Shown here in pieces: positions 1 through 64,000 of a stretch of 64,000 nt of DNA. Source of the DNA: Thermoclostridium stercorarium subsp. stercorarium DSM 8532. Lineage in GTDB: Bacteria; Bacillota; Clostridia; DSM-8532. The stretch is taken from contig NC_020134.1 of assembly GCF_000331995.1 (NCBI RefSeq), positions 2,206,002 to 2,270,001 on the forward strand, given 5' to 3'. Both the position numbers and the translations under genes were made by a program. The notes under the pieces were generated by a model. It was given only the letters and a program-made list of their open reading frames with translations, did no database searches and was not told the DNA's origin. How positions within the stretch are numbered: position 1 is the first letter of the stretch; the number at the start of each line of letters is the position of its first letter.

Positions 1-1639
<1,639 letters not shown>

Positions 1640-1653
1640 TCAAAGAAAGTCAC

Positions 1654-2322
1654 TCAGTTCGCTACTTTTACAACCGAATGGCGTATAACGGTTTCGTCAT
1701 TATATATATATCCCTTTACGAATTCCTCCACTATTTCATTTTCGCCATAGCTCTCATCCTCTATATGGGCTATGGCTTCATGGAAATCGGGGTTGAATTT
1801 CTTACCCTTTGCTTCAATGGGTTTTACTCCCAGCTTCGCCAATACATCCATCATCTGCCTGTGAATCATTACAACGCCTTCGCGAATGCTTTCAAGGCTT
1901 CCTTCCGAAGCCTGCAGCGCTCTTTCAATATTGTCCACAACCGGGAGAAAAGCAGAGACCACATCTGCCACCGATGAAGCATAAATTTTTTCTTTTTCTC
2001 TTCTCGTCCTTTTCTTGTAATTGTCAAATTCCGCCGCAAGTCTTTGCAGATATTCCTTCAGTTCATTAATCTCCTTGTCCTTCTGAACAAGAAGTTCTTC
2101 CTCTCTGCTCATTTTTTCGCCGCCGTTATCACCGTCGTTTCCGGCGCTTCCGGCCTGTCCGCTTTCATTCGCCGGTTTCTCTTCCACAACGTCGTTTTGA
2201 ACTTTGTCATTTTGAATTTCACTTTTTTCATTTGTCGCGTTTTCTTCGGTGTTCACTTTTACCTCCTGATTTTCATCGGCAAAATCCTCATTTTTCCCCA
2301 GATTTTTTTCATCTGTCATCAT
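1654..2322 (-). CDS. grpE: GrpE nucleotide exchange factor
   Basis: Cofactor that exchanges ADP for ATP on DnaK. The protein has 222 residues. An acidic, low-complexity N-terminal tail of about 80 residues, rich in E, N and D, is followed by a long helix (from about residue 78) and the C-terminal beta-wing containing VKPIEAKGKKFNPDFHEA. The extended acidic tail is common in Clostridia. It sits between hrcA and dnaK, 43 bases after hrcA, so it should be co-transcribed from the CIRCE-controlled promoter. Two ATG codons lie in tandem at the start; the first is used here. Confidence 0.97.
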   Translation of the reverse strand: MMTDEKNLGKNEDFADENQEVKVNTEENATNEKSEIQNDKVQNDVVEEKPANESGQAGSAGNDGDNGGEKMSREEELLVQKDKEINELKEYLQRLAAEFDNYKKRTRREKEKIYASSVADVVSAFLPVVDNIERALQASEGSLESIREGVVMIHRQMMDVLAKLGVKPIEAKGKKFNPDFHEAIAHIEDESYGENEIVEEFVKGYIYNDETVIRHSVVKVAN

Positions 2323-2365
2323 TTTTTATTCATCCTTCCATCCATCAATAGTACGATAAACCTAT

Positions 2366-3418
2366 TTACTCATCGTTTATAATTCTGAGTATTTCACTGT
2401 TAATCAGGTTCCTCAAATAATTCATTGCGGAAAAAACCCTTGAGTAATACATTCTTGTGGGGCCTATTATACCCAGCGTCCCCAGCTCAGTATCCCCCAG
2501 ATTATAAACGGTGGTAACCACACTGCAGTCCCGCATTACTTCATGCTCGTTTTCCATACCAATCTGTACATTAATTTTCCCTTTTTTCATTGCAGCACTC
2601 ATTAACGATTTTATGGTGTGCTGTTCATTAAACAGTTCAAACAATTCCTTAACCTTTATTACGTCGCTGAATTCAGGATGATTCAGCAGATTTGTAATAC
2701 CGTTCATTATCAGCTCGGTGTCGTCCGCTTCCTGCATGCATTTTTTCAAACCTTCCATCACCGGATCTATAATTTCGTCCGAAACACCGGTTTCTGTCTG
2801 CACGTCATTAATAAGTGGAAGTTCAATATTCTCAATTATAAGTCCGTTCAGCTTTTTCTGCAAATAATTTGTAAGTATCGTAAGCGCATCATGATTTATC
2901 TCTATTTCATTATTGACACGAATAACGTGGTTTTTCACAACACCGGCGCTCGTCACTATAACTATCAGTAACTTTTTCTCATCCACCGGCAATACCTGTA
3001 CCGACTTCAACGACGCCTTTGAAAGGCTGGGAGAAAGCGCAACCGACGCATACCCTGTAATACTGGATATTATATCCGATGCACGGCGAATAAGTGTATT
3101 TATTTCATTGATCTTACGCTCAATCGCGTCCCTGATCTGCCTTATTTCTTCCATTTTAAGAGCCTGAACCTGCATCAGATGATCGACGTAAAAACGGTAT
3201 CCCTTATCGGAGGGAACCCTGCCCGCAGACGTATGGGGCTGAGAAATATACCCCATTTCTTCCAAATCAGCCATTTCATTGCGGATCGTGGCTGAACTCA
3301 GCCCAAGTTCATGCTTTCTTGAAATGGTTCTTGACCCCACCGGCTGCGCGGTTCTTATATAATCATCGACAAGCGTTTTCAATATTTGTTTTTTACGTTC
3401 ACTTAACGTTGTTTCCAA
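2366..3418 (-). CDS. hrcA: Heat-inducible transcription repressor HrcA (TTG start)
   Basis: Repressor that binds the CIRCE operator and shuts off class I heat-shock genes. The 350-residue protein has an N-terminal winged helix (LSERKKQIL through SSATIRNEM) followed by a GAF-like domain and a dimerisation region. A longer frame opens with an ATG at 3460, but that codon lies in the loop of a hairpin and has no ribosome binding site. A TTG at 3418 is preceded by GGAGGTGAG at ideal spacing and gives the canonical N-terminus METTLSERKKQ, so TTG is preferred. It is first in the hrcA-grpE-dnaK operon and autoregulated through the upstream CIRCE. Confidence 0.95.
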   Translation of the reverse strand: METTLSERKKQILKTLVDDYIRTAQPVGSRTISRKHELGLSSATIRNEMADLEEMGYISQPHTSAGRVPSDKGYRFYVDHLMQVQALKMEEIRQIRDAIERKINEINTLIRRASDIISSITGYASVALSPSLSKASLKSVQVLPVDEKKLLIVIVTSAGVVKNHVIRVNNEIEINHDALTILTNYLQKKLNGLIIENIELPLINDVQTETGVSDEIIDPVMEGLKKCMQEADDTELIMNGITNLLNHPEFSDVIKVKELFELFNEQHTIKSLMSAAMKKGKINVQIGMENEHEVMRDCSVVTTVYNLGDTELGTLGIIGPTRMYYSRVFSAMNYLRNLINSEILRIINDE

Positions 3419-3433
3419 ATGAAACTCACCTCC

Positions 3434-3475
3434 ATACAATAGCCCTGTACCTTTAACCATGAAGGGCTATTGTAT
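3434..3475 (-). other. 13-bp perfect hairpin in the hrcA leader, abutting the RBS
   Basis: Arms 3463-3475 and 3434-3446 are perfectly complementary over 13 bp, with a 16-base loop. The hrcA ribosome binding site (GGAGGTGAG) begins at the base next to the 3' arm. No T-run follows, so it is not an ordinary terminator. It lies about 160 bases downstream of CIRCE, within the untranslated leader. It could stabilise the 5' end, act as an RNA processing site, or affect hrcA translation. Confidence 0.7.
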
Positions 3476-3634
3476 ATTGCAGTGATCCACATGGTTAATG
3501 CTATCTATATATATGAAACTTCAGCAAGTACTGTTCTACAAAAATAATATACCCACTGTACCCGGTTTATACTTTAAACGCGATATTATTAATATGTTAT
3601 TAATACTTCACCAAAAAATCCCTTTTAAATTTTA

Positions 3635-3661
3635 TTAGCACTCTCTTCAATTGAGTGCTAA
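3635..3661 (-). promoter_or_regulatory. CIRCE operator (HrcA binding site)
   Basis: Perfect match to the CIRCE consensus: TTAGCACTC at 3635-3643 and GAGTGCTAA at 3653-3661, separated by exactly 9 bases. It lies just downstream of the promoter at 3673-3701, at the expected transcription start of hrcA-grpE-dnaK. Binding of HrcA here represses the operon at normal temperature. Confidence 0.98.
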
Positions 3662-3672
3662 ACGCTATAATA

Positions 3673-3701
3673 AAAATACCACCCTGTCTTTTTTTTGTCA
3701 A
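3673..3701 (-). promoter_or_regulatory. Sigma-A promoter of hrcA-grpE-dnaK
   Basis: On the minus strand, TTGACA (3701-3696) is followed by a 17-base spacer and TATTTT (3678-3673). The start would fall at or just before the CIRCE element, the standard layout for a CIRCE-controlled operon. The -35 is perfect and the -10 matches four of six. Confidence 0.75.
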
Positions 3702-3918
3702 GAGGTAGGTTAAGTATTTATATATTCGCAAAATTCATTAATTATTCCTGTTGTTCAGGTTGAGTTCTTTTAGCCGACGAGTGAACAGGAAGCTTCCGGT
3801 CTGCATAACCGATTTCTGTTAAATCAGCTTCCTCATTCTATTCCATTTGCAGGGCTGTCGGGAATTTTCGGCATCTCAAATGAAAGGTTAAAAAATTACA
3901 TTTCTTATGAAGAAATAA
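3702..3918. other. Intergenic stretch without recognisable gene
   Basis: About 220 bases between the hrcA promoter and the terminator after hemW. Neither strand has an ORF with a ribosome binding site. Short GAAGC-containing inverted repeats occur near 3770-3835 but form no convincing structure. Confidence 0.6.
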
Positions 3919-3961
3919 TAAAAAAGCCCTTACAGGCAAATATACCCTGTAGTGCTTTTTT
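3919..3961 (-). terminator. Rho-independent terminator after hemW
   Basis: An interrupted inverted repeat (AAAAAGC and TACAGG against CCTGTA and GCTTTTT) lies just downstream of the hemW stop. On the minus strand it is followed by a T-rich tract. The A and T flanks are symmetrical, so it could also work in the other direction. It ends the lepA-hemW unit before the hrcA control region. Confidence 0.75.
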
Positions 3962-3993
3962 CAAAACAGAAAGTATTCATACGTTTATCCTCA

Positions 3994-5139
3994 TTACATT
4001 AAGAACTCAGCCCACACCTGATTGGCAAAATCCAGCCCCAGGCTTGTCAGTCTCAGCATGTCATTTTCAAAGCACAGAAGATTTTTTCCAACCAGCATTC
4101 TTATTGTCTCATCATATTTTTTCAGGGCTTCACTGCCAAATTCCCGTTCCAGGTCCTTCAGGCTTACCCCTTCAACCAGTCGCAGTCCGAGAATAAACCT
4201 TTCCGAAAGTTTCTCTTCGGCCCCGATATACTCGCTGCTTGCTACCGGTAATACTCCTTCAGCAATTCTTCCGATATATTCACAGGGATTTTCTTCATTT
4301 GAATATCTGACGTCATCAATATAGGAATGCGCTGCGGAACCAAAACCCAAATAAGGTCTGTTCGTCCAGTATTTCAGGTTATGCCGGCATTCAAACCCCG
4401 GCTTTGCAAAATTTGAAATTTCATAATGCCTAAAACCTGCATCTTTCAATTTTTTTATTACCCAATAATACATTTCCCTTTCCAAATCTTCGTCAACCGC
4501 GGGCAGTTTTCCCCTTTCATTCAGCTCATGCCACGGCGTGCCCTCTTCGATTTTAAGACTGTAGGCCGAAACGTGGGTCACACCTTTCTCAAGAACCAGT
4601 TCAACAGTTTCCTGCCAGTCTTCCATTGTCTGGGTCGGGACACCGAAAATAACATCGGCATTTATATTATGAAATCCTGAACCTTTGAGCAGTTTCACGC
4701 ATTCTTCAAACATCTCTTCGGTGTGTATTCTCCCCATAAACCTCAAAAGGTTGTTGCTTGCCGACTGAAGCCCAATGCTTGCGCGATTGAAGCCAATTTT
4801 CCTGTATGCTTCCGCTTTTTCACCGGTTATCGTGCCAGGGTTTATCTCTATCGATATTTCTGCATCTTCCGAAATTTCAAAATTTGCAGACAGGGAATTC
4901 ATTATATCCGAAATGCAGTCGGCAGGAAGGACCGACGGGGTCCCTCCCCCGAAGAAAATCGTATCCACCGTCATATCCGAATGTTTAGATGCCACCGTTT
5001 CAATCTCTCTGCACACAGCCCGGGTATAGTCCCGGAAAATTGCATCCAGCCCGGGATATGACGGAAAATCACAGTAATTGCACTTTCTTATGCAGAAAGG
5101 TATATGAACATATATTCCAAGAGTTTTATCTTTCAGCAT
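3994..5139 (-). CDS. hemW: Radical SAM heme chaperone HemW (coproporphyrinogen dehydrogenase-like)
   Basis: Radical SAM protein of the HemW/HemN family, 381 residues. The 4Fe-4S cysteines are C16, C20 and C23 in HIPFCIRKCNYCDF, followed by the SAM-binding GGGTPS motif near residue 65 and a HemN C-terminal domain. HemW proteins are now regarded mainly as heme-trafficking proteins rather than true coproporphyrinogen oxidases; older annotations say oxygen-independent coproporphyrinogen III oxidase. It begins 9 bases after lepA, and lepA-hemW next to hrcA-grpE-dnaK is the order known from Bacillus. Substrate is inferred from the family only. Confidence 0.93.
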   Translation of the reverse strand: MLKDKTLGIYVHIPFCIRKCNYCDFPSYPGLDAIFRDYTRAVCREIETVASKHSDMTVDTIFFGGGTPSVLPADCISDIMNSLSANFEISEDAEISIEINPGTITGEKAEAYRKIGFNRASIGLQSASNNLLRFMGRIHTEEMFEECVKLLKGSGFHNINADVIFGVPTQTMEDWQETVELVLEKGVTHVSAYSLKIEEGTPWHELNERGKLPAVDEDLEREMYYWVIKKLKDAGFRHYEISNFAKPGFECRHNLKYWTNRPYLGFGSAAHSYIDDVRYSNEENPCEYIGRIAEGVLPVASSEYIGAEEKLSERFILGLRLVEGVSLKDLEREFGSEALKKYDETIRMLVGKNLLCFENDMLRLTSLGLDFANQVWAEFLM

Positions 5140-5148
5140 TTTCCTCGC

Positions 5149-6960
5149 CTATGTATCAAGTTTCAGCACGCTCATGAAGGCCTCCTGTGGAATTTCCACG
5201 CTTCCTATCTGACGCATGCGTTTTTTACCCTCTTTCTGCTTTTCAAGCAGTTTTTTCTTTCTTGTAACATCACCGCCGTAACATTTTGCAAGAACGTCCT
5301 TACGGTAGGCCTTCACAGTTTCCCTTGCGATTACTTTTGAACCGATACAAGCCTGTATCGGTATTTCAAACATATGCCTGGGAATTGTCTCCTTGAGCTT
5401 TTCAACCATTTTTCTTCCTCTGGCGTATGCTTTGCTTCTGTGGACAATAAACGACAATGCATCGACAACTTCGCCGTTTACGCGGATATCAAGCTTAATC
5501 AGGTCAGATTCTTTATATCCCTTAAATTCATAATCAAAAGAGGCATATCCTCTTGAACGGGACTTCAGGGCGTCAAAAAAATCATAGACAATTTCATTCA
5601 ACGGTATTTCGTATGTTAAAACCGCCCGGGTACTTTCAATGTATTCCATTCCTATGTATTCGCCCCTACGGTCCTGACACAGTTCCATAATACTGCCCAC
5701 GTATTCGGTGGGTGTCATAATCGTCGCCTTCACTATGGGTTCCTCCATCTTTTCTATCGAACCCGGCTCAGGCATGTTCGTGGGGTTATCTATCATAAGA
5801 ACTTCGCCGTTGACCTTCGTCACCCGGTATACAACACTTGGTGCTGTTGTCACCAGATCAAGGTTAAATTCGCGTTCCAGTCTTTCCTGAATTATTTCCA
5901 TATGCAGAAGCCCCAAAAAGCCGCACCTGAAACCAAAACCCAGAGCCGCAGAGGTTTCGGGTTCAAACAACAGCGAAGCATCGTTTAATTGCAGCTTTTC
6001 AAGAGCATCACGCAAATCTATGTATTTGGAACCGTCTGCCGGATATATACCGCAGAAAACCATCGGTACGGCCTTTTTGTACCCGGGAAGAGGTTCATTT
6101 GCAGGATTCGACGCCAGCGTTATCGTATCGCCGACACGGGTGTCTCCTACGTTCTTAATGCTTGCGCATATATACCCCACTTCCCCGGCATACAACGCGT
6201 CAGCTGGTATCAATCCTCCGGGCCGGAAATACCCCAGTTCTGTTACGATGAATCTTTTGTTCGTATTCATCATTAAAATTTCGTCGCCTGTTCTGACGCT
6301 CCCTTCCATAACTCTTACATGAGTTATTACGCCTTTATAATTGTCGTAAAGGGAGTCAAAAATCAATGCCCGAAGCGGCGCACTTTCATCCCCCCGCGGC
6401 GGCGGTATGACTTCAACTATTTTTTCAAGTACGGCGTCAATATTGATTCCGTTTTTGGCCGAAATAAGGGGCGCATCGCTGCAGTCCAGGCCGATAACAT
6501 CCTCTATTTCGCGCTTTACTTCATCAGGTCGGGCTCCCGGAAGATCTATTTTATTAATAACCGGTATGATTTCAAGGTTGTGTTCCAGCGCAAGATATAC
6601 ATTTGCCAGGGTTTGAGCTTCAATGCCCTGGGACGCGTCAACAACCAGTATTGCCCCTTCACACGCGGCAATACTCCTTGATACTTCGTAATTGAAATCC
6701 ACATGCCCCGGAGTATCGATAAGGTTAAGAATATATTCCTGCCCGTCCTGCGCCTTGTATACCATTCTGCAGGCCTGGGCCTTAATCGTAATCCCGCGTT
6801 CACGTTCCAGGTCCATTGTGTCCAGGACCTGTTCCGCCATTTCCCTTTCTGTCAAAACGCCGGTCTTCTCCAGCAATCTGTCTGCCAACGTTGACTTCCC
6901 GTGATCGATATGAGCGATAATGCAAAAGTTTCTGATTCTTTTCTGTCTATCTCCTGGCAT
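5149..6960 (-). CDS. lepA: Elongation factor 4 (LepA), ribosomal back-translocase GTPase
   Basis: Translational GTPase that acts on stalled or mistranslocated ribosomes. The length of 603 residues is typical. The G1 motif AHIDHGKST is at residues 16-24, followed by DTPGHVDF and NKIDLP, then EF-G-like domains II, III and V and the LepA-specific C-terminal domain ending near [20 protein letters not shown]. The ATG at 6960 fits homologues starting about 8 residues before [10 protein letters not shown]; only a weak GAGG lies upstream. It is the first gene of lepA-hemW, with a promoter about 85 bases upstream. Confidence 0.98.
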
Positions 6961-7043
6961 CTGTGTCTCAAAACCTCGCTTCTGTTTTCTTAATTTATGT
7001 GGAATTAATATGCAGATTTTCTGTTATCGGATATTACTTATGA

Positions 7044-7073
7044 ATTATACCACAGTGTTTTTGTTTTTGTATA
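7044..7073 (-). promoter_or_regulatory. Probable sigma-A promoter of lepA-hemW
   Basis: Minus-strand TATACA (7073-7068), an 18-base spacer and a perfect TATAAT (7049-7044) lie about 85 bases before the lepA ATG. The -10 is strong; the -35 matches four of six. Confidence 0.55.
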
Positions 7074-7179
7074 GATATGGTGCGGGAGGGTCGGGTGTTC
7101 TGGATTTTGGACACTGGTCGCGCGGCATGGGTGTGAAATACAATATTTGCCGTAAAAACACTATAAAAAAGAATAAATG

Positions 7180-8451
7180 CTAATACATTCCCAGCATGGT
7201 TTCTATGAAAATTCCGTACCCTTTTGTGGGATCACTTACAAGGACATGGGTTACCGCGCCTATAATTCTTCCGTCCTGGATAATCGGACTGCCCGACATT
7301 CCCTGGATAATGCCCCCGGTTTCGCTTAAAAGCCTTGGATCGGTTATTTTTATTATCATGCTTTTGGGACCTGAAAGATTTTTGCGGGCAATCTTCTGTA
7401 TTTCAACAGAAAATTCCTCAACTTCCTCCCCGTGTATGTTTGACAGTATCGTCGCCGGTCCCTCCTTTACCATGCTTCTTGTTCCGACCGGGTATTTTCG
7501 GCCTTTCATCTCTTCCATATAATCTTTATTTATTTTTCCAAAAACCCCGAAAGCCGTGTTCCAGTATATTTCCCCTATAACTTCCGGGCTTTTCAGAAAA
7601 TCCCCCTGAAGTTCCCCGGGGCTTCCCTGAAGGCCTTTTCTTATTCCATACACTGAAGACTTAAGTAATTCACCGGTTTTAACAGGCATCATAATCCCGG
7701 TATCAATATCGGTAATACCGTGACCGAGGGCCCCGAATTTGCCGGTCTCCTCTTCAATATATGTTAACGTACCTATTCCCGCCGTGCTGTCCCTTACCCA
7801 AATCCCTATACGGTATTTCCCGTCTTCGGCACTTTGGACGGGTGTAACTTTTGCTTCGGTCAGGCGATTGTCGTGTAAAAATTTCAGCGTGATTTCCTTT
7901 CCGCCCGATTCTTCAATTATTTTTGACAAATCTGAAATTTTTTCCACTTCTTTGTTATTTACCGCAACAATGAAATCGCCGGGTTCAAGGCCTGTATCCT
8001 TAACAGGCAGCACTTCCTTCCCTTCGGAAGTCAGAACGCCTGATATCCCGACCACAAGAATACCCTTAATATACAGTCTTATACCCACGGTATTGCCGCA
8101 AACAATAAGTTCTCTGGCAGGTATGACATTGACGGTGATGTCCTTTACCGGAACCAGCCCGAAAAGGCTCAATTGGATTCTGTTCTGTCCGTATTGAGTA
8201 CCCTTAAGGGTATACGGCATTGAGAAAAATGACGTTCTGTCCCCGGCGTCCAGTTTCTGTACATGTATCCCGCCCGTTTCAGCTGCAAGCTGCAGCCTGA
8301 ACGGTGAAAAAAATTCAACCCGGTACTCTTCACCGGCCAGAACGGTCATCTGACTCGGCGTAAATGCTATGACGGAAAAATATAACGATACAATTACAAC
8401 AAAAACAGGAAAACAAAATCTGAAAAAAGATTTTTCTCTCTTAAATATCAT
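7180..8451 (-). CDS. spoIVB: SpoIVB S55-family serine peptidase (sporulation signalling)
   Basis: Forespore-secreted serine peptidase. In Bacillus it cleaves SpoIVFA and so triggers pro-SigK processing in the mother cell. A hydrophobic N-terminal anchor (about residues 7-30) is followed by a PDZ domain (about 130-195) and the S55 domain. The catalytic His lies in GHGITD (near residue 244) and the nucleophilic Ser in the GMSGSP motif near residue 388. The frame is open from 8475, but the ATG at 8451 has GGAG at correct spacing and is preferred (423 residues). It is monocistronic here. SigG control would be expected from the family, but I could not identify a convincing SigG promoter. Confidence 0.95.
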   Translation of the reverse strand: MIFKREKSFFRFCFPVFVVIVSLYFSVIAFTPSQMTVLAGEEYRVEFFSPFRLQLAAETGGIHVQKLDAGDRTSFFSMPYTLKGTQYGQNRIQLSLFGLVPVKDITVNVIPARELIVCGNTVGIRLYIKGILVVGISGVLTSEGKEVLPVKDTGLEPGDFIVAVNNKEVEKISDLSKIIEESGGKEITLKFLHDNRLTEAKVTPVQSAEDGKYRIGIWVRDSTAGIGTLTYIEEETGKFGALGHGITDIDTGIMMPVKTGELLKSSVYGIRKGLQGSPGELQGDFLKSPEVIGEIYWNTAFGVFGKINKDYMEEMKGRKYPVGTRSMVKEGPATILSNIHGEEVEEFSVEIQKIARKNLSGPKSMIIKITDPRLLSETGGIIQGMSGSPIIQDGRIIGAVTHVLVSDPTKGYGIFIETMLGMY

Positions 8452-8638
8452 ACCACACGCTCCAGTCACGTACATTCGCGGTTCCGAGGCGCATTTTTAT
8501 GTCTTCCGCGCATCGGACCGCAACGCTGCAAGCCAGGCATATTTTTTATGCCGATGTTCTTTTCTTAAGGTAACCGGAGCGTTGTGAAATTATTCTTACA
8601 AAGAGCCGGAATAAAATGTTTGAAAATTCTGTTGTACA

Positions 8639-9358
8639 TTAAATTCCAAGCCAGTTAACGATATGCATTGTTTCAGCGAAACAGCAGGACTTTAAAAAAT
8701 CATCCTCATATTTGCGTGAACACAGCATGGGATGCCGGGATAAAAAGAATATTCCCCTGTTTATCACCGGCTTCAGGCTTAATGCACGTTTACCCCAAAG
8801 AAACCAGTAAAGTTCATGTTTTTCCGATATGTAGTCAATAAGCTGGCATGTAAAATCCTTCCAGAGCGGGGCATGGCTTTCAGGGCAGTTCGGGATGCAG
8901 CTGAAAGACGTATTCAAAAGCAGGACGCCCTGTTCCTCCCATGATTCAAAAAGCCTGTCGGGAGGAAGGATGCGGAACTTCCCTTTCTTTATTTCCTTTT
9001 TGATTTCATTGAATGGCGGAATGCATTCGTATTCAGTGATGCCGTTATAGCTTTTGTAAATCAGGCGTATGATGTTTTTAAGCGAAACCTGCCTGAAAGG
9101 CTGATCCCACGATTTCAGCCCCCCGACTTCAAAAGCCCTGCCTGTGGCCGTTCCCTTTTCCGGATACGGGTCCTGACCAAGTATCACAATTTTGACCTTG
9201 TCCAAATTCACTCTAAGAAAACGGAGTATATTCTCAAAATCGGGATTAACATCTTCCCCTATTTTTTCGGCAATATCATTTATCATCCTAATGCGCTCGC
9301 AGGTCAGAAAATCCGACCATGAGTGGTGAACATCAGCAGGAAGCAAAGAGTTTTTCAT
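8639..9358 (-). CDS. Divergent uracil-DNA glycosylase, UNG superfamily
   Basis: DNA repair glycosylase that removes uracil from DNA, 239 residues. The water-activating motif reads GQDPYPEKG rather than the usual GQDPYH. The LLNT motif follows (LLLNTSFSCIP), and the second catalytic-loop motif reads HPMLCS where canonical UNG has HPSPLS. The catalytic Asp and both loops are therefore present but altered. The ATG has GGGAG six bases upstream. It starts 50 bases after uvrB and is probably co-transcribed with it, giving a two-gene repair unit. The exact UDG family (1 or a related subfamily) cannot be settled by eye. Confidence 0.82.
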   Translation of the reverse strand: MKNSLLPADVHHSWSDFLTCERIRMINDIAEKIGEDVNPDFENILRFLRVNLDKVKIVILGQDPYPEKGTATGRAFEVGGLKSWDQPFRQVSLKNIIRLIYKSYNGITEYECIPPFNEIKKEIKKGKFRILPPDRLFESWEEQGVLLLNTSFSCIPNCPESHAPLWKDFTCQLIDYISEKHELYWFLWGKRALSLKPVINRGIFFLSRHPMLCSRKYEDDFLKSCCFAETMHIVNWLGI

Positions 9359-9408
9359 ATCAGTCTCCCGTCGTTCAAAAAATTAGAGGAACAGACCGGG
9401 CACTTCAC

Positions 9409-11388
9409 TCAACCCGTTTCCTGTTCCTGAAGTTTCTTCCTTAATTCATTAATCCTATCGCGCAGCATTGCCGCTTTTTCGAATTCCAGCTCCTTAGCAG
9501 CAGCCTTCATTTCAGCGGTGAGTTTCTCTATCAGTTTCTCTGTTGGCATTTCTTTATAATCAGCGGCGTATTCCTTTTCGGTTTCGGCTGCCTTCAGCGT
9601 CTCAAGGGTGTCATGAATGTTTTTCTGAACCGTTCTCGGCGTAATTCCCATCTTTCTGTTATATTCCATCTGAATTTGCCTTCGCCTGTTGGTTTCGTTG
9701 ATTGCCCTCTCCATGGCACCCGTCACATAATCGGCGTACATTATAACCTTCCCGTTCACATTCCGCGCAGCCCTGCCGATAGTCTGTATCAGAGAAGTTT
9801 CGGAACGCAGAAAACCTTCCTTGTCGGCGTCAAGTATCGCTACCAGTGAAACTTCAGGCAAGTCAAGGCCTTCTCTGAGAAGGTTTATGCCCACCAGAAC
9901 ATCAAACACCCCAAGTCTTAAATCCCTTATTATTTGCATTCTCTCAATCGCATCAATATCCGAATGCAGATACCGTACCTTAATCCCGGCATCGGCAAGA
10001 TATTGGGTCAGGTCTTCGGCCATTCGTTTTGTAAGCGTGGTAACCAGAACCCGCTCGTTACGTTCAACCCGGATCCGTATTTCTTCCATAAGATCGTCCA
10101 CCTGACCCTTTACGGGTTTAACAACCACTTCCGGATCAACCAGTCCGGTAGGCCTGATAATCTGCTCAACAATTACCGCCGAATTTTTCCTTTCATATTC
10201 CCCGGGCGTTGCACTTACATAAATAACCTGATTTACCTTCCGCTCAAATTCCTCAAAAGTAAGAGGTCTGTTGTCAAACGCCGAAGGAAGGCGAAAGCCG
10301 TATTCAACAAGGGTTTCTTTCCTTGACCTGTCCCCGTTGTACATTGCGCCAATCTGCGGAACCGTTACATGGGATTCGTCAATGACCACAAGGAAATCTT
10401 TCGGGAAATAATCAAGCAGGGTATACGGCGGACTTCCCGGAGCCCTGCCGCTGATGTGTCTTGAATAGTTCTCTATTCCCGGACAAAAGCCTATTTCACG
10501 CATCATTTCAATATCGTATCTTGTTCTCTGTTCCAGCCTCTGCGCTTCGAGGAGCTTGTTATTTTCCCTGAAATATTTCAGTCTTTCTTCCAGCTCCTGT
10601 TCGATCGATTTAATGGCCCTTTCCATTTTCTCTTTCGTCGTTGCATAATGGGATGCGGGAAATATCGCGATATAAGTGCGAGTTCCTATTATTTCACCCG
10701 TCAGAGGATCAACCTCGGTTATTCTGTCCACCTCGTCCCCGAAAAATTCAACCCTGATAATAGTTCCTGAAGATGATGCCGGATAAATGTCCAGAACATC
10801 CCCCTTGACCCTGAACGTACCTCTCTTAAAATCAATTTCATTCCGTGTATACTGCATGTCTACCAGTTTCTTTATCACTTCATCCCTGTCTTTCTGCATG
10901 CCCGGCCTTAATGACAGCATCAGTTCAGTGTAGTCTTCAGGATCACCGAGGCCGTAAATGCACGACACGCTTGCAACAATTATAACATCCCGCCTTTCAA
11001 ACAAAGCGGCGGTGGCGGCGTGCCGCAAATTGTCAATTTCATCATTTATCGATGATTCCTTTTCAATATAGGTATCGGTGGCGGGAACATAAGCCTCGGG
11101 CTGATAGTAATCGTAGTAGCTCACAAAATATTCCACGGCATTGTCGGGAAAAAATTCGCGGAACTCGGAACATAACTGCGCGGCAAGTGTTTTGTTATGC
11201 GCAATCACCAAAGTCGGCCTTTGCAGTCTTTCTATCACGTTGGCTATTGTAAACGTTTTTCCCGAACCTGTGACACCAAGGAGGGTCTGGTGCTTGTTTC
11301 CTTTTTGTACCGACTCAACCAGTCTCTCTATGGCCTGGGGCTGATCCCCGGAAGGTTTGTAATTGGATTTGATCCTAAATTCGGGCAT
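9409..11388 (-). CDS. uvrB: Excinuclease ABC subunit B
   Basis: Damage-verification subunit of nucleotide excision repair, loaded by UvrA and recruiting UvrC. It has 659 residues, the usual length. Walker A is GVTGSGKT (residues 38-45), the beta-hairpin region [12 protein letters not shown] is near 93-104, helicase motifs follow ([29 protein letters not shown]), and a C-terminal UVR domain ([18 protein letters not shown]) binds UvrC. A strong AAGGAGGG ribosome binding site precedes the ATG. uvrA is not adjacent, unlike many Firmicutes; the downstream neighbour is the uracil glycosylase. Confidence 0.99.
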
Positions 11389-11420
11389 CGCTAACCCTCC
11401 TTTTCATAAAATATATCCGG

Positions 11421-11466
11421 ATTAAAATAAAAAGACTATACATACTTCTACAGAGCATGTACAGTC
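11421..11466 (-). terminator. Rho-independent terminator after secG
   Basis: A 12-base stem (GACTGTACAT pairing with ATGTATAGTC, one G-U pair) lies at 11434-11466 on the minus strand, followed by TTTTTATTTTAAT. It is about 57 bases past the secG stop and separates it from uvrB. Confidence 0.8.
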
Positions 11467-11523
11467 CCGCCGCGTCCGCATCATACATGAACGGCTCTAT
11501 AAGTTCCTTACCGCAGAAAACAT

Positions 11524-11757
11524 TTATCTTAACAACAGTGTTAATACGATTGACGTCAAAATAAATATCGCCAGTGCAAATTTTGTATACTTGTTCAGTA
11601 TCGCGTCAATGGTTCGGCCTTTGTTTTTCCCGAAAAAGGTTTCAGCACCACCTGCTATTGCACCGCTTATGCCGGCAGAACGCCCGGACTGCATCAGAAC
11701 AATTACTATAATGGCAATACAGACAATTATATGCAGGATATTGACCAATATCTCCAT
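11524..11757 (-). CDS. secG: Preprotein translocase subunit SecG
   Basis: Small membrane subunit of the SecYEG channel. It has 77 residues with two transmembrane helices (about 5-21 and 58-76) flanking the conserved loop with LMQSGRSAG and ETFFGKNKGR. It is a stand-alone gene with its own terminator. In many Firmicutes secG precedes rnr and smpB; that association is not seen within this window. Confidence 0.95.
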   Translation of the reverse strand: MEILVNILHIIVCIAIIVIVLMQSGRSAGISGAIAGGAETFFGKNKGRTIDAILNKYTKFALAIFILTSIVLTLLLR

Positions 11758-11860
11758 TCTAAAACCTCCAATTATTCTCCTCTGTTAAATACAGTGCCAT
11801 TCAATTTTAACATAACAACCACCCGATTACAAGTACAAGTTTCGTCTTTCTGAACCTGTC

Positions 11861-12601
11861 CTATATTTCCTGCAGGAAGTCCATTTTGCTGTATTCCTTT
11901 TCCAGCCTGTCGTCGACATACCTGTCAACTATATCCTCAAAATTTTTTAAAACCTCGGGGGCAAGCTCAAAGTCAAACACCTTTGCGGGCTCGGCGCAAA
12001 GTACATATATTATCGCCTTGGCGGCACCTGTTTTAACACGAAGAGCATCATCGGGAGTCGTATTGCACTTTTCACACACAAAGCCGCAATGTCTGAAATT
12101 AAAATAAATGTCATTTATCTCCTTTGTTCCGCACACACAGCAGCCCGAAACATGAGGCACAAACCCCATCATCTGGATGGTCTTTAATGCAAAAGCCCGT
12201 GCAACAAGGGACGGCGTCCGCCTTTTATTTAAAAGCGCCCTAAGAGCATACAAAAAAACCGTGATCAAATCTTTTGCAGGCTGGTTCTCATATGTGGCAT
12301 CGTTCAGCAGCCGGAGCATATGGGCGGCATACGCCAGCAGAGTCATATCCTGCCTTATCTCGTAAAATGAGCTGATGATCTCGCAGGAATTCAGTACATA
12401 TGTATTTTTTCCTTTGTATAAAACCCAATCACAGTAAGAAAAAATCTGGGTTCCGGCAGAGTAACGGTTTCCACCCCGCCTCACCCCTCTCGCCGAAACA
12501 GATATTTTCCCGAATTCCTCGGTAACCACCGTAAGAATTTTATCGTAATCTCCAACCTTGACTTCCCGGACAACTATTCCCCGGGCTTTGACATACGGCA
12601 T
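11861..12601 (-). CDS. recO: DNA repair protein RecO
   Basis: Recombination mediator that helps load RecA at gaps and anneals single strands. It has 246 residues, with an N-terminal OB fold (VKARGIVVREVKVGDYDKIL) and a helical C-terminal domain with a zinc site (CCVCG and CEKC). Its start overlaps the end of the yqzL-like gene by 28 bases, so the two are translationally linked. Together with era and cdd upstream this is the conserved cdd-era-yqzL-recO neighbourhood. Confidence 0.96.
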   Translation of the reverse strand: MPYVKARGIVVREVKVGDYDKILTVVTEEFGKISVSARGVRRGGNRYSAGTQIFSYCDWVLYKGKNTYVLNSCEIISSFYEIRQDMTLLAYAAHMLRLLNDATYENQPAKDLITVFLYALRALLNKRRTPSLVARAFALKTIQMMGFVPHVSGCCVCGTKEINDIYFNFRHCGFVCEKCNTTPDDALRVKTGAAKAIIYVLCAEPAKVFDFELAPEVLKNFEDIVDRYVDDRLEKEYSKMDFLQEI

Positions 12602-12741
12602 TTTTCACCATCCAAATCCGTATCGGCGGCTGCCTCCGTACTGAAATCCTTATTCCCGCTGCGGTCAAGATTTTTATAGTGAAGGAAGAATTCTATATTG
12701 CCTGTTTTCTTAAACATCTGCCACGCCAAATCCTTTAACAT
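12574..12741 (-). CDS. yqzL: YqzL-family small protein
   Basis: A 55-residue protein whose N-terminus (MLKDLAWQMFKKTGNIEFF) matches the YqzL family, which is found between era and recO in many Firmicutes and has no established function. The frame is open from 12816, but the ATG at 12741 has a GAGGGGGAT ribosome binding site and gives the family N-terminus. The tail after about residue 25 is hydrophilic and variable. It overlaps recO by 28 bases. Confidence 0.82.
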   Translation of the reverse strand: MLKDLAWQMFKKTGNIEFFLHYKNLDRSGNKDFSTEAAADTDLDGEKCRMSKPGE

Positions 12742-12881
12742 ATTATCCCCCTCAACAAACAGATGGATATATCTTATATGTATTTTTTGTCCTGTTTGAA
12801 GGTTTATGTATACCAAATCAAGGCAAATTTTAAAATCAGCCTGTCGGTTGAGGGGCTCGGGATAAAGGCAGCCCTCATTTC

Positions 12882-14366
12882 TTATTTATGATAAAGTTTA
12901 TTGGTCTGATACTGAGGCTCACATGTAATATTGATTCCCAGTTTATGAAATACATTTTCATCCACTTTAGACAGTATCACAGTTGAGTGAGCTTCGCAAC
13001 CCCTCAGTTTGGAAAGCTGCTCCATTGCAAGCGCCGCAGTCGGATTTGTGGCCGCGCATATGGATAAGGCAATAAGCACTTCATCGGTGTGTAATCTCGG
13101 GTTATGGTTTCCCATATGTCTGGTTTTCAAAACCTGTATCGGTTCAATAACTATCGGGGATATGAGATGGATTTCATGCTGAATCCCTCCCAGTTCCTTC
13201 AGCGCATTCAACAGTGCCGCAGCCGACGCACCGAGCAACTGCGACGTCTTTCCAGTAACAATCCTACCGTCGTTAAGCTGAATGGCAACCGCCGGTCCGC
13301 CGGTTTCCTCGGCACGCTTTAATGCCGCGTCAACCACAGGTCTGTCCTTTGGTGAAATTCCCAGCTGATTCATTAATAATTCGAGCTTATAAACCTCCTG
13401 TTTGTCCGCCAGACCCTGCCGCACTGAACAGCGGACATTGTAATAGCGGCGTATGATTTCCTGTTCCGAAGCCCTGCATACCACTTCGTCATCGGTAATA
13501 CAGTACCCTGCCATATTGACCCCCATATCGGTGGGACTTTTGTAAGGCGACTTTCCTGCTATTTTTTCAAGTATCGCATTCAATACGGGGAACACTTCTA
13601 TGTCCCTGTTGTAGTTCACCGATGTAATGCCGTAAGCCTCCAAATGAAACGGATCAATCATGTTAACGTCATTCAGGTCTGTTGTGGCTGCCTCATAAGC
13701 AAGATTTACAGGATGCTTCAGCGGAAGATTCCATATCGGAAAGGTTTCAAACTTTGCATATCCCGCCTTAATACCGCGTTTATACTCATGGTACAGCTGG
13801 GACAGGCAGGTCGCCATCTTACCGCTTCCCGGTCCCGGAGCAGTTACGACCACCAAAGAACGGCTGGTTTCAATATAGTCATTTTTACCGTATCCGTCAT
13901 CGCTCACAATAAGAGCTATGTTTGACGGATAATCGGGTATGGGATAATGCCTGTAAACTCTGATCCCAAGATTTTCAAGGCGTTTCTGGAACAGATCGGC
14001 AGTGGTCTGCGAACGGTAATGGGTTATTACAACACTGCCAACATAAAGCCCGATATCCCTGAAAGCGTCTATCAAACGCAATACGTCCAGATCATATGTT
14101 ATGCCGAGATCGCCGCGCCGCTTGCTTTTTTCTATGTCATCGGCATTGATTGTTATTATGATTTCAGCCTGATCTTTCAGCTCCAGCAGCATCTTAACCT
14201 TGCTGTCGGGTTTAAACCCGGGCAATACTCTTGAGGCATGGTAGTCATCAAACAGCTTTCCTCCGAATTCAAGATAAAGCTTACCCCCGAAGAATTCGAT
14301 TCGCTCACGTATCTTCTCAGACTGAAGTTTTATGTATTTTTCATTATCAAATCCTATTTTGTTCAT
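12882..14366 (-). CDS. DUF1846 domain-containing protein
   Basis: A 494-residue cytoplasmic protein of the DUF1846 family, which is widespread in Firmicutes and has been structurally characterised but not assigned a reaction. Visible segments are a glycine-rich, P-loop-like [15 protein letters not shown] near residue 180 and the family N-terminus beginning with [14 protein letters not shown]. There is no signal peptide or membrane helix. It lies between era and yqzL-recO, where Bacillus has no gene. A hairpin in the era-side gap suggests separate expression. No function is claimed. Confidence 0.88.
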
Positions 14367-14407
14367 TTGTCTACTCCCACAACCATACTGTTTTTTGCAG
14401 CAAATAA

Positions 14408-14428
14408 GCGTCTCACAAGCAGAGACGC
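14408..14428 (-). terminator. Hairpin between era and the DUF1846 gene, possible terminator
   Basis: Perfect 7-bp GC-rich stem (GCGTCTC/GAGACGC) with a 7-base loop, 84 bases after the era stop. The following tract (TTATTTG) is only weakly T-rich, so termination may be partial. Confidence 0.5.
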
Positions 14429-14511
14429 CCGTAAAATTTTGATATTTTTCTGTTCATTTAAAGTATAACATTGTATCATATTCCAATACAAGGGGTGAAA
14501 AAACAAATCTC

Positions 14512-15402
14512 TTATTTGTACCCCAATTCTCTTAACACATAATCGCTGTTTCGCCAATCCTCTTTAGTTTTCACCCACAATTTCAGAAAAATTTTTGATC
14601 CGAGCAGCCTTTCAGCGTCCTGCCTTGCAAGAGTGCCTATTTTTTTCAGCATTTCGCCGTTTTTTCCGATGACAATCCCCTTGTGGCTCTCCTTTTCGCA
14701 GTAAATGTTGGCGTGAATTTCGATCAGTTCCTTTTCAGGTATTTCCTTGAAAAGTATTACTTCAACGCCTACGCCGTGAGGAACTTCATCGCTTACAAGA
14801 TGAAGTATTTTTTCCCTGATGAGTTCCTGCACCAAAAACCTTTCCTGCTGATCGGTAACCATGTCGGCGGGGTAATACGCCGGCCCCTCGGGGAGATATT
14901 TAACCGTTTCCCTTAAAACCAGCTCTTTGGTTTCTATATCAAGAGCGCTGACAGGTATTATATGCTCAAAATTCATTTCTTTGCTGTATTCGTCAATAAG
15001 GGGCAAAAGAGCTGGTTTGCTTACCAGATCTATCTTGTTTATAAGCAGAATGACAGGCGTGCTCAGTTTTTTTAGCATCTCGATTATTTCCCTGTCGCCC
15101 GGTCCGATGGTTTTATCGGTAGCTTCCACCATGTACAGAATTACATCCACTTCGTCCAGTGTTGATATTGCCGACTTCTGCATATAGTCCCCCAGTTTGT
15201 TCCTGGGTCGGTGCAAACCGGGCGTGTCAATAAAAACCACCTGATATTCGTCGGTGGTGATAATGGCTTTTATTGTATTTCTTGTGGTCTGGGGCTTGCT
15301 GGAAATAATTGAAATTTTCTCACCGGTAAGCAGGTTCAAAAGCGTTGACTTTCCAACGTTAGGCCTTCCGATAATTGTGGCGAATCCCGAACGAAAACCC
15401 AT
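14512..15402 (-). CDS. era: GTPase Era
   Basis: Essential GTPase that binds the 3' end of 16S rRNA and assists 30S maturation. It has 296 residues with G1 GRPNVGKST (12-20), switch DTPGLHRPRNKLG, G4 NKID near 120 and a C-terminal KH domain containing IVIGKNGEMLKKIG. It starts 12 bases after cdd, and the pair is the usual cdd-era unit. Confidence 0.98.
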   Translation of the reverse strand: MGFRSGFATIIGRPNVGKSTLLNLLTGEKISIISSKPQTTRNTIKAIITTDEYQVVFIDTPGLHRPRNKLGDYMQKSAISTLDEVDVILYMVEATDKTIGPGDREIIEMLKKLSTPVILLINKIDLVSKPALLPLIDEYSKEMNFEHIIPVSALDIETKELVLRETVKYLPEGPAYYPADMVTDQQERFLVQELIREKILHLVSDEVPHGVGVEVILFKEIPEKELIEIHANIYCEKESHKGIVIGKNGEMLKKIGTLARQDAERLLGSKIFLKLWVKTKEDWRNSDYVLRELGYK

Positions 15403-15414
15403 AAGGAGCTCCTT

Positions 15415-15834
15415 TCACGTATTCATACCTTTATTTTTAGTCATAAAATCCTCCCCTGCAAAAGCATGGGGTAAAATATCTTTCATTTCATATATTTTAT
15501 ATTGCCCGTTTTTATTGCTGCAAATAACCTTCGTTTCATCGTTTCCGAATTCGGATATTACTTGGCGGCATATTCCGCACGGATAGGTAATGTTTTCACC
15601 GTCGCTGCTTACTGCCACTGCAACTATCTTGCTTTCTCCCTCTGATACCGCCTTTGCAATTGCGGTGCGCTCGGCACATATGGTTGCGCCGAAGGACGAA
15701 TTCTCCACATTGCACCCTGTATACACTCTTCCGCTTGCTGTCTGTACCGCAGCGCCGACACGGAATCCCGAATACGGAGCATAAGCTTTTTCTTTTGCCT
15801 CCATCGCTTTCCGCACTAGGTAATCAAAATCCAT
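15415..15834 (-). CDS. cdd: Cytidine deaminase
   Basis: Zinc-dependent pyrimidine salvage enzyme converting cytidine and deoxycytidine to uridine forms. The 139-residue length is typical of the tetrameric bacterial form. The zinc and catalytic residues are in TICAERTAI (Cys and Glu) and the PCGICRQ motif. GGGAGAGG precedes the ATG at suitable distance. It is first of cdd-era. Confidence 0.96.
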   Translation of the reverse strand: MDFDYLVRKAMEAKEKAYAPYSGFRVGAAVQTASGRVYTGCNVENSSFGATICAERTAIAKAVSEGESKIVAVAVSSDGENITYPCGICRQVISEFGNDETKVICSNKNGQYKIYEMKDILPHAFAGEDFMTKNKGMNT

Positions 15835-15936
15835 TTGAAGCCTCTCCCTGATGACATTAAATTAAAAAAACTTTTCCCTTCATATATTTTATTATAAAAC
15901 TTTACGGCAGACAACATGCTGCGTTTTCGGCAAAAG

Positions 15937-15981
15937 AAATGCCGGAAACGTTTGGCAAAGGCAGCGTCAGTTTCCGGCATT
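15937..15981 (-). terminator. Rho-independent terminator after the NSS transporter
   Basis: Perfect 12-bp stem (arms 15938-15949 and 15970-15981, AATGCCGGAAAC type) with a 20-base loop, then TTTCTTTTG on the minus strand. It is 20 bases past the transporter stop and separates it from cdd. Confidence 0.8.
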
Positions 15982-16000
15982 GCACAAATTGCCTGTCCTT

Positions 16001-17371
16001 TTATCCGAAAAAGTCGATGTATCCCTGAATCAGCACTAACAAAATAATTGCCGGCAATACCCATGTCAGATATCCTCTGAGTGCACGGGGCATTTTAACG
16101 CCTTCCCCCGCATTTACCTCCTCCATGAAATTCTCAAAACCCCATCCGTAACGGCTGACACAGAACAGTACGTAAACCAGCGAACCTATCGGAAGAATAT
16201 TATTGCTGATTATAAAGTCCTCGAGTTCAAGAATTGTGGACCCGGGTCCCAAAGGCTGAATCCATTTTAGTACGTTGAACCCAAGGACACAGGGCATTGA
16301 AAGTACGATAAGCAGAAATGTATTTACAAATGCCGCTTTTTTACGGCTCCAGCTCCACAAATCTATGGCAAACGAAATAATATTCTCAAAAACGGCTATA
16401 ACTGTGGAAAATGCAGCAAACGACATAAACAAGAAAAAGAGTGAGCCCCAGATTCTGCCTCCCGCCATGGAGTGGAAAATATTCGGCAGTGTTACAAACA
16501 CAAGACCCGGTCCGCTGCCGGGATCAACGCCGAATGAAAAACATGCGGGGAAAATGATAAGACCGGCTATAATCGAAATTACAGTGTCCAGTGCCGCAAT
16601 ATGTATGGATTCGCCCAGAAGGCTCCGTTCTTTTCCAATGTAGCTTCCGAAAATAGCCAAAGAGCCTATGCCGATACTAAGGGTAAAGAAAGCCTGGCTC
16701 ATGGCCTCATAAACCGTTTCCCAAAGGCCGTATTCCTCCACACGGCTAAAATCAGGCAAAAGGTAGAACTTCAGGCCTTCAACCGCATTTGGAAGCATCA
16801 GTGATCTCACCGCAAGGACAATTATTATTGCCAGCAGAAGGACCATAAAAATTTTAGTAACCTTTTCAACACCTTCCTGAAGCCCAAAAGAACAAATACC
16901 GAAGCAGATTACGGTGGTTAAAACCATCCATACAGTCATTTCCAGCGGACTTGCCAGAAATTCATCAAATACCTGACATACCTGCTGAGTGTCAATCCCT
17001 TCAAACCTTCCCGTAAGGAACTTGTAAAAATAAGCGAGCATCCAGCTGGCAACGGTGGTGTAAAACATCATCAGTATGTAATTCCCCGCCATGCCTGCAT
17101 AACCCATCCAGTGCCATTTCTGCCCGTTTTTCTCAAGGACTTTGAAAGATGTGGCAATACTTTTCCTGCTGGCCCGCCCGACCGCAAGTTCCATTGACAT
17201 AATAGGCAAACCGAGCATAATTATGAACACCAGATAAATCAGCACAAATATTCCTCCGCCGTATTTTCCGGTAATGTACGGGAATCGCCATACATCCCCC
17301 AGTCCGATTGCACAGCCTGCGGAAATGAGAATAAAACCAAGACGTGAAGCAAAGGTTTCCCTTTTTTCCAT
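16001..17371 (-). CDS. Sodium-dependent transporter, neurotransmitter:sodium symporter family
   Basis: LeuT-fold membrane protein, probably importing an amino acid or related amine with sodium. The 456 residues hold about eleven hydrophobic helices, as in bacterial NSS proteins. Helix 1 carries the family signature (SAGCAIGLGDVWRFPYITGKYGGG, near residues 17-40), where the unwound segment binds substrate and sodium. The ATG at 17371 is preceded by GGGGAGATGG, so it is preferred over the upstream ATG at 17416. The gene is monocistronic with its own promoter and terminator. Substrate cannot be told from sequence. Confidence 0.93.
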   Translation of the reverse strand: MEKRETFASRLGFILISAGCAIGLGDVWRFPYITGKYGGGIFVLIYLVFIIMLGLPIMSMELAVGRASRKSIATSFKVLEKNGQKWHWMGYAGMAGNYILMMFYTTVASWMLAYFYKFLTGRFEGIDTQQVCQVFDEFLASPLEMTVWMVLTTVICFGICSFGLQEGVEKVTKIFMVLLLAIIIVLAVRSLMLPNAVEGLKFYLLPDFSRVEEYGLWETVYEAMSQAFFTLSIGIGSLAIFGSYIGKERSLLGESIHIAALDTVISIIAGLIIFPACFSFGVDPGSGPGLVFVTLPNIFHSMAGGRIWGSLFFLFMSFAAFSTVIAVFENIISFAIDLWSWSRKKAAFVNTFLLIVLSMPCVLGFNVLKWIQPLGPGSTILELEDFIISNNILPIGSLVYVLFCVSRYGWGFENFMEEVNAGEGVKMPRALRGYLTWVLPAIILLVLIQGYIDFFG

Positions 17372-17496
17372 GCTACCATCTCCCCACACTTTTAAAATAT
17401 TAACTAAGTGACACAAAACAAAATTCCGTACCTAATAAGACCGTCCTACTACAAAAAATACGACCGTTTCTTATTGCAATACGGGTATACAGCAAT

Positions 17497-17525
17497 ATTA
17501 TAACGGTTCCGGTTTTACATCACAA
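17497..17525 (-). promoter_or_regulatory. Probable sigma-A promoter of the NSS transporter
   Basis: TTGTGA (17525-17520), 17-base spacer, perfect TATAAT (17502-17497), about 125 bases before the start codon. The 125-base leader is long for a single transporter gene, but I found no recognisable riboswitch in it. Confidence 0.5.
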
Positions 17526-17600
17526 TATGGAAAACCAATTCTTTTTCCCGTCAGGGAACATTCCGCAATGCATGTTTCTCTTTTTCATATATTATTTACA

Positions 17601-17640
17601 AAATAAAAAGAAAGCGCCTGATGCAAACCAGGCACTTTCT
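17601..17640 (-). terminator. Rho-independent terminator after clpB
   Basis: A 12-base stem with one mismatch (AGAAAGTGCCTG/CAGGCGCTTTCT, arms 17629-17640 and 17609-17620) is followed on the minus strand by TTTTTATTTT. It lies about 85 bases past the clpB stop. The rest of the 355-base gap to the transporter start holds only the transporter promoter and leader. Confidence 0.85.
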
Positions 17641-17725
17641 TCCAGCCGTACGGGTGAAATTTCGTCAATCGACTGCAATCCAATTATTGTTTCCACATTG
17701 TTTCCGGCATTACACAATTTCCTGA

Positions 17726-20323
17726 CTATGACACTTTTACAATAAGTTCTCCTTTCCTGTTGTCCGCATCAATCGTCGCAACCGAACCTTCATGTATTTC
17801 CCCCGCGATTATCCTTCTTCCGAGATCGGTTTCAATTACTTTCTGAATAAATCTTCTCAGCGGACGCGCACCATATGACGGCGAATATGCCCTGTCAAGT
17901 ATTACTTCCTTCGCCTCATCGGTAATCTCCAGCTTTATATTCCTGTCCTTAAGTCTTTCGCGAAGCTCGTTAAGTATCAGGTCGATAATACCGTAAATTT
18001 CCTTTCTTCCAAGCGGTTTGAATAAAACTATATCATCCACGCGGTTCAGGAACTCGGGCCTGAAATAGTTTTTCAGGCTGTCCATTACCATGTTCCTGAC
18101 CGTTTCAGAAATTTCGCCGTTTTCGGTTATGCTTTCAAGCAGTATGTCGCTTCCAATATTGCTCGTCATTATAATTACGGCATTTTTAAAATTCACCGTT
18201 CTGCCCTGGCTGTCGGTAAGTCTCCCGTCATCCAGAAGCTGTAAAAGAAGATTGAATACATCGGGATGGGCCTTTTCTATCTCGTCAAACAAAATCACCG
18301 AGTATGGTTTCCTTCTGACTGCTTCGGTCAGCTGTCCCCCCTCTTCATAACCCACATATCCCGGAGGCGCTCCTATCAGTTTTGCCACCGAATGCTTCTC
18401 CATATATTCGCTCATATCAATTCTGATAAGATTTTCTTCACTGTCAAACAAGGCCTCTGCCAATGTTTTTGCCAGCTGTGTTTTTCCCACTCCTGTCGGC
18501 CCCAGGAAAATAAATGAGCCAATAGGTCTATTAAGATCTTTAAGTCCCGCCCTTGCACGAAGCACGGCATCGGATACCGCCTTTACGGCTTCGTCCTGCC
18601 CTATTACACGTTTTTTGAGTATATTTTCAAGGTTTAAAAGTTTCTGTTTTTCCTCCTCAACAAGTTTTGCAACCGGTATACCGGTCCATTTGGCGACGAT
18701 TTCAGCTATTTCCTGTTCGGTCACTTCTTCCTTCAAAAGCTGTGTGCCAAGGGAATTCAGGCGTTTTTTGCACTCCTCCATTTCCTTTTCCAGTTCGGGC
18801 AAACGTCCGTATCTGAGTTTCGCTAAAGTTTCAAGATCATAAACCCTTTCAGCGTTTTCTATTTCATGCTTGACTTTTTCAATTTCCTCTTTCAGTTCCT
18901 TTTCCCGTTTAATATAACTTTTCTCCATTTCCCACTGTGCCTTCATTGATTCGGCTTCCTGCTTCAGCCTCTGTATTTCCTGACTTAACTGGTTGCGCCT
19001 TTCTACCGAATTAATGTCGGTCTCCTTGCTGAGCACCTGGTACTCAATCTCATACTGCATTATTTTTCTGTTTATTTCGTCCAGTTCATACGGCATGCTG
19101 TCAATCTCCATCCTCAGCATTGAAGCGGCTTCGTCCATCAAATCAATTGCCTTGTCGGGAAGGAACCTGTCGGAAATATACCTGTCTGACAGCACGGCAC
19201 AGGCGATTATTGCATTGTCGGTTATGCGTACCCCATGATGAATTTCAAATCTTTCCTTTAGCCCGCGCAAAATGGATATTGTATCCTCAACTGTGGGCTG
19301 ATCCACAAGAACAGGCTGGAAACGTCTTTCCAGCGCCGCATCTTTTTCTATATACTTTCTGTACTCATCAAGGGTTGTTGCACCGATACAGTGGAGTTCC
19401 CCTCTTGCGAGCATGGGTTTCAAGATGTTTCCGGCATCCAGCGCCCCGTCTGTCCTGCCTGCGCCGACTATTGTATGCAGCTCGTCAATAAAAAGAATGA
19501 TCCTTCCTTCGGATTTGGCTATTTCATTAAGAACCGCCTTCAACCTTTCCTCGAATTCACCACGGAATTTTGCTCCGGCAATCAGCGCCCCCATATCAAG
19601 GGCGAAAATGGTCTTGTCTTTTAATCCCTCGGGAACATCACCTTTTAAAATCCTCTGGGCCAGCCCTTCAACAACGGCGGTTTTGCCAACTCCGGGCTCA
19701 CCGATCAGAACAGGATTGTTCTTCGTTCTGCGCGAAAGAATCCTGATTACTCTCCGGATTTCCTGATCCCGTCCGATAACGGGATCCAGTTTTCCCTGCC
19801 GTGCAAGTTCAACCAGATCTCTGCCGTATTTCTGCAAAGCCTGATAGCCTTCTTCCGGATTTTTGCTCGTCACTCTTTCATTTCCCCTTACCCTGGACAG
19901 GGCTGAAAGAAGTTTTTCCCTGTCAACTCCGTATTTTGCCAGAATCCTGCTTGATGGCGTATTCTTTTCATTTATTATTACAAGATATATATGTTCAACA
20001 CTGACATATTCGTCTTTAAACCTTTTGGCTTCGTCCTCGGCTTTAAGCAATACCTGGTTAAAACGCCTTGTGGCATAAACCTGCTCCACATTCGTCCCGT
20101 ATACCTTCGGCAGCCTGTCCAGTTCCTGCTGAAGATCCTGTTTCATGTTTTGCGTATTGACACCGATTATTTCAAGTAATTTCGGTATAAGCCCATCCTC
20201 CTGTTCAAGGAGCGCCATATGCAAGTGTTCCACGTCCACCTGCTGGTGATCGAGCTTGAGAGCCAGTTGCTGAGCTTCCACCACTGCTTCCTGGGCTTTC
20301 TCGGTGAATTTTTCAAACTTCAT
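17726..20323 (-). CDS. clpB: ATP-dependent disaggregase ClpB
   Basis: Hsp100 chaperone that extracts polypeptides from aggregates together with DnaK. The 865 residues contain an N-terminal Clp repeat domain, a first AAA module (Walker A GEPGVGKT near 206-213), the long M-domain coiled coil (about 400-530) that distinguishes ClpB from ClpC/ClpA, and a second AAA module (GPTGVGKT near 600-607). A GAAAGGAGAG ribosome binding site precedes the ATG. It follows a J-protein gene with a hairpin in the 63-base gap. No CIRCE or obvious CtsR heptad repeat was seen upstream. Confidence 0.98.
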
Positions 20324-20352
20324 GCGTACTCTCCTTTCAAACCTTAAAATAA

Positions 20353-20379
20353 ATAACCACCTGTAACTTAGATGGTTAT
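20353..20379 (-). terminator. Hairpin between the J-protein gene and clpB, possible attenuator
   Basis: A 10-bp stem with one G-U pair (ATAACCATCT/AGGTGGTTAT) and a 7-base loop is followed by TTATTTTAAGG. The T-run is broken, so partial termination or 3' end stabilisation is more likely than a full stop. It would reduce clpB relative to the J-protein. Confidence 0.5.
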
Positions 20380-20386
20380 AAAAAAT

Positions 20387-21301
20387 TTAAATGGTTTCGG
20401 TTGCTTTCAGCTTTTCATATAGTCTTCGCTGTTCGGTGGTAAGGTATTTCGGATTTACAATTTTTATCAGGATATAAAGATCTCCCCGTGTTTCTTTTGT
20501 TCTGCCATAACCCTGCTTTGGTATCCTTATCTTCTGGTCGGTCTGAATCCCCGGGGGAATCTTTACCTGTATTATGCCGTCAGGTGCCTCAATTTTTATT
20601 TCTCCTCCAAGAGCCGCAGTCCATGGGTAGATTTCTGCCTTTTTAATAAGATTATTACCTTCAAGTTTATACTTTCCTTCCCTGAATTTAACAACAAGGT
20701 ACAAATCCCCGTTTGGTCCTCCGCCAATACCCGGTTTTCCCTGCCCCGCCAGTTTTATTTTTCCGCCCTCGGGAATACCCTTGGGTATTTTCACCGACAG
20801 GGTTTTTGCGCCATGACCGGTTCTGACGGTAAACGTTTTTTCAACTCCCTCAAGGCCTTCTTCCGGTGTAATATAAAGTTCTGCCTCAACATCTTCTCCC
20901 CGCATGGCGTGAGTGCCTGAAAAACCGGTATTAAAGCCCCTGAATTTTCCGCCGAATAAATCATCCAGGTTAATACCGTAATCGCCGAAAAACATATTAA
21001 AAAAGTCGCTGAAACCGTTATGACTCTTTTTGAATTCGAAGTTTCCAAACCATGACGGATCAAAATTCATTCCGTTCTGGAAATACATACTTCCAAACTG
21101 ATCATATTTTTTTCTTTTCTCTTCATCCCCCAGAACTTCATAAGCCTCATTGATTTCCTTGAATTTTTCTTCTGCTTCCTTATTGCCCGGGTTGGAATCG
21201 GGGTGGTATTTTTTCGCAAGTTTCCTGTATGCCCTTTTTATCTCTTCCTGAGTGGCGTTTTTGTCAACCCCCAGGATTTTGTAATAATCTTTATATTGCA
21301 T
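20387..21301 (-). CDS. DnaJ-class co-chaperone without zinc finger (CbpA-like)
   Basis: Type II J-protein of 304 residues. An N-terminal J domain has the HPD motif ([10 protein letters not shown], near residue 33). A G/F-rich segment follows (about 75-115), then two C-terminal beta-sandwich domains (from about 120, with [14 protein letters not shown] and [12 protein letters not shown]). The four CXXCXGXG repeats of true DnaJ are absent. The frame is open from 21370, but ATG 21301 has a clear GGAGG site. It leads the operon with clpB, so this is probably a dedicated disaggregation partner separate from the hrcA operon. Confidence 0.93.
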
Positions 21302-21341
21302 ATAGAGAAACCTCCGACTTTGACTTTCTTTGACTATTATA

Positions 21342-21370
21342 ATTATATAAATAACCCGCTGTAAAATCAA
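21342..21370 (-). promoter_or_regulatory. Sigma-A promoter of the J-protein-clpB operon
   Basis: TTGATT (21370-21365), 17-base spacer, perfect TATAAT (21347-21342), about 40 bases before the J-protein start. No CIRCE overlaps it, so the operon is not under HrcA by this evidence. Confidence 0.75.
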
Positions 21371-21545
21371 CGGCTAATTTTATTTTCCGGAATGTTTTTG
21401 TTTTTTCTGAAATTTTTTGAAGATAAACGAGAAAAAATTGGAGATACGACTCATTCTTAATTTTACAAAAAAGGGGCATTCTATTTTATGAGACAGATTT
21501 TTATTAACATCCCCCAATAAATAAAAACATAACCGGGAGGAAAAA

Positions 21546-22826
21546 ATGCGTAAGGAAATTATTGCTCTTATTCTTGCGGGCGGTCAAGGAAGCAGACTCG
21601 GAATATTAACAAAACTGACGGCCAAACCTGCCGTGATGTATGGCGGCAAATACCGTATAATAGATTTTTCATTAAGCAACTGCATTAATTCAGGTATTGA
21701 CACCGTCGGTGTACTGACCCAGTACAGGCCGTTGCAGCTTACCCACCACATTGGAATCGGAAAGCCCTGGGACCTGGACAGACTAAACGGCGGCGTTACC
21801 ATTCTGTCACCTTTTACAAAACAGCTTAAGGGAGAATGGTATTCGGGTACGGCAGACGCAGTGTACCAGAACATGCATTATATTGAAGAACAAAATCCGA
21901 AATATGTAATCATTCTTTCCGGAGACCATGTCTATAAAATGAATTATTCCATGATGCTTGACTTTCACAAAAAAAACAATGCCGATGTAACAATATCCGC
22001 CATTCAGGTCCCCATTGAGGAAGCACACCGCTATGGCGTAATTCTTGCCACCGATGAAGGCAAAATATACGGTTTTGAAGAAAAGCCGAAAGAACCTAAA
22101 AGCAATCTTGTTTCAATGGGCGTTTACATATTCAATCTAAACGTCCTGAAAGAAAGCCTTATTGAAGACCATCATGACAATAATTCCGGCCATGATTTCG
22201 GAAAAAATGTGATACCCAAGCTTCTTAAAACAGGAAAAAGGCTTTGGGCTTATACGTTTTCGGGATACTGGAGGGATGTCGGAACAATACAGTCCTATTA
22301 TGAATCCAACATGGATTTGGTTACCCGGGTTCCGGAATTCAACCTGTTTGATCCCAACTGGAGAATTTATACCCCAAATCCGGTAAAACCCGCCCATTAT
22401 ATCGGCCCTAAAGGATATGTCATCAGATCCATTGTGGCAGAAGGGTGCATGATTTACGGCACTGTCATAAACTCAGTCATTTTCCCGGGTGTTACGATTG
22501 AAGAAAATGCCTGCGTTGAAAACTGCATTATCATGTCAAACAGTACGGTAAAACAAGGGTCATATCTAAACTGCACAATCATCGGGGAAAAAACGGTAAT
22601 CGGGACGGGCGTTAAAACCGGTATAGGCGAATATGCGGAAAACATTTTCAACAGTAAAATATACAATTCGAAAATCACCGTAATCGGTTCGGACGCCGTT
22701 ATACCCGATAACGTAACCATAGGCTGCAATGTGGTCATAGACAATCAAATAATGCCCGGTGACTTTCCTTTCACATATATTCCGTCAGGTTATGCATTGT
22801 TGAAAGGGGATGGCGGTCATGTATAG
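21546..22826 (+). CDS. glgC: Glucose-1-phosphate adenylyltransferase, catalytic subunit
   Basis: Makes ADP-glucose from glucose 1-phosphate and ATP, the committed step of bacterial glycogen (granulose) synthesis. It has 426 residues, with the nucleotidyltransferase signature [10 protein letters not shown] at residues 9-18, [27 protein letters not shown] and the substrate motif FEEKP. The C-terminal half is a left-handed beta-helix of hexapeptide repeats. A GGGAGG site lies upstream. Its end overlaps glgD. The 175-base gap to the divergent J-protein gene should hold its promoter; I see no clear one. Confidence 0.97.
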
Positions 22827-23940
22827 CATGATGGGTATAATACTTACCGGCGGAAAAAACAACCGCCTGAAGGAACTGTCGGCCGGCCGTTCCATTTCGG
22901 CGGTCCCTTTCGGCGGAAAATACAGGGCAATTGATTTTGCCCTTTCAAACATGATAAATTCGGGAATACGGAACGTGGGCATACCAACCCAGTATAATTT
23001 TCATTCTCTGATTGACCACCTCGGTTCGGGAAAGGAATGGGACCTGGACAGAAAAAACGACGGTCTGTTCATTCTTCCCCCATGCCTGTCGGAATACGGA
23101 ACGGGATGGTACAGGGGAAATGCCGACGCAATGTACAGCAATCTGACATTCCTTAACAGAAGCAATGAGGAATTTGTACTCATTAACCAGGGCTATGCCA
23201 TTTACAATATGAATTATACAGATATGCTGAAACACCATGTGGACAAGGATGCGGACATTACAATCGCCTGCAGGCACATGACCGATTTCCCGAAAGAATA
23301 CCTTTGCGCCCTCGGCATAGTTGAAACCGATACTGACATGCGGATAACCGACATGCAGGAAAAACCTCTTAACCCGAAAAGTGATTTTGCTTCCATGGGC
23401 GTTTACATCATAAAACGCAAACTGCTGATTTCCCTTCTTGAAGAAAGTGCCGCTCACGGGTACTATGAATTTGTCAGGGATATTATCATTAAAAAAGTCA
23501 ACGAATTGCGGCTCTATGCATATGAATTCAAGGGATACTGGCGCCCGTTGTGCAATATACAGCTCTATTACATGGCGAACATGGAATTGCTTAACCCTGA
23601 AATAAGGTACGAGCTTTTTGAAAAAAACGGAAAGATTTTTACAAAGGTTAAGGATGAACCTCCCGCAAAATATAACGACGAAGCGGTGGTGAAGAACTCG
23701 ATTGTCGCAGACGGATGCATTATTGAGGGACATGTGGAAAACAGCATATTGTTCAGAGGGGTTAAAATCAAAAGGGGTGCAGTAATAAAAGACAGCATTA
23801 TAATGCAGGATTCGGTGGTTTGCGAAAATGCATTGCTTGACTGCTGCATACTGGACAAAAGTGTTATTATAACGGCCGGAAAGCAATTGAAAGGAGACAA
23901 AAACTGGCCTTTAATAGTAGGCAAAAACGTGGTAGTATAA
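22819..23940 (+). CDS. glgD: GlgD, regulatory subunit of ADP-glucose pyrophosphorylase
   Basis: Paralogue of GlgC that forms the heterotetrameric Firmicute enzyme. It has 373 residues and the same two-domain plan, but the catalytic GGQGSRL loop is changed to [10 protein letters not shown], so it is probably not catalytic by itself. Three ATG codons lie near the start; the one at 22819 has AAGGGG nine bases upstream and overlaps the glgC stop, indicating coupled translation. The next gene begins 4 bases after its stop. No glgA, glgB or glgP is in the window. Confidence 0.96.
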
Positions 23941-23944
23941 AAGA

Positions 23945-24796
23945 ATGATATACGTATTTACCGCTCTTTACTGTGAAGCCTATCCGATAATTCAATACCT
24001 GGGTCTGAAAAGGCGGCAGGATATAAACCGGTTTCAGCTTTTTTCAGACGATCGTGTCAGTCTGCTTATTACCGGAACCGGCAGCCTTAATGCCGCTATA
24101 GGTGTTACTTCTCTTTTTTCGCTCTTTTCGCCCGGTTCGGGTGATATACTCTTAAATACTGGCATTTGCGGAACCGACAATATGAATTTGAAAAAAGGCA
24201 CCCCCGTACTTTGCAATAAAATCATTGACCTTGCCACATTCAAATCCGTTTACCCGGACATGCTCTACAGGCATCCATTCGCTGAAGGCACGGTTTTGAC
24301 CAGCCCCGTTCCGGTAACAGCCGGAACAGAAAAACGTTACAATGGGCCGGGCATTACTGTCACCGACATGGAAGCATATGGGATATTCTGCGCGGGCTCA
24401 ATATTTCTGCAGCCCCATCAAATGTTCTTTATCAAAACAGTATCGGATTACGAATCAGGGGAACAGCTAAACGGCATGCAGGTCAGCGAGCTGTTATCAG
24501 CCAATGTTGACAAGATTTTCGGTTGGATAATGCCAATTCATGATGAACTTTCAAAAAGGCGGGTTTCGGTTTTTTCGGACGAAGAAAAAACGTTGCTGGA
24601 AAAAGCAGCCGAGGCTATGAAAATTACCGTGTCAATGCGGCATCAGCTGAATCAGATGATGCGGTACCATAAGTTACTGCATGGCGGTTTTACCGCCGAG
24701 CTGACAAATTTTCTTGAAGACAGGCTGAAAAAACCTTGCAAAACCAAAAACGAAGGGAAGAAATGTTTTGAGGAACTCAGGAAAAGATTTGTATAA
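23945..24796 (+). CDS. Nucleoside phosphorylase-like protein in the glgCD-SPL operon
   Basis: A 283-residue protein. Residues 1 to about 200 resemble the PNP/MTAN nucleoside phosphorylase fold: an N-terminal FTALYCEAYPI strand, a glycine motif ITGTGSLNAAIG and the ribose-binding signature DMEAYG near residue 141. The C-terminal 80 residues are charged, helical and not part of the family. No strong ribosome binding site precedes the ATG, which sits 4 bases after glgD, so re-initiation is likely. Its end overlaps the radical SAM gene by 29 bases. The substrate is unknown and purine salvage is not supported by context. Confidence 0.75.
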   Translation: MIYVFTALYCEAYPIIQYLGLKRRQDINRFQLFSDDRVSLLITGTGSLNAAIGVTSLFSLFSPGSGDILLNTGICGTDNMNLKKGTPVLCNKIIDLATFKSVYPDMLYRHPFAEGTVLTSPVPVTAGTEKRYNGPGITVTDMEAYGIFCAGSIFLQPHQMFFIKTVSDYESGEQLNGMQVSELLSANVDKIFGWIMPIHDELSKRRVSVFSDEEKTLLEKAAEAMKITVSMRHQLNQMMRYHKLLHGGFTAELTNFLEDRLKKPCKTKNEGKKCFEELRKRFV

Positions 24797-25808
24797 CCCT
24801 GCCTTTTCCCATATTTATATAGAAAAGGGCATACTGAACCATCCTGAAACAGTGAAAATCTTATCCAGGTTCCCCGGGGCCGGAATCATAGTTATAAACC
24901 ATTATAAGGATGTTTTTTCAAGAAGCGGTCAGAATTTTTTAATACAAAAGCAATCCCCGTCTCTGATCCTGGCAAAGAAACAGGATAATTTCCTTTACAA
25001 AGGAGCTCCCGTTTGCCAGGATTTCGGGCATAACCATTTCTACCACACTCCGCTGGTTATGAACTGTATATACGACTGTGAGTACTGCTATCTGCAGGGT
25101 ATGTATTCCTCAGCCAACATGGTGGTGTTTGTAAATCTTGAGGACTATTTTATGCATGTGGAAAAAATGCTTCAAAACCATCCTGTTTACCTGTGCATAT
25201 CCTATGACACCGATCTTTTGGCGCTGGAACACAAATTGGGTTATGTCCGGTACTGGAATTCTTTTGCCGAGTCCCACCCAAACCTTACCATCGAGGTGCG
25301 CACAAAAAGTGCCGGCTTTAAAAGCATTGAAAAGTTAACGCCACTGGAAAATTTTATTCTTGCCTGGACACTGTCACCTGAAACAGTGCAAAAAAACTTT
25401 GAGCATAAAACACCTTCATTAACACAAAGGATTTCATGCATAAAAAAAGCGCTGGACAGGGGCTTTAAGGTGAGGCTTTGCTTCGATCCTCTCATTTATT
25501 CAAAAGACTGGTATCTGCATTTCAGCGAAACGGTGGAAAAAACATTTTCCGAAATTCCCGCCGGAAAAATTCACGATGTGGGAATGGGAGTATTCAGAAT
25601 TTCCCGCGACTATCTGAAAAGAATGAGGAAAAACAGACCCGATTCGGTAATAACGCAGTATCCGTATGAGTACGACAATGGTGTATATCATTACGGAAAG
25701 GAACTGACCGACCGGATGGTTTCGGAGGCCTGCGATATTTTATCGAAGCACGTGCCGGCGGAAAAAATATATATATGGAAGGAAGCGGAAGGCGAAAGGA
25801 ACATTTGA
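24768..25808 (+). CDS. splB: Spore photoproduct lyase-family radical SAM protein
   Basis: Radical SAM enzyme of 346 residues resembling SplB, which reverses the thymine dimer formed in UV-irradiated spore DNA. The cluster cysteines are C100, C104 and C107 in NCIYDCEYCYLQ. A further cysteine near 143 (YLCISYDTD) occupies the place of the conserved H-donor cysteine of SplB, and KSA near residue 180 resembles the following SPL motif. The start is uncertain: a TTG at 24768 overlaps the previous gene, and a second in-frame TTG lies 21 bases on. The SPL family call is good; that it repairs spore photoproduct is inference. Confidence 0.8.
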   Translation: MRNSGKDLYNPAFSHIYIEKGILNHPETVKILSRFPGAGIIVINHYKDVFSRSGQNFLIQKQSPSLILAKKQDNFLYKGAPVCQDFGHNHFYHTPLVMNCIYDCEYCYLQGMYSSANMVVFVNLEDYFMHVEKMLQNHPVYLCISYDTDLLALEHKLGYVRYWNSFAESHPNLTIEVRTKSAGFKSIEKLTPLENFILAWTLSPETVQKNFEHKTPSLTQRISCIKKALDRGFKVRLCFDPLIYSKDWYLHFSETVEKTFSEIPAGKIHDVGMGVFRISRDYLKRMRKNRPDSVITQYPYEYDNGVYHYGKELTDRMVSEACDILSKHVPAEKIYIWKEAEGERNI

Positions 25809-25827
25809 TTCGCCTCCCGCATTTTTT
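25785..25827 (+). terminator. Terminator at the end of the glg-SPL operon
   Basis: A 12-base stem with one mismatch (arms 25785-25796 and 25809-25820, GCGG and AGGCGAA pairing with TTCGCCT and CCGC) is followed by A and six T. The left arm lies inside the last codons of the SPL-like gene, and the T-run overlaps the stop codon of the convergent trpB gene. Confidence 0.85.
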
Positions 25828-27196
25828 ATAAATCCACTTTCGGAATTGTTGCAAATCCCTTTTCCAGGTCTTCGTCGGTCGGGATGTAATCGGTCATTGC
25901 TCCGGCATTGTAGCTCATGTAAGCTGTCATATCGAAATATCCGGTACCTGACAAACCGAATATGATTGTCTTCTTTTCACCTGTCTCTTTGCACTTTATT
26001 GCTTCATCAATGGCAACCCTCAGTGCATGGGAAGATTCGGGCGCAGGAAGAATTCCTTCGCACCGGGCGAACATAACCGCCGCTTCGAACACTTTGGTCT
26101 GTTCAACACTGCGAACTTCAAAATAACCGTCATGATACAGCTTTGACAGAATGGGGCTCATACCGTGATATCTCAGACCGCCTGCATGGTTCGGCGAAGG
26201 TATAAAGCCTGAGCCGAGGGTATACATTTTCAAAAGCGGCGTTGTCTTTCCGGTGTCTCCGAAGTCGTAAGCATACCGTCCCCTTGTGAATGACGGACAC
26301 GACGCAGGTTCAACACCTATAAAGCGGATATTGTTTTTGCCCTCAATCTTCTCACCCATGAACGGTGCGATAAGTCCTCCGAAGTTTGAGCCGCCCCCTA
26401 CACAGCCTATTATAATATCGGGTTCTATGCCGTATTTGTCGCATGCCGTTTTTGTCTCCAGGCCGATAATGGACTGGTGCAGGAGGACATGGTCCAGTAC
26501 GCTTCCCAGAACGTAACGGCAGTTTTCGGTCTTCACCGCCGTTTCAACGGCTTCCGAAATGGCACATCCGAGTGAACCGGTGGTTCCCGGGTTCTCTGCA
26601 AGGATTTTTCTTCCCACTTCGGTGGTGTCTGACGGAGACGGTACCACCTTTCCGCCATAGGTTTCAATAACGGCTTTTCTGTAGGGTTTCTGCTCCGCCG
26701 ATACCTTAACCATATATACTATGAGATTGACTTTGTAATACGCACATGCCATTGCAAGAGCAGTTCCCCATTGTCCCGCTCCTGTCTCGGTTGTGACTGT
26801 TGTTATTCCCTGCTCCTTTGCATAATAGACCTGTGCAGCGGCAGAATTGAGTTTGTGTGAGCCTGAAGTATTTGTGCCCTCAAATTTGTAGTAAATTTCG
26901 GCCGGCGTATTCAGCTCCCTTTCGAGATTGTAGGCACGGATCAGCGGTGACGGCCGAATCATTCTGTAAAAATTCATAAGCCCTTCGGGGATTTCTATAT
27001 ACCTGTCCGTTGTATTGAACTCCTGCTCCACAAGTTTTTCGCAGAATATCGGGGTCAAATCTTCCTTAGTACATGGTTTTAACGTAGCCGGATTGAGCAT
27101 CGGAGGCGGAAGCTCCTTCATTACGGCCTTCAGATTATACCAGTGCCGTGGAAGTTCCTTTTCCGAAAGATAAATTTTGTACGGTATTCCCGCCAC
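25826..27196 (-). CDS. trpB2: TrpB2-type tryptophan synthase beta chain-like PLP enzyme
   Basis: PLP enzyme of the TrpB2 class, which joins indole and serine to form tryptophan, often without a partner TrpA. The PLP lysine is in NTSGSHKLNSA (about K115). A glycine-rich phosphate loop GCVGGGSNFGG and a C-terminal GLSGTGYFDM motif complete the active site. The length of about 456 residues is typical for TrpB2 and longer than TrpB1. The frame opens with GTG at 27205, but GTG 27196 has AAAGG at correct spacing. No other trp gene is nearby. A tryptophan T-box leader precedes it, which supports a role in tryptophan supply, perhaps by indole salvage. Confidence 0.93.
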   Translation of the reverse strand: MAGIPYKIYLSEKELPRHWYNLKAVMKELPPPMLNPATLKPCTKEDLTPIFCEKLVEQEFNTTDRYIEIPEGLMNFYRMIRPSPLIRAYNLERELNTPAEIYYKFEGTNTSGSHKLNSAAAQVYYAKEQGITTVTTETGAGQWGTALAMACAYYKVNLIVYMVKVSAEQKPYRKAVIETYGGKVVPSPSDTTEVGRKILAENPGTTGSLGCAISEAVETAVKTENCRYVLGSVLDHVLLHQSIIGLETKTACDKYGIEPDIIIGCVGGGSNFGGLIAPFMGEKIEGKNNIRFIGVEPASCPSFTRGRYAYDFGDTGKTTPLLKMYTLGSGFIPSPNHAGGLRYHGMSPILSKLYHDGYFEVRSVEQTKVFEAAVMFARCEGILPAPESSHALRVAIDEAIKCKETGEKKTIIFGLSGTGYFDMTAYMSYNAGAMTDYIPTDEDLEKGFATIPKVDL

Positions 27197-27290
27197 ATTT
27201 ACCACCCTTTCTTATTTTTTATCTTTACACAATTCAAACGCTTTAAGCGTGAAATCTTTTTCAAAAGGGACACTGCCGCGGGGAAGGCTA

Positions 27291-27329
27291 ATAAAAAAAG
27301 TCTTTGTCCTGACATTAGGACAAAGACTT
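27291..27329 (-). terminator. T-box attenuator terminator
   Basis: Perfect 13-bp stem (AAGTCTTTGTCCT/AGGACAAAGACTT) with a 6-base loop and a run of seven T on the minus strand. It immediately follows the T-box sequence and would stop transcription before trpB2 when charged tRNA-Trp is plentiful. Confidence 0.95.
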
Positions 27330-27565
27330 ATAATCTCTGCGGTGCCACCTAATTTGCGCATAAAGCGCCCCTCATTTTCCATGTACCAACATACATGCTT
27401 CCTTGATAACGGGTGAAGATCCCGGCTTGCCTACTCTGTCTCCATTTCGGCTGCGCCCTCCTGAGCCCATTCACATAAGTTTTGCCGCCGCAATTCCACC
27501 GCCTGCGGCTCTCTGTTGGCAAAATCCTTATGTTACTACTCTCAGTCATCGGTTTTACATAATAT
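27330..27565 (-). promoter_or_regulatory. Tryptophan T-box riboswitch upstream of trpB2
   Basis: Leader RNA that senses uncharged tRNA. The conserved T-box sequence AGGTGGCACCGC is at 27350-27339. Upstream, a long Stem I is bounded by CTGAG/CTCAG below and CATAAG/CTTATG above the specifier loop. In the 3' side of that loop the bases read GAA-TGG-G, putting the specifier UGG (tryptophan) at 27469-27467. Uncharged tRNA-Trp would favour the antiterminator and allow trpB2 transcription. This matches the enzyme downstream. Confidence 0.95.
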
Positions 27566-27585
27566 ATCAGACTAAGTTATATATA

Positions 27586-27614
27586 ATACTATTCAATAAA
27601 ATATCATTTGTCAA
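27586..27614 (-). promoter_or_regulatory. Sigma-A promoter of the T-box-trpB2 unit
   Basis: TTGACA (27614-27609), 17-base spacer, TAGTAT (27591-27586), placing the transcript start just before T-box Stem I. Between it and the patatin stop there is only a weak 7-bp inverted repeat (27632-27638 and 27670-27676). Confidence 0.7.
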
Positions 27615-27702
27615 TAATGTTTTAAAACTTCACGCCAAAATTCCCGAACCGGTTTTTTTACCATTAAACTTGGCGTTTTCTTACAAAAAACATTTATTGT
27701 CA

Positions 27703-28731
27703 TCACTTTGCCGGCTTGTTTTTACCGGCGGTTATCAGCCTGACAAACTTGTTAATTTCACTTAGGTTCTTGTCCCACATTTCCATTCCTTTTTTAAATA
27801 AATATTCTATATTTTCAGTGCTTCCGTCGTCTATACCCCCTTTGTTCCTGTCAAGCTCCACATCGAACCTGAACAGCGTTACCTGAGGCAGTTTTTTCAG
27901 CATATGGTTCGTACTTATCTTCTGTCCTTCCCCAACTGCGTTGATAAGCGGCACTCCAAGCCATGGCGCAATCCAGTTGAAAAAGCCCCAGTTTGCCATT
28001 TTTTCGGTTCTATACTCTTCTTTCCGGTTTCCCGTTCCCAGCGACAGAATAACATATTCATTGCAGTCGGGGAAAATTTTTCGCGCCTCTATAAAAGCGC
28101 TCAGTGCGGGGTTTATGCAGAAAATTCCCCCGTCTATTAGGCAATAGCCGCCCTCTTCCTTATATACATGCACGGGCGGGAAATACGTCGGAACGGCTGC
28201 TGTTGACAAAGCCGCGTCAACCATGTAAAAATCGGCATCCTCCTCGCCCCCTGCGTGCGCAGGCCGCTTCTTTATAAAAACAGGCTGCATGTTTTTCATG
28301 TCAAATGCGGTTATTAATACGTTTGTCAGAGCTTCCTTTACGGTGTGGCTTTTGAAAATTTCCACAAGTACCGCTTTAAAGGGAGCTGAACTGTATTTGC
28401 TCGTAAAAATCTGCCTTACAAGCTTTCTCACCTTGTTTCTGTTTCCGGGGAAAACCCTATTTCCGAATATCCTGTAAAGATCAGGCAGTTTTTCCGCCGC
28501 CACTCCACCTTTTTCATCATACAAATTCCCGTCAGTTTTTCTGTACATCGGAACTGTAAGAGCAAGTGTTATGAGTCCGCCGGTGGAGGTGCCCGCTATA
28601 ATGTCGAAAACCCGGTGATAGGGCTTGTCTACGCCATTCTTTTCGAGCTCTTTTTTCAGTTTTGCCAGAAAAACCGCCGGAATTACCCCCCGAATGCCCC
28701 CTCCGTCTATGGAAAGAATAAACCTTCTCAC
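27703..28731 (-). CDS. Patatin-like phospholipase
   Basis: Lipid acyl hydrolase of the patatin fold, 342 residues. The oxyanion loop DGGGIRG is at residues 9-15, the nucleophile Ser49 in GTSTGG, and the catalytic Asp in the DGG motif at about 200. There is no signal peptide, so it is cytoplasmic. Cap-type patatins of anti-phage CBASS systems look similar, but no cyclase or other defence gene is adjacent, so a housekeeping lipase is more likely. It stands alone, divergent from the glycosidase-like gene. Its substrate is unknown. Confidence 0.9.
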   Translation of the reverse strand: MRRFILSIDGGGIRGVIPAVFLAKLKKELEKNGVDKPYHRVFDIIAGTSTGGLITLALTVPMYRKTDGNLYDEKGGVAAEKLPDLYRIFGNRVFPGNRNKVRKLVRQIFTSKYSSAPFKAVLVEIFKSHTVKEALTNVLITAFDMKNMQPVFIKKRPAHAGGEEDADFYMVDAALSTAAVPTYFPPVHVYKEEGGYCLIDGGIFCINPALSAFIEARKIFPDCNEYVILSLGTGNRKEEYRTEKMANWGFFNWIAPWLGVPLINAVGEGQKISTNHMLKKLPQVTLFRFDVELDRNKGGIDDGSTENIEYLFKKGMEMWDKNLSEINKFVRLITAGKNKPAK

Positions 28732-28819
28732 AATTACCCCCGCTTTTGTTTTCTATATATGGATTATATGTGTAAAAATGCCGTTAATGCCTGACCATCA
28801 TTTGCCTTTGCGTAATGTA

Positions 28820-28848
28820 TTTTTCTGCCTGACTAAAAGTGCTATAAT
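28820..28848 (+). promoter_or_regulatory. Possible promoter of the GH106-like gene
   Basis: A perfect TATAAT at 28843-28848 lies 37 bases before the start codon. The -35 position (28820-28825) is only T-rich, a poor match, so an activator may be needed. Confidence 0.35.
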
Positions 28849-28885
28849 TAAATTGTTTATACATTAGTACTTGAAAGGTGATTTT

Positions 28886-31423
28886 ATGGAATCCACGAAG
28901 TTGGCAGAATTTCTTAACATTAATGTTGATGAATACAGGCCTCTGGCTTTTTTCGGGATTAAAGCCCACGAAGATCACGAAAGCATCCGTGAATGGGTAA
29001 AATGGTGCAAAAGGCAGGGGTTTCGTGGATTCAACATAATAATTGCATCGGACTGTACCGGCCGTGCGAACGAACGGTGGATTAACATGGTACTGGACGC
29101 TTATGAAACGGCGTTCAGGACCGCAAAAGAAGAAGGGCTTGAAGTATGGATATTCGACGACTGGGGCTACCCCAGCGGCACGGCAGGGGGCCTGGTCTGT
29201 ACCGAAAACGGATACAGGGCAAAAAAACTCGTCATTTCCCACAACTGCATATTGAAAAAAGGCGAGCAAATCGCCATTACAATGCCTGATAATGTGGTTG
29301 CCGCAGGGATACTTAAGAACAATACCTTTGAAAGGATTAAAATAAAACCGAAGGAACGCTTTGAATACACCTGCGATGATGAACTTGCCCACATTGTAGT
29401 GGTTTCATGGGATTACGACGAACACGCGTCAAAATCATCGTGCAAGTCATACCCCGGTGACCCGGCAATGTCTTGCATTGACCTGCTTAACAGGGATGCC
29501 GCCGAGAAATTCGTCAGCGTTATGCATGAAAGATACTATCAAAGATTCTCGGCATATTTCGGGAATGTCATAAAAGGCTTTTTCTATGACGAGCCCTATC
29601 TCAGGTTTGAATTTCCCTACACTCAGGGCCTTTTTGAAGAATTTCAAAGAAAAAAAGGCTATGATCTTCTGGAAGTGCTGCCTTACCTTCTGGTAAACGT
29701 GAAATCCAGTCATCCCGCTGTGATAGATAAATATACCGATGACTTTTTTGATGTTTATACCGACATGGCCGCGGAAAATTTTTACCGTGTTTTGAGTCAA
29801 TGGTGTAAAAAACACAATGTCGAACTTACAGGCCATATGGATCTGGATCATCACCTTAATACACTGAATACAATCAGCGGCCATTTCTTCAAGAATATGA
29901 AACATAACGACAGGCCTGCAGTAGACGTAATATGGGCCCAGATTGAGCCTGGGGTGTTTACCGATTTTCCGAGATACGCCGGATCGGTCAAAAGATTATT
30001 GGGCCGCAGGCGCGCCGTTTCCGAGACCTTTGCCGGAATGGGGCAGGGCCTGCACGGGGATTTGATGAGATATATAACCGATCATCAGGTTATCCGCGGA
30101 ATTGATGACTTTCATCTGATGTATTCCAACAATAACCCCGACAGCCCGGCAGAAAGCCCTCAGATGCCGAATCACATGCTTCAGGAACCATTCGGGAAAC
30201 TTATATATGATCGTATCGCCGTTGCCTCGGCGATCTCTGCCTTTGGTAAATTTGCAGGAAACACCGCATTGTACGTTCCATGCTATGATTTGTACAGGGC
30301 GCAGCTGGGCATAGGCAATCTCACTGCCAACAATGCCGAAAAATTTATCTGGGAATGGGTGGATGAAATTGCAAGGGAACTTACATATATGCCCTGTGAT
30401 TTCGATTATATCTGGGACGAAGCAATACTCTCGCTGAAAATCACGGAAGGTGGATTCCTTACCGGTTCCGGGTATGTTATAAATACTGTAATTCTGCCTC
30501 CGAACTGCACAATTAAGGATGAGGTCGCGAAAAAACTCAAACAATTTGCAAGGTCCGGAGGGAGAATTATATCCGTCTTCAGGTATAATCCGCTGCTTGA
30601 GCGGGATTCAATACTGTGCAGCGAAATTGATTCGTTAAAAGCCCTTGTCAGCTCCTCCGTTACGATATCACCATCAAGCCAAATCTCCCTGTGCACAAGG
30701 GTTGGCAAAGGAAAGACGGTCTACATGCTTTTAAACGAGTCCACGAAAGATACGGACGTGGAAATATGTATTGACAATACAGGAATTTTATATGAAGCAA
30801 ATCTCAAAGAATGCAGCCTCAAAACAGTTTCCACCAAAGGCCCTTTCAGGTTCCTGACCAGATTTAACGGCTGTGAATTAAAAGTTTTTGTTGCCGACAA
30901 AACAGGCCAGGCAATTAAAGGTTTAAGCGCAAAGGCTGCGGAAAGAGTATGCCACTGGATTCCTGGGCAGGAGGTAAACGGGATCGAGCCTTTTAACTGG
31001 AGTATTCAGCTGCCCGACAAAAACGAAATATCCCTTGACGGCAAAGACTTTCCCGACTGGGCAAGCCTCGGCTGGCCGGAATATTCAGGACCCATGAAAT
31101 ACACCTCATACTTTGATTATAACTCCGACAAACCGAACGCAGTCCTCTGCATGCCCGGTCTTCATTACCATGCAATAGTGTACGTCGACGGAAAGGAAGC
31201 GGGACGAACGGCATATAAGCCCTATGAACTGAGTTTGTCCGGCTTGGAGAAAGGGCGGCACAAACTTGAAATTGTAGTGTACAATACCGGTGCAAACGAA
31301 GTCGTGGGAACACTTGAAGCTGAAAAAAGGAAATATTCAAAAAGATTCGCGCATATGGCCGCATATGACAGAAAAAGACTTAAATCTGGACTGCTCGGGC
31401 CTGTTAAAATATATCCCGTTTAA
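28886..31423 (+). CDS. Large GH106-like glycoside hydrolase, cytoplasmic
   Basis: An 845-residue protein with the features of alpha-L-rhamnosidase-type (GH106-like) proteins: WIFDDWGYPSGTAGG near residues 88-102, an acidic FFYDEPY near 231-237, a long alpha/beta barrel region, and a C-terminal beta-sandwich carbohydrate-binding-like domain (about 735-810). There is no signal peptide, so it would act on imported oligosaccharides. The ATG at 28886 has AAAGGTGA at 4-5 bases and is preferred over an upstream TTG. No transporter or regulator is adjacent. Its stop overlaps the convergent thiN stop by 4 bases. The family is likely; the substrate is not known. Confidence 0.72.
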   Translation: MESTKLAEFLNINVDEYRPLAFFGIKAHEDHESIREWVKWCKRQGFRGFNIIIASDCTGRANERWINMVLDAYETAFRTAKEEGLEVWIFDDWGYPSGTAGGLVCTENGYRAKKLVISHNCILKKGEQIAITMPDNVVAAGILKNNTFERIKIKPKERFEYTCDDELAHIVVVSWDYDEHASKSSCKSYPGDPAMSCIDLLNRDAAEKFVSVMHERYYQRFSAYFGNVIKGFFYDEPYLRFEFPYTQGLFEEFQRKKGYDLLEVLPYLLVNVKSSHPAVIDKYTDDFFDVYTDMAAENFYRVLSQWCKKHNVELTGHMDLDHHLNTLNTISGHFFKNMKHNDRPAVDVIWAQIEPGVFTDFPRYAGSVKRLLGRRRAVSETFAGMGQGLHGDLMRYITDHQVIRGIDDFHLMYSNNNPDSPAESPQMPNHMLQEPFGKLIYDRIAVASAISAFGKFAGNTALYVPCYDLYRAQLGIGNLTANNAEKFIWEWVDEIARELTYMPCDFDYIWDEAILSLKITEGGFLTGSGYVINTVILPPNCTIKDEVAKKLKQFARSGGRIISVFRYNPLLERDSILCSEIDSLKALVSSSVTISPSSQISLCTRVGKGKTVYMLLNESTKDTDVEICIDNTGILYEANLKECSLKTVSTKGPFRFLTRFNGCELKVFVADKTGQAIKGLSAKAAERVCHWIPGQEVNGIEPFNWSIQLPDKNEISLDGKDFPDWASLGWPEYSGPMKYTSYFDYNSDKPNAVLCMPGLHYHAIVYVDGKEAGRTAYKPYELSLSGLEKGRHKLEIVVYNTGANEVVGTLEAEKRKYSKRFAHMAAYDRKRLKSGLLGPVKIYPV

Positions 31424-32055
31424 TCTTTCGAAAGAATAACGTAAAGCCGGCCCTTTTTTACGGAAACTTCAGCCCATTCGGAAACAAATTCATTACTTAT
31501 GCCAAGGCCTGTCCCCATTACCATGGTTCCGTCATTAAGGGGATAGGCCAGCCCTTTGGTTGTAATCCCCTCAACTTTCGGAGTCGCCGGTACAAGCGAC
31601 AGGTAATAACCTTCTTTTCTGGGAATTCTGATGCAATCGGTAAGAAGGTAAATGTAGTTGTTGCGGTTTATGATGACCCCTTCAACGCCTTTGTCAGCCA
31701 GCTTATGAAGAAGCTGAATATTTGAGATGGTATGATCCAGCCTTGATCCCGTAGCGCCGGTAATGTATATTCTTGTGGCCCCCTTTTCAATTGCAAGGTT
31801 CAGGGCCAGTTCCATATCGGTATAATCCTTCTTGGCGGGGAATTTTATTATCTCAATGCCGCTTTGTTGGTAAGCTTCTTTTATTTCAGGCTCGATTGAA
31901 TCAAAGTCCCCCACCAGAATATCAGGTCTGATACCCGCCTGATACAAATACCGTGCCCCGCCGTCGGCACATATTATTAAATCCGATATGCGTGAATATT
32001 CTTTTATTATTTCGCCGGATTCTACAAGTCCGCTTCCTACAACCAGCGTATTCAT
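31420..32055 (-). CDS. thiN: Thiamine pyrophosphokinase
   Basis: Transfers pyrophosphate from ATP to thiamine to make the cofactor thiamine diphosphate. It has 211 residues with the family motifs ICADGGARYLYQAGIRPDILVGDFDS (about 29-55) and GATGSRLDHTISNI near 100-113. The start ATGA overlaps the rpe stop, so the two are coupled. It is last in the rsmB-rlmN-prpC-prkC-rsgA-rpe-thiN series, the same order as in Bacillus subtilis. It converges on the GH106-like gene with a 4-base overlap and no visible terminator. Confidence 0.95.
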   Translation of the reverse strand: MNTLVVGSGLVESGEIIKEYSRISDLIICADGGARYLYQAGIRPDILVGDFDSIEPEIKEAYQQSGIEIIKFPAKKDYTDMELALNLAIEKGATRIYITGATGSRLDHTISNIQLLHKLADKGVEGVIINRNNYIYLLTDCIRIPRKEGYYLSLVPATPKVEGITTKGLAYPLNDGTMVMGTGLGISNEFVSEWAEVSVKKGRLYVILSKD

Positions 32056-32750
32056 ATCTGTACCTTTCCGCCAAAAGCAGATTTTTTTCTTAATTCAGAT
32101 ACAAACCATGCCTTGTCGTGGGCATTGAAAAAAGCAGATCCTGCCACTATTACATTGGCTCCCGCCGCAGTTACTTCAGCAATATTGTCGGTGCTTATGC
32201 CCCCGTCAATCTGAAGCAAAACGTTCGGAGCCTGTTCGTTAATCCTGTCGCGCATTGCTTTTATTTTCGCTGTCATCTGAGGTATATATTTTTGCCCTCC
32301 AAATCCAGGGTTTACAGTCATTATAAGAACCATATCCACAAGCTCAAGGGAATAGTCCAGAACATTCAGCGGCGTCGCCGGATTCAGCGCAACTCCGGCT
32401 CTAATCCCTGACTGACGGATAATCTGAAGTGTCCGGTTCAGGTGCGTACACGCCTCGGCATGCACCGTAATCATGTCTGCGCCCGCTTCAATAAAATCAT
32501 TCAGCAATAATTCAGGTTTTTCAATCATCAGGTGGACATCCATAAAAAGATCTGTCTGCCTGCGTATGCATTTTATAACAGGGGGACCTATCGTAATATT
32601 CGGAACAAAATGCCCGTCCATTACATCGACATGCACCCAGTCGGCCCCTGAATCCTTAATGGTATCCAGCGCTTCTTTGAGCCTTGTGAAATCAGAAGAC
32701 AGTATCGACGGCGCAATGATTATTTCCCTCTTATCTGTATCTGTTTTCAT
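32052..32750 (-). CDS. rpe: Ribulose-phosphate 3-epimerase
   Basis: Interconverts ribulose 5-phosphate and xylulose 5-phosphate in the pentose phosphate pathway. It is a TIM barrel of 232 residues with APSILSSDF at the N-terminus, the metal/catalytic HVDVMDGHFVPN motif near 40-51, DVHLMIEKP, and the phosphate-binding end VNPGFGGQKY and GAN(V)IVAGSAFF. It overlaps the rsgA end by 20 bases and thiN by 4. Confidence 0.98.
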   Translation of the reverse strand: MKTDTDKREIIIAPSILSSDFTRLKEALDTIKDSGADWVHVDVMDGHFVPNITIGPPVIKCIRRQTDLFMDVHLMIEKPELLLNDFIEAGADMITVHAEACTHLNRTLQIIRQSGIRAGVALNPATPLNVLDYSLELVDMVLIMTVNPGFGGQKYIPQMTAKIKAMRDRINEQAPNVLLQIDGGISTDNIAEVTAAGANVIVAGSAFFNAHDKAWFVSELRKKSAFGGKVQI

Positions 32751-33615
32751 ACTGCAATTTCAACTCCTCATACAATCGCCGATAGCATTCATACCTTACC
32801 CGAGATATCTCTCCGGACTGGACCGAATCCTTTACCGCACATCCTGGTTCTTTTATATGGCTGCAGCCGCTGAACCTGCACATGCCCTCCAGTCTGATGA
32901 ACTCCGGATACATTGAAGAAAGTTTTGCATGTTCAATGCCTTCCAGCGTAAGTGAACTGAACCCCGGCGTATCCACGACATAACCGTCATTGTCCAAAGG
33001 CAAAAGCTGAACGTGACGGGTTGTGTGTTTTCCCCGCTGGATCCTGCTCATTTCGCCCGTTTCCATAACCCATGCGTCCATAATGTTGTTAAGAATTGTG
33101 GATTTTCCTACACCTGACTGGCCTGCAAATACAGTGCGGTGACCTTTCAGCTTTTCATGGAGCTCGTCATAACCCCGTTTTCCTACTTTGCTTATCGCAA
33201 CAACCTGGTATCCCGTACCTACATAAATATTTTTTACTTCTTCAAGCTCTTGTTCGTTTATCAAATCAATCTTGTTTATTACTATCAGCGGTGTAATACC
33301 GTTCCTCTCGGCAGTAATGAGCAGTTTATCCACAAGCAGGAAATCGGGCTCGGGGGACGTTCCGGCGATAACAATAGCTATCTGGTTTACATTTGCCACC
33401 GGCGGACGTACAAAAAAATTCTGCCTTTCTTCAATTTCTTCAATCCATCCTTCTTTTGCCGTTTCGTCGGTTATTGAGAATTCGACGAAATCGCCGGCAA
33501 CGGGTGTTATACCTTTCTTTCTGAAAACTCCCCTAACCCGGCACTCGTAGATACCTGAACTGCTCTCTACGGTGTAAAAACCCCCCACACCTTTCAGTAT
33601 CAAGCCCTTTGGCAA
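32731..33615 (-). CDS. rsgA: Ribosome small subunit-dependent GTPase RsgA (YloQ)
   Basis: Circularly permuted GTPase that checks late 30S assembly. It has 294 residues: an N-terminal OB fold, then G4 (VINKIDL, about 115) before G1 (GQSGVGKST, about 168), G3 DTPGFSSL, and a C-terminal zinc knuckle with Cys/His residues in CRFSGCSHIKEPGC. The start is a TTG preceded by GGAGGAG. It is 18 bases downstream of prkC and in the same operon; RsgA is a known substrate of PrkC-type kinases in Bacillus. Confidence 0.97.
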   Translation of the reverse strand: MPKGLILKGVGGFYTVESSSGIYECRVRGVFRKKGITPVAGDFVEFSITDETAKEGWIEEIEERQNFFVRPPVANVNQIAIVIAGTSPEPDFLLVDKLLITAERNGITPLIVINKIDLINEQELEEVKNIYVGTGYQVVAISKVGKRGYDELHEKLKGHRTVFAGQSGVGKSTILNNIMDAWVMETGEMSRIQRGKHTTRHVQLLPLDNDGYVVDTPGFSSLTLEGIEHAKLSSMYPEFIRLEGMCRFSGCSHIKEPGCAVKDSVQSGEISRVRYECYRRLYEELKLQYENRYR

Positions 33616-33633
33616 AAATACTCCTCCGTTTCA

Positions 33634-35640
33634 CTATTGCTGAATAAGAATTTCCTCTCTGTATTGAAGCTCGCCGTCCATATAAACAAACAGCGTTGTC
33701 TTCACACCCGGAGTAACGGGCACAAGAACGGTATACGGAAATTCGGACATATTAAGTGTGGCCCGTTTTAAAAATATTTCTTCTCCCGAGTCCCCGGTAG
33801 TATAGTAAATTTCCACTTCCACCGTGTCCCCGAATTCCCGGTCGGGCGGAAGATAAATCTGCTTTGTTATTCTTGTGCTGTCGGCAGAATCGGAAATGCC
33901 GCTGTCAATCCCGCTTCCGTCCCCAGCAGAAGGCGACTGTTCATCGGCAAAATACAGATTTACCGCAGTCAGTTCCTTAACCACCGTTCCGGCTTTCGGC
34001 TCCTGATTTATTATCCTTCCTTTGTACCCTTCCCTGTCTTCAGGATAGATTTTCCCTATGCTCAGATTATGTTCCAGAAGTATATTTCTCGCCTCGTCCA
34101 AGGTGCGGCCCGTTACATCGGGTACAACAACGTTCTCAAGTTTCGGGCCAAGGCTTCGGTATATAATAACCTCGCTTCCTGCCGCAACAACAGAGCCCAT
34201 TTCGGGTTCGGTCCTTATTACACGCCCTTCAGCCACTTCGTCGCTGTATTCATCCACGACCTTCGTTTGCAGCTTTAATTCGTTTTTCAGCTTGATTTCA
34301 GCTTCCACATAATCCGCAAATTTTATATCGGTGGGAATTGTCACCATTTCAGGGCCATTACTGACAATCAGTTCCACTTTTGTAATGGCGTCATCGCCGG
34401 GCATGATCGAAATACCTGCCGGCGGTCTCTGGTCCATAACCACTCCTTTCGGAACGGTGTCACTGTATTCATACACAGGCTCGGCGTAAGGCAGATTCTT
34501 GGCCTCAAGATCGGCAATGGCATCTTCTATATGCATTCCGATGTAGTTTATTACTTCCACCGGCTGTTTTTTCGGCGCAAGAATGGCGCCTACCACGTCT
34601 TTTACGACTTTGTCGTATACCAACCAGATTCCGCCAACAATAATTCCTATCAGCAGAATGTATACAGAGGCAATTAAAAAGCCCTTTTTCGAAGTCTTCC
34701 CGGCCTTACCCTTCTTTCTGTTCCTTCCTCTGTCCTTTTTCGCTGCCAAGCTCTCCTCCTCCAAACTACCTATAACTCTTGTCGCGAACAGATCGGTTTC
34801 GCCGCCGTTTCGCTCAAGGGCTTCTCCTTTTTTCACGTGATCAAGATCGGCTATCATCTGCAAAGCATTGTCATAACGTTCCGATCTTGATTTTCCCATT
34901 GCGCGAAGAACAATTTCGTCCATCGCCTCGGGTATATCAGGTACAATTGAAGACGGTCTCGCAGGCTTTTCTTCGATATGCTTTAAAGCAACCGAAACAG
35001 GATTGTCGGCGTCAAACGGCACTCTTCCCGTCAGCATTTCGAACAGGGTTACTCCAACAGAATATATATCGGATTTTTCATCTGTATAACCTCCCCTTGC
35101 CTGTTCCGGCGACGAATAATGAACCGACCCTACAGTGTCAACCTTTCTTGTTACCGTAGAAGTTGTTACCGCTCTGGCTATACCGAAATCGGTAACCTTC
35201 GGAACATGATCCGAAGTCATCAGAATATTCTGGGGCTTAATGTCCCTGTGTATGATTCCCTGCCTGTGCGCCTTGTGCAGCGCGCTTAATATGGCAATTG
35301 CTATATCGGCGGCCTCCTGCCACGGAAGAGCCCCGTTTTGCCTTATATACTCCTTTAATGTTATACCATCTATATATTCCATTACAATGTAATGGATATT
35401 GCCCTCTTTTCCGACATCATAAATGGATACAATATTCGGATGATTAAGACTGGCAGCCGCATAGGCCTCCCTTTCAAAACGTTCAAGGAATTCTTCGTCG
35501 TTAACAAATTCATCCTTTAATATTTTTACTGCCACCCATCTTTTCAATACCCTGCATCTCGCCTTATATACGTCGGCCATGCCACCGCTGCCTATCTTTT
35601 CCACCAGTTCGTACCGATTATTCAGAACCTTTCCTGTCAT
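33634..35640 (-). CDS. prkC: PASTA-domain serine/threonine kinase PrkC
   Basis: Membrane Hanks-type kinase that senses muropeptides. The 668 residues comprise a cytoplasmic kinase domain (1 to about 270, GSGGMADVYKA, VAVKIL, HRDIKPQNIL, DFGIA), a basic juxtamembrane segment, one membrane helix (about 321-345), three extracellular PASTA repeats (about 365-580) and a C-terminal beta-rich domain of about 80 residues after a Ser/Asp linker. In Bacillus PrkC couples peptidoglycan fragments to spore germination. It is paired with the PP2C phosphatase prpC 32 bases upstream. Confidence 0.97.
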   Translation of the reverse strand: MTGKVLNNRYELVEKIGSGGMADVYKARCRVLKRWVAVKILKDEFVNDEEFLERFEREAYAAASLNHPNIVSIYDVGKEGNIHYIVMEYIDGITLKEYIRQNGALPWQEAADIAIAILSALHKAHRQGIIHRDIKPQNILMTSDHVPKVTDFGIARAVTTSTVTRKVDTVGSVHYSSPEQARGGYTDEKSDIYSVGVTLFEMLTGRVPFDADNPVSVALKHIEEKPARPSSIVPDIPEAMDEIVLRAMGKSRSERYDNALQMIADLDHVKKGEALERNGGETDLFATRVIGSLEEESLAAKKDRGRNRKKGKAGKTSKKGFLIASVYILLIGIIVGGIWLVYDKVVKDVVGAILAPKKQPVEVINYIGMHIEDAIADLEAKNLPYAEPVYEYSDTVPKGVVMDQRPPAGISIMPGDDAITKVELIVSNGPEMVTIPTDIKFADYVEAEIKLKNELKLQTKVVDEYSDEVAEGRVIRTEPEMGSVVAAGSEVIIYRSLGPKLENVVVPDVTGRTLDEARNILLEHNLSIGKIYPEDREGYKGRIINQEPKAGTVVKELTAVNLYFADEQSPSAGDGSGIDSGISDSADSTRITKQIYLPPDREFGDTVEVEIYYTTGDSGEEIFLKRATLNMSEFPYTVLVPVTPGVKTTLFVYMDGELQYREEILIQQ

Positions 35641-35672
35641 TCCAGCACCTCAAATCAATTGTACTCATCCAC

Positions 35673-36407
35673 TCATATTTTCACAACTATTGCAGTAATA
35701 TTGTCATCTCCACCGCGTTCATTAGCCAGTGCCACCATATTTTTCAATACAGTATTCAAATCAGCTTCCTCTTTGAGCATGGACAGCAATTCGTCGGCTG
35801 AAAGCTTCATTGTAAGGCCATCGGTGCAGAATAGGTATATATCATCGGGCATTATGTCCAGGCTGTAAAAATCCACCTGAACTTCCTTCTCATATCCCAA
35901 TGCTCTGGTTATCTGGTTTCTCATGGGGTGAACCCTTGCTTTTTCCTGGTCGAGTATTCCTCTGTCTACCAGTTCCCCGACGAAGGAATGATCTTTTGTA
36001 AGCTTTTTTATGGTTTCATTTCTGACCAGGTACAAGCTGCTGTCCCCGATATGGGCTATTATAAGCTTCCCGTCACATAACATTCCGGCAGTGAGAGTGG
36101 TGCCAATGCCCGAACCGTTCAGGTGTTCTTCCGAATACCTGAATATTTCCTCATTGGCTTTATTTATCGCTTCCTGCAGCACCTGCTCCACCGAACTTCC
36201 GGCATCCCTGGTCTCAAGATATGAACTTATGCTGTTTGAAATTGACTCTACAGCCAGCTTGCTTGCAATATCCCCGGCTTTGTGTCCTCCCATTCCGTCG
36301 GCGACAATAAATGCCTGAGGATTACCATCCGCGTCAAGGATGATATTCCAGAAATCTTCATTTTGTTCCCTGATAATTCCCTTGTCGCTGATAGCTGCGT
36401 ATTCCAC
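35673..36407 (-). CDS. prpC: PP2C-family protein phosphatase PrpC
   Basis: Mn/Mg-dependent serine/threonine phosphatase that opposes PrkC. It has 244 residues with the metal-binding Asp motifs DKGIIREQNED (near 8-18), VADGMGGHKAGD (near 37-48) and DDNITAIVV near the C-terminus. It starts 2 bases after rlmN and leads directly into prkC, as in other Firmicutes. Confidence 0.97.
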   Translation of the reverse strand: MEYAAISDKGIIREQNEDFWNIILDADGNPQAFIVADGMGGHKAGDIASKLAVESISNSISSYLETRDAGSSVEQVLQEAINKANEEIFRYSEEHLNGSGIGTTLTAGMLCDGKLIIAHIGDSSLYLVRNETIKKLTKDHSFVGELVDRGILDQEKARVHPMRNQITRALGYEKEVQVDFYSLDIMPDDIYLFCTDGLTMKLSADELLSMLKEEADLNTVLKNMVALANERGGDDNITAIVVKI

Positions 36408-36409
36408 CG

Positions 36410-37456
36410 TTAATCCACCATCCTGTCCCGTTCAACCGACCTTTTTCTTAACTGACCGCAGGACGCAGCAATATCGCTGCCCAATTCCCTGCGGACGGTA
36501 ACCGGTATCCCGTATTTCTCAATTATTCTCCTGAAACTTTCGACTCTTTCGCTTTTCGTATATCCCGTTCCCTCAACCGAATTCACCGGAATAAGGTTTA
36601 TATGACACAAAAGCCCAGATAATTTTCTCGCAAGCTCTTCAGCATGCTCGTTCCGGTCGTTAACGTCTTTTATCAGCGTATATTCAAAAGTCACCCTTCT
36701 CCCTGTTTTCTGAGTATATATATTACACGCTGACAGTATATTGTCAATTGAGTATCTTTTGGCAATGGGCATGATTTTCATTCTGATTTCATCATTAGGT
36801 GCATGCAGGGATACTGAAAGATTAACCGGAAACCCTTCTTCGGAAAATTTTATTATTCCGGGCACAAGACCGCAGGTGGATACGGTCATCTTTCTGTAAC
36901 TTATATTCAGTGTATTCTGAGAATTCATTCTCCTTAAAAACCGTACAACATTGTCATAATTGTCAAAGGGTTCACCTATGCCCATCAGTACTATGTGACT
37001 TATTTTTTCTTCGGTATCATTACGAATTGCCATTACCTGAGCAATCATCTCACCCGTTGACAGGTTTCTGTCAAACCCGGGTTGTGAGGATGCACAAAAA
37101 CGGCATCCCATACGGCAGCCTACCTGGGTGGAAATGCAAACGCTGTTGCCGTAGTGATATTTCATTAAAACGCATTCCACAACTTTTCCGTCGTACAGCG
37201 CCAGAAGATATTTCCTTGTTCCGTCCTTTTGAGACACAAATTTATTTACAATACCGGCTCCGCCAATATAAAAAACGCCTTTCAGGCGCTCCCGGAAGGC
37301 TTTGGGCAGATCGGTCATATCGTCAAACCGGGTTGTGCCCTGATAAATCCACTTCCACACCTGTTTTGCGCGGAAAGCCGGTTCACCAAGTTTCAAAATC
37401 TCATTCTTCAGTTCTTCAAATTCAAGATCGTAAATATTAATTAATGCTGAATCCAT
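36410..37456 (-). CDS. rlmN: Dual-specificity 23S rRNA/tRNA adenine C2-methyltransferase RlmN
   Basis: Radical SAM enzyme that methylates A2503 of 23S rRNA and A37 of some tRNAs. It has 348 residues. The cluster cysteines are C114, C118 and C121 (VGCRMGCRFCASS), followed by GIGEPFDNYDNV. The methyl-carrying catalytic Cys is in the C-terminal AASCGQLR. It starts 4 bases after rsmB. Confidence 0.98.
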   Translation of the reverse strand: MDSALINIYDLEFEELKNEILKLGEPAFRAKQVWKWIYQGTTRFDDMTDLPKAFRERLKGVFYIGGAGIVNKFVSQKDGTRKYLLALYDGKVVECVLMKYHYGNSVCISTQVGCRMGCRFCASSQPGFDRNLSTGEMIAQVMAIRNDTEEKISHIVLMGIGEPFDNYDNVVRFLRRMNSQNTLNISYRKMTVSTCGLVPGIIKFSEEGFPVNLSVSLHAPNDEIRMKIMPIAKRYSIDNILSACNIYTQKTGRRVTFEYTLIKDVNDRNEHAEELARKLSGLLCHINLIPVNSVEGTGYTKSERVESFRRIIEKYGIPVTVRRELGSDIAASCGQLRKRSVERDRMVD

Positions 37457-37460
37457 AATC

Positions 37461-38810
37461 CTATCGTATTTTTCTCATCCTTGCTATGAAAAATCCGTCA
37501 GTTCCGTCAATATGAGGGTATAACCTGAGCATACCCTCATCCACTCCTGCCTTTTCTTTTAATGCCTGAGGCAGCAATTCCTTTACTGACTCCCGTTTGA
37601 AGTCACCGTTTTCAGCTAAAAAAAACTTCACAACCTCTTCGTTTTCCCTCACATCAACGGAGCAAGTACTGTAAACCAGTACGCCTCCGGGTTTCACATA
37701 CCTACCCGCATTATACAATATTTTTTTCTGAATCTCAACCAAATTGCTAAGATCTTCCTTCTTTCGCTTCCATTTTATATCCGGTTTTCTCCTGATTATT
37801 CCCGTTCCTGAACAGGGGGCATCAACCAGAACTCTGTCATAAACACCCTTAGCCTCATTCAGGAGATACAGCGCGTCCTGCTGCGAAGCATTTATAATTT
37901 CGACGCCAAGCCTTTTTGCATTTTCATTTATAAGGGCTATCTTATGCTCGTGGACATCCCATGCATCAATATGCCCTCTGTTCTGCATAAGCTGCCCTAT
38001 GTGCGTGGTTTTTCCTCCCGGAGCCGCGCAAGTATCCAGTATTTTTTCACCCGGTTTTGGATCAAGTATTCTCGCCACAATCATCGAGCTTTCATCCTGG
38101 ACGGTTATTTTCCCTTTTTGAAAGGCGTCAAGGTTTGAAATATCCGATATGTTTTTAAGGTACAAAGCCTCGTCAAGATAACGTCCCGGTAAAGTTTCAA
38201 TTCCATGACTGTTTAAATCTTCCACAACGGATTCTTTCGTAGTTTTTAAAGTATTAATGCGAACCGAAAAATCGGGGCGTTCCAAAAACGCTTTCAAAAG
38301 TTCTTCGGTAAAATTCTCACCAAAGACCGAAATCCATTCCCGTACAAGGTATTCAGGGAAAGAATATTTGATCGACAGTTTTTCGGAAACAGTAGGGGCA
38401 TCAATATCTTCAAATGAAATCCTTTCCTTATTTCTTGCTATATTTCTCAGTACTGCATTTACAAAGCCCGACGACTGCTTGGCATATCTTTTCGCAAGTT
38501 CAACCGAAGTATTGCAGGCTGCAGACGGGGGAACTCTGTCCAGAAACATAATCTGGTATGTACCCATTCTTAAAATCTGCAGCACAAGATTGGACATCTT
38601 TTTAAGCTGAATCTTTGAAAAATGTGAAATTATCCAATCCAGCGTAAGCTTCCGCGTGACAGTGCCGTAAACCAGTTCGGTTATAAAGGCCCTGTCCCTG
38701 GAATTCAGCTCCTTGTCGGCCAAAAGTTTTTTAAGTTCCAGGTTGGCATACGCGCCCTTTATATCAGTTTCATATATGGCTTTTAAAGCCGTTTCCCTTG
38801 CTTTGTCCAT
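37461..38810 (-). CDS. rsmB: 16S rRNA m5C967 methyltransferase RsmB (Sun)
   Basis: Methylates C967 of 16S rRNA. It has about 449 residues: a NusB-like RNA-binding domain (to about 130) and a SAM-dependent domain with TCAAPGGKTTHIGQ, the DAPCSGTGIIRR motif and the STCSVDVREN motif that holds the nucleophilic cysteine. The frame opens with GTG at 38822; ATG 38810 sits behind GAGAGG and is preferred. It is first in the long operon that runs to thiN. fmt and def, which often precede it, are not here. Confidence 0.95.
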   Translation of the reverse strand: MDKARETALKAIYETDIKGAYANLELKKLLADKELNSRDRAFITELVYGTVTRKLTLDWIISHFSKIQLKKMSNLVLQILRMGTYQIMFLDRVPPSAACNTSVELAKRYAKQSSGFVNAVLRNIARNKERISFEDIDAPTVSEKLSIKYSFPEYLVREWISVFGENFTEELLKAFLERPDFSVRINTLKTTKESVVEDLNSHGIETLPGRYLDEALYLKNISDISNLDAFQKGKITVQDESSMIVARILDPKPGEKILDTCAAPGGKTTHIGQLMQNRGHIDAWDVHEHKIALINENAKRLGVEIINASQQDALYLLNEAKGVYDRVLVDAPCSGTGIIRRKPDIKWKRKKEDLSNLVEIQKKILYNAGRYVKPGGVLVYSTCSVDVRENEEVVKFFLAENGDFKRESVKELLPQALKEKAGVDEGMLRLYPHIDGTDGFFIARMRKIR

Positions 38811-38863
38811 TTTCCCTCTCACTCATACTGAATTAAAATTATGACACAAATATATTATTCCAC

Positions 38864-39796
38864 TTAAACCGACAGGACATCACTGAAAACCCTCAGGAAA
38901 TTACCTCCTGCAATTTTCTGAATTGCAGTATCGGAATAATTCAATTTCGCCAATTCATTAAAAACGAGGTCCAAATCCTCAACACCGCGAATCCCCGCAG
39001 GCAGCGCATCCATTCCGTCAAAATCGGCGCCTATACCTACGGCACCGTCGCCTGCAATTTCGCATATATGCTCAATATGGCGTATCAGCGATGTGACGCC
39101 TGCTTTTTTACTGTTATTGATAAACTGGGCGTAAAAATTTATTCCCACAACACCGCCTGTTCTTTTTATCTCCATTATCTGCCAGTCATACAGGTTCCGG
39201 GGATGGTCGCATACTGCCCTTGCATTGGAATGAGAGGCTATCACCGGCCTCGTGCTTATGCTCATGCAATCCTCAAAGGTTTTTATGTCGGCATGGGATA
39301 TATCAACAATCATCCCTTTTTCCTGCATTAATTTCACAACTTTTCTTCCGAATTCCGTAAGCCCGCCGTTACGCTGTATCTCGGCACCGTCCCCGAGTTC
39401 GTTTGCATAATTCCACGTCAGTGTCATTATTCTCACGCCGGCGTTATAAAACTCATCCAGATTTTCAAGTTTTCCTTCGAGGGCTTCGCCGCCTTCAATG
39501 CCCAACAGGCCGCATACCTTTTTATCCTCAATTCCGTTTTTTATATCTTCAAAACTTCTGCACAGCTTGAAAAAACAAGTCTGCCTCTCAATTCTTTCGG
39601 CTTCCCGTATATATTTCATCGCATTGTCAAAAGACGGCTTTCTCCTGTCGGGATTCTGAAATACGGCAAGGACCTGAACAAAACCGTCATATTTCAAAGC
39701 CCTTTCCATATCCCAATGTAAGTCATTCCTCACCAAACTTTTTTTGCTGTTCACCGCTCTTGTAAGCGAGTCGCAATGGGCATCAACGACTGTCAC
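38864..39796 (-). CDS. Membrane (renal)-type dipeptidase, M19 family
   Basis: Zinc dipeptidase of about 310 residues. Metal and active-site residues are visible as HCD near the N-terminus (VVDAHCDSL), a Glu in GIEGGEAL, and His in VDISHAD and ASHSNARAVCDHPRN. There is no signal peptide, so it is probably cytoplasmic. The GTG at 39796 has GGAGG seven bases upstream and is preferred over the ATG at 39814. It follows yraN by 23 bases. Exact substrates are unknown; the family often cleaves D-amino-acid dipeptides. Confidence 0.9.
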   Translation of the reverse strand: MTVVDAHCDSLTRAVNSKKSLVRNDLHWDMERALKYDGFVQVLAVFQNPDRRKPSFDNAMKYIREAERIERQTCFFKLCRSFEDIKNGIEDKKVCGLLGIEGGEALEGKLENLDEFYNAGVRIMTLTWNYANELGDGAEIQRNGGLTEFGRKVVKLMQEKGMIVDISHADIKTFEDCMSISTRPVIASHSNARAVCDHPRNLYDWQIMEIKRTGGVVGINFYAQFINNSKKAGVTSLIRHIEHICEIAGDGAVGIGADFDGMDALPAGIRGVEDLDLVFNELAKLNYSDTAIQKIAGGNFLRVFSDVLSV

Positions 39797-39819
39797 AGCC
39801 AAACCTCCATGCACCGGAA

Positions 39820-40178
39820 TTAAAAAGCTTCTTCTATATGATTTATATTAACGGGTCTGTAATCCTTTGTCATAATTACTTCTATGACATCAAAGCTGAT
39901 TTCACAATCCGACATATTATATTCTTTCAGGAAACATGATGCAACCTTTTTTATCGTTTTCTGCTTTTTATACGACACGGCTTCGGCGGGTGTGCCGAAA
40001 ATATCTCCTGTTCTGGTCTTTACTTCCGCAAAGATAATTCTATTGTCCTTTACGGCAATAAGGTCTATTTCACCCAGTTTCCCCGCCCGGTAATTACGGC
40101 ACAGTATCCTGTAATTTTTCCGTTTCAGATACTCAACGGCAAAATCCTCGCCTTTTTCCCCAACCGTCTTGTATTCAT
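39820..40178 (-). pseudogene. yraN: YraN/UPF0102-family nuclease-like protein, frame interrupted near its start
   Basis: The conserved UPF0102 core is clear in one frame: VGEKGEDFAVEYL, NYRAGKLGEIDLI, FAEVKTRTG and IEEAF at the stop. That frame has no ATG, GTG or TTG between the preceding TGA (40197) and the first conserved residues. The only ATG with a ribosome binding site (AAGGAAA, ATG at 40178) is in the neighbouring frame and encodes MNTRRLGKK, which itself looks like the family N-terminus. A -1 shift in the GGGGAAAAAGG run (40161-40151) would join both parts into a normal 119-residue protein. This is either a real frameshift mutation, a one-base sequence error, or recoding. The location after ylqH is as in other Firmicutes. 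Confidence 0.75.
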
Positions 40179-40194
40179 CGGATTTCCTTCCCGT

Positions 40195-40512
40195 TCACTT
40201 CTCTGAATCGGCTGCAAGTTTTCCGAACTTTTCACCGGCTTTTTCATCCACACGGCTCACAAAGGCAAGTATTTCAGCCACCACTTCGTAAAGTTCCACA
40301 GGAATTTCGGAACCCACTTTAAGTTCGGATAATTTCGAGGCCAGGTCAGAATCCTCCACAACGGGGATTTTCTCTTCCTGTGCCTTTTCTATTATTTTTT
40401 CGGCAATCGCGCCTTTTCCCGACGCAATTATCCTCGGTGCATTGTCTTTATTCGGTGTGTAAGACAAAGCCGTTGCCCTTTTTATCTTTTTCTCTTCCCT
40501 TTTCTTTTCCAT
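40195..40512 (-). CDS. ylqH: FlhB-like C-terminal domain protein (YlqH family)
   Basis: A 105-residue protein resembling the cytoplasmic domain of the flagellar export switch FlhB (RATALSYTPNKDNAPRIIASGKG, EKIPVVEDSDLASKL), but with no membrane part and no NPTH autocleavage motif. Such proteins sit next to rnhB in Firmicutes and their function is unknown. It is 4 bases downstream of the YlqG-like gene. No flagellar cluster is nearby. Confidence 0.88.
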   Translation of the reverse strand: MEKKREEKKIKRATALSYTPNKDNAPRIIASGKGAIAEKIIEKAQEEKIPVVEDSDLASKLSELKVGSEIPVELYEVVAEILAFVSRVDEKAGEKFGKLAADSEK

Positions 40513-40516
40513 AAAC

Positions 40517-42001
40517 TCAAACCTTAATGTCTATTTTTGATTTATTTATAATGTCGAGAAGTTCGGAAGCCTTTCCCGCGGCGTTAAAAATGCTAACCTT
40601 CCCATCAGCCGCCTGAAAACCCATGTCAAAAAGATTATATCCTTTTTCCTTCAACGCGTTGTATAAGGATTTGTACTCATCCATGAAAAGCGGCTGAAGT
40701 TTTTCGTTTCCCGTAAAAATTTTCATCATGATATTTTTATTCCTGACATGGATAAAAATATCCACCTGCCCGATATTATCGGTTGACATGGACAGAAACA
40801 TTGTGAAGTCCCGGGAATTTATTTTTCCCTTTTTCCCTGTCCTTTTCATTATATACAGTTCACCGTTTACCCGGTTGTCTCTCATAATGAATGGTACCTG
40901 CACAAACATTTCAAAACCGCGGACTTCATTGAAGAAAAGAATTGCCGTCTCCAGCCTGTTCACCACTGAAATTATTTTTTCCCTGTCGTTTGCCGTGGAA
41001 TTCGGAATAAATTTACTAAGCAATGAAAATTCTTTTTTCAGTTCCTTAAACAACTGCTCCGCCTTAGGCAACGCAACTTTTTCGGTTACTTCCGCTGTTT
41101 CGGCGAATTTTCTTTCGGCTGAAAGCCCAGGCTTCTGTGCTGCTCTTTCCCGGAACGGCTGGGCTTTTACGAGGGAATTTTCTATCACCGACTTTATTCT
41201 TTCGCCAAACTCGGAAAGTTTTTCATCGCCTGATTTTTCAAGGATTTTTATTAGATTTTCCAGTTCCTCGGAAAAGCGAAACTCTCCCTGATCCAGTTCT
41301 TTTATAATTTCGCGGAAATGCTCATTGTCTTCCATTTCGTTAAGAATTAAAAACACCGCATGTCTTGGCTCATTGACAGGCGTATTTTTCACTAAATTTA
41401 TTGCCTTTTCTATAATTCCGGTATCAGGTTCACTTCCCATGTCAACAATTGCCTTAAATATTTCAACAGTCAGCCTGTTCACCGGCATATTCACCGATTT
41501 CAGGAATTCTGCCGGTTTTCCCGCTTTTTCGTTTGCCTTTTCGTCGGAAACATTTGCGCCTGTTATATTTGTCTGAGTCCTTACCTCTGTCTCTTTTATC
41601 TCCTTTAAGTCTTTCACCGGTACATTTGTGGCCAGCTTTGCTTTTTCAGTGACTTCATGCTGATATACACTGATTTCCACTCTGACAGCAGGTTCTGCCC
41701 CTTCTGCCGTTATTTCGCCGTTGTTAACCTGATAATGCTCCACTTCGGCTGCCGTTAATCTTCCCTGCTGCCTTTCTATTACTTTGAGTTTTATTAAATC
41801 TCCAGGGTTATATTTTACGCCGGAGTCGACCTGAGCGGTTATTTTACTTCCGTCAAGCAGCTGCATTAACAAAAAATTCCCGTCAACGGCAATAACACGC
41901 CCTTCAAAAATTTCTCCCGCCACAAGCCTGCTCAGAAGATTCTGTAAATCGGTATTCTGAAGCATATTCTGGAATACTAAATCAGGAATTCTCAAACTCA
42001 T
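40517..42001 (-). CDS. ylqG: FliK-like / YlqG-type protein of unknown function
   Basis: A protein of about 494 residues, largely hydrophilic and low-complexity in its middle. The C-terminal part (about 380-480) resembles the flagellar hook-length control C-terminal fold (LYIMKRTGKKGKINSRDFTMFLSMSTDNIGQVDIF). It is conserved as the neighbour of rnhB and the FlhB-like gene. The frame opens at 42043; the ATG at 42001 forms an ATGA overlap with the rnhB stop and gives MSLRIPDLVFQNM, so it is preferred. The pairing of FliK-like and FlhB-like domains suggests they interact, but that is inference. Confidence 0.75.
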   Translation of the reverse strand: MSLRIPDLVFQNMLQNTDLQNLLSRLVAGEIFEGRVIAVDGNFLLMQLLDGSKITAQVDSGVKYNPGDLIKLKVIERQQGRLTAAEVEHYQVNNGEITAEGAEPAVRVEISVYQHEVTEKAKLATNVPVKDLKEIKETEVRTQTNITGANVSDEKANEKAGKPAEFLKSVNMPVNRLTVEIFKAIVDMGSEPDTGIIEKAINLVKNTPVNEPRHAVFLILNEMEDNEHFREIIKELDQGEFRFSEELENLIKILEKSGDEKLSEFGERIKSVIENSLVKAQPFRERAAQKPGLSAERKFAETAEVTEKVALPKAEQLFKELKKEFSLLSKFIPNSTANDREKIISVVNRLETAILFFNEVRGFEMFVQVPFIMRDNRVNGELYIMKRTGKKGKINSRDFTMFLSMSTDNIGQVDIFIHVRNKNIMMKIFTGNEKLQPLFMDEYKSLYNALKEKGYNLFDMGFQAADGKVSIFNAAGKASELLDIINKSKIDIKV

Positions 42002-42768
42002 CCCACCAATCCATGAGTAAAGCTTTTTCTGTGTATCGGACACAAGCCGTATTTCCTTATGGCTTCCATATGTTCTTCAGTCCCGTACCCCTTATGCCTG
42101 TCAAATCCATACTGAGGATACAGTTTGTGCGCCTCTTCCATCCACCTGTCCCTGGTCACTTTTGCAATGATTGATGCAGCCGCAACAGAAATACTAAGGC
42201 TGTCGCCTTTCTTCAGCGAAAGCTGAGATATTTGCAGCGGAAGTTCCATTGCGTCAATAATAAGGTAATCGGGTGTTTTTTTCATATTCGAAACGGCCTG
42301 CATCATAGCCTTCTTTGTGGCATTGTAAATGTTAATTTCATCTATTTCCTCGGGCATAACCATTCCTATGCCATAGTCAACAGCTTCTTCAATTATTATA
42401 TCAAAAAGCCTGTCCCTCATGGACGGAGTAAGTTTTTTTGAATCGTTCAGATGTTCTATGAAACAGTTTTCGGGCAGAACCACGCATCCTGCCACCACAG
42501 GCCCTGCCAGAGGCCCTCTGCCCGCCTCGTCTATGCCTCCGATATGTACAAACCCTTGTTTACGCGCATGAATTTCAAACTCCGACATTTTAAGAAGTCT
42601 TCTTTTTTCTTCCCTGAGTCTGACCAGCCTTTTTGAAAAAGTATCGGCCAGTTTTGCCACAGAAATGCCATAATCGGGTATAATGTCGCAAAGCCACGAC
42701 ACCGCCTCCTCAAGCGGCATCGTCTCAGCCTTCTGCCTTATTTCGGCCAGTGTCATTTTTTTGTCCAT
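41998..42768 (-). CDS. rnhB: Ribonuclease HII
   Basis: Removes RNA from RNA-DNA hybrids and single ribonucleotides from DNA. It has 256 residues; a helical N-terminal extension of about 70 residues precedes the catalytic domain, as in Bacillus RnhB. The metal-binding carboxylates are in GIDEAGRGPLAGPVV, the NDSKKL motif and DAMELPL. The ATG at 42768 has AAAGGAG and lies inside the end of rbgA (44-base overlap). Confidence 0.96.
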   Translation of the reverse strand: MDKKMTLAEIRQKAETMPLEEAVSWLCDIIPDYGISVAKLADTFSKRLVRLREEKRRLLKMSEFEIHARKQGFVHIGGIDEAGRGPLAGPVVAGCVVLPENCFIEHLNDSKKLTPSMRDRLFDIIIEEAVDYGIGMVMPEEIDEINIYNATKKAMMQAVSNMKKTPDYLIIDAMELPLQISQLSLKKGDSLSISVAAASIIAKVTRDRWMEEAHKLYPQYGFDRHKGYGTEEHMEAIRKYGLCPIHRKSFTHGLVG

Positions 42769-43630
42769 CGTTCTCACTCCTTTCATCAGGAGTTTCCAGC
42801 GTAATTCTGCCTATTTTCGCTCCTCTGAACTCATCAAGGATTATATTGCTGATCCTGTAATAATCCACTTCGCCGCCTGATACAAGGCAGCCCCTTTTTC
42901 TTCCCGCCTCTTCGAGAAGAACATGTCCTGCTTTTCCTTCCAGAGTATCAAACTTATACCTGTTTTTCAACTCAGTAGGATACATTTTGGCCAACAGTTC
43001 AAGTAAATTCGAGGCAAGGGTTGTAATATCCAGTATCTCGTCACGGATTGCACCGGTAAATGCAAGGTACAGCCCGGTTTTGGGATCGTCAAACTTAGGC
43101 CACAGTATTCCCGGGGTGTCAAGAAGCTGTATTTCAGGATTGATCCGAACCCATTGCTTGTTTCTTGTGACTCCGGGCCTGTCACCGGTGGCAGCGGCTG
43201 CCTTTCCGGCTATTTTATTTATCAGAGCCGATTTGCCCACATTGGGAATACCAACAATCATTGTCCTTATAGGCCTTTGAATCCGTCCCTTTTCCGCCAC
43301 TTTCCTCAATTTCGGCTCCATCATTTTTTTCAGTTGCACAACAAGAGCAGGTATTCCTTCTCCCGTTAAAGCGTTTATGCAAACAGTATCAATACCGTTT
43401 TGGTTAAAATATTCCACCCACCGCTCGGTTTTCCGGGGATCGGCAAGATCGCTTTTGTTAAGCGCTATTACTCTTGGCTTGTTTTTTGTCAGTTTGTCAA
43501 TTTCGGGATTTTGGCTGCTCCTTGGTATTCTTGCATCCAGTAGTTCAATTACCACATCGATCAGTTTCAGGTTTTCAGCCAGCATCCTCCTTGTTTTGGC
43601 CATATGTCCGGGAAACCACTGTATATTCAT
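42725..43630 (-). CDS. rbgA: Ribosome biogenesis GTPase RbgA (YlqF)
   Basis: Circularly permuted GTPase needed for late 50S assembly. It has about 301 residues beginning MNIQWFPGHMAKTRR. G4 (ALNKSDLAD) precedes G1 (GIPNVGKSALINK), followed by DTPGILWPKF, and the C-terminal ANTAR-like RNA-binding region. The frame opens at 43675, but 43630 gives the universal family start. It follows rplS, with a hairpin between them, as in the conserved rplS-rbgA-rnhB order. Confidence 0.96.
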   Translation of the reverse strand: MNIQWFPGHMAKTRRMLAENLKLIDVVIELLDARIPRSSQNPEIDKLTKNKPRVIALNKSDLADPRKTERWVEYFNQNGIDTVCINALTGEGIPALVVQLKKMMEPKLRKVAEKGRIQRPIRTMIVGIPNVGKSALINKIAGKAAAATGDRPGVTRNKQWVRINPEIQLLDTPGILWPKFDDPKTGLYLAFTGAIRDEILDITTLASNLLELLAKMYPTELKNRYKFDTLEGKAGHVLLEEAGRKRGCLVSGGEVDYYRISNIILDEFRGAKIGRITLETPDERSENDGQKNDTGRNKAEG

Positions 43631-43689
43631 ACCTTCCACCATAATCAAGTCCAGTATAGGATTTATTATGCGCAAATTTTCTCATAATA

Positions 43690-43715
43690 AGAAAGAGGAC
43701 TTTTGTCCTCTTTCT
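43690..43715 (-). terminator. Strong hairpin between rplS and rbgA, possible terminator/attenuator
   Basis: Perfect 11-bp stem (AGAAAGAGGAC/GTCCTCTTTCT) with an AAAA loop, 16 bases after the rplS stop. It is followed by TATTATGAG, not a proper T-run. It may partially terminate, or protect the abundant rplS mRNA 3' end, lowering rbgA relative to L19. Confidence 0.65.
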
Positions 43716-43730
43716 CGCAGTAACTAACTA

Positions 43731-44081
43731 TTATTTTTTCCCAAGCTCTTCTTTTACTTTTGCCGCTTTACCTACTCTTTCGCGGAGGTAGTAAAGCTTA
43801 GCCCTTCTTACCCTACCTCTTCTGATAATTTCAATGCTTTCCACATTCGGTGAATGGATTGGGAACACCCTTTCAACACCTATTCCGAATGATACTCTTC
43901 TTACAACGATAGCGCGGCTGATACCGCTTCCGTGAATCCCGATAATGGTTCCTTCAAACGCCTGTAATCTCTCACGGGATCCTTCCTTAACCTTAACGCT
44001 TACTTTTACAAAATCTCCCACTCTGACATCAGGAATGTCTTTCTTCATGTATTCCTTTTCGAGTTCGCGAATAATATCCAT
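43731..44081 (-). CDS. rplS: 50S ribosomal protein L19
   Basis: Ribosomal protein at the 30S-50S interface, 116 residues. Recognisable segments are [45 protein letters not shown] and the basic C-terminus. It has its own promoter and an 85-base leader instead of following rimM-trmD, which are not in the window. GGAGGAG precedes the ATG. Confidence 0.99.
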
Positions 44082-44155
44082 ATCTACTCCTCCATTCCTG
44101 GACGTTCTTGCCGGGATATATCACTCGTCCGACAGCGGACCGCCCGTATTCACAG
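44082..44155 (-). promoter_or_regulatory. Structured 5' leader of rplS (possible L19 leader)
   Basis: The minus-strand leader contains GTCCG-CTGT-CGGAC, a 5-bp stem with 4-base loop, nested in a larger GGG...CCC pairing, followed by a GGAGGAG ribosome binding site. Ribosomal protein L19 leaders with autoregulatory roles are known in Firmicutes. I cannot confirm a match to that family without a covariance search. Confidence 0.4.
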
Positions 44156-44161
44156 TTTAGC

Positions 44162-44190
44162 ATTATAACACAGGAATCAAAGCGTGTAAA
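44162..44190 (-). promoter_or_regulatory. Sigma-A promoter of rplS
   Basis: TTTACA (44190-44185), 17-base spacer, perfect TATAAT (44167-44162). Both elements are strong for a ribosomal protein gene. Confidence 0.8.
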
Positions 44191-44443
44191 TACCAATTTT
44201 TTAACCCCTGGCAACCGCGGTGTGGCATGTTTTTGTATAGCTGAATTACGCTCAGTGTTCAGAAAAGCCGAATTTACTTTCTCAAAGAAAGGTTCTTCAG
44301 AATAAACCTTTCCGGTACATTATAATTATTGTTTCAATACGGTTGGGTTATCCGTTGTTTTACCAGTGCCTTGACAATACATTACATACAATTGTCTTTC
44401 CCAGATGGGAAAATAATATAAGAAAAGGAATAAGGTGTATATC
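44191..44443. other. Intergenic stretch with no recognised gene
   Basis: About 250 bases between the rplS promoter and the DUF3048 stop. AT-rich, with short inverted repeats (CTTTCCCA/TGGGAAA near 44396, ACAAT/ATTGT near 44375-44395) but no T-run terminator and no ORF with a ribosome binding site. Confidence 0.5.
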
Positions 44444-45640
44444 CTATCTTATGCGTACGTCGGCATTCGGGGGGACTATCTGTATCCATGTATTGCCGGG
44501 ATTTATTGTAATTTCCTTATTGTTTGCATCAAGATACCTGGTTTGGGAATCGCGGGAACTTTTCACCCACGTGATATCCTGCTTTACGCCGTTGCTTATA
44601 TAATATCCTTTACCGCTGCCCGTTGTGTACAACTCCTGCCTTCCGTATCTGTCGCCTTCTATTGTCTCATTTTTTACAAACAAAATTATAATATTCTTCA
44701 CCCGAATAACTTCATTCGTATTCCTGTCTGTCTGGAACTCACCAAGGCGGGTTCTTTTATAGTTTCCTGCTTCTTCATCGTAGTAATACCCGCACGAACT
44801 GCTCACGCTGTACTTTATAAATACTTCCTTCGCACTTTCGCCGTTTTTGTACGTCATGTCTTCGGTGTTATAGGTAAACGGGAATTTTTTGTCTGTTGTC
44901 AGGGAATATCCGGATTTTTTCAGGAAATTGTCAATTCTTTCCCTACTGGTATATGAATCATGGTAATTGGACTTGTCATCGGTAAGATCCCAGAAAACTC
45001 CGGATGCATCGGACATGACTCCGTCAATATTGTCAATGTCAAACAACTGCAAATCACGGTATGCATAATCACTCCACCCTATATGGGTGTAAATCGCATC
45101 ATACTCCATCGCATAATCAAGAAAATAATGCCTTGCACTTCTCACCGGCCCGATATAATCGGGAAGGTTATTCCAGAACAACGCCATATATCTTGTATCA
45201 CCGTATTCCACAAGGGCTTCGTAGACAACCTGCGCCGTGCCAAGCCCACCCTGAGGAAGTACGGCATCAGTCTCATTATCAATCATAACCGCAATCGGCC
45301 TTGTCCCAGCCTTGGGGAAATTAAAATCAATCGCCTTCTTAACAGGTGTTGGGGAAGGCGTTGGCGTTATGTTATTTTTGTCTTCGGTCTTATCTCCGAT
45401 TTCATATTCGTTCTCATCATTCCCTGCAGGTTCCAAATCTTCGGTTTCCTCTGGTGTTGGCTCGGGTGTAATTTCGGTGTCGACTATGGCCGTATCCAGC
45501 CCATTGCTGCGCTTAGCCGACTGAGCAATAAGGAAAGTTGTTGCAGTACTTATTACAAACAGCAGAACGCTCATTATAATTACACCTTTTTTACTTGAAG
45601 TAATATTCCTGATAATATCCCTGATATTGATTTTACTCAT
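44444..45640 (-). CDS. DUF3048 domain-containing cell-envelope protein (YerB-like)
   Basis: A protein of about 398 residues. It has an N-terminal membrane anchor (about 18-38), a Thr/Pro/Glu-rich linker with PEPTPEE and PTPSPTPV stretches (to about 100), then the DUF3048 fold with AVMIDN, GPVRSARHYFLD, HIGWSDYA and a C-terminal GKGYYISNGVKQDITW segment. It is likely exported and wall-associated. The ATG at 45640 behind GGGGG is preferred over 45685. The B. subtilis homologue YerB has no settled function. Monocistronic, with its own promoter. Confidence 0.9.
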   Translation of the reverse strand: MSKINIRDIIRNITSSKKGVIIMSVLLFVISTATTFLIAQSAKRSNGLDTAIVDTEITPEPTPEETEDLEPAGNDENEYEIGDKTEDKNNITPTPSPTPVKKAIDFNFPKAGTRPIAVMIDNETDAVLPQGGLGTAQVVYEALVEYGDTRYMALFWNNLPDYIGPVRSARHYFLDYAMEYDAIYTHIGWSDYAYRDLQLFDIDNIDGVMSDASGVFWDLTDDKSNYHDSYTSRERIDNFLKKSGYSLTTDKKFPFTYNTEDMTYKNGESAKEVFIKYSVSSSCGYYYDEEAGNYKRTRLGEFQTDRNTNEVIRVKNIIILFVKNETIEGDRYGRQELYTTGSGKGYYISNGVKQDITWVKSSRDSQTRYLDANNKEITINPGNTWIQIVPPNADVRIR

Positions 45641-45687
45641 AAATAACCCCCAAAAATAAAATGACAGAGCCACCGTCTCTATCATCC

Positions 45688-45715
45688 ATTATAACCTATG
45701 AATTCCGAAGGTCAA
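45688..45715 (-). promoter_or_regulatory. Sigma-A promoter of the DUF3048 gene
   Basis: TTGACC (45715-45710), 16-base spacer, perfect TATAAT (45693-45688), about 48 bases before the start codon. Confidence 0.65.
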
Positions 45716-45938
45716 CCTTATATCACAAAGACAATTTATAGCAATAGTTTTCTACCGGAACAACGTCCAAAAAACGTTCAATTGTTGTTTCAGGCACAAA
45801 GGCTCAGACCTCGTATGAAACTGTAATAAAAAGAGAATCATAACTGTTTTTATTAATAAAATCGTAAACTCATCCAATCACCAAATTTGAAAAAGATCCA
45901 AATGAGGACATCAGGACAAAACAAATATTTTTTATGCT

Positions 45939-46130
45939 ATGGCTGATGGGAATGTGCGTTTTTACCTGAAGGGTGTAAACCCTGATATTATAAAAGCCGC
46001 CAGGGAAGCAATGTTTAATAGATTTGGGTGGAAAAACAGCAGTCAGGCGGTTATAAAGGGTATATTTTACATTCCAGGCCGCCGCTTAAGGGCGATGAAA
46101 CGCTATAAAACGCAACGGGAACGGCGGTAG
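45939..46130 (+). CDS. Small orphan ORF, doubtful
   Basis: A 63-codon frame, basic at its C-terminus (RRLRAMKRYKTQRERR), with no recognisable family and no good ribosome binding site. It is the only frame of note in the 600-base interval between the DUF3048 promoter and the DUF1292 terminator, and it ends exactly where an 8-bp tandem repeat begins. It may be a remnant of a lost element or chance. The remaining 220 bases (45716-45938) show nothing recognisable. Confidence 0.2.
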   Translation: MADGNVRFYLKGVNPDIIKAAREAMFNRFGWKNSSQAVIKGIFYIPGRRLRAMKRYKTQRERR

Positions 46131-46169
46131 TATAAAAGTATAAAAGTATAAAAGTATAAAAGTATAAAA
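46130..46169. repeat. Five tandem copies of an 8-bp unit
   Basis: The unit GTATAAAA is repeated five times without error (46130-46169), starting at the last base of the small ORF and running into the terminator of the DUF1292 gene. Such a repeat can expand or contract by slippage. Confidence 0.95.
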
Positions 46170-46216
46170 AAACTGTCAGACAGAGTTTTTACTTGCATAC
46201 TCTCTCTGACAGTTTT
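46166..46216 (-). terminator. Rho-independent terminator after the DUF1292 gene
   Basis: A 12-bp arm pair (AAAACTGTCAGA type; arms 46205-46216 and 46169-46180, with further CTCT/AGAG pairing inside) is followed by seven T on the minus strand. It is 26 bases past the DUF1292 stop. Confidence 0.85.
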
Positions 46217-46241
46217 ATAAATCCGGTACTAACTTTCAAAT

Positions 46242-46610
46242 TTACTCGTCTTCGTCCTCGTCTTCTTCTTCCCCTTCCATCAGTTCCTTCTGGAAGGCTT
46301 CAAACACTTTCTGTTGTACCTCTTCGTCTTCTTCGGCAATCAGGTAATACTCGTCCGCATCATCGTCAAATTCCAGTCTCATGATGACAATTTCGGCTTC
46401 GTCGTCCTCGTCATCATCTTCCAGTGTCTGCAGTACGGCGTATTCCTGATCGTCGACCTTAACGGTTGCCAGAAACTCCACTTTCAGAGTTTCCCCGTTT
46501 TCACCAGTTAATTCAATAATATTATCCAGATCGTCGTAATCATAGTCCAAATCCAGGTCATGATCATGATCATGCGGGTGGTCGCATCCGTTGCATTTGT
46601 TGTCCTGCAT
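46242..46610 (-). CDS. DUF1292 family acidic protein (YrzB-like)
   Basis: A 122-residue, extremely acidic protein. A His/Asp-rich N-terminus (CDHPHDHDHDLDLDYDYDD) suggests metal binding but is not proof. The DUF1292 core (about 30-100: IIELTGENGETLKVEFL, EYAVLQ) is followed by an all-acidic tail. It follows ruvX by 73 bases, with AAGGAGG at its start. The pair yqgF(ruvX)-yrzB is conserved in Firmicutes. The function is unknown. Confidence 0.9.
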   Translation of the reverse strand: MQDNKCNGCDHPHDHDHDLDLDYDYDDLDNIIELTGENGETLKVEFLATVKVDDQEYAVLQTLEDDDEDDEAEIVIMRLEFDDDADEYYLIAEEDEEVQQKVFEAFQKELMEGEEEDEDEDE

Positions 46611-46683
46611 ACAAAAACCTCCTTAACTTTATTCAGTCTTTCCGACTGTTTAATATTTTTACCGCCACAAAGTGGCAGAATTC

Positions 46684-47106
46684 TTAAAACCTCTTCCTGG
46701 CATCCATATAGCTCTGCAATATTATGGAGGCCGCTATCTGATCAATTTTTCCTTTGTGTCTTCTGCTGTTGATCCCCATCTCAAGCAATACCTGTCTCGA
46801 CTGTGCAGTGGAAAGTCTTTCATCCCACGGGATCACGCTCACACCGGGCATATACTCTTTCAGCTTCTCAATAAACCTCTGCGTCCTGATTCCCCGTTCG
46901 CCAACCGTACCGTTCATGTTCTCGGGGAACCCGACGACAATGGTGTCGCAGCCGTAATACTCGGTAAGCTGTTTAATCCTTTCAAGGGGTTTTTTCCATT
47001 CTCCCTTCCAGTGAATGGTTTCAACGGCCTGAGCAGTAATCCCCAGAGGATCGCTTACCGCGACACCTATTCTTGCATCACCAAAGTCTATACCCAGTAT
47101 TCGCAT
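46684..47106 (-). CDS. ruvX: Holliday junction resolvase-like RuvX (YqgF)
   Basis: RNase H-fold nuclease of 140 residues, implicated in 16S rRNA 5'-end processing and possibly Holliday junction resolution. Visible motifs are MRILGIDFGDARIGVAVSDP at the start, VGFPENMNGTVG near 57-68, WDERLSTAQS near 94 and the C-terminal IDQIAASIIL. It lies between gpmI and the DUF1292 gene. Confidence 0.95.
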   Translation of the reverse strand: MRILGIDFGDARIGVAVSDPLGITAQAVETIHWKGEWKKPLERIKQLTEYYGCDTIVVGFPENMNGTVGERGIRTQRFIEKLKEYMPGVSVIPWDERLSTAQSRQVLLEMGINSRRHKGKIDQIAASIILQSYMDARKRF

Positions 47107-47170
47107 AAATCCTCCCGTCTATACAACGAATGCTTCCCACCTTGTCGTTTTATAATATTATAAATTTTGG

Positions 47171-48811
47171 TTATTTGTCAATCACAATCATACTTTCTTC
47201 CCAAATATCCGGAGCTTCAAATCCCAGAAGGTTTACAGCAGTCGCTGCAATATTGGCGAGCCCGAAATTGCCCTTTTTAAGCGTGTATCTGTCCCTATTG
47301 AAATTATCATAAAGGATAAACGGCACCCTGTTGAGTGTATGGCTGGTTTTTGCCTTTACCTGCCCGTTTTCGTCCAGTTTCGGTTTTCCGCTTTTATCAA
47401 GTTCAAACATCTCGTCAGCATTGCCGTGGTCTGCGGTAATAATCGCCATTCCGCCAAGTTCATCCACACAGTCCATGATCCGCTTAAGGCACAAATCAAC
47501 GGTTTCCACTGCAATTCTGGCTGCGTGGAAATTTCCTGTATGGCCTACCATATCTCCGTTCGGGAAATTAACCCTTGCGAAACGGTATTTTCCCGTACGC
47601 AGCTCTTCAATGAGCCTGTCAGTGATTTCGGCGGCTTTCATCCACGGACGCTGCTCAAAAGGCACAATATCCGACGGAATCTCTATATATGTTTCAAGCT
47701 TTTCGTCAAACTTTCCGCTTCTGTTTCCGTTCCAGAAATAGGTAACATGCCCGTATTTCTGGGTCTCCGAAATGGCCAGCTGCGTCACTCCTGATTTGCA
47801 CAGGTATTCGCCCATTGTGTTTTTGATCTCCGGCGGCGGAACCAGGTATCTTTTAGGGATATGAAGATCCCCGTCATATTCCAGCATTCCCGCATATACA
47901 ACCTTCGGATACCTTTTTCTGTCAAACTTTGTGAAATTCTCTTCCTCAAAAGCCCGGCTTATTTCTATCGCCCTGTCACCACGGAAGTTATAGAAAATGA
48001 CACTGTCATTGTCGTTTATTGTCCCTACCGGTTCACCATTCTCGGCTATTACAAACGGAGGCAGATCCTGGTCTATCGCGTGGGTTTCGGAACGAAGAGT
48101 TTCAATTGCCTCCCTTGCTGAAGCAAAATATCTGCCTTCGCCGAGCACATGGGTTTTCCAGCCCAGTTCAACCATTCCCCAGTTGGCCTCATATCTGTCC
48201 ATGGTAATTTTCATACGGCCGCCGCCGCTGGCAATTTTTACGTCAAAGTCATCCGACCTTATTTCTGAAAGGAAGGCCTCAAAAGGATCAACATACTCGA
48301 GAGCCGACGTTTCCCCAACATCTCTGCCATCTAAAAGTATATGAACCCTTACCCTTTTTATTCCTTCCTTTTTAGCCTGCACTATCAGGGCCTTCAGGTG
48401 ATCAATGTGGGAGTGGACGTTTCCGTCACTGAACAAGCCAATGAAGTGCAGTGTCGAATTGTGTTTCAATACATTTTCCACAATTTCGCGCCAAGCCTTG
48501 CCTTCATATAATTTACCCGTTGCAATTGCTTCATTAACAAGTTTTGCACCCTGGCTGTATATTTGTCCTGCACCTATTGCGTTGTGCCCGACTTCGGAAT
48601 TGCCCATGTCTTCGTCGGTCGGGAGTCCTACCGCCGTACCATGGGCTTTTATAAGGGTATTGGGATATTTTTTGAACAGCATGTCAAGGTTCGGAGTATA
48701 TGCATGGTAAATGGCATTTCCCTCGGTTACCTCGGACATGCCAATTCCGTCCATGACCACTATAACGACAGGACCTTTGTAGCCGTTAAAATTATTAAGC
48801 TTTTTCAGCAT
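47171..48811 (-). CDS. gpmI: 2,3-bisphosphoglycerate-independent phosphoglycerate mutase
   Basis: Glycolytic mutase converting 3- to 2-phosphoglycerate with two Mn ions. It has 546 residues, slightly longer than usual (about 510). The metal/phosphoserine motifs are VVMDGIGMSE, the catalytic Ser in MGNSEVGH (near 70), HSHIDHL, GRDVGETSA, ADHGNADEMF and KAKTSHTLNRVPF. It follows tpiA, separated by an intrinsic terminator-like hairpin, so expression may depend on read-through or an internal promoter. Confidence 0.97.
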   Translation of the reverse strand: MLKKLNNFNGYKGPVVIVVMDGIGMSEVTEGNAIYHAYTPNLDMLFKKYPNTLIKAHGTAVGLPTDEDMGNSEVGHNAIGAGQIYSQGAKLVNEAIATGKLYEGKAWREIVENVLKHNSTLHFIGLFSDGNVHSHIDHLKALIVQAKKEGIKRVRVHILLDGRDVGETSALEYVDPFEAFLSEIRSDDFDVKIASGGGRMKITMDRYEANWGMVELGWKTHVLGEGRYFASAREAIETLRSETHAIDQDLPPFVIAENGEPVGTINDNDSVIFYNFRGDRAIEISRAFEEENFTKFDRKRYPKVVYAGMLEYDGDLHIPKRYLVPPPEIKNTMGEYLCKSGVTQLAISETQKYGHVTYFWNGNRSGKFDEKLETYIEIPSDIVPFEQRPWMKAAEITDRLIEELRTGKYRFARVNFPNGDMVGHTGNFHAARIAVETVDLCLKRIMDCVDELGGMAIITADHGNADEMFELDKSGKPKLDENGQVKAKTSHTLNRVPFILYDNFNRDRYTLKKGNFGLANIAATAVNLLGFEAPDIWEESMIVIDK

Positions 48812-48844
48812 ATTTCAAACCTCCAGGTTCATTTTGGTTTTACG

Positions 48845-48871
48845 AAAAAACCCTCCGGGTTATCCGGAGGG
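48845..48871 (-). terminator. Terminator-like hairpin between tpiA and gpmI
   Basis: Perfect 8-bp GC-rich stem (CCCTCCGG/CCGGAGGG) with a 5-base loop and six T on the minus strand, 15 bases past the tpiA stop. Only about 33 bases separate it from the gpmI start, too few for a promoter plus ribosome binding site, so gpmI must be reached by read-through or from a promoter inside tpiA. Confidence 0.9.
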
Positions 48872-48885
48872 CCGGAATTATTATT

Positions 48886-49635
48886 TCATGCCTTGTTATA
48901 ATTGACTATCGCAACATACTCATCAAGTTTCAGGCTGGCTCCCCCTATCAAACCACCGTCGATGTTCGGCATGTCAAAGAGCTCTTTCGCATTCGAGGCT
49001 TTAACGCTTCCGCCGTAAAGTATTCTGACACTTTCAGCCGTCTCCTCATCATAAAGCTCCTTAACCAGTTCACGAATTACATAGCATGCTTCTTCCGCCT
49101 GCTGAGCCGTTGCGGTTTTACCGGTGCCAATGGCCCAAATGGGTTCGTAAGCTATAACAAGTTTTGATACCTGCTCTTTTGTAAGGCCAAGCAGTGCAAT
49201 CTTTATCTGATATCGGATATGCTCTTTTGTAACTCCCTGCTCTCTTTGGGTAAGGCTTTCACCACAGCATATAATCGGAGTCATGCCTGCATTCAGTATT
49301 GCGTGGGCTTTTTTGTTTACTGTCTCATCGGTCTCGGCGAAGTACTCCCTGCGCTCTGAATGTCCGATAATAACGTACTGAACTCCCAGTTCTTTAAGCA
49401 TACTGCAGGATACTTCGCCTGTGTACGCACCGCTGTCCTCCCAGTGTACGTTCTGTGCTCCGACTTTAATGTTTGTACCCTTGCAGGTTTCAACCACCGC
49501 AGGAATGGCCACGTATGGCACCGCTACAACTACTTCGGTTTCGGCATCCTTAACTTTATCTTTCAGATTCTGTATGAATTCCACCGCTTCATTCGGTGTT
49601 TTATTCATTTTCCAGTTACCTGCCGCCATTTTCAT
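48886..49635 (-). CDS. tpiA: Triosephosphate isomerase
   Basis: Interconverts glyceraldehyde 3-phosphate and dihydroxyacetone phosphate. TIM barrel of 249 residues with AAGNWKMNK at residues 4-12, the catalytic His in [11 protein letters not shown] and the catalytic Glu in [11 protein letters not shown], then YGGSVKASN and GGLIGGASL. The N-terminus (MKMAAGNW) is slightly shorter than usual. The start overlaps the pgk stop by 4 bases. Confidence 0.98.
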
Positions 49636-50834
49636 TCTTTTTTTTTGTCCATCAGGCAGGCAATGCCGGGTAATTCTTTACCTTCAAGGAATTCCAGTGA
49701 AGCACCGCCACCTGTGGATATATGGGTAATCTTATCCGCGAAACCAAGCTGTTCAATGGCTGCTGCAGAATCTCCGCCTCCGACTATTGATATTGCGCCT
49801 GACTCGGCAACTGCTTCGGCAATTTTCTTCGTTCCCCTTGCAAAATTCGGGAATTCAAAAACTCCCATCGGACCGTTCCATACAATTGTCTTGGCTTTTT
49901 TAATTTCTTCACTGAACAGCTTAATGGTTGATTCACCGATATCCAGACCCATCCATCCGTCGGGTATTTCATTTGAAGCTACTTCCTTGTACTCGGTATC
50001 AGCGCTGAATTCCTTACCTACAACGTTACTTATGGGGAGAAGCAGTTTAACACCTTTCTTTTCTGCCTTTTCTATAAGCCCTTTGGCAAAATCCAGCTTG
50101 TCGTCCTCACAAATGGAATTTCCTATGCTGTATCCCTTAGCCTTAAGGAAGGTATATGCCATTCCTCCGCCGATAATCAGCGTATCAACCTTGTCAAGCA
50201 GATTTTCAATAACGGTAATTTTGTCTGAAACCTTGGCACCGCCCAGAATTGCAACAAACGGCCTTTCAGGATTGGTCAGTGCCTTGCCCATGATATCCAC
50301 TTCTTTTTTAATCAGGAAACCTGATACTGCGGGCAGATAGTCGGCCAGTCCGGCGGTGGAAGCATGTGCACGGTGAGCAGTACCGAAAGCGTCGTTTACA
50401 AATATATCCGCCATTGAAGCCAGTTCCTTTGCAAAAGCCGGATCATTCTTGGTTTCTTCCTTATGGAAACGCACATTTTCAAGCAACAAAACCTGGCCTT
50501 CCTTCAGTTCCTTAGCCTTGGTTTTCGCGTCCTCGCCGACGACATCCTTTGCAAGGATAACTTCCTGCCCCAGAAGTTCGCTGAGCCTTACTGCTACCGG
50601 TTTCATACTGTATTTGGGTTCAAAGCCTTCCTTAGGACGACCGAGGTGAGATACCAGTATTGTTTTTGCACCATGGTCAATCAGATACTTAATGGTCGGC
50701 AGCGCGGCGACAATACGCTTGTCATCGGTAATACGACCTTCACTGTCCAGCGGCACGTTGAAATCCACTCTTACAATAACCCTTTTCCCTTTAACGTCAA
50801 TATCCTCTATGCTCATTTTATTGTACATGCCCAT
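49632..50834 (-). CDS. pgk: Phosphoglycerate kinase
   Basis: ATP-forming glycolytic kinase of 400 residues. Visible signatures are [13 protein letters not shown] near 19-31, the substrate-binding HLGRPK and [28 protein letters not shown], and the nucleotide loop [13 protein letters not shown] near the C-terminus. It follows gap by about 130 bases that contain a hairpin, and overlaps tpiA by 4 bases. Confidence 0.99.
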
Positions 50835-50920
50835 TGTTCTCCCTCTCCTTTATCAAAGTATTACACCACTTGCTATCTCGGCTGAATAATTATATTTATC
50901 CGCTGTTCCTTAATTTAAAC

Positions 50921-50942
50921 AGGCATCCTGAGAAGGATGCCT
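50921..50942 (-). terminator. Hairpin between gap and pgk, possible attenuator/processing site
   Basis: Perfect 8-bp stem (AGGCATCC/GGATGCCT), 6-base loop, 24 bases after the gap stop. It is followed by GTTTAAATTAAGG, a poor T-run. In other Firmicutes gap mRNA is separated from the rest of the operon by processing or partial termination; that role here is inference. Confidence 0.55.
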
Positions 50943-50965
50943 GATGCAAAAACAAGCCTTCTTTA

Positions 50966-52018
<1,053 letters not shown>

Positions 52019-52137
52019 TTACGGGCCATCGTTAACAAAATAACAATCAATAAATTATTCTATATTACTTTTTCCCATTTTTCAAGTATATTCAGGTAAA
52101 AATTTGACAATATGCCGATAATCTTCTTCAGCAATTT

Positions 52138-52935
52138 TTACAACCCTGCTGCCTGCTGTCTGTTGCTTTCGTACATCAGTATCGAAGCCGCGACTGCAGC
52201 ATTCAGGGATTCCGCCCCCCCAGGCATCGGGATTTTTACAAATTCGTCCGATTTCTCATGAAATATTTCCGAAATACCATTCCCCTCGTTACCCACCACT
52301 ATAAAAAAATTGCCCGTCAAATCCACGCCCTGACACGGTCTGGCGTTTTCAAGCCTTGAAGATATAACCCGTATTGATTTTTCCCTGGATAAGGCGAAAA
52401 TATCCTCAGGCTTTACATTTTCCAGTACCGGAATATAAAAAATTGAGCCCATCGTGGAACGCAAAACCTTTCCGTTATAAAGATCAACCGTTCCTTCTGT
52501 CGCCACAACGGCATCGAACCCCAGCGCATGGGCGGTTCTTATCATTGTCCCTGCATTGCCCGGATCCTGAATTGAATCCAGAACCAAACCCCTGAAACCT
52601 TCCTTAAAAATTGTCTTTAATTCTGTTTCGGGCATTCGTACAACCGCAAGAACTCCTTGAGGAGTATCTGTCTCAGCCATTTGCATGAACAGCTCATGGG
52701 GTATCTCGTAAAGCCGTACTTCCGGGCCCAGCCTTTCCACGAGCTCATTTCTGTCCTCCATGGCAGTGTCCGACGAGAAAAAAACATGCTCAATTACCGC
52801 TCCGGAGTTGACCGCTTCATGAAGAAATCTGTATCCTTCTGTCACGAACTTGCGCAGTTTCCTGCGGTATTTCTTATCCTTAAGCAATATAACTTCCTTA
52901 ACCGCTTTGTTCTGTCTGCTTGTAATAAACTGCAT
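52138..52935 (-). CDS. TrmH/SpoU-family RNA 2'-O-methyltransferase (RlmB/TsnR-like)
   Basis: SPOUT-class methyltransferase of 265 residues with a substrate-binding domain (ITSRQNKAVKEVILL, KFVTEGYRFL) and a C-terminal trefoil-knot domain with LDSIQDPGNAGTMIRTA, IVVGNEGNGI and GAESLNAAVAASILMYE. ATG 52935, with GGAAAGG upstream, gives the family start; the frame is open back to 53028, which would overlap the sulfotransferase. The target nucleotide is not known (23S rRNA is usual). Confidence 0.93.
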   Translation of the reverse strand: MQFITSRQNKAVKEVILLKDKKYRRKLRKFVTEGYRFLHEAVNSGAVIEHVFFSSDTAMEDRNELVERLGPEVRLYEIPHELFMQMAETDTPQGVLAVVRMPETELKTIFKEGFRGLVLDSIQDPGNAGTMIRTAHALGFDAVVATEGTVDLYNGKVLRSTMGSIFYIPVLENVKPEDIFALSREKSIRVISSRLENARPCQGVDLTGNFFIVVGNEGNGISEIFHEKSDEFVKIPMPGGAESLNAAVAASILMYESNRQQAAGL

Positions 52936-52969
52936 ACCAAACCTTTCCACCTGTTTTTTAATGCAAGCC

Positions 52970-54088
52970 TTACGACAATGTTTTGGGATACCCAAATTCC
53001 TTGAAAGCAAAATCATAACGCTGGGCAACCTTCTGCATTATCTTCGGATCCAATGTGTATTTGTTCGGCCTGTAACCTTTCTGGGATTCAATATATTTCT
53101 CAATCCGCGGTCTGGCCTTTTCAAACCCTTCGAGCCCCAGCTTTTCATATATCATCTCAATGCTGCCCAAAGGATCCTTTACCACGTCTTCATAACGTAC
53201 TTCCACAAGATTTCCCTCAGGTATCAGATGCCTTTCCTCGAAGAATTTTTTATACATATTTACATAAATGTCCATCTGAACTTCATCGGCCTCCTCGTCG
53301 GGTATGGGCTTCTGAAGTTCGAAAACAGGGAAAAATTTTTCATAAAGCCTTTTTGTCGAAACATATACCTTATACGGATTCCTGTATATATGAATAAACT
53401 TTGCGTTGGGGAACAGCTCAAGAAGTTCCTTCACCCTGCTTGTGTTTGTGGGGCTTTTCAGCAAAAGCCTCTTTCCCTTTTGCTGGTATGTGACTTTCTT
53501 AAGTAAAAACAGATATTTTTTCTTCCATTCCCTGATTTCATCTTCGGTCATATCCCTAAAATACGCATATTTTTGGTATTTGGCATGATTTCTCGGAAAG
53601 AAACACAAATGGTAGTTGGAAAGGGTAGACATATTGGCAATCGCAAATTCCTCTTCCTGCGAGGATACCGTATCCAGCGGAACATTGTCCATATGCCTGT
53701 TTTTGGGAAGTACCCTGCTTAAAAGCCAGTCGAGGGCCTTATAGCAGGTAAGGAACATATTCGGAGCAAAACAGTGGATGGCATTGGTTACGGCAAACTG
53801 TTCATCCTGAGACAGCATATTGACCAGATAAGTTGTTCCGCTGCGCCAGTGTCCGAGAACAAAAACGGGATCCTTTTCTATTCTCGTGTTCTTCACCTTA
53901 ATGTCAAAAAGCAGTTTTTCTATAAGGCGTACCGGTGTCAGTAGAATTATAACAACAGTAATATATATGAATTTGGGCAGACTCTTCCAGTATATCGGCT
54001 TATCCCTGTTCTGCCACAAAAGTTTTATCCAGTTTGTCAAAGTACATCCAAGCAGAAACTGGATGGACAGATCCCTTATGTATCCCAT
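52970..54088 (-). CDS. Sulfotransferase-family protein with N-terminal hydrophobic helix
   Basis: A protein of about 372 residues with the two PAPS-binding signatures of sulfotransferases: the 5'-phosphosulfate loop VLGHWRSGTTYL (near 76-87) and the 3'-phosphate motif FIHIYRNPYKVYVSTKR near 230-246. A hydrophobic segment (about 38-60) could anchor it to the membrane. The ATG at 54088 behind AAGGAG is preferred over 54112. It lies 34 bases before the rRNA methyltransferase start. No sulfate activation genes are in the window, and such enzymes are uncommon in Clostridia. Substrate unknown. Confidence 0.85.
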   Translation of the reverse strand: MGYIRDLSIQFLLGCTLTNWIKLLWQNRDKPIYWKSLPKFIYITVVIILLTPVRLIEKLLFDIKVKNTRIEKDPVFVLGHWRSGTTYLVNMLSQDEQFAVTNAIHCFAPNMFLTCYKALDWLLSRVLPKNRHMDNVPLDTVSSQEEEFAIANMSTLSNYHLCFFPRNHAKYQKYAYFRDMTEDEIREWKKKYLFLLKKVTYQQKGKRLLLKSPTNTSRVKELLELFPNAKFIHIYRNPYKVYVSTKRLYEKFFPVFELQKPIPDEEADEVQMDIYVNMYKKFFEERHLIPEGNLVEVRYEDVVKDPLGSIEMIYEKLGLEGFEKARPRIEKYIESQKGYRPNKYTLDPKIMQKVAQRYDFAFKEFGYPKTLS

Positions 54089-54164
54089 AACACAGCGCTC
54101 CTTCGCAATCAAAACTTAATTGTAACCATAAGTTCTGGTTATACACATTTATAATATTACCAGA

Positions 54165-55151
54165 TTAGCTGATCTCCATCAATAAAAGCTCAATGGCAAG
54201 CCTTCCGTCAATCTGTCCGGTTTTCACGGCCAGATCTGTTTCGGCGCACTTATACGCCAGGCGTTTCAGAACGTCAGCCGAAAAATTCGCAGCCTGTTTC
54301 CTGGTTTTATCAATGAAATAAGGCATAATACCCAGCAGCTTCGCCATTTCGGGCGGAGGCACCCTTTTTTGTTCCAGCCTTTTCATTTTCAAAAGAATGA
54401 ATAACTGTCTCCCTATCATCGCCATAATCAATGGGACGGGTTCTTTAAGCTCAATCAGTTCGTCCATGATTTTAAGGGCATCGGACATTCTCCGCTGAGA
54501 CATGGCATCAATTAGGTCGAAAACTTTGGCCTTTGAGCTACGTGAAACAATATCGGTTATAACGTCGCGGGTTACCTGCGTCTTTTCGCCCATGTAACAT
54601 ACGATTTTTTCAATTTCATGATATATCAGCGTCATATCGGGATCAAGAAGATTAACCAGAAATGCCGCGTCATTGGCACTGATCTTTTTGTTATACGACG
54701 CAAAAACTTTAACCACCCATTTGGCCAGAGCGTCTGCCTTCTGCCACTCACACTCAACAACCATAGCGTATTTTTTCAGCGACTTATAAAGCGAGGTCCT
54801 TTTATCCGGCTCGGTATGGGTGAAAATTAGGCATATATAGTCAGGGAGAGAGCTGAAAAAATCATCATACCGCTGCTGGCTTTCACCCGTTTTAAAAAGG
54901 CTGCTTTCCTTAACCACTACCACACGCCTGTCCGAAAAAGCCGGAAAAACCGAAACCGCATCCTCAATCTGCTTAAATGTCACTTTTTCTTCAAAAACAT
55001 TACAGTTAAAGGATCTTACGTTTTCAGGCAGCAGTATCCTTATTATTTCATTAATGTAATATTTAACCAGAAACTGTTCAGGTCCGGTAAAAAAATACAA
55101 TTTTCCAATGTTTCTTTCCTTAAGCTGTTTTTTAAGTTCGTTCATGCTCAT
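54165..55151 (-). CDS. holA: DNA polymerase III subunit delta
   Basis: Clamp-loader subunit that opens the beta sliding clamp. It has 328 residues with the expected N-terminal KLYFFTGPEQFLVKYYI, an FNCNVFEE segment, and helical C-terminal collar domain. In Bacillus holA lies just after comEC; here comEC is about 1.5 kb away, with a DUF2264 gene in between. rpsT, the usual neighbour, is not seen. Confidence 0.93.
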   Translation of the reverse strand: MSMNELKKQLKERNIGKLYFFTGPEQFLVKYYINEIIRILLPENVRSFNCNVFEEKVTFKQIEDAVSVFPAFSDRRVVVVKESSLFKTGESQQRYDDFFSSLPDYICLIFTHTEPDKRTSLYKSLKKYAMVVECEWQKADALAKWVVKVFASYNKKISANDAAFLVNLLDPDMTLIYHEIEKIVCYMGEKTQVTRDVITDIVSRSSKAKVFDLIDAMSQRRMSDALKIMDELIELKEPVPLIMAMIGRQLFILLKMKRLEQKRVPPPEMAKLLGIMPYFIDKTRKQAANFSADVLKRLAYKCAETDLAVKTGQIDGRLAIELLLMEIS

Positions 55152-55321
55152 TTTTTATCCCTGTCAGGCAGATTTTATACTTTATTATAACAGAATTGTA
55201 TGCATAATTGTAGACAGCACAGGTTTATTGCCGCAAAAATGCGACGCTTTATTCGCCGTCATAAAAATGCCCGTATGTCGCAGGAGTGCGACCGACTTCA
55301 GGGAAAACAATCAGTTAACAT

Positions 55322-55358
55322 GCAAAAAACAGGCCTGAACATGGGGTCAGGCCTGTTT
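55322..55358 (-). terminator. Rho-independent terminator after the DUF2264 gene
   Basis: Perfect 12-bp stem (AAACAGGCCTGA/TCAGGCCTGTTT) with an 8-base loop, followed by six T on the minus strand, 22 bases past the stop. Confidence 0.9.
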
Positions 55359-55380
55359 AAACCCACTCACCGGACCTATT

Positions 55381-56544
55381 TCATGCATCAATCGCGTGAT
55401 CTGCCGGCATATCCTCTCCTGACCATATTTTCTGTGAAGTCCATTTCTGCGGCGGAGCCTGCCAGAACTCATTTTCAGGTCTTAACCCCAGGGGCAGGAA
55501 TGCGGTAGTGCAAAGATAAAGACTTCCGGTTGAAATATAAGGTTCCGCAAGCCCGGGCTGATGGCCGCACACACCGATTCTCAGCCATCCTTCACTGTCA
55601 TAATTCTCACTGCTTTCAAGCGTGTTCTTTATAACCGCTGTCAACGCGCAGCGAACCTGAGCCGGTGATATGCGTTCGGGCAGTTTTTCGATAAGCGCCA
55701 TTTGAGCAAGCAGGTGAAACGCACCGCACCTGTAGGTTATTGATCTGCCGACGGCCGGGTATGTTCCTTCCGGCGAAATAAGCATTTCCTGAATTGCAGC
55801 ATATCTCTGCGCCCGTTCCATAATTGTCTTCTGCAGTTCCATGCCGTAATCACCGTAGGAACCGCCAAGAGTATTAACAACGTCTATTAACATCGGATGG
55901 ATTACAAAGCTGTTATAATAATCCCAATGAAAGTACGGCCCGTCTCCGTATACCCCGTCGCCCTTGTACCATTGTTCATGCTGGAATATTGCGTAATCCA
56001 CCCGTACTTTGTCAAATTCCTCTCCCATAATATACAAAGCGGTTTCTACCATTGCCGAAAAAAGCAGCCAGTTATTCCTTACCGGCCTGATACAGCGTGT
56101 GGCTTTCAGAGCCTTAACAAGATTTTTCTTTACTTGCGTGTCAAGTTTCTCCCACAATTCGCGGGGAGCCCTGACAATGGCATGACTCAAAAATGCCGCA
56201 TCTACAAGAGGCTGGCCGCCGGCGTCCTTATCATAAACAAAAGTGCAGTAATCAGGCGACTCGGGATCAGTTGCAGCGTCTATGGCTTCTCTGGCAAGGA
56301 AAGCATACTTTTGCCTTAAAACTCCTTCTTCGCCGTCATTGGGTCCCAGTTCCAACCATGGCGCAATCCCGCACAATGTTCTGCCTATGGCTTCCAGCCT
56401 TGAAACATTACTTCTGGACTTATTCGCAACCGGCATAAGTTCTTTCAGTTTCCTTTCGGCTGCAGAGGATAAAACAGGATCGATTACTTTTGTGAGGATT
56501 TTAAGCCAGTACATCCTGTCGTTCAATCGGTTTTCCCGGTCCAT
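55381..56544 (-). CDS. DUF2264 domain-containing protein
   Basis: A protein of about 387 residues spanning a DUF2264 domain, a predicted alpha/alpha-toroid fold seen near carbohydrate-degrading genes. Tryptophan/tyrosine-rich segments (EQWYKGDGVYGDGPYFHWDYYNSFVIHPML) and GRSITYRCGAFHLLAQMAL are typical. There is no signal peptide. ATG 56544 behind GGGGGG is preferred. It is a single gene between holA and comEC with its own terminator. A glycan-related role is inference from the family only. Confidence 0.85.
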   Translation of the reverse strand: MDRENRLNDRMYWLKILTKVIDPVLSSAAERKLKELMPVANKSRSNVSRLEAIGRTLCGIAPWLELGPNDGEEGVLRQKYAFLAREAIDAATDPESPDYCTFVYDKDAGGQPLVDAAFLSHAIVRAPRELWEKLDTQVKKNLVKALKATRCIRPVRNNWLLFSAMVETALYIMGEEFDKVRVDYAIFQHEQWYKGDGVYGDGPYFHWDYYNSFVIHPMLIDVVNTLGGSYGDYGMELQKTIMERAQRYAAIQEMLISPEGTYPAVGRSITYRCGAFHLLAQMALIEKLPERISPAQVRCALTAVIKNTLESSENYDSEGWLRIGVCGHQPGLAEPYISTGSLYLCTTAFLPLGLRPENEFWQAPPQKWTSQKIWSGEDMPADHAIDA

Positions 56545-56703
56545 TTGTTTTGCCCCCCTTAGAAAAGAATATTGACCGTTAAAAATTCCAGCAAGGCAGC
56601 CGGACAACTGTCAAGTGTCCTTACACAGTTTAACACTGAGTTTTGAAAACGGCAATAAATCTAACATAATTCATAAAAAAACATTAACTGAGGCAAAGTT
56701 TAA

Positions 56704-59073
56704 TCAATCCGGCCAAAAAGTATACTTTCGTTCTTTCACCCATGGCTTTAACCTGTAATTTTTCCCGTTACTTAAGACAATAACCGCTCCGCTTTCCTTC
56801 GTTATATAAATTCTGGCTTCTTTGAGACTTAACCGCTCTATTACTTCATCAGACGGATGCCCGTAGTTGTTGCTACCCGCGCTTATCACCGCCACTTCCG
56901 GTTTGGCAAGATCCAGAAATTCACGGGTCGTGCTCTCCTTCCCGCCATGATGGGCCACCTTGAGTATATCACAGTCAATATGATCCCCATACTTTAACAA
57001 CAACCTTTCGGCTTCGGTCTCTATATCTCCCGTGAACAGAATACTTAAATCCTTAAACCTAAGCATTCCGCATATGGACGTATTATTCAGATTGCCGTAA
57101 ATATCAATTTCTGAAGAAGGCGGATTCAACACTTCGAAAACCGTATAATTGTCGAAACCGATAATATCACCTTCACCAAAGAAATAGACAGGTATATTTC
57201 TGTCTTTGCACAAGTTTATAAGCCGGACGAAATCGGTTTCGGCATCCGGGTATGCCGGCAAGCCCACAGACTTTACATTGAATACTTCAATTAATGTCAG
57301 TATCCCGCCCATATGATCCGAGTGGGCATGGGTCACTAAAGCCATGTCGATATGGGATACTTTTTCGTGCATCAGCATGGGAAGAATTATCCTCTTTCCG
57401 TGGTAACCCGTTTCATCTTCATTATATGTACCGCCACCGTCTATAAGGAAATTCCGTCCTTCGGGTGTGCGTATAAAGATACAGTCTCCCTGACCGACAT
57501 CGGTAAAAATAACTTTCAACGGCTTCGGAATAATACCCTGTATCAGGAGAACAATCCCCGTAACAAAAGCACACGCGATCACAGCTGATTTATTCTTTCT
57601 GAAAAAATTTATCCCGTATATCCCCCAAAGAAATATCAACACATAATAAAGGAATACCGCTCCGTAACTCCAGTCGGGCAGATAAATTTCCGCCCACGGC
57701 ACCGACGCGCATTTGTCGGTAACATACAGGATAAGATGTGAAACAGCTTCCAAAACATAGCCTGTTGCCTTCCCGAGTAAGGGATGAACGGCGTGCAAAA
57801 CAACACATACAGCACCAAAAGTCGTAGCAAAGCCCGTTACGGGAACAACAAGAAGGTTTGACAAAAGTGAAATAAGGGACACTTTGTTAAAATGCATTAT
57901 CAGTACGGGTAATACCCCTGCCTGGGCAGACATTGTCGCCGACAGTGTTTCGGTTATAATTCCCGGTATTTTGTCGGGAAAAATTTTTTCAATCCTTTTA
58001 TACAGAATACCAAGCCCCAAAGTTGCGCCTACAGATAACTGAAAACCAACATCAAAAAACATGAAGGGGTTTATGGCCAAGAGTACCAAAACGGCTATTG
58101 CGACCGAGTTTACAAGTTCCACTTTTCTGTAAAGAGCCCTTCCAAGCAATAAAAGCATTGCCATTACCGACGCCCTTAAGACCGAAGCCTCCATTCCCGT
58201 TATCAGAAGATACAGGAAAATAAAAGGGATTGCCATTACGGAACCTGTTCTTCTGTCCAGCCCCACCATGCTGAAAATCCACAGCAGCGGGAAAATCAGA
58301 AAAGCCAGGTTTGCCCCCGATACCGCCATTATATGGGTAAGTCCGGAAGCGCTGAACGCATTCTCCATCGTCTCGGTTAAGTTTTCCCTGTACCCTGTAA
58401 GCATTGCCGCTATTAATGCCGCTTTTTCACCTGAAAGGTTTCTTTCAAGGGAATTAACAATATATTCCCTCAATTCCAGTCCAAATCTTTTCAAAGGCAA
58501 TTTTTTGACGAATCTCGTTTTTTCCACCATGTTCTCATTTAAGGAGATAATGGCTGCAATCCTTCTGGTATAAAGATAATTCCGGTAATCAAAACCTCCG
58601 GGATTCCTAGATCCGGGCGGATTTTTCAAAACGCCGTTCAGTATCAGCCCTGTTCCCAGGGAATAATCGGCCGCATTTTTTACGTTATAGACATTGACCA
58701 GTATCTTCCTTCCGGTGTTCTCCTCCGAATGGTTTATTTTTTCTATGTGGAATTCAAAAGTTATCCTGCCGTTTTTCACCTTATATGCATCGCTTATATA
58801 ACCGGTTATGGTTACGTTGTTTTCATAATACGGAATCAGAGGCTCCGACAAAAGGGTATACTGATATGCATAATTGACAAAACCGAAAGATATAAACGTC
58901 CCGCACAAGAGAAAACTTGTAGAAAACACAACCTTTCTTTTCCTTCCGTACAGGAAAAGAAAAATTGTTGCGGGAACAATTAAAAGAATAATGAAAATAT
59001 GATGTATCAGACAAGCAAGTACAATCCCAGAACAGTAGGCAACTGAGGCCTGCAGCATCGGTCTTTTCATCAT
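56704..59073 (-). CDS. comEC: ComEC/Rec2 DNA internalisation protein
   Basis: Competence channel that moves single-stranded DNA across the membrane. The 789 residues contain N-terminal helices and a DUF4131 region, the competence membrane domain (about 200-480, EKAALIAAMLTGYRENL, HIMAVSGANLAFLIFPL), then a metallo-beta-lactamase domain with VTHAHSDHMGGI near 560 and DILKVAHHGGKEST. The C-terminal domain is thought to degrade one strand. No comEA or other competence gene is adjacent. Confidence 0.97.
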   Translation of the reverse strand: MMKRPMLQASVAYCSGIVLACLIHHIFIILLIVPATIFLFLYGRKRKVVFSTSFLLCGTFISFGFVNYAYQYTLLSEPLIPYYENNVTITGYISDAYKVKNGRITFEFHIEKINHSEENTGRKILVNVYNVKNAADYSLGTGLILNGVLKNPPGSRNPGGFDYRNYLYTRRIAAIISLNENMVEKTRFVKKLPLKRFGLELREYIVNSLERNLSGEKAALIAAMLTGYRENLTETMENAFSASGLTHIMAVSGANLAFLIFPLLWIFSMVGLDRRTGSVMAIPFIFLYLLITGMEASVLRASVMAMLLLLGRALYRKVELVNSVAIAVLVLLAINPFMFFDVGFQLSVGATLGLGILYKRIEKIFPDKIPGIITETLSATMSAQAGVLPVLIMHFNKVSLISLLSNLLVVPVTGFATTFGAVCVVLHAVHPLLGKATGYVLEAVSHLILYVTDKCASVPWAEIYLPDWSYGAVFLYYVLIFLWGIYGINFFRKNKSAVIACAFVTGIVLLIQGIIPKPLKVIFTDVGQGDCIFIRTPEGRNFLIDGGGTYNEDETGYHGKRIILPMLMHEKVSHIDMALVTHAHSDHMGGILTLIEVFNVKSVGLPAYPDAETDFVRLINLCKDRNIPVYFFGEGDIIGFDNYTVFEVLNPPSSEIDIYGNLNNTSICGMLRFKDLSILFTGDIETEAERLLLKYGDHIDCDILKVAHHGGKESTTREFLDLAKPEVAVISAGSNNYGHPSDEVIERLSLKEARIYITKESGAVIVLSNGKNYRLKPWVKERKYTFWPD

Positions 59074-59561
59074 GGCCGTAGAACCTTTTCGAAAATCAGT
59101 ATTTTCCCGTTATTTTCGCGCTCATTGGTTTCAACGGTTTTAACGCAGGTCATACCCATTTTCGTCCAGAAATTTATCCCCGCCGCGTTTTCTGCCGAAA
59201 CCGACAGATATATTCTTTTAACATACATGTGCTCTGCCGCATGCTTACACAAAAGGTTAAAGGCACGTGTTCCGAATTTTTTTCTGTGCCATGCCTTGTC
59301 GATTAAAAATGTGCGTATCCACAATATCGTTTCTTTCTCCCTTTTAAATTCACCGGTTATAAGACCTATCAAAACTCCGTTTTTGGTATACACGCCCACA
59401 GCAAAGGAATTCAGGCTTTCATTCAAGGCATTTCCGATACTTTTCCTGCCTGTGGCAAAACCATAAGTATCATAATCAAGATACCAGCCCTTAACCCTGT
59501 CGATACTTCCTTCATCAAGCGGCTTAATATCAACGTTTTCCCCGGTTATATGCAACTGCAT
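59070..59561 (-). CDS. GNAT-family N-acetyltransferase
   Basis: An acyl-CoA-dependent acetyltransferase of 163 residues. The fold is visible as IRTFLIDKAWHRKKFGTRAFNLLCKHA (motif A acetyl-CoA loop, about 93-118) and VKRIYLSVSAENAAGINFWTKMGM near 125-148. Substrate unknown. It overlaps comEC by 4 bases and starts 8 bases after the solute-binding protein, so all are probably one transcript. Confidence 0.88.
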   Translation of the reverse strand: MQLHITGENVDIKPLDEGSIDRVKGWYLDYDTYGFATGRKSIGNALNESLNSFAVGVYTKNGVLIGLITGEFKREKETILWIRTFLIDKAWHRKKFGTRAFNLLCKHAAEHMYVKRIYLSVSAENAAGINFWTKMGMTCVKTVETNERENNGKILIFEKVLRP

Positions 59562-59569
59562 GTTCCAAA

Positions 59570-61066
59570 TTACTGACGGTTGTTATTCTTGCTGCCTTCG
59601 TTAAAAACAGGCTTGTACCATGAATAAAATCCCTGATACGGGTTCCAGTAATTCGCGTTTTTTTCCCCTCGTATGGTATTTTTAAACAAAACAGCCTGTT
59701 GATTTCGGTACAAAGGCAGAATGAAATTATCCTCCCTTCCGTTTCCCAAATCCTGCTGAATTCTTTGCAGGGTATCGCTTAATTCCTCCCACGGCTTCAA
59801 TTCATCGGATACAGGCGACAAATCATATTTGCCGCTCCGGATCTCCCGTTTGTAATTACTTTTCCCGACTGTTACAATTTCGGCCTGTATCCCTGCATCG
59901 CTCAGAATGTTCACAAGAAAATTGGCGGTATGAAGTTTCGGAAGATCCTGTTTCGGTACACAAATCAGTATTTTATCCAGAGTTTTGCCGTTCAGCGTAA
60001 AAACATTTTTCTTTTCGTCATAACTGAGCCCGCTTCTTACCAATTCATTTCTGAACCCCTCAACATCAATTGGTTCCTCGCTGTACAGCTCATAATACTG
60101 AACCTGCCCGAGGTTCAATTCATGGAGTCTGTATGCCACATACCTGAACAACGCCGTCTGCCGGTTGGACTGTCCGAATATGCTTTGAGGATTTACATAC
60201 AGAAAATGGCTTTCATTGGACAGATATATCCTGAAATCAATATCGGTCCTGTACCTGTATCTGGAAAAATCCACATTTTTTATAAAGGCAACGTCTATTT
60301 CATTATTCTGGAAAGCATCCAGCATTTTATCTTCATCATATACCTTGAAAATCACCTCATCAATATATGTTTCCCCGTGCCACCATTTATCGTTTTTCAC
60401 AAGCCTTAGTTCGTTTTCCGTCATCCTCTCAAAACAGTACGGTCCCGTACCAACCGGATATTCCTCTTCTTCGTAGTTCTGAGGAAGTATCGGAAAAACC
60501 AGTTTTTTAATAAAAGCCCTGTCGGGCTTGTCCAGAGTAATTTCAAACTGGGAACTGCTAATGATATTGAAATCCTTAATATTATCAACAATGGCCCTTT
60601 CATAAAACGGACTGTTTGATTTCTTAAGCTGTCTGATAGTATACCTTACGTCATATGACGTAAGTCCCCTGCCGTTGTGAAAATATACATTTTGCCTGAG
60701 TTTAAAGTTCCACACTACATACCCTTCGTGACTGTAGCTTTCAACCAGCCACGGCTCAAAATTGTTCTCGCTGGACTGAATAAAAAGGGGATCATAGATA
60801 AACAGAAATATGTAATTGACATACCTGCTGGAAGTTTCAAACGGGTGCAGGGAATCAATCGGGGTTGTTCCAAGCGTAAGGGTCCCGCCGTGGACAGGCC
60901 CGCTGTCTACAAGTTTAATCTGCCTGTCCACAGGTATACCGGTATTGCCCGACACAGTGGGAATTGTGCCGGGTCCTTCACTGAATACATGGTTGGCTTC
61001 ACATCCTGCCAAGAAAACTATAAAAAATATAATGGTAACAGTAATGAACGCTCTTCGTGCCTTCAT
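59570..61066 (-). CDS. Family 5 extracellular solute-binding lipoprotein
   Basis: A lipoprotein of 498 residues: signal peptide with lipobox FLAGC (Cys near residue 22), then an SBP_bac_5 (oligopeptide/nickel-type) fold with GGTLTLGTTPIDSLHPFETSS, NVYFHNGRGLTSYDVRYTI and YPVGTGPYCFERM. It would bind peptides or similar solutes outside the cell. It is followed by no permease or ATPase genes, so it is an orphan or has a sensing role. It starts 9 bases after pgeF. Confidence 0.9.
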   Translation of the reverse strand: MKARRAFITVTIIFFIVFLAGCEANHVFSEGPGTIPTVSGNTGIPVDRQIKLVDSGPVHGGTLTLGTTPIDSLHPFETSSRYVNYIFLFIYDPLFIQSSENNFEPWLVESYSHEGYVVWNFKLRQNVYFHNGRGLTSYDVRYTIRQLKKSNSPFYERAIVDNIKDFNIISSSQFEITLDKPDRAFIKKLVFPILPQNYEEEEYPVGTGPYCFERMTENELRLVKNDKWWHGETYIDEVIFKVYDEDKMLDAFQNNEIDVAFIKNVDFSRYRYRTDIDFRIYLSNESHFLYVNPQSIFGQSNRQTALFRYVAYRLHELNLGQVQYYELYSEEPIDVEGFRNELVRSGLSYDEKKNVFTLNGKTLDKILICVPKQDLPKLHTANFLVNILSDAGIQAEIVTVGKSNYKREIRSGKYDLSPVSDELKPWEELSDTLQRIQQDLGNGREDNFILPLYRNQQAVLFKNTIRGEKNANYWNPYQGFYSWYKPVFNEGSKNNNRQ

Positions 61067-61075
61067 ATCACAACC

Positions 61076-61927
61076 TCATTCAGTCATCATAAAAACGGCG
61101 GCCCCTGTTCCGCTTTTGCCCTGTCCGCCCCTGTGGGAGAAAAAAAGCTGCTTTTCGCACACGGTGCACCTGTTCAAATCCTGAATATTTCCCATGCTCA
61201 GGCCTTCATCGGTTAATGTTCTTACAATTATTCCGGCAAGGTCAATTTTCCACTTTTTGCCTGTACATAAAAACGCATCGGCACAGTCAGGAAAAACCTT
61301 TAAAAACTCTTCGTAAACATCCCTGTCAACCTCAAAACAGCATTTCCTAATGCAGGGCCCGATAACCGCATGTATCTCGGCCGCGTTGCAGTTGAATTCC
61401 TTTTCCATTATTCTTACGGCTTTTGCCGATATTTTCAGCAAAGTGCTTCGCCATCCCGAATGTACAAGGCCGATAACTTTACGCTTAACGTCATAAAGGT
61501 AAACGGGTGCACAGTCAGCATGAAAAGTGACAAGAGCCACGTTCATGTCGGCGGTAATAAGCCCGTCCGACTCACCAAAAGTCCTTTCTCTTAAAAGGCC
61601 CATGCCGCAATGCTGTTTATTTACCACTGTAATATCGCACCCATGGACCTGCTTTGTTAAAACCATATATTCCATTGGTATCCCGGTACTTTTACTCAAA
61701 AGCTCAAAATTTTTTAATACATTTTCCGCACTGTCACCGCGCTGAAAACTTAAATTCAGTGATTCAAACGGGAAACTGCTTACCCCGCCATGCCGTGTAG
61801 TAAAGACGGCTATTGCCTTGAGCTCATCACTTACCGGAACAGGAATCCACATTGGCGCACCGCATGCCGCCATATTCCATGAAACCTCCGGTCCAAAAAC
61901 TGTAAAAGAAGCACCCTGTGGTACCAT
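61076..61927 (-). CDS. pgeF: Peptidoglycan editing factor PgeF (YfiH/DUF152)
   Basis: Purine-nucleoside/laccase-fold protein that keeps non-cognate residues out of peptidoglycan precursors. It has about 283 residues with the metal-binding motifs KQVHGCDI, TFHADCAPVYLYD, LVHSGWRSTLLKI, GPCIRKCCFEVD and CTVCEKQLFFSHR. The N-terminal 25 residues are not conserved, and the start lacks a clear ribosome binding site, so the true start may be slightly further in. Older annotations call it polyphenol oxidase. Confidence 0.92.
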   Translation of the reverse strand: MVPQGASFTVFGPEVSWNMAACGAPMWIPVPVSDELKAIAVFTTRHGGVSSFPFESLNLSFQRGDSAENVLKNFELLSKSTGIPMEYMVLTKQVHGCDITVVNKQHCGMGLLRERTFGESDGLITADMNVALVTFHADCAPVYLYDVKRKVIGLVHSGWRSTLLKISAKAVRIMEKEFNCNAAEIHAVIGPCIRKCCFEVDRDVYEEFLKVFPDCADAFLCTGKKWKIDLAGIIVRTLTDEGLSMGNIQDLNRCTVCEKQLFFSHRGGQGKSGTGAAVFMMTE

Positions 61928-62024
61928 AAACCGAAATAAAAAACAAATAATTCATAATAAGAGTAGCATAACATGTATATCAGTACAAGTGGAAATAAAA
62001 GAAGATGAATTTCTGTCTTTCCTC

Positions 62025-62603
62025 TCAGACGAGTACCGGCTCCAGCTGCCTGCCCTCAAGCGCGGCTTCTACTGCGGGTATAAAAAGATCCATACGGCAT
62101 ACAAGGGAATTGTGTTTGTTTTCAGGGTCATCCTGCCTGAACGGCACAAAATATATATTTTTTGTATTCATCAAAAGTCCGATATTTTTTGCGTTTGCGC
62201 CCAAGCCGTCGTTGGTCGCAATTCCCAGCAAGACCGGCCTGTTGTTTCGCAAATGGGCTTTGCATGCCATCGTTACCGGGGTGTCGGTTATGCCGTTTGC
62301 GAGCTTTGCCAATGTATTCCCGGTACAGGGCAGGACCACCATGAGATCAAGCTTTTTCGACGGTCCTATGGGTTCAGCGTCTGCAATTGAAGCTATACAT
62401 TCCTTGCCGCTAATCATTTTTATCTGCTCAAGGAAATATTCGGCGGTACCGAAACGGGTATCGGTCGATTTCACTGCATATGACACAACGGGAATTACGT
62501 CTGCTCCCAGCAGCACAAGTTTCTGCATCTGTGCCAGCGCGCTCTGCAGCGTGCAGAACGAACCGGTAAGGCCAAAACCTATCCTTTTACCGGAAATGCT
62601 CAT
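62025..62603 (-). CDS. dpaB: Dipicolinate synthase subunit B (SpoVFB)
   Basis: Flavoprotein-fold subunit that makes the spore core compound dipicolinic acid from dihydrodipicolinate. It has 192 residues with GFGLTGSFCTL near the N-terminus and VLPCTGNTLAKLANGITDTPVTMACKAHLRNN in the cofactor region. The start overlaps the dpaA stop by 4 bases. Mother-cell specific SigK expression is expected from the family. Confidence 0.95.
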   Translation of the reverse strand: MSISGKRIGFGLTGSFCTLQSALAQMQKLVLLGADVIPVVSYAVKSTDTRFGTAEYFLEQIKMISGKECIASIADAEPIGPSKKLDLMVVLPCTGNTLAKLANGITDTPVTMACKAHLRNNRPVLLGIATNDGLGANAKNIGLLMNTKNIYFVPFRQDDPENKHNSLVCRMDLFIPAVEAALEGRQLEPVLV

Positions 62604-63469
62604 TTTTTCCTCCCTCCCTCTGTCAAAACATTTTCCACCGTTTTTTTGATTATTTCCGCAGCGGTAAGAGGAGCCACTTTCCCAGGCAGGCTTAAAGCCC
62701 AGTCGGTTTTCAGGCCAAGCTTTTCAGCGTGCTTAAAATCAATTCCGCCGGGTTGTGAAGCCAAATCTATTAGATAACAGTCAGGCCGCACCTTGTTCAG
62801 TACGTCTGCCGTCAAATACTGGTACGGTATTGTGTTTACAATTACATTCATGTCGGTTATGTACCGTTCCAGGTCGTCCAAATGGACAGGCTTGTATCCA
62901 AAAGCCTCAATCCAGCTCAGATCCGAATACGTTCTTGCAGCCACCCAGACCTCGGCTCCGAAGCCGGTCAAAATGCGCGCCAGCACCTTGCCAATCCTTC
63001 CGTAACCCAGGATAAGTATCCGACTGTTGTGAATTGTTCTGGGAGTGGATCTCATAATCAATTCCACAGCCCCTTCCGCCGCAGGAATGGCATTCAGCAC
63101 CGCCATATCCTCCCGATCCAGCAGATCAATATAATTAACACCCCTGTTTTCCAGTGTGTTCCTTACATCTTTTTCAATTTTTCCCGCTATGAAAACGGTA
63201 CCCTCAGGTATCATTTCAATCAGAGTCTCGAGCGGAAGGGTTTCCGTTGAAAAGGGCATGTTTACATAACCGTCCGGAGATACAAGGGGAATTCCGCATA
63301 TTATAACGTCACAGTCGTTGATCATCTGGGCAAGACTTGAATTTTTGTTTTTTATGTCCTTTTTGTCAAAACCATATATTTCAACCCGATGGTATTCCTT
63401 CTTCAATAGTTCGGCAAGATAAAAGTTTCTCATATCCCCGCCTATGACAAGGTATTTCGTTTTTTGCAT
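62600..63469 (-). CDS. dpaA: Dipicolinate synthase subunit A (SpoVFA)
   Basis: NADPH-dependent subunit of dipicolinate synthase. It has 289 residues with a DpaA N-terminal domain (YLVIGGDMRNFYLAELL), a Rossmann motif ILGYGRIGKVLARIL (about 152-166) and the C-terminal LIDLASQPGGIDF and SLPGKVAPLTAA segments. Its ribosome binding site (AGGGGG) is part of an inverted repeat. A possible SigK promoter lies inside that repeat. The presence of dpaAB confirms an endospore former that does not rely only on the EtfA route. Confidence 0.96.
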   Translation of the reverse strand: MQKTKYLVIGGDMRNFYLAELLKKEYHRVEIYGFDKKDIKNKNSSLAQMINDCDVIICGIPLVSPDGYVNMPFSTETLPLETLIEMIPEGTVFIAGKIEKDVRNTLENRGVNYIDLLDREDMAVLNAIPAAEGAVELIMRSTPRTIHNSRILILGYGRIGKVLARILTGFGAEVWVAARTYSDLSWIEAFGYKPVHLDDLERYITDMNVIVNTIPYQYLTADVLNKVRPDCYLIDLASQPGGIDFKHAEKLGLKTDWALSLPGKVAPLTAAEIIKKTVENVLTEGGRKK

Positions 63470-63475
63470 TAAAAT

Positions 63476-63528
63476 ACCCCCTGATATTTAAGATTTAAGT
63501 ATATTCCATATTATGAAAATCAGGGGGT
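63476..63528 (-). other. Inverted repeat covering the dpaA ribosome binding site
   Basis: Arms ACCCCCTGAT (63528-63519 in minus-strand reading) and ATCAGGGGGT (63485-63476) are perfectly complementary over 10 bp, 33 bases apart. The 3' arm contains the dpaA ribosome binding site AGGGGG. RNA coming from upstream would mask that site, while RNA starting inside the loop would not. Confidence 0.75.
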
Positions 63529-63535
63529 TATAGTG
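63508..63535 (-). promoter_or_regulatory. Possible SigK promoter of dpaAB
   Basis: Minus strand: CAC (63535-63533), 17 bases after AC, then CATAATAT (63515-63508), matching the SigK pattern mAC-N16/17-CATAnnnT. The start would be near 63500, inside the loop of the inverted repeat at 63476-63528. One position of the -10 extension is off consensus. Confidence 0.5.
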
Positions 63536-63563
63536 CTTGTTCGATATCTGAAACTCACGAGTC

Positions 63564-64000
63564 TTACTTTTCCTCTATGCCCTTACTAAGGCTCAGTTCC
63601 ACATAACTTCTATACAATCCGTTCAGATTCATTAAAGTTTCATGATCCCCTTCTTCCACAATTCTGCCGTCATCAATGACATAAATCCGGTCGGCCTTTC
63701 TGATCGTGGACAGCCTGTGGGCGATAAGTATTGACGTCCTTCCTGCAATGACATTCTCCAGCGATTTCTGTATCATTTCCTCGGTTTCGGTATCAATATA
63801 TGCCGTTGCTTCGTCCAAAATCAGGATCGCGGGATTCAGCGCCACCGCACGGGCAAAAGAAAGCAGCTGGCGTTGGCCGGAGGAAAAAGTGCAACCCCTT
63901 TCCTTTACCTCGGATTTTATGCCGTCGGGCAGGGAATTAACAAAACCGTCGGCACAGGCTACCTTTAATGCCTTGTAAACATCCTCATCGGTCAGCTCAT
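63564..64000 (-). CDS. ABC exporter ATP-binding protein, C-terminal part (5' end outside window)
   Basis: The C-terminal 144 or so residues of an ABC-type multidrug/lipid exporter half-transporter. The nucleotide-binding domain shows the ABC signature FSSGQRQLLSFARAVA, Walker B ILILDEATAYIDTETE with the catalytic Glu, the His switch ILIAHRLSTIRKADRI and the D-loop. The DEATAYIDTETE form is typical of heterodimeric exporters. The stop is at 63564 and the gene runs off the right edge. It lies upstream of dpaA in the same direction, 94 bases away. Confidence 0.93.
   Translation of the reverse strand, partial: ELTDEDVYKALKVACADGFVNSLPDGIKSEVKERGCTFSSGQRQLLSFARAVALNPAILILDEATAYIDTETEEMIQKSLENVIAGRTSILIAHRLSTIRKADRIYVIDDGRIVEEGDHETLMNLNGLYRSYVELSLSKGIEEK

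Follow-up and report, generated by a model that had tools for sequence, protein, structure and literature searches.

The reading frame of the UPF0102 family gene yraN in Thermoclostridium stercorarium subsp. stercorarium DSM 8532 is broken by a commonplace shortening of a single base, be it genuine or an artifact, and not by a site of special decoding. Specifically, the break is very probably a contraction of an A run that is private to this genome and reflects either a recent loss-of-function mutation or a homopolymer error, with programmed recoding neither needed nor indicated. The locus lies in the 64,000-nucleotide stretch of DNA that we analyzed (the window), and its features are as follows, where G001, G002, and G003 denote the other three species of the genus.

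40195 to 40512, minus strand: ylqH (FlhB C-terminal-like), the upstream neighbor of yraN, with its TGA in phase with the yraN core.
40184 to 40189, minus strand: Shine-Dalgarno-like AAGGAA preceding ATG 40178; a similar AAGG occupies the equivalent place in G001 to G003.
40125 to 40178, minus strand: short open reading frame (ORF) of 17 amino acids from the orthologous yraN ATG, in the neighboring frame; the start and Shine-Dalgarno sequence are kept in the genus relatives.
40151 to 40161, minus strand: frame junction GGGGAAAAAGG, with an A5 run at 40157 to 40153; the run is one A longer in G002, and this is the sole gap in the coding-region alignment.
39820 to 40194, minus strand: open frame of yraN (UPF0102), lacking a start codon, with its core at 39823 to 40152 and a PF02021 match.

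The stop-to-stop frame at 39820 to 40194 spans 124 codons and contains the UPF0102 core. It matches PF02021 over the entire profile (positions 1 to 80 of 80) with an E value of 6.7e-26 and 90.9 bits (curated cutoff, 23.6); thus, yraN is a real gene, and a chance ORF is ruled out. The GEIDLIA and EVKTR motifs of the PD-(D/E)XK-like nuclease core are retained and align with those of relatives. Judged as a member of UPF0102/YraN, the window copy has the profile match and the core motif and lacks a continuous frame from a start codon. In its own frame, within 39820 to 40194 on the minus strand, the core is not preceded by any ATG, GTG, or TTG, and the first common start codon in that frame is a GTG at 39978, deep inside the core. 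The ATG at 40178 to 40176 is off by one frame relative to the core and runs into a TGA at 40127 to 40125, giving an unshifted product of 17 residues, MNTRRLGKKARILPLSI. At the junction, the minus strand reads GGGG (40161 to 40158), AAAAA (40157 to 40153), and GG (40152 to 40151). A sequence-only reading had described this layout correctly: a UPF0102 core open in one frame without a start codon, an ATG at 40178 with a ribosome binding site in the neighboring frame, and a meeting of the two frames at 40161 to 40151. Upstream, ylqH encodes a free-standing FlhB C-terminal-like protein and is situated between a FliK-like gene and yraN. Given the frame break, the ylqH frame continues into the yraN core, with which it is in phase, and the ylqH TGA at 40197 to 40195 is the only separator.

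Comparison with relatives revealed that the frame break is private to the window genome among the genomes compared. The genus consists of four species including the window genome; none of the other three is very close, and G002 is the sister species. PF02021 was present in 57 of the 61 genomes searched, including all three congeners, and an in-frame start codon for the yraN core was found at every non-self locus read (45/45), leaving the window locus as the only one without. In G001 to G003, yraN is intact and encodes 119 amino acids in a single frame, starting with MNT or MNN where ATG 40178 aligns. The window copy shares with these genes the position of the start ATG, the Shine-Dalgarno sequence, the 119-codon length, and the core motifs; however, it is one base shorter at the A run, whereas theirs are read in one frame. 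When the window DNA is aligned with the three congeneric yraN genes, the coding region is free of gaps except for one base at the A run. The run is A6 in G002, which reads GGGAAAAAAGG, and A5 in the window (TTAGGGAAAAAAGGAGAG versus TTGGGGAAAAAGGCGAG at the same site). A contraction from A6 to A5 would fall a few codons past the normal start, and, as the sequence stands, ribosomes initiating at ATG 40178 would make the 17-residue peptide and no YraN. Inspection of the same locus in related genomes was the check proposed by the sequence-only reading, and the intact, continuous ORFs of the relatives, together with the A6 of G002, argue against recoding. A scan of genome contigs for close isolates returned a distant Dehalococcoidales contig as its sole match, and the exact junction sequence had no match in a scan of viral sequences.

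The rest of the gene is constrained. The remaining 111 codons of yraN carry no other lesion, and substitutions are concentrated at third positions. Pairwise dN/dS was 0.17 for the window and G001, 0.13 for G001 and G002, and 0.12 for G002 and G003; in the window-G002 pair and some others, synonymous sites were saturated and yielded no ratio. An intact and constrained remainder implies that the break is recent, not real, or bypassed, and long-standing decay of yraN is unlikely. Loss of the gene would be tolerable in principle, since Bacillus subtilis, a genome of the control set, is without a PF02021 match.

One form of bypass would be −1 ribosomal frameshifting, programmed or tolerated, at G_AAA_AAG, which would join the two frames into a normal YraN. 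We consider this very unlikely, although the frame beyond the junction is unbroken and constrained and A_AAG is the shiftiest tetramer in Escherichia coli when strongly stimulated, with as much as 5.6% shifting when the stimulator is the IS3 pseudoknot (PMC4066793). Without stimulation, tetramers in E. coli are barely shifty or not shifty at all (0.147% versus a background of 0.112% [PMC4066793]), and stimulators are not apparent here: the RNA fold downstream of the junction is ordinary (z = −1.21, with 26 of 200 shuffles as good), and no Shine-Dalgarno-like stimulator from a published list was evident by reading the sequence 6 to 17 nucleotides upstream. The junction also fails the X_XXY_YYZ heptamer for tandem slippage, in that AAA allows the A-site lysine tRNA to re-pair, whereas the P-site tRNA would land on GAA. 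G_AAA_AAG is not rare: the 145 long ORFs in the 210 kb around the locus contain 24 in-frame copies. Furthermore, neither the break nor the slippery site is conserved in any relative, and in the relatives a single frame yields a single product, which leaves no evident purpose for programming. The earlier suggestion of kinship with the dnaX slippery site is weak. The A-site half, A_AAG, is common to the yraN junction and to −1 sites of the dnaX and IS3/IS911 type (A_AAA_AAG and relatives), and it is the only half that re-pairs perfectly; unlike those sites, the yraN junction has a G before AAA and hence a P-site half without re-pairing, no stimulator was found (downstream fold, z = −1.2), and there is no conservation. 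That yraN "requires" a −1 frameshift, as the sequence-only reading had put it, is unsupported, given that the relatives examined are all intact and that A5 in the window stands against A6 in G002.

The frame could also be restored in part of the mRNA by transcriptional slippage at the A run. There are bacteria in which such slippage rescues disrupted genes (PMC4256274, PMC1088944); however, the yraN run is only A5, selection against slippage typically becomes evident at nine bases (PMC1088944), and A/T runs as long as this one are common in the region, so we regard this route as extremely improbable. Translation of the core by readthrough of the UGA that ends ylqH, or from a rare start codon such as ACG at 40194, would draw on a core frame that shares the phase of ylqH and stays open as far as the TGA of that gene. 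Against this, such placement arises by chance in one case out of three, selenocysteine genes are reported to be missing in Clostridium stercorarium (PMC3593316), and the normal start ATG and Shine-Dalgarno sequence are conserved in the genus; readthrough or rare initiation is accordingly scarcely credible.

An A-run contraction therefore remains the preferred reading. The break itself, its restriction to this genome, and the gap of a single base are observed, and the origin of the break is what we infer. A recent loss-of-function slippage mutation, at the strain or species level, may be responsible, with a chance slightly below even; a homopolymer undercount in the assembly is a serious candidate that likewise falls just short of an even chance. 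The genome also encodes a xylanase in which two CBM6 domains differ at only a few positions from PDB chains 1o8p/1nae and 1uy1, which come from C. stercorarium, making this the likely species. In the 454-based genome of T. stercorarium DSM 8532, which may be another assembly than that of the window, 35 homopolymer errors were corrected, many of them one missing A or T, and 34 pseudogenes are listed for the published genome (PMC4102724). These corrections and pseudogenes make error and mutation both plausible for yraN. The published corrections (PMC4102724, Table 1) resemble the yraN case in often being one missing A or T, although the yraN site could not be assigned to any entry among them. 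Hence, among the three options that the sequence-only reading had offered, recent mutation and assembly error are supported by the intact relatives and the A6 of G002, and recoding is not.

Across the ~126 kb for which a comparison with relatives was made, two frame breaks are known, in yraN and in a pgk-tpi fusion gene, and each is an A run one base short. Two is a lower bound, as the tblastn break scan is blind near gene ends and missed yraN itself. The two shortfalls mildly favor sequencing error, and the shortness of A5/A6 mildly favors mutation over it. Frame breaks are infrequent in the region, which speaks against assembly error, as does a genome that is one closed contig and rated 100% complete. 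Homopolymer length spectra gave no sign that long A/T runs are generally depleted in the assembly, and comparison of a further 400 kb of the genome with G001 contigs, overlapping over ~13 kb, added no break. We suggest that the annotation mark the yraN locus as a potential sequence error or recent pseudogene and not as a recoding candidate, a matter of little significance beyond annotation.

The second break has the following position.

48886 to 50834, minus strand: pgk-tpi fusion gene, split in the window; junction at 49646 to 49632, with A9 in the window and A10 in G001.

A single ORF comprises pgk and tpi in G001 to G003 and in many further relatives, and such a fusion is known in Thermotoga maritima, going by Schurig 1995 as cited in PMC4256274. 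In the window, PGK ends in DKKKE followed by TGA (49634 to 49632), and the triosephosphate isomerase (TIM) start is an overlapping ATG at 49635. A homopolymer error could explain this split, as could transcriptional slippage or a true fission in which translation of the two parts is coupled. If the break is real, coupled re-initiation might supply TIM, or slippage at A9 might yield the fusion. The pgk-tpi junction is a better place in the window than yraN to look for real slippage. That the yraN A5 is real, with −1 slippage at G_AAA_AAG yielding useful YraN and keeping the gene under selection, and likewise at the A9 of pgk-tpi, is a highly unlikely combination.

The break scan also returned candidates that we rejected. 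Other two-frame tblastn pairs, with L111 (106 amino acids) left apart, were antisense to longer ORFs or lay between ORFs. A third apparent break, ~10.6 kb outside the start of the window (G000:C1 2195381 to 2195503, minus strand), proved to be not a broken gene but a T-box-like leader, GGGTGGCACCGC. This leader, which gives a false break in tblastn, is conserved between species, and it precedes a 537-amino-acid ORF that by eye resembles anthranilate synthase.
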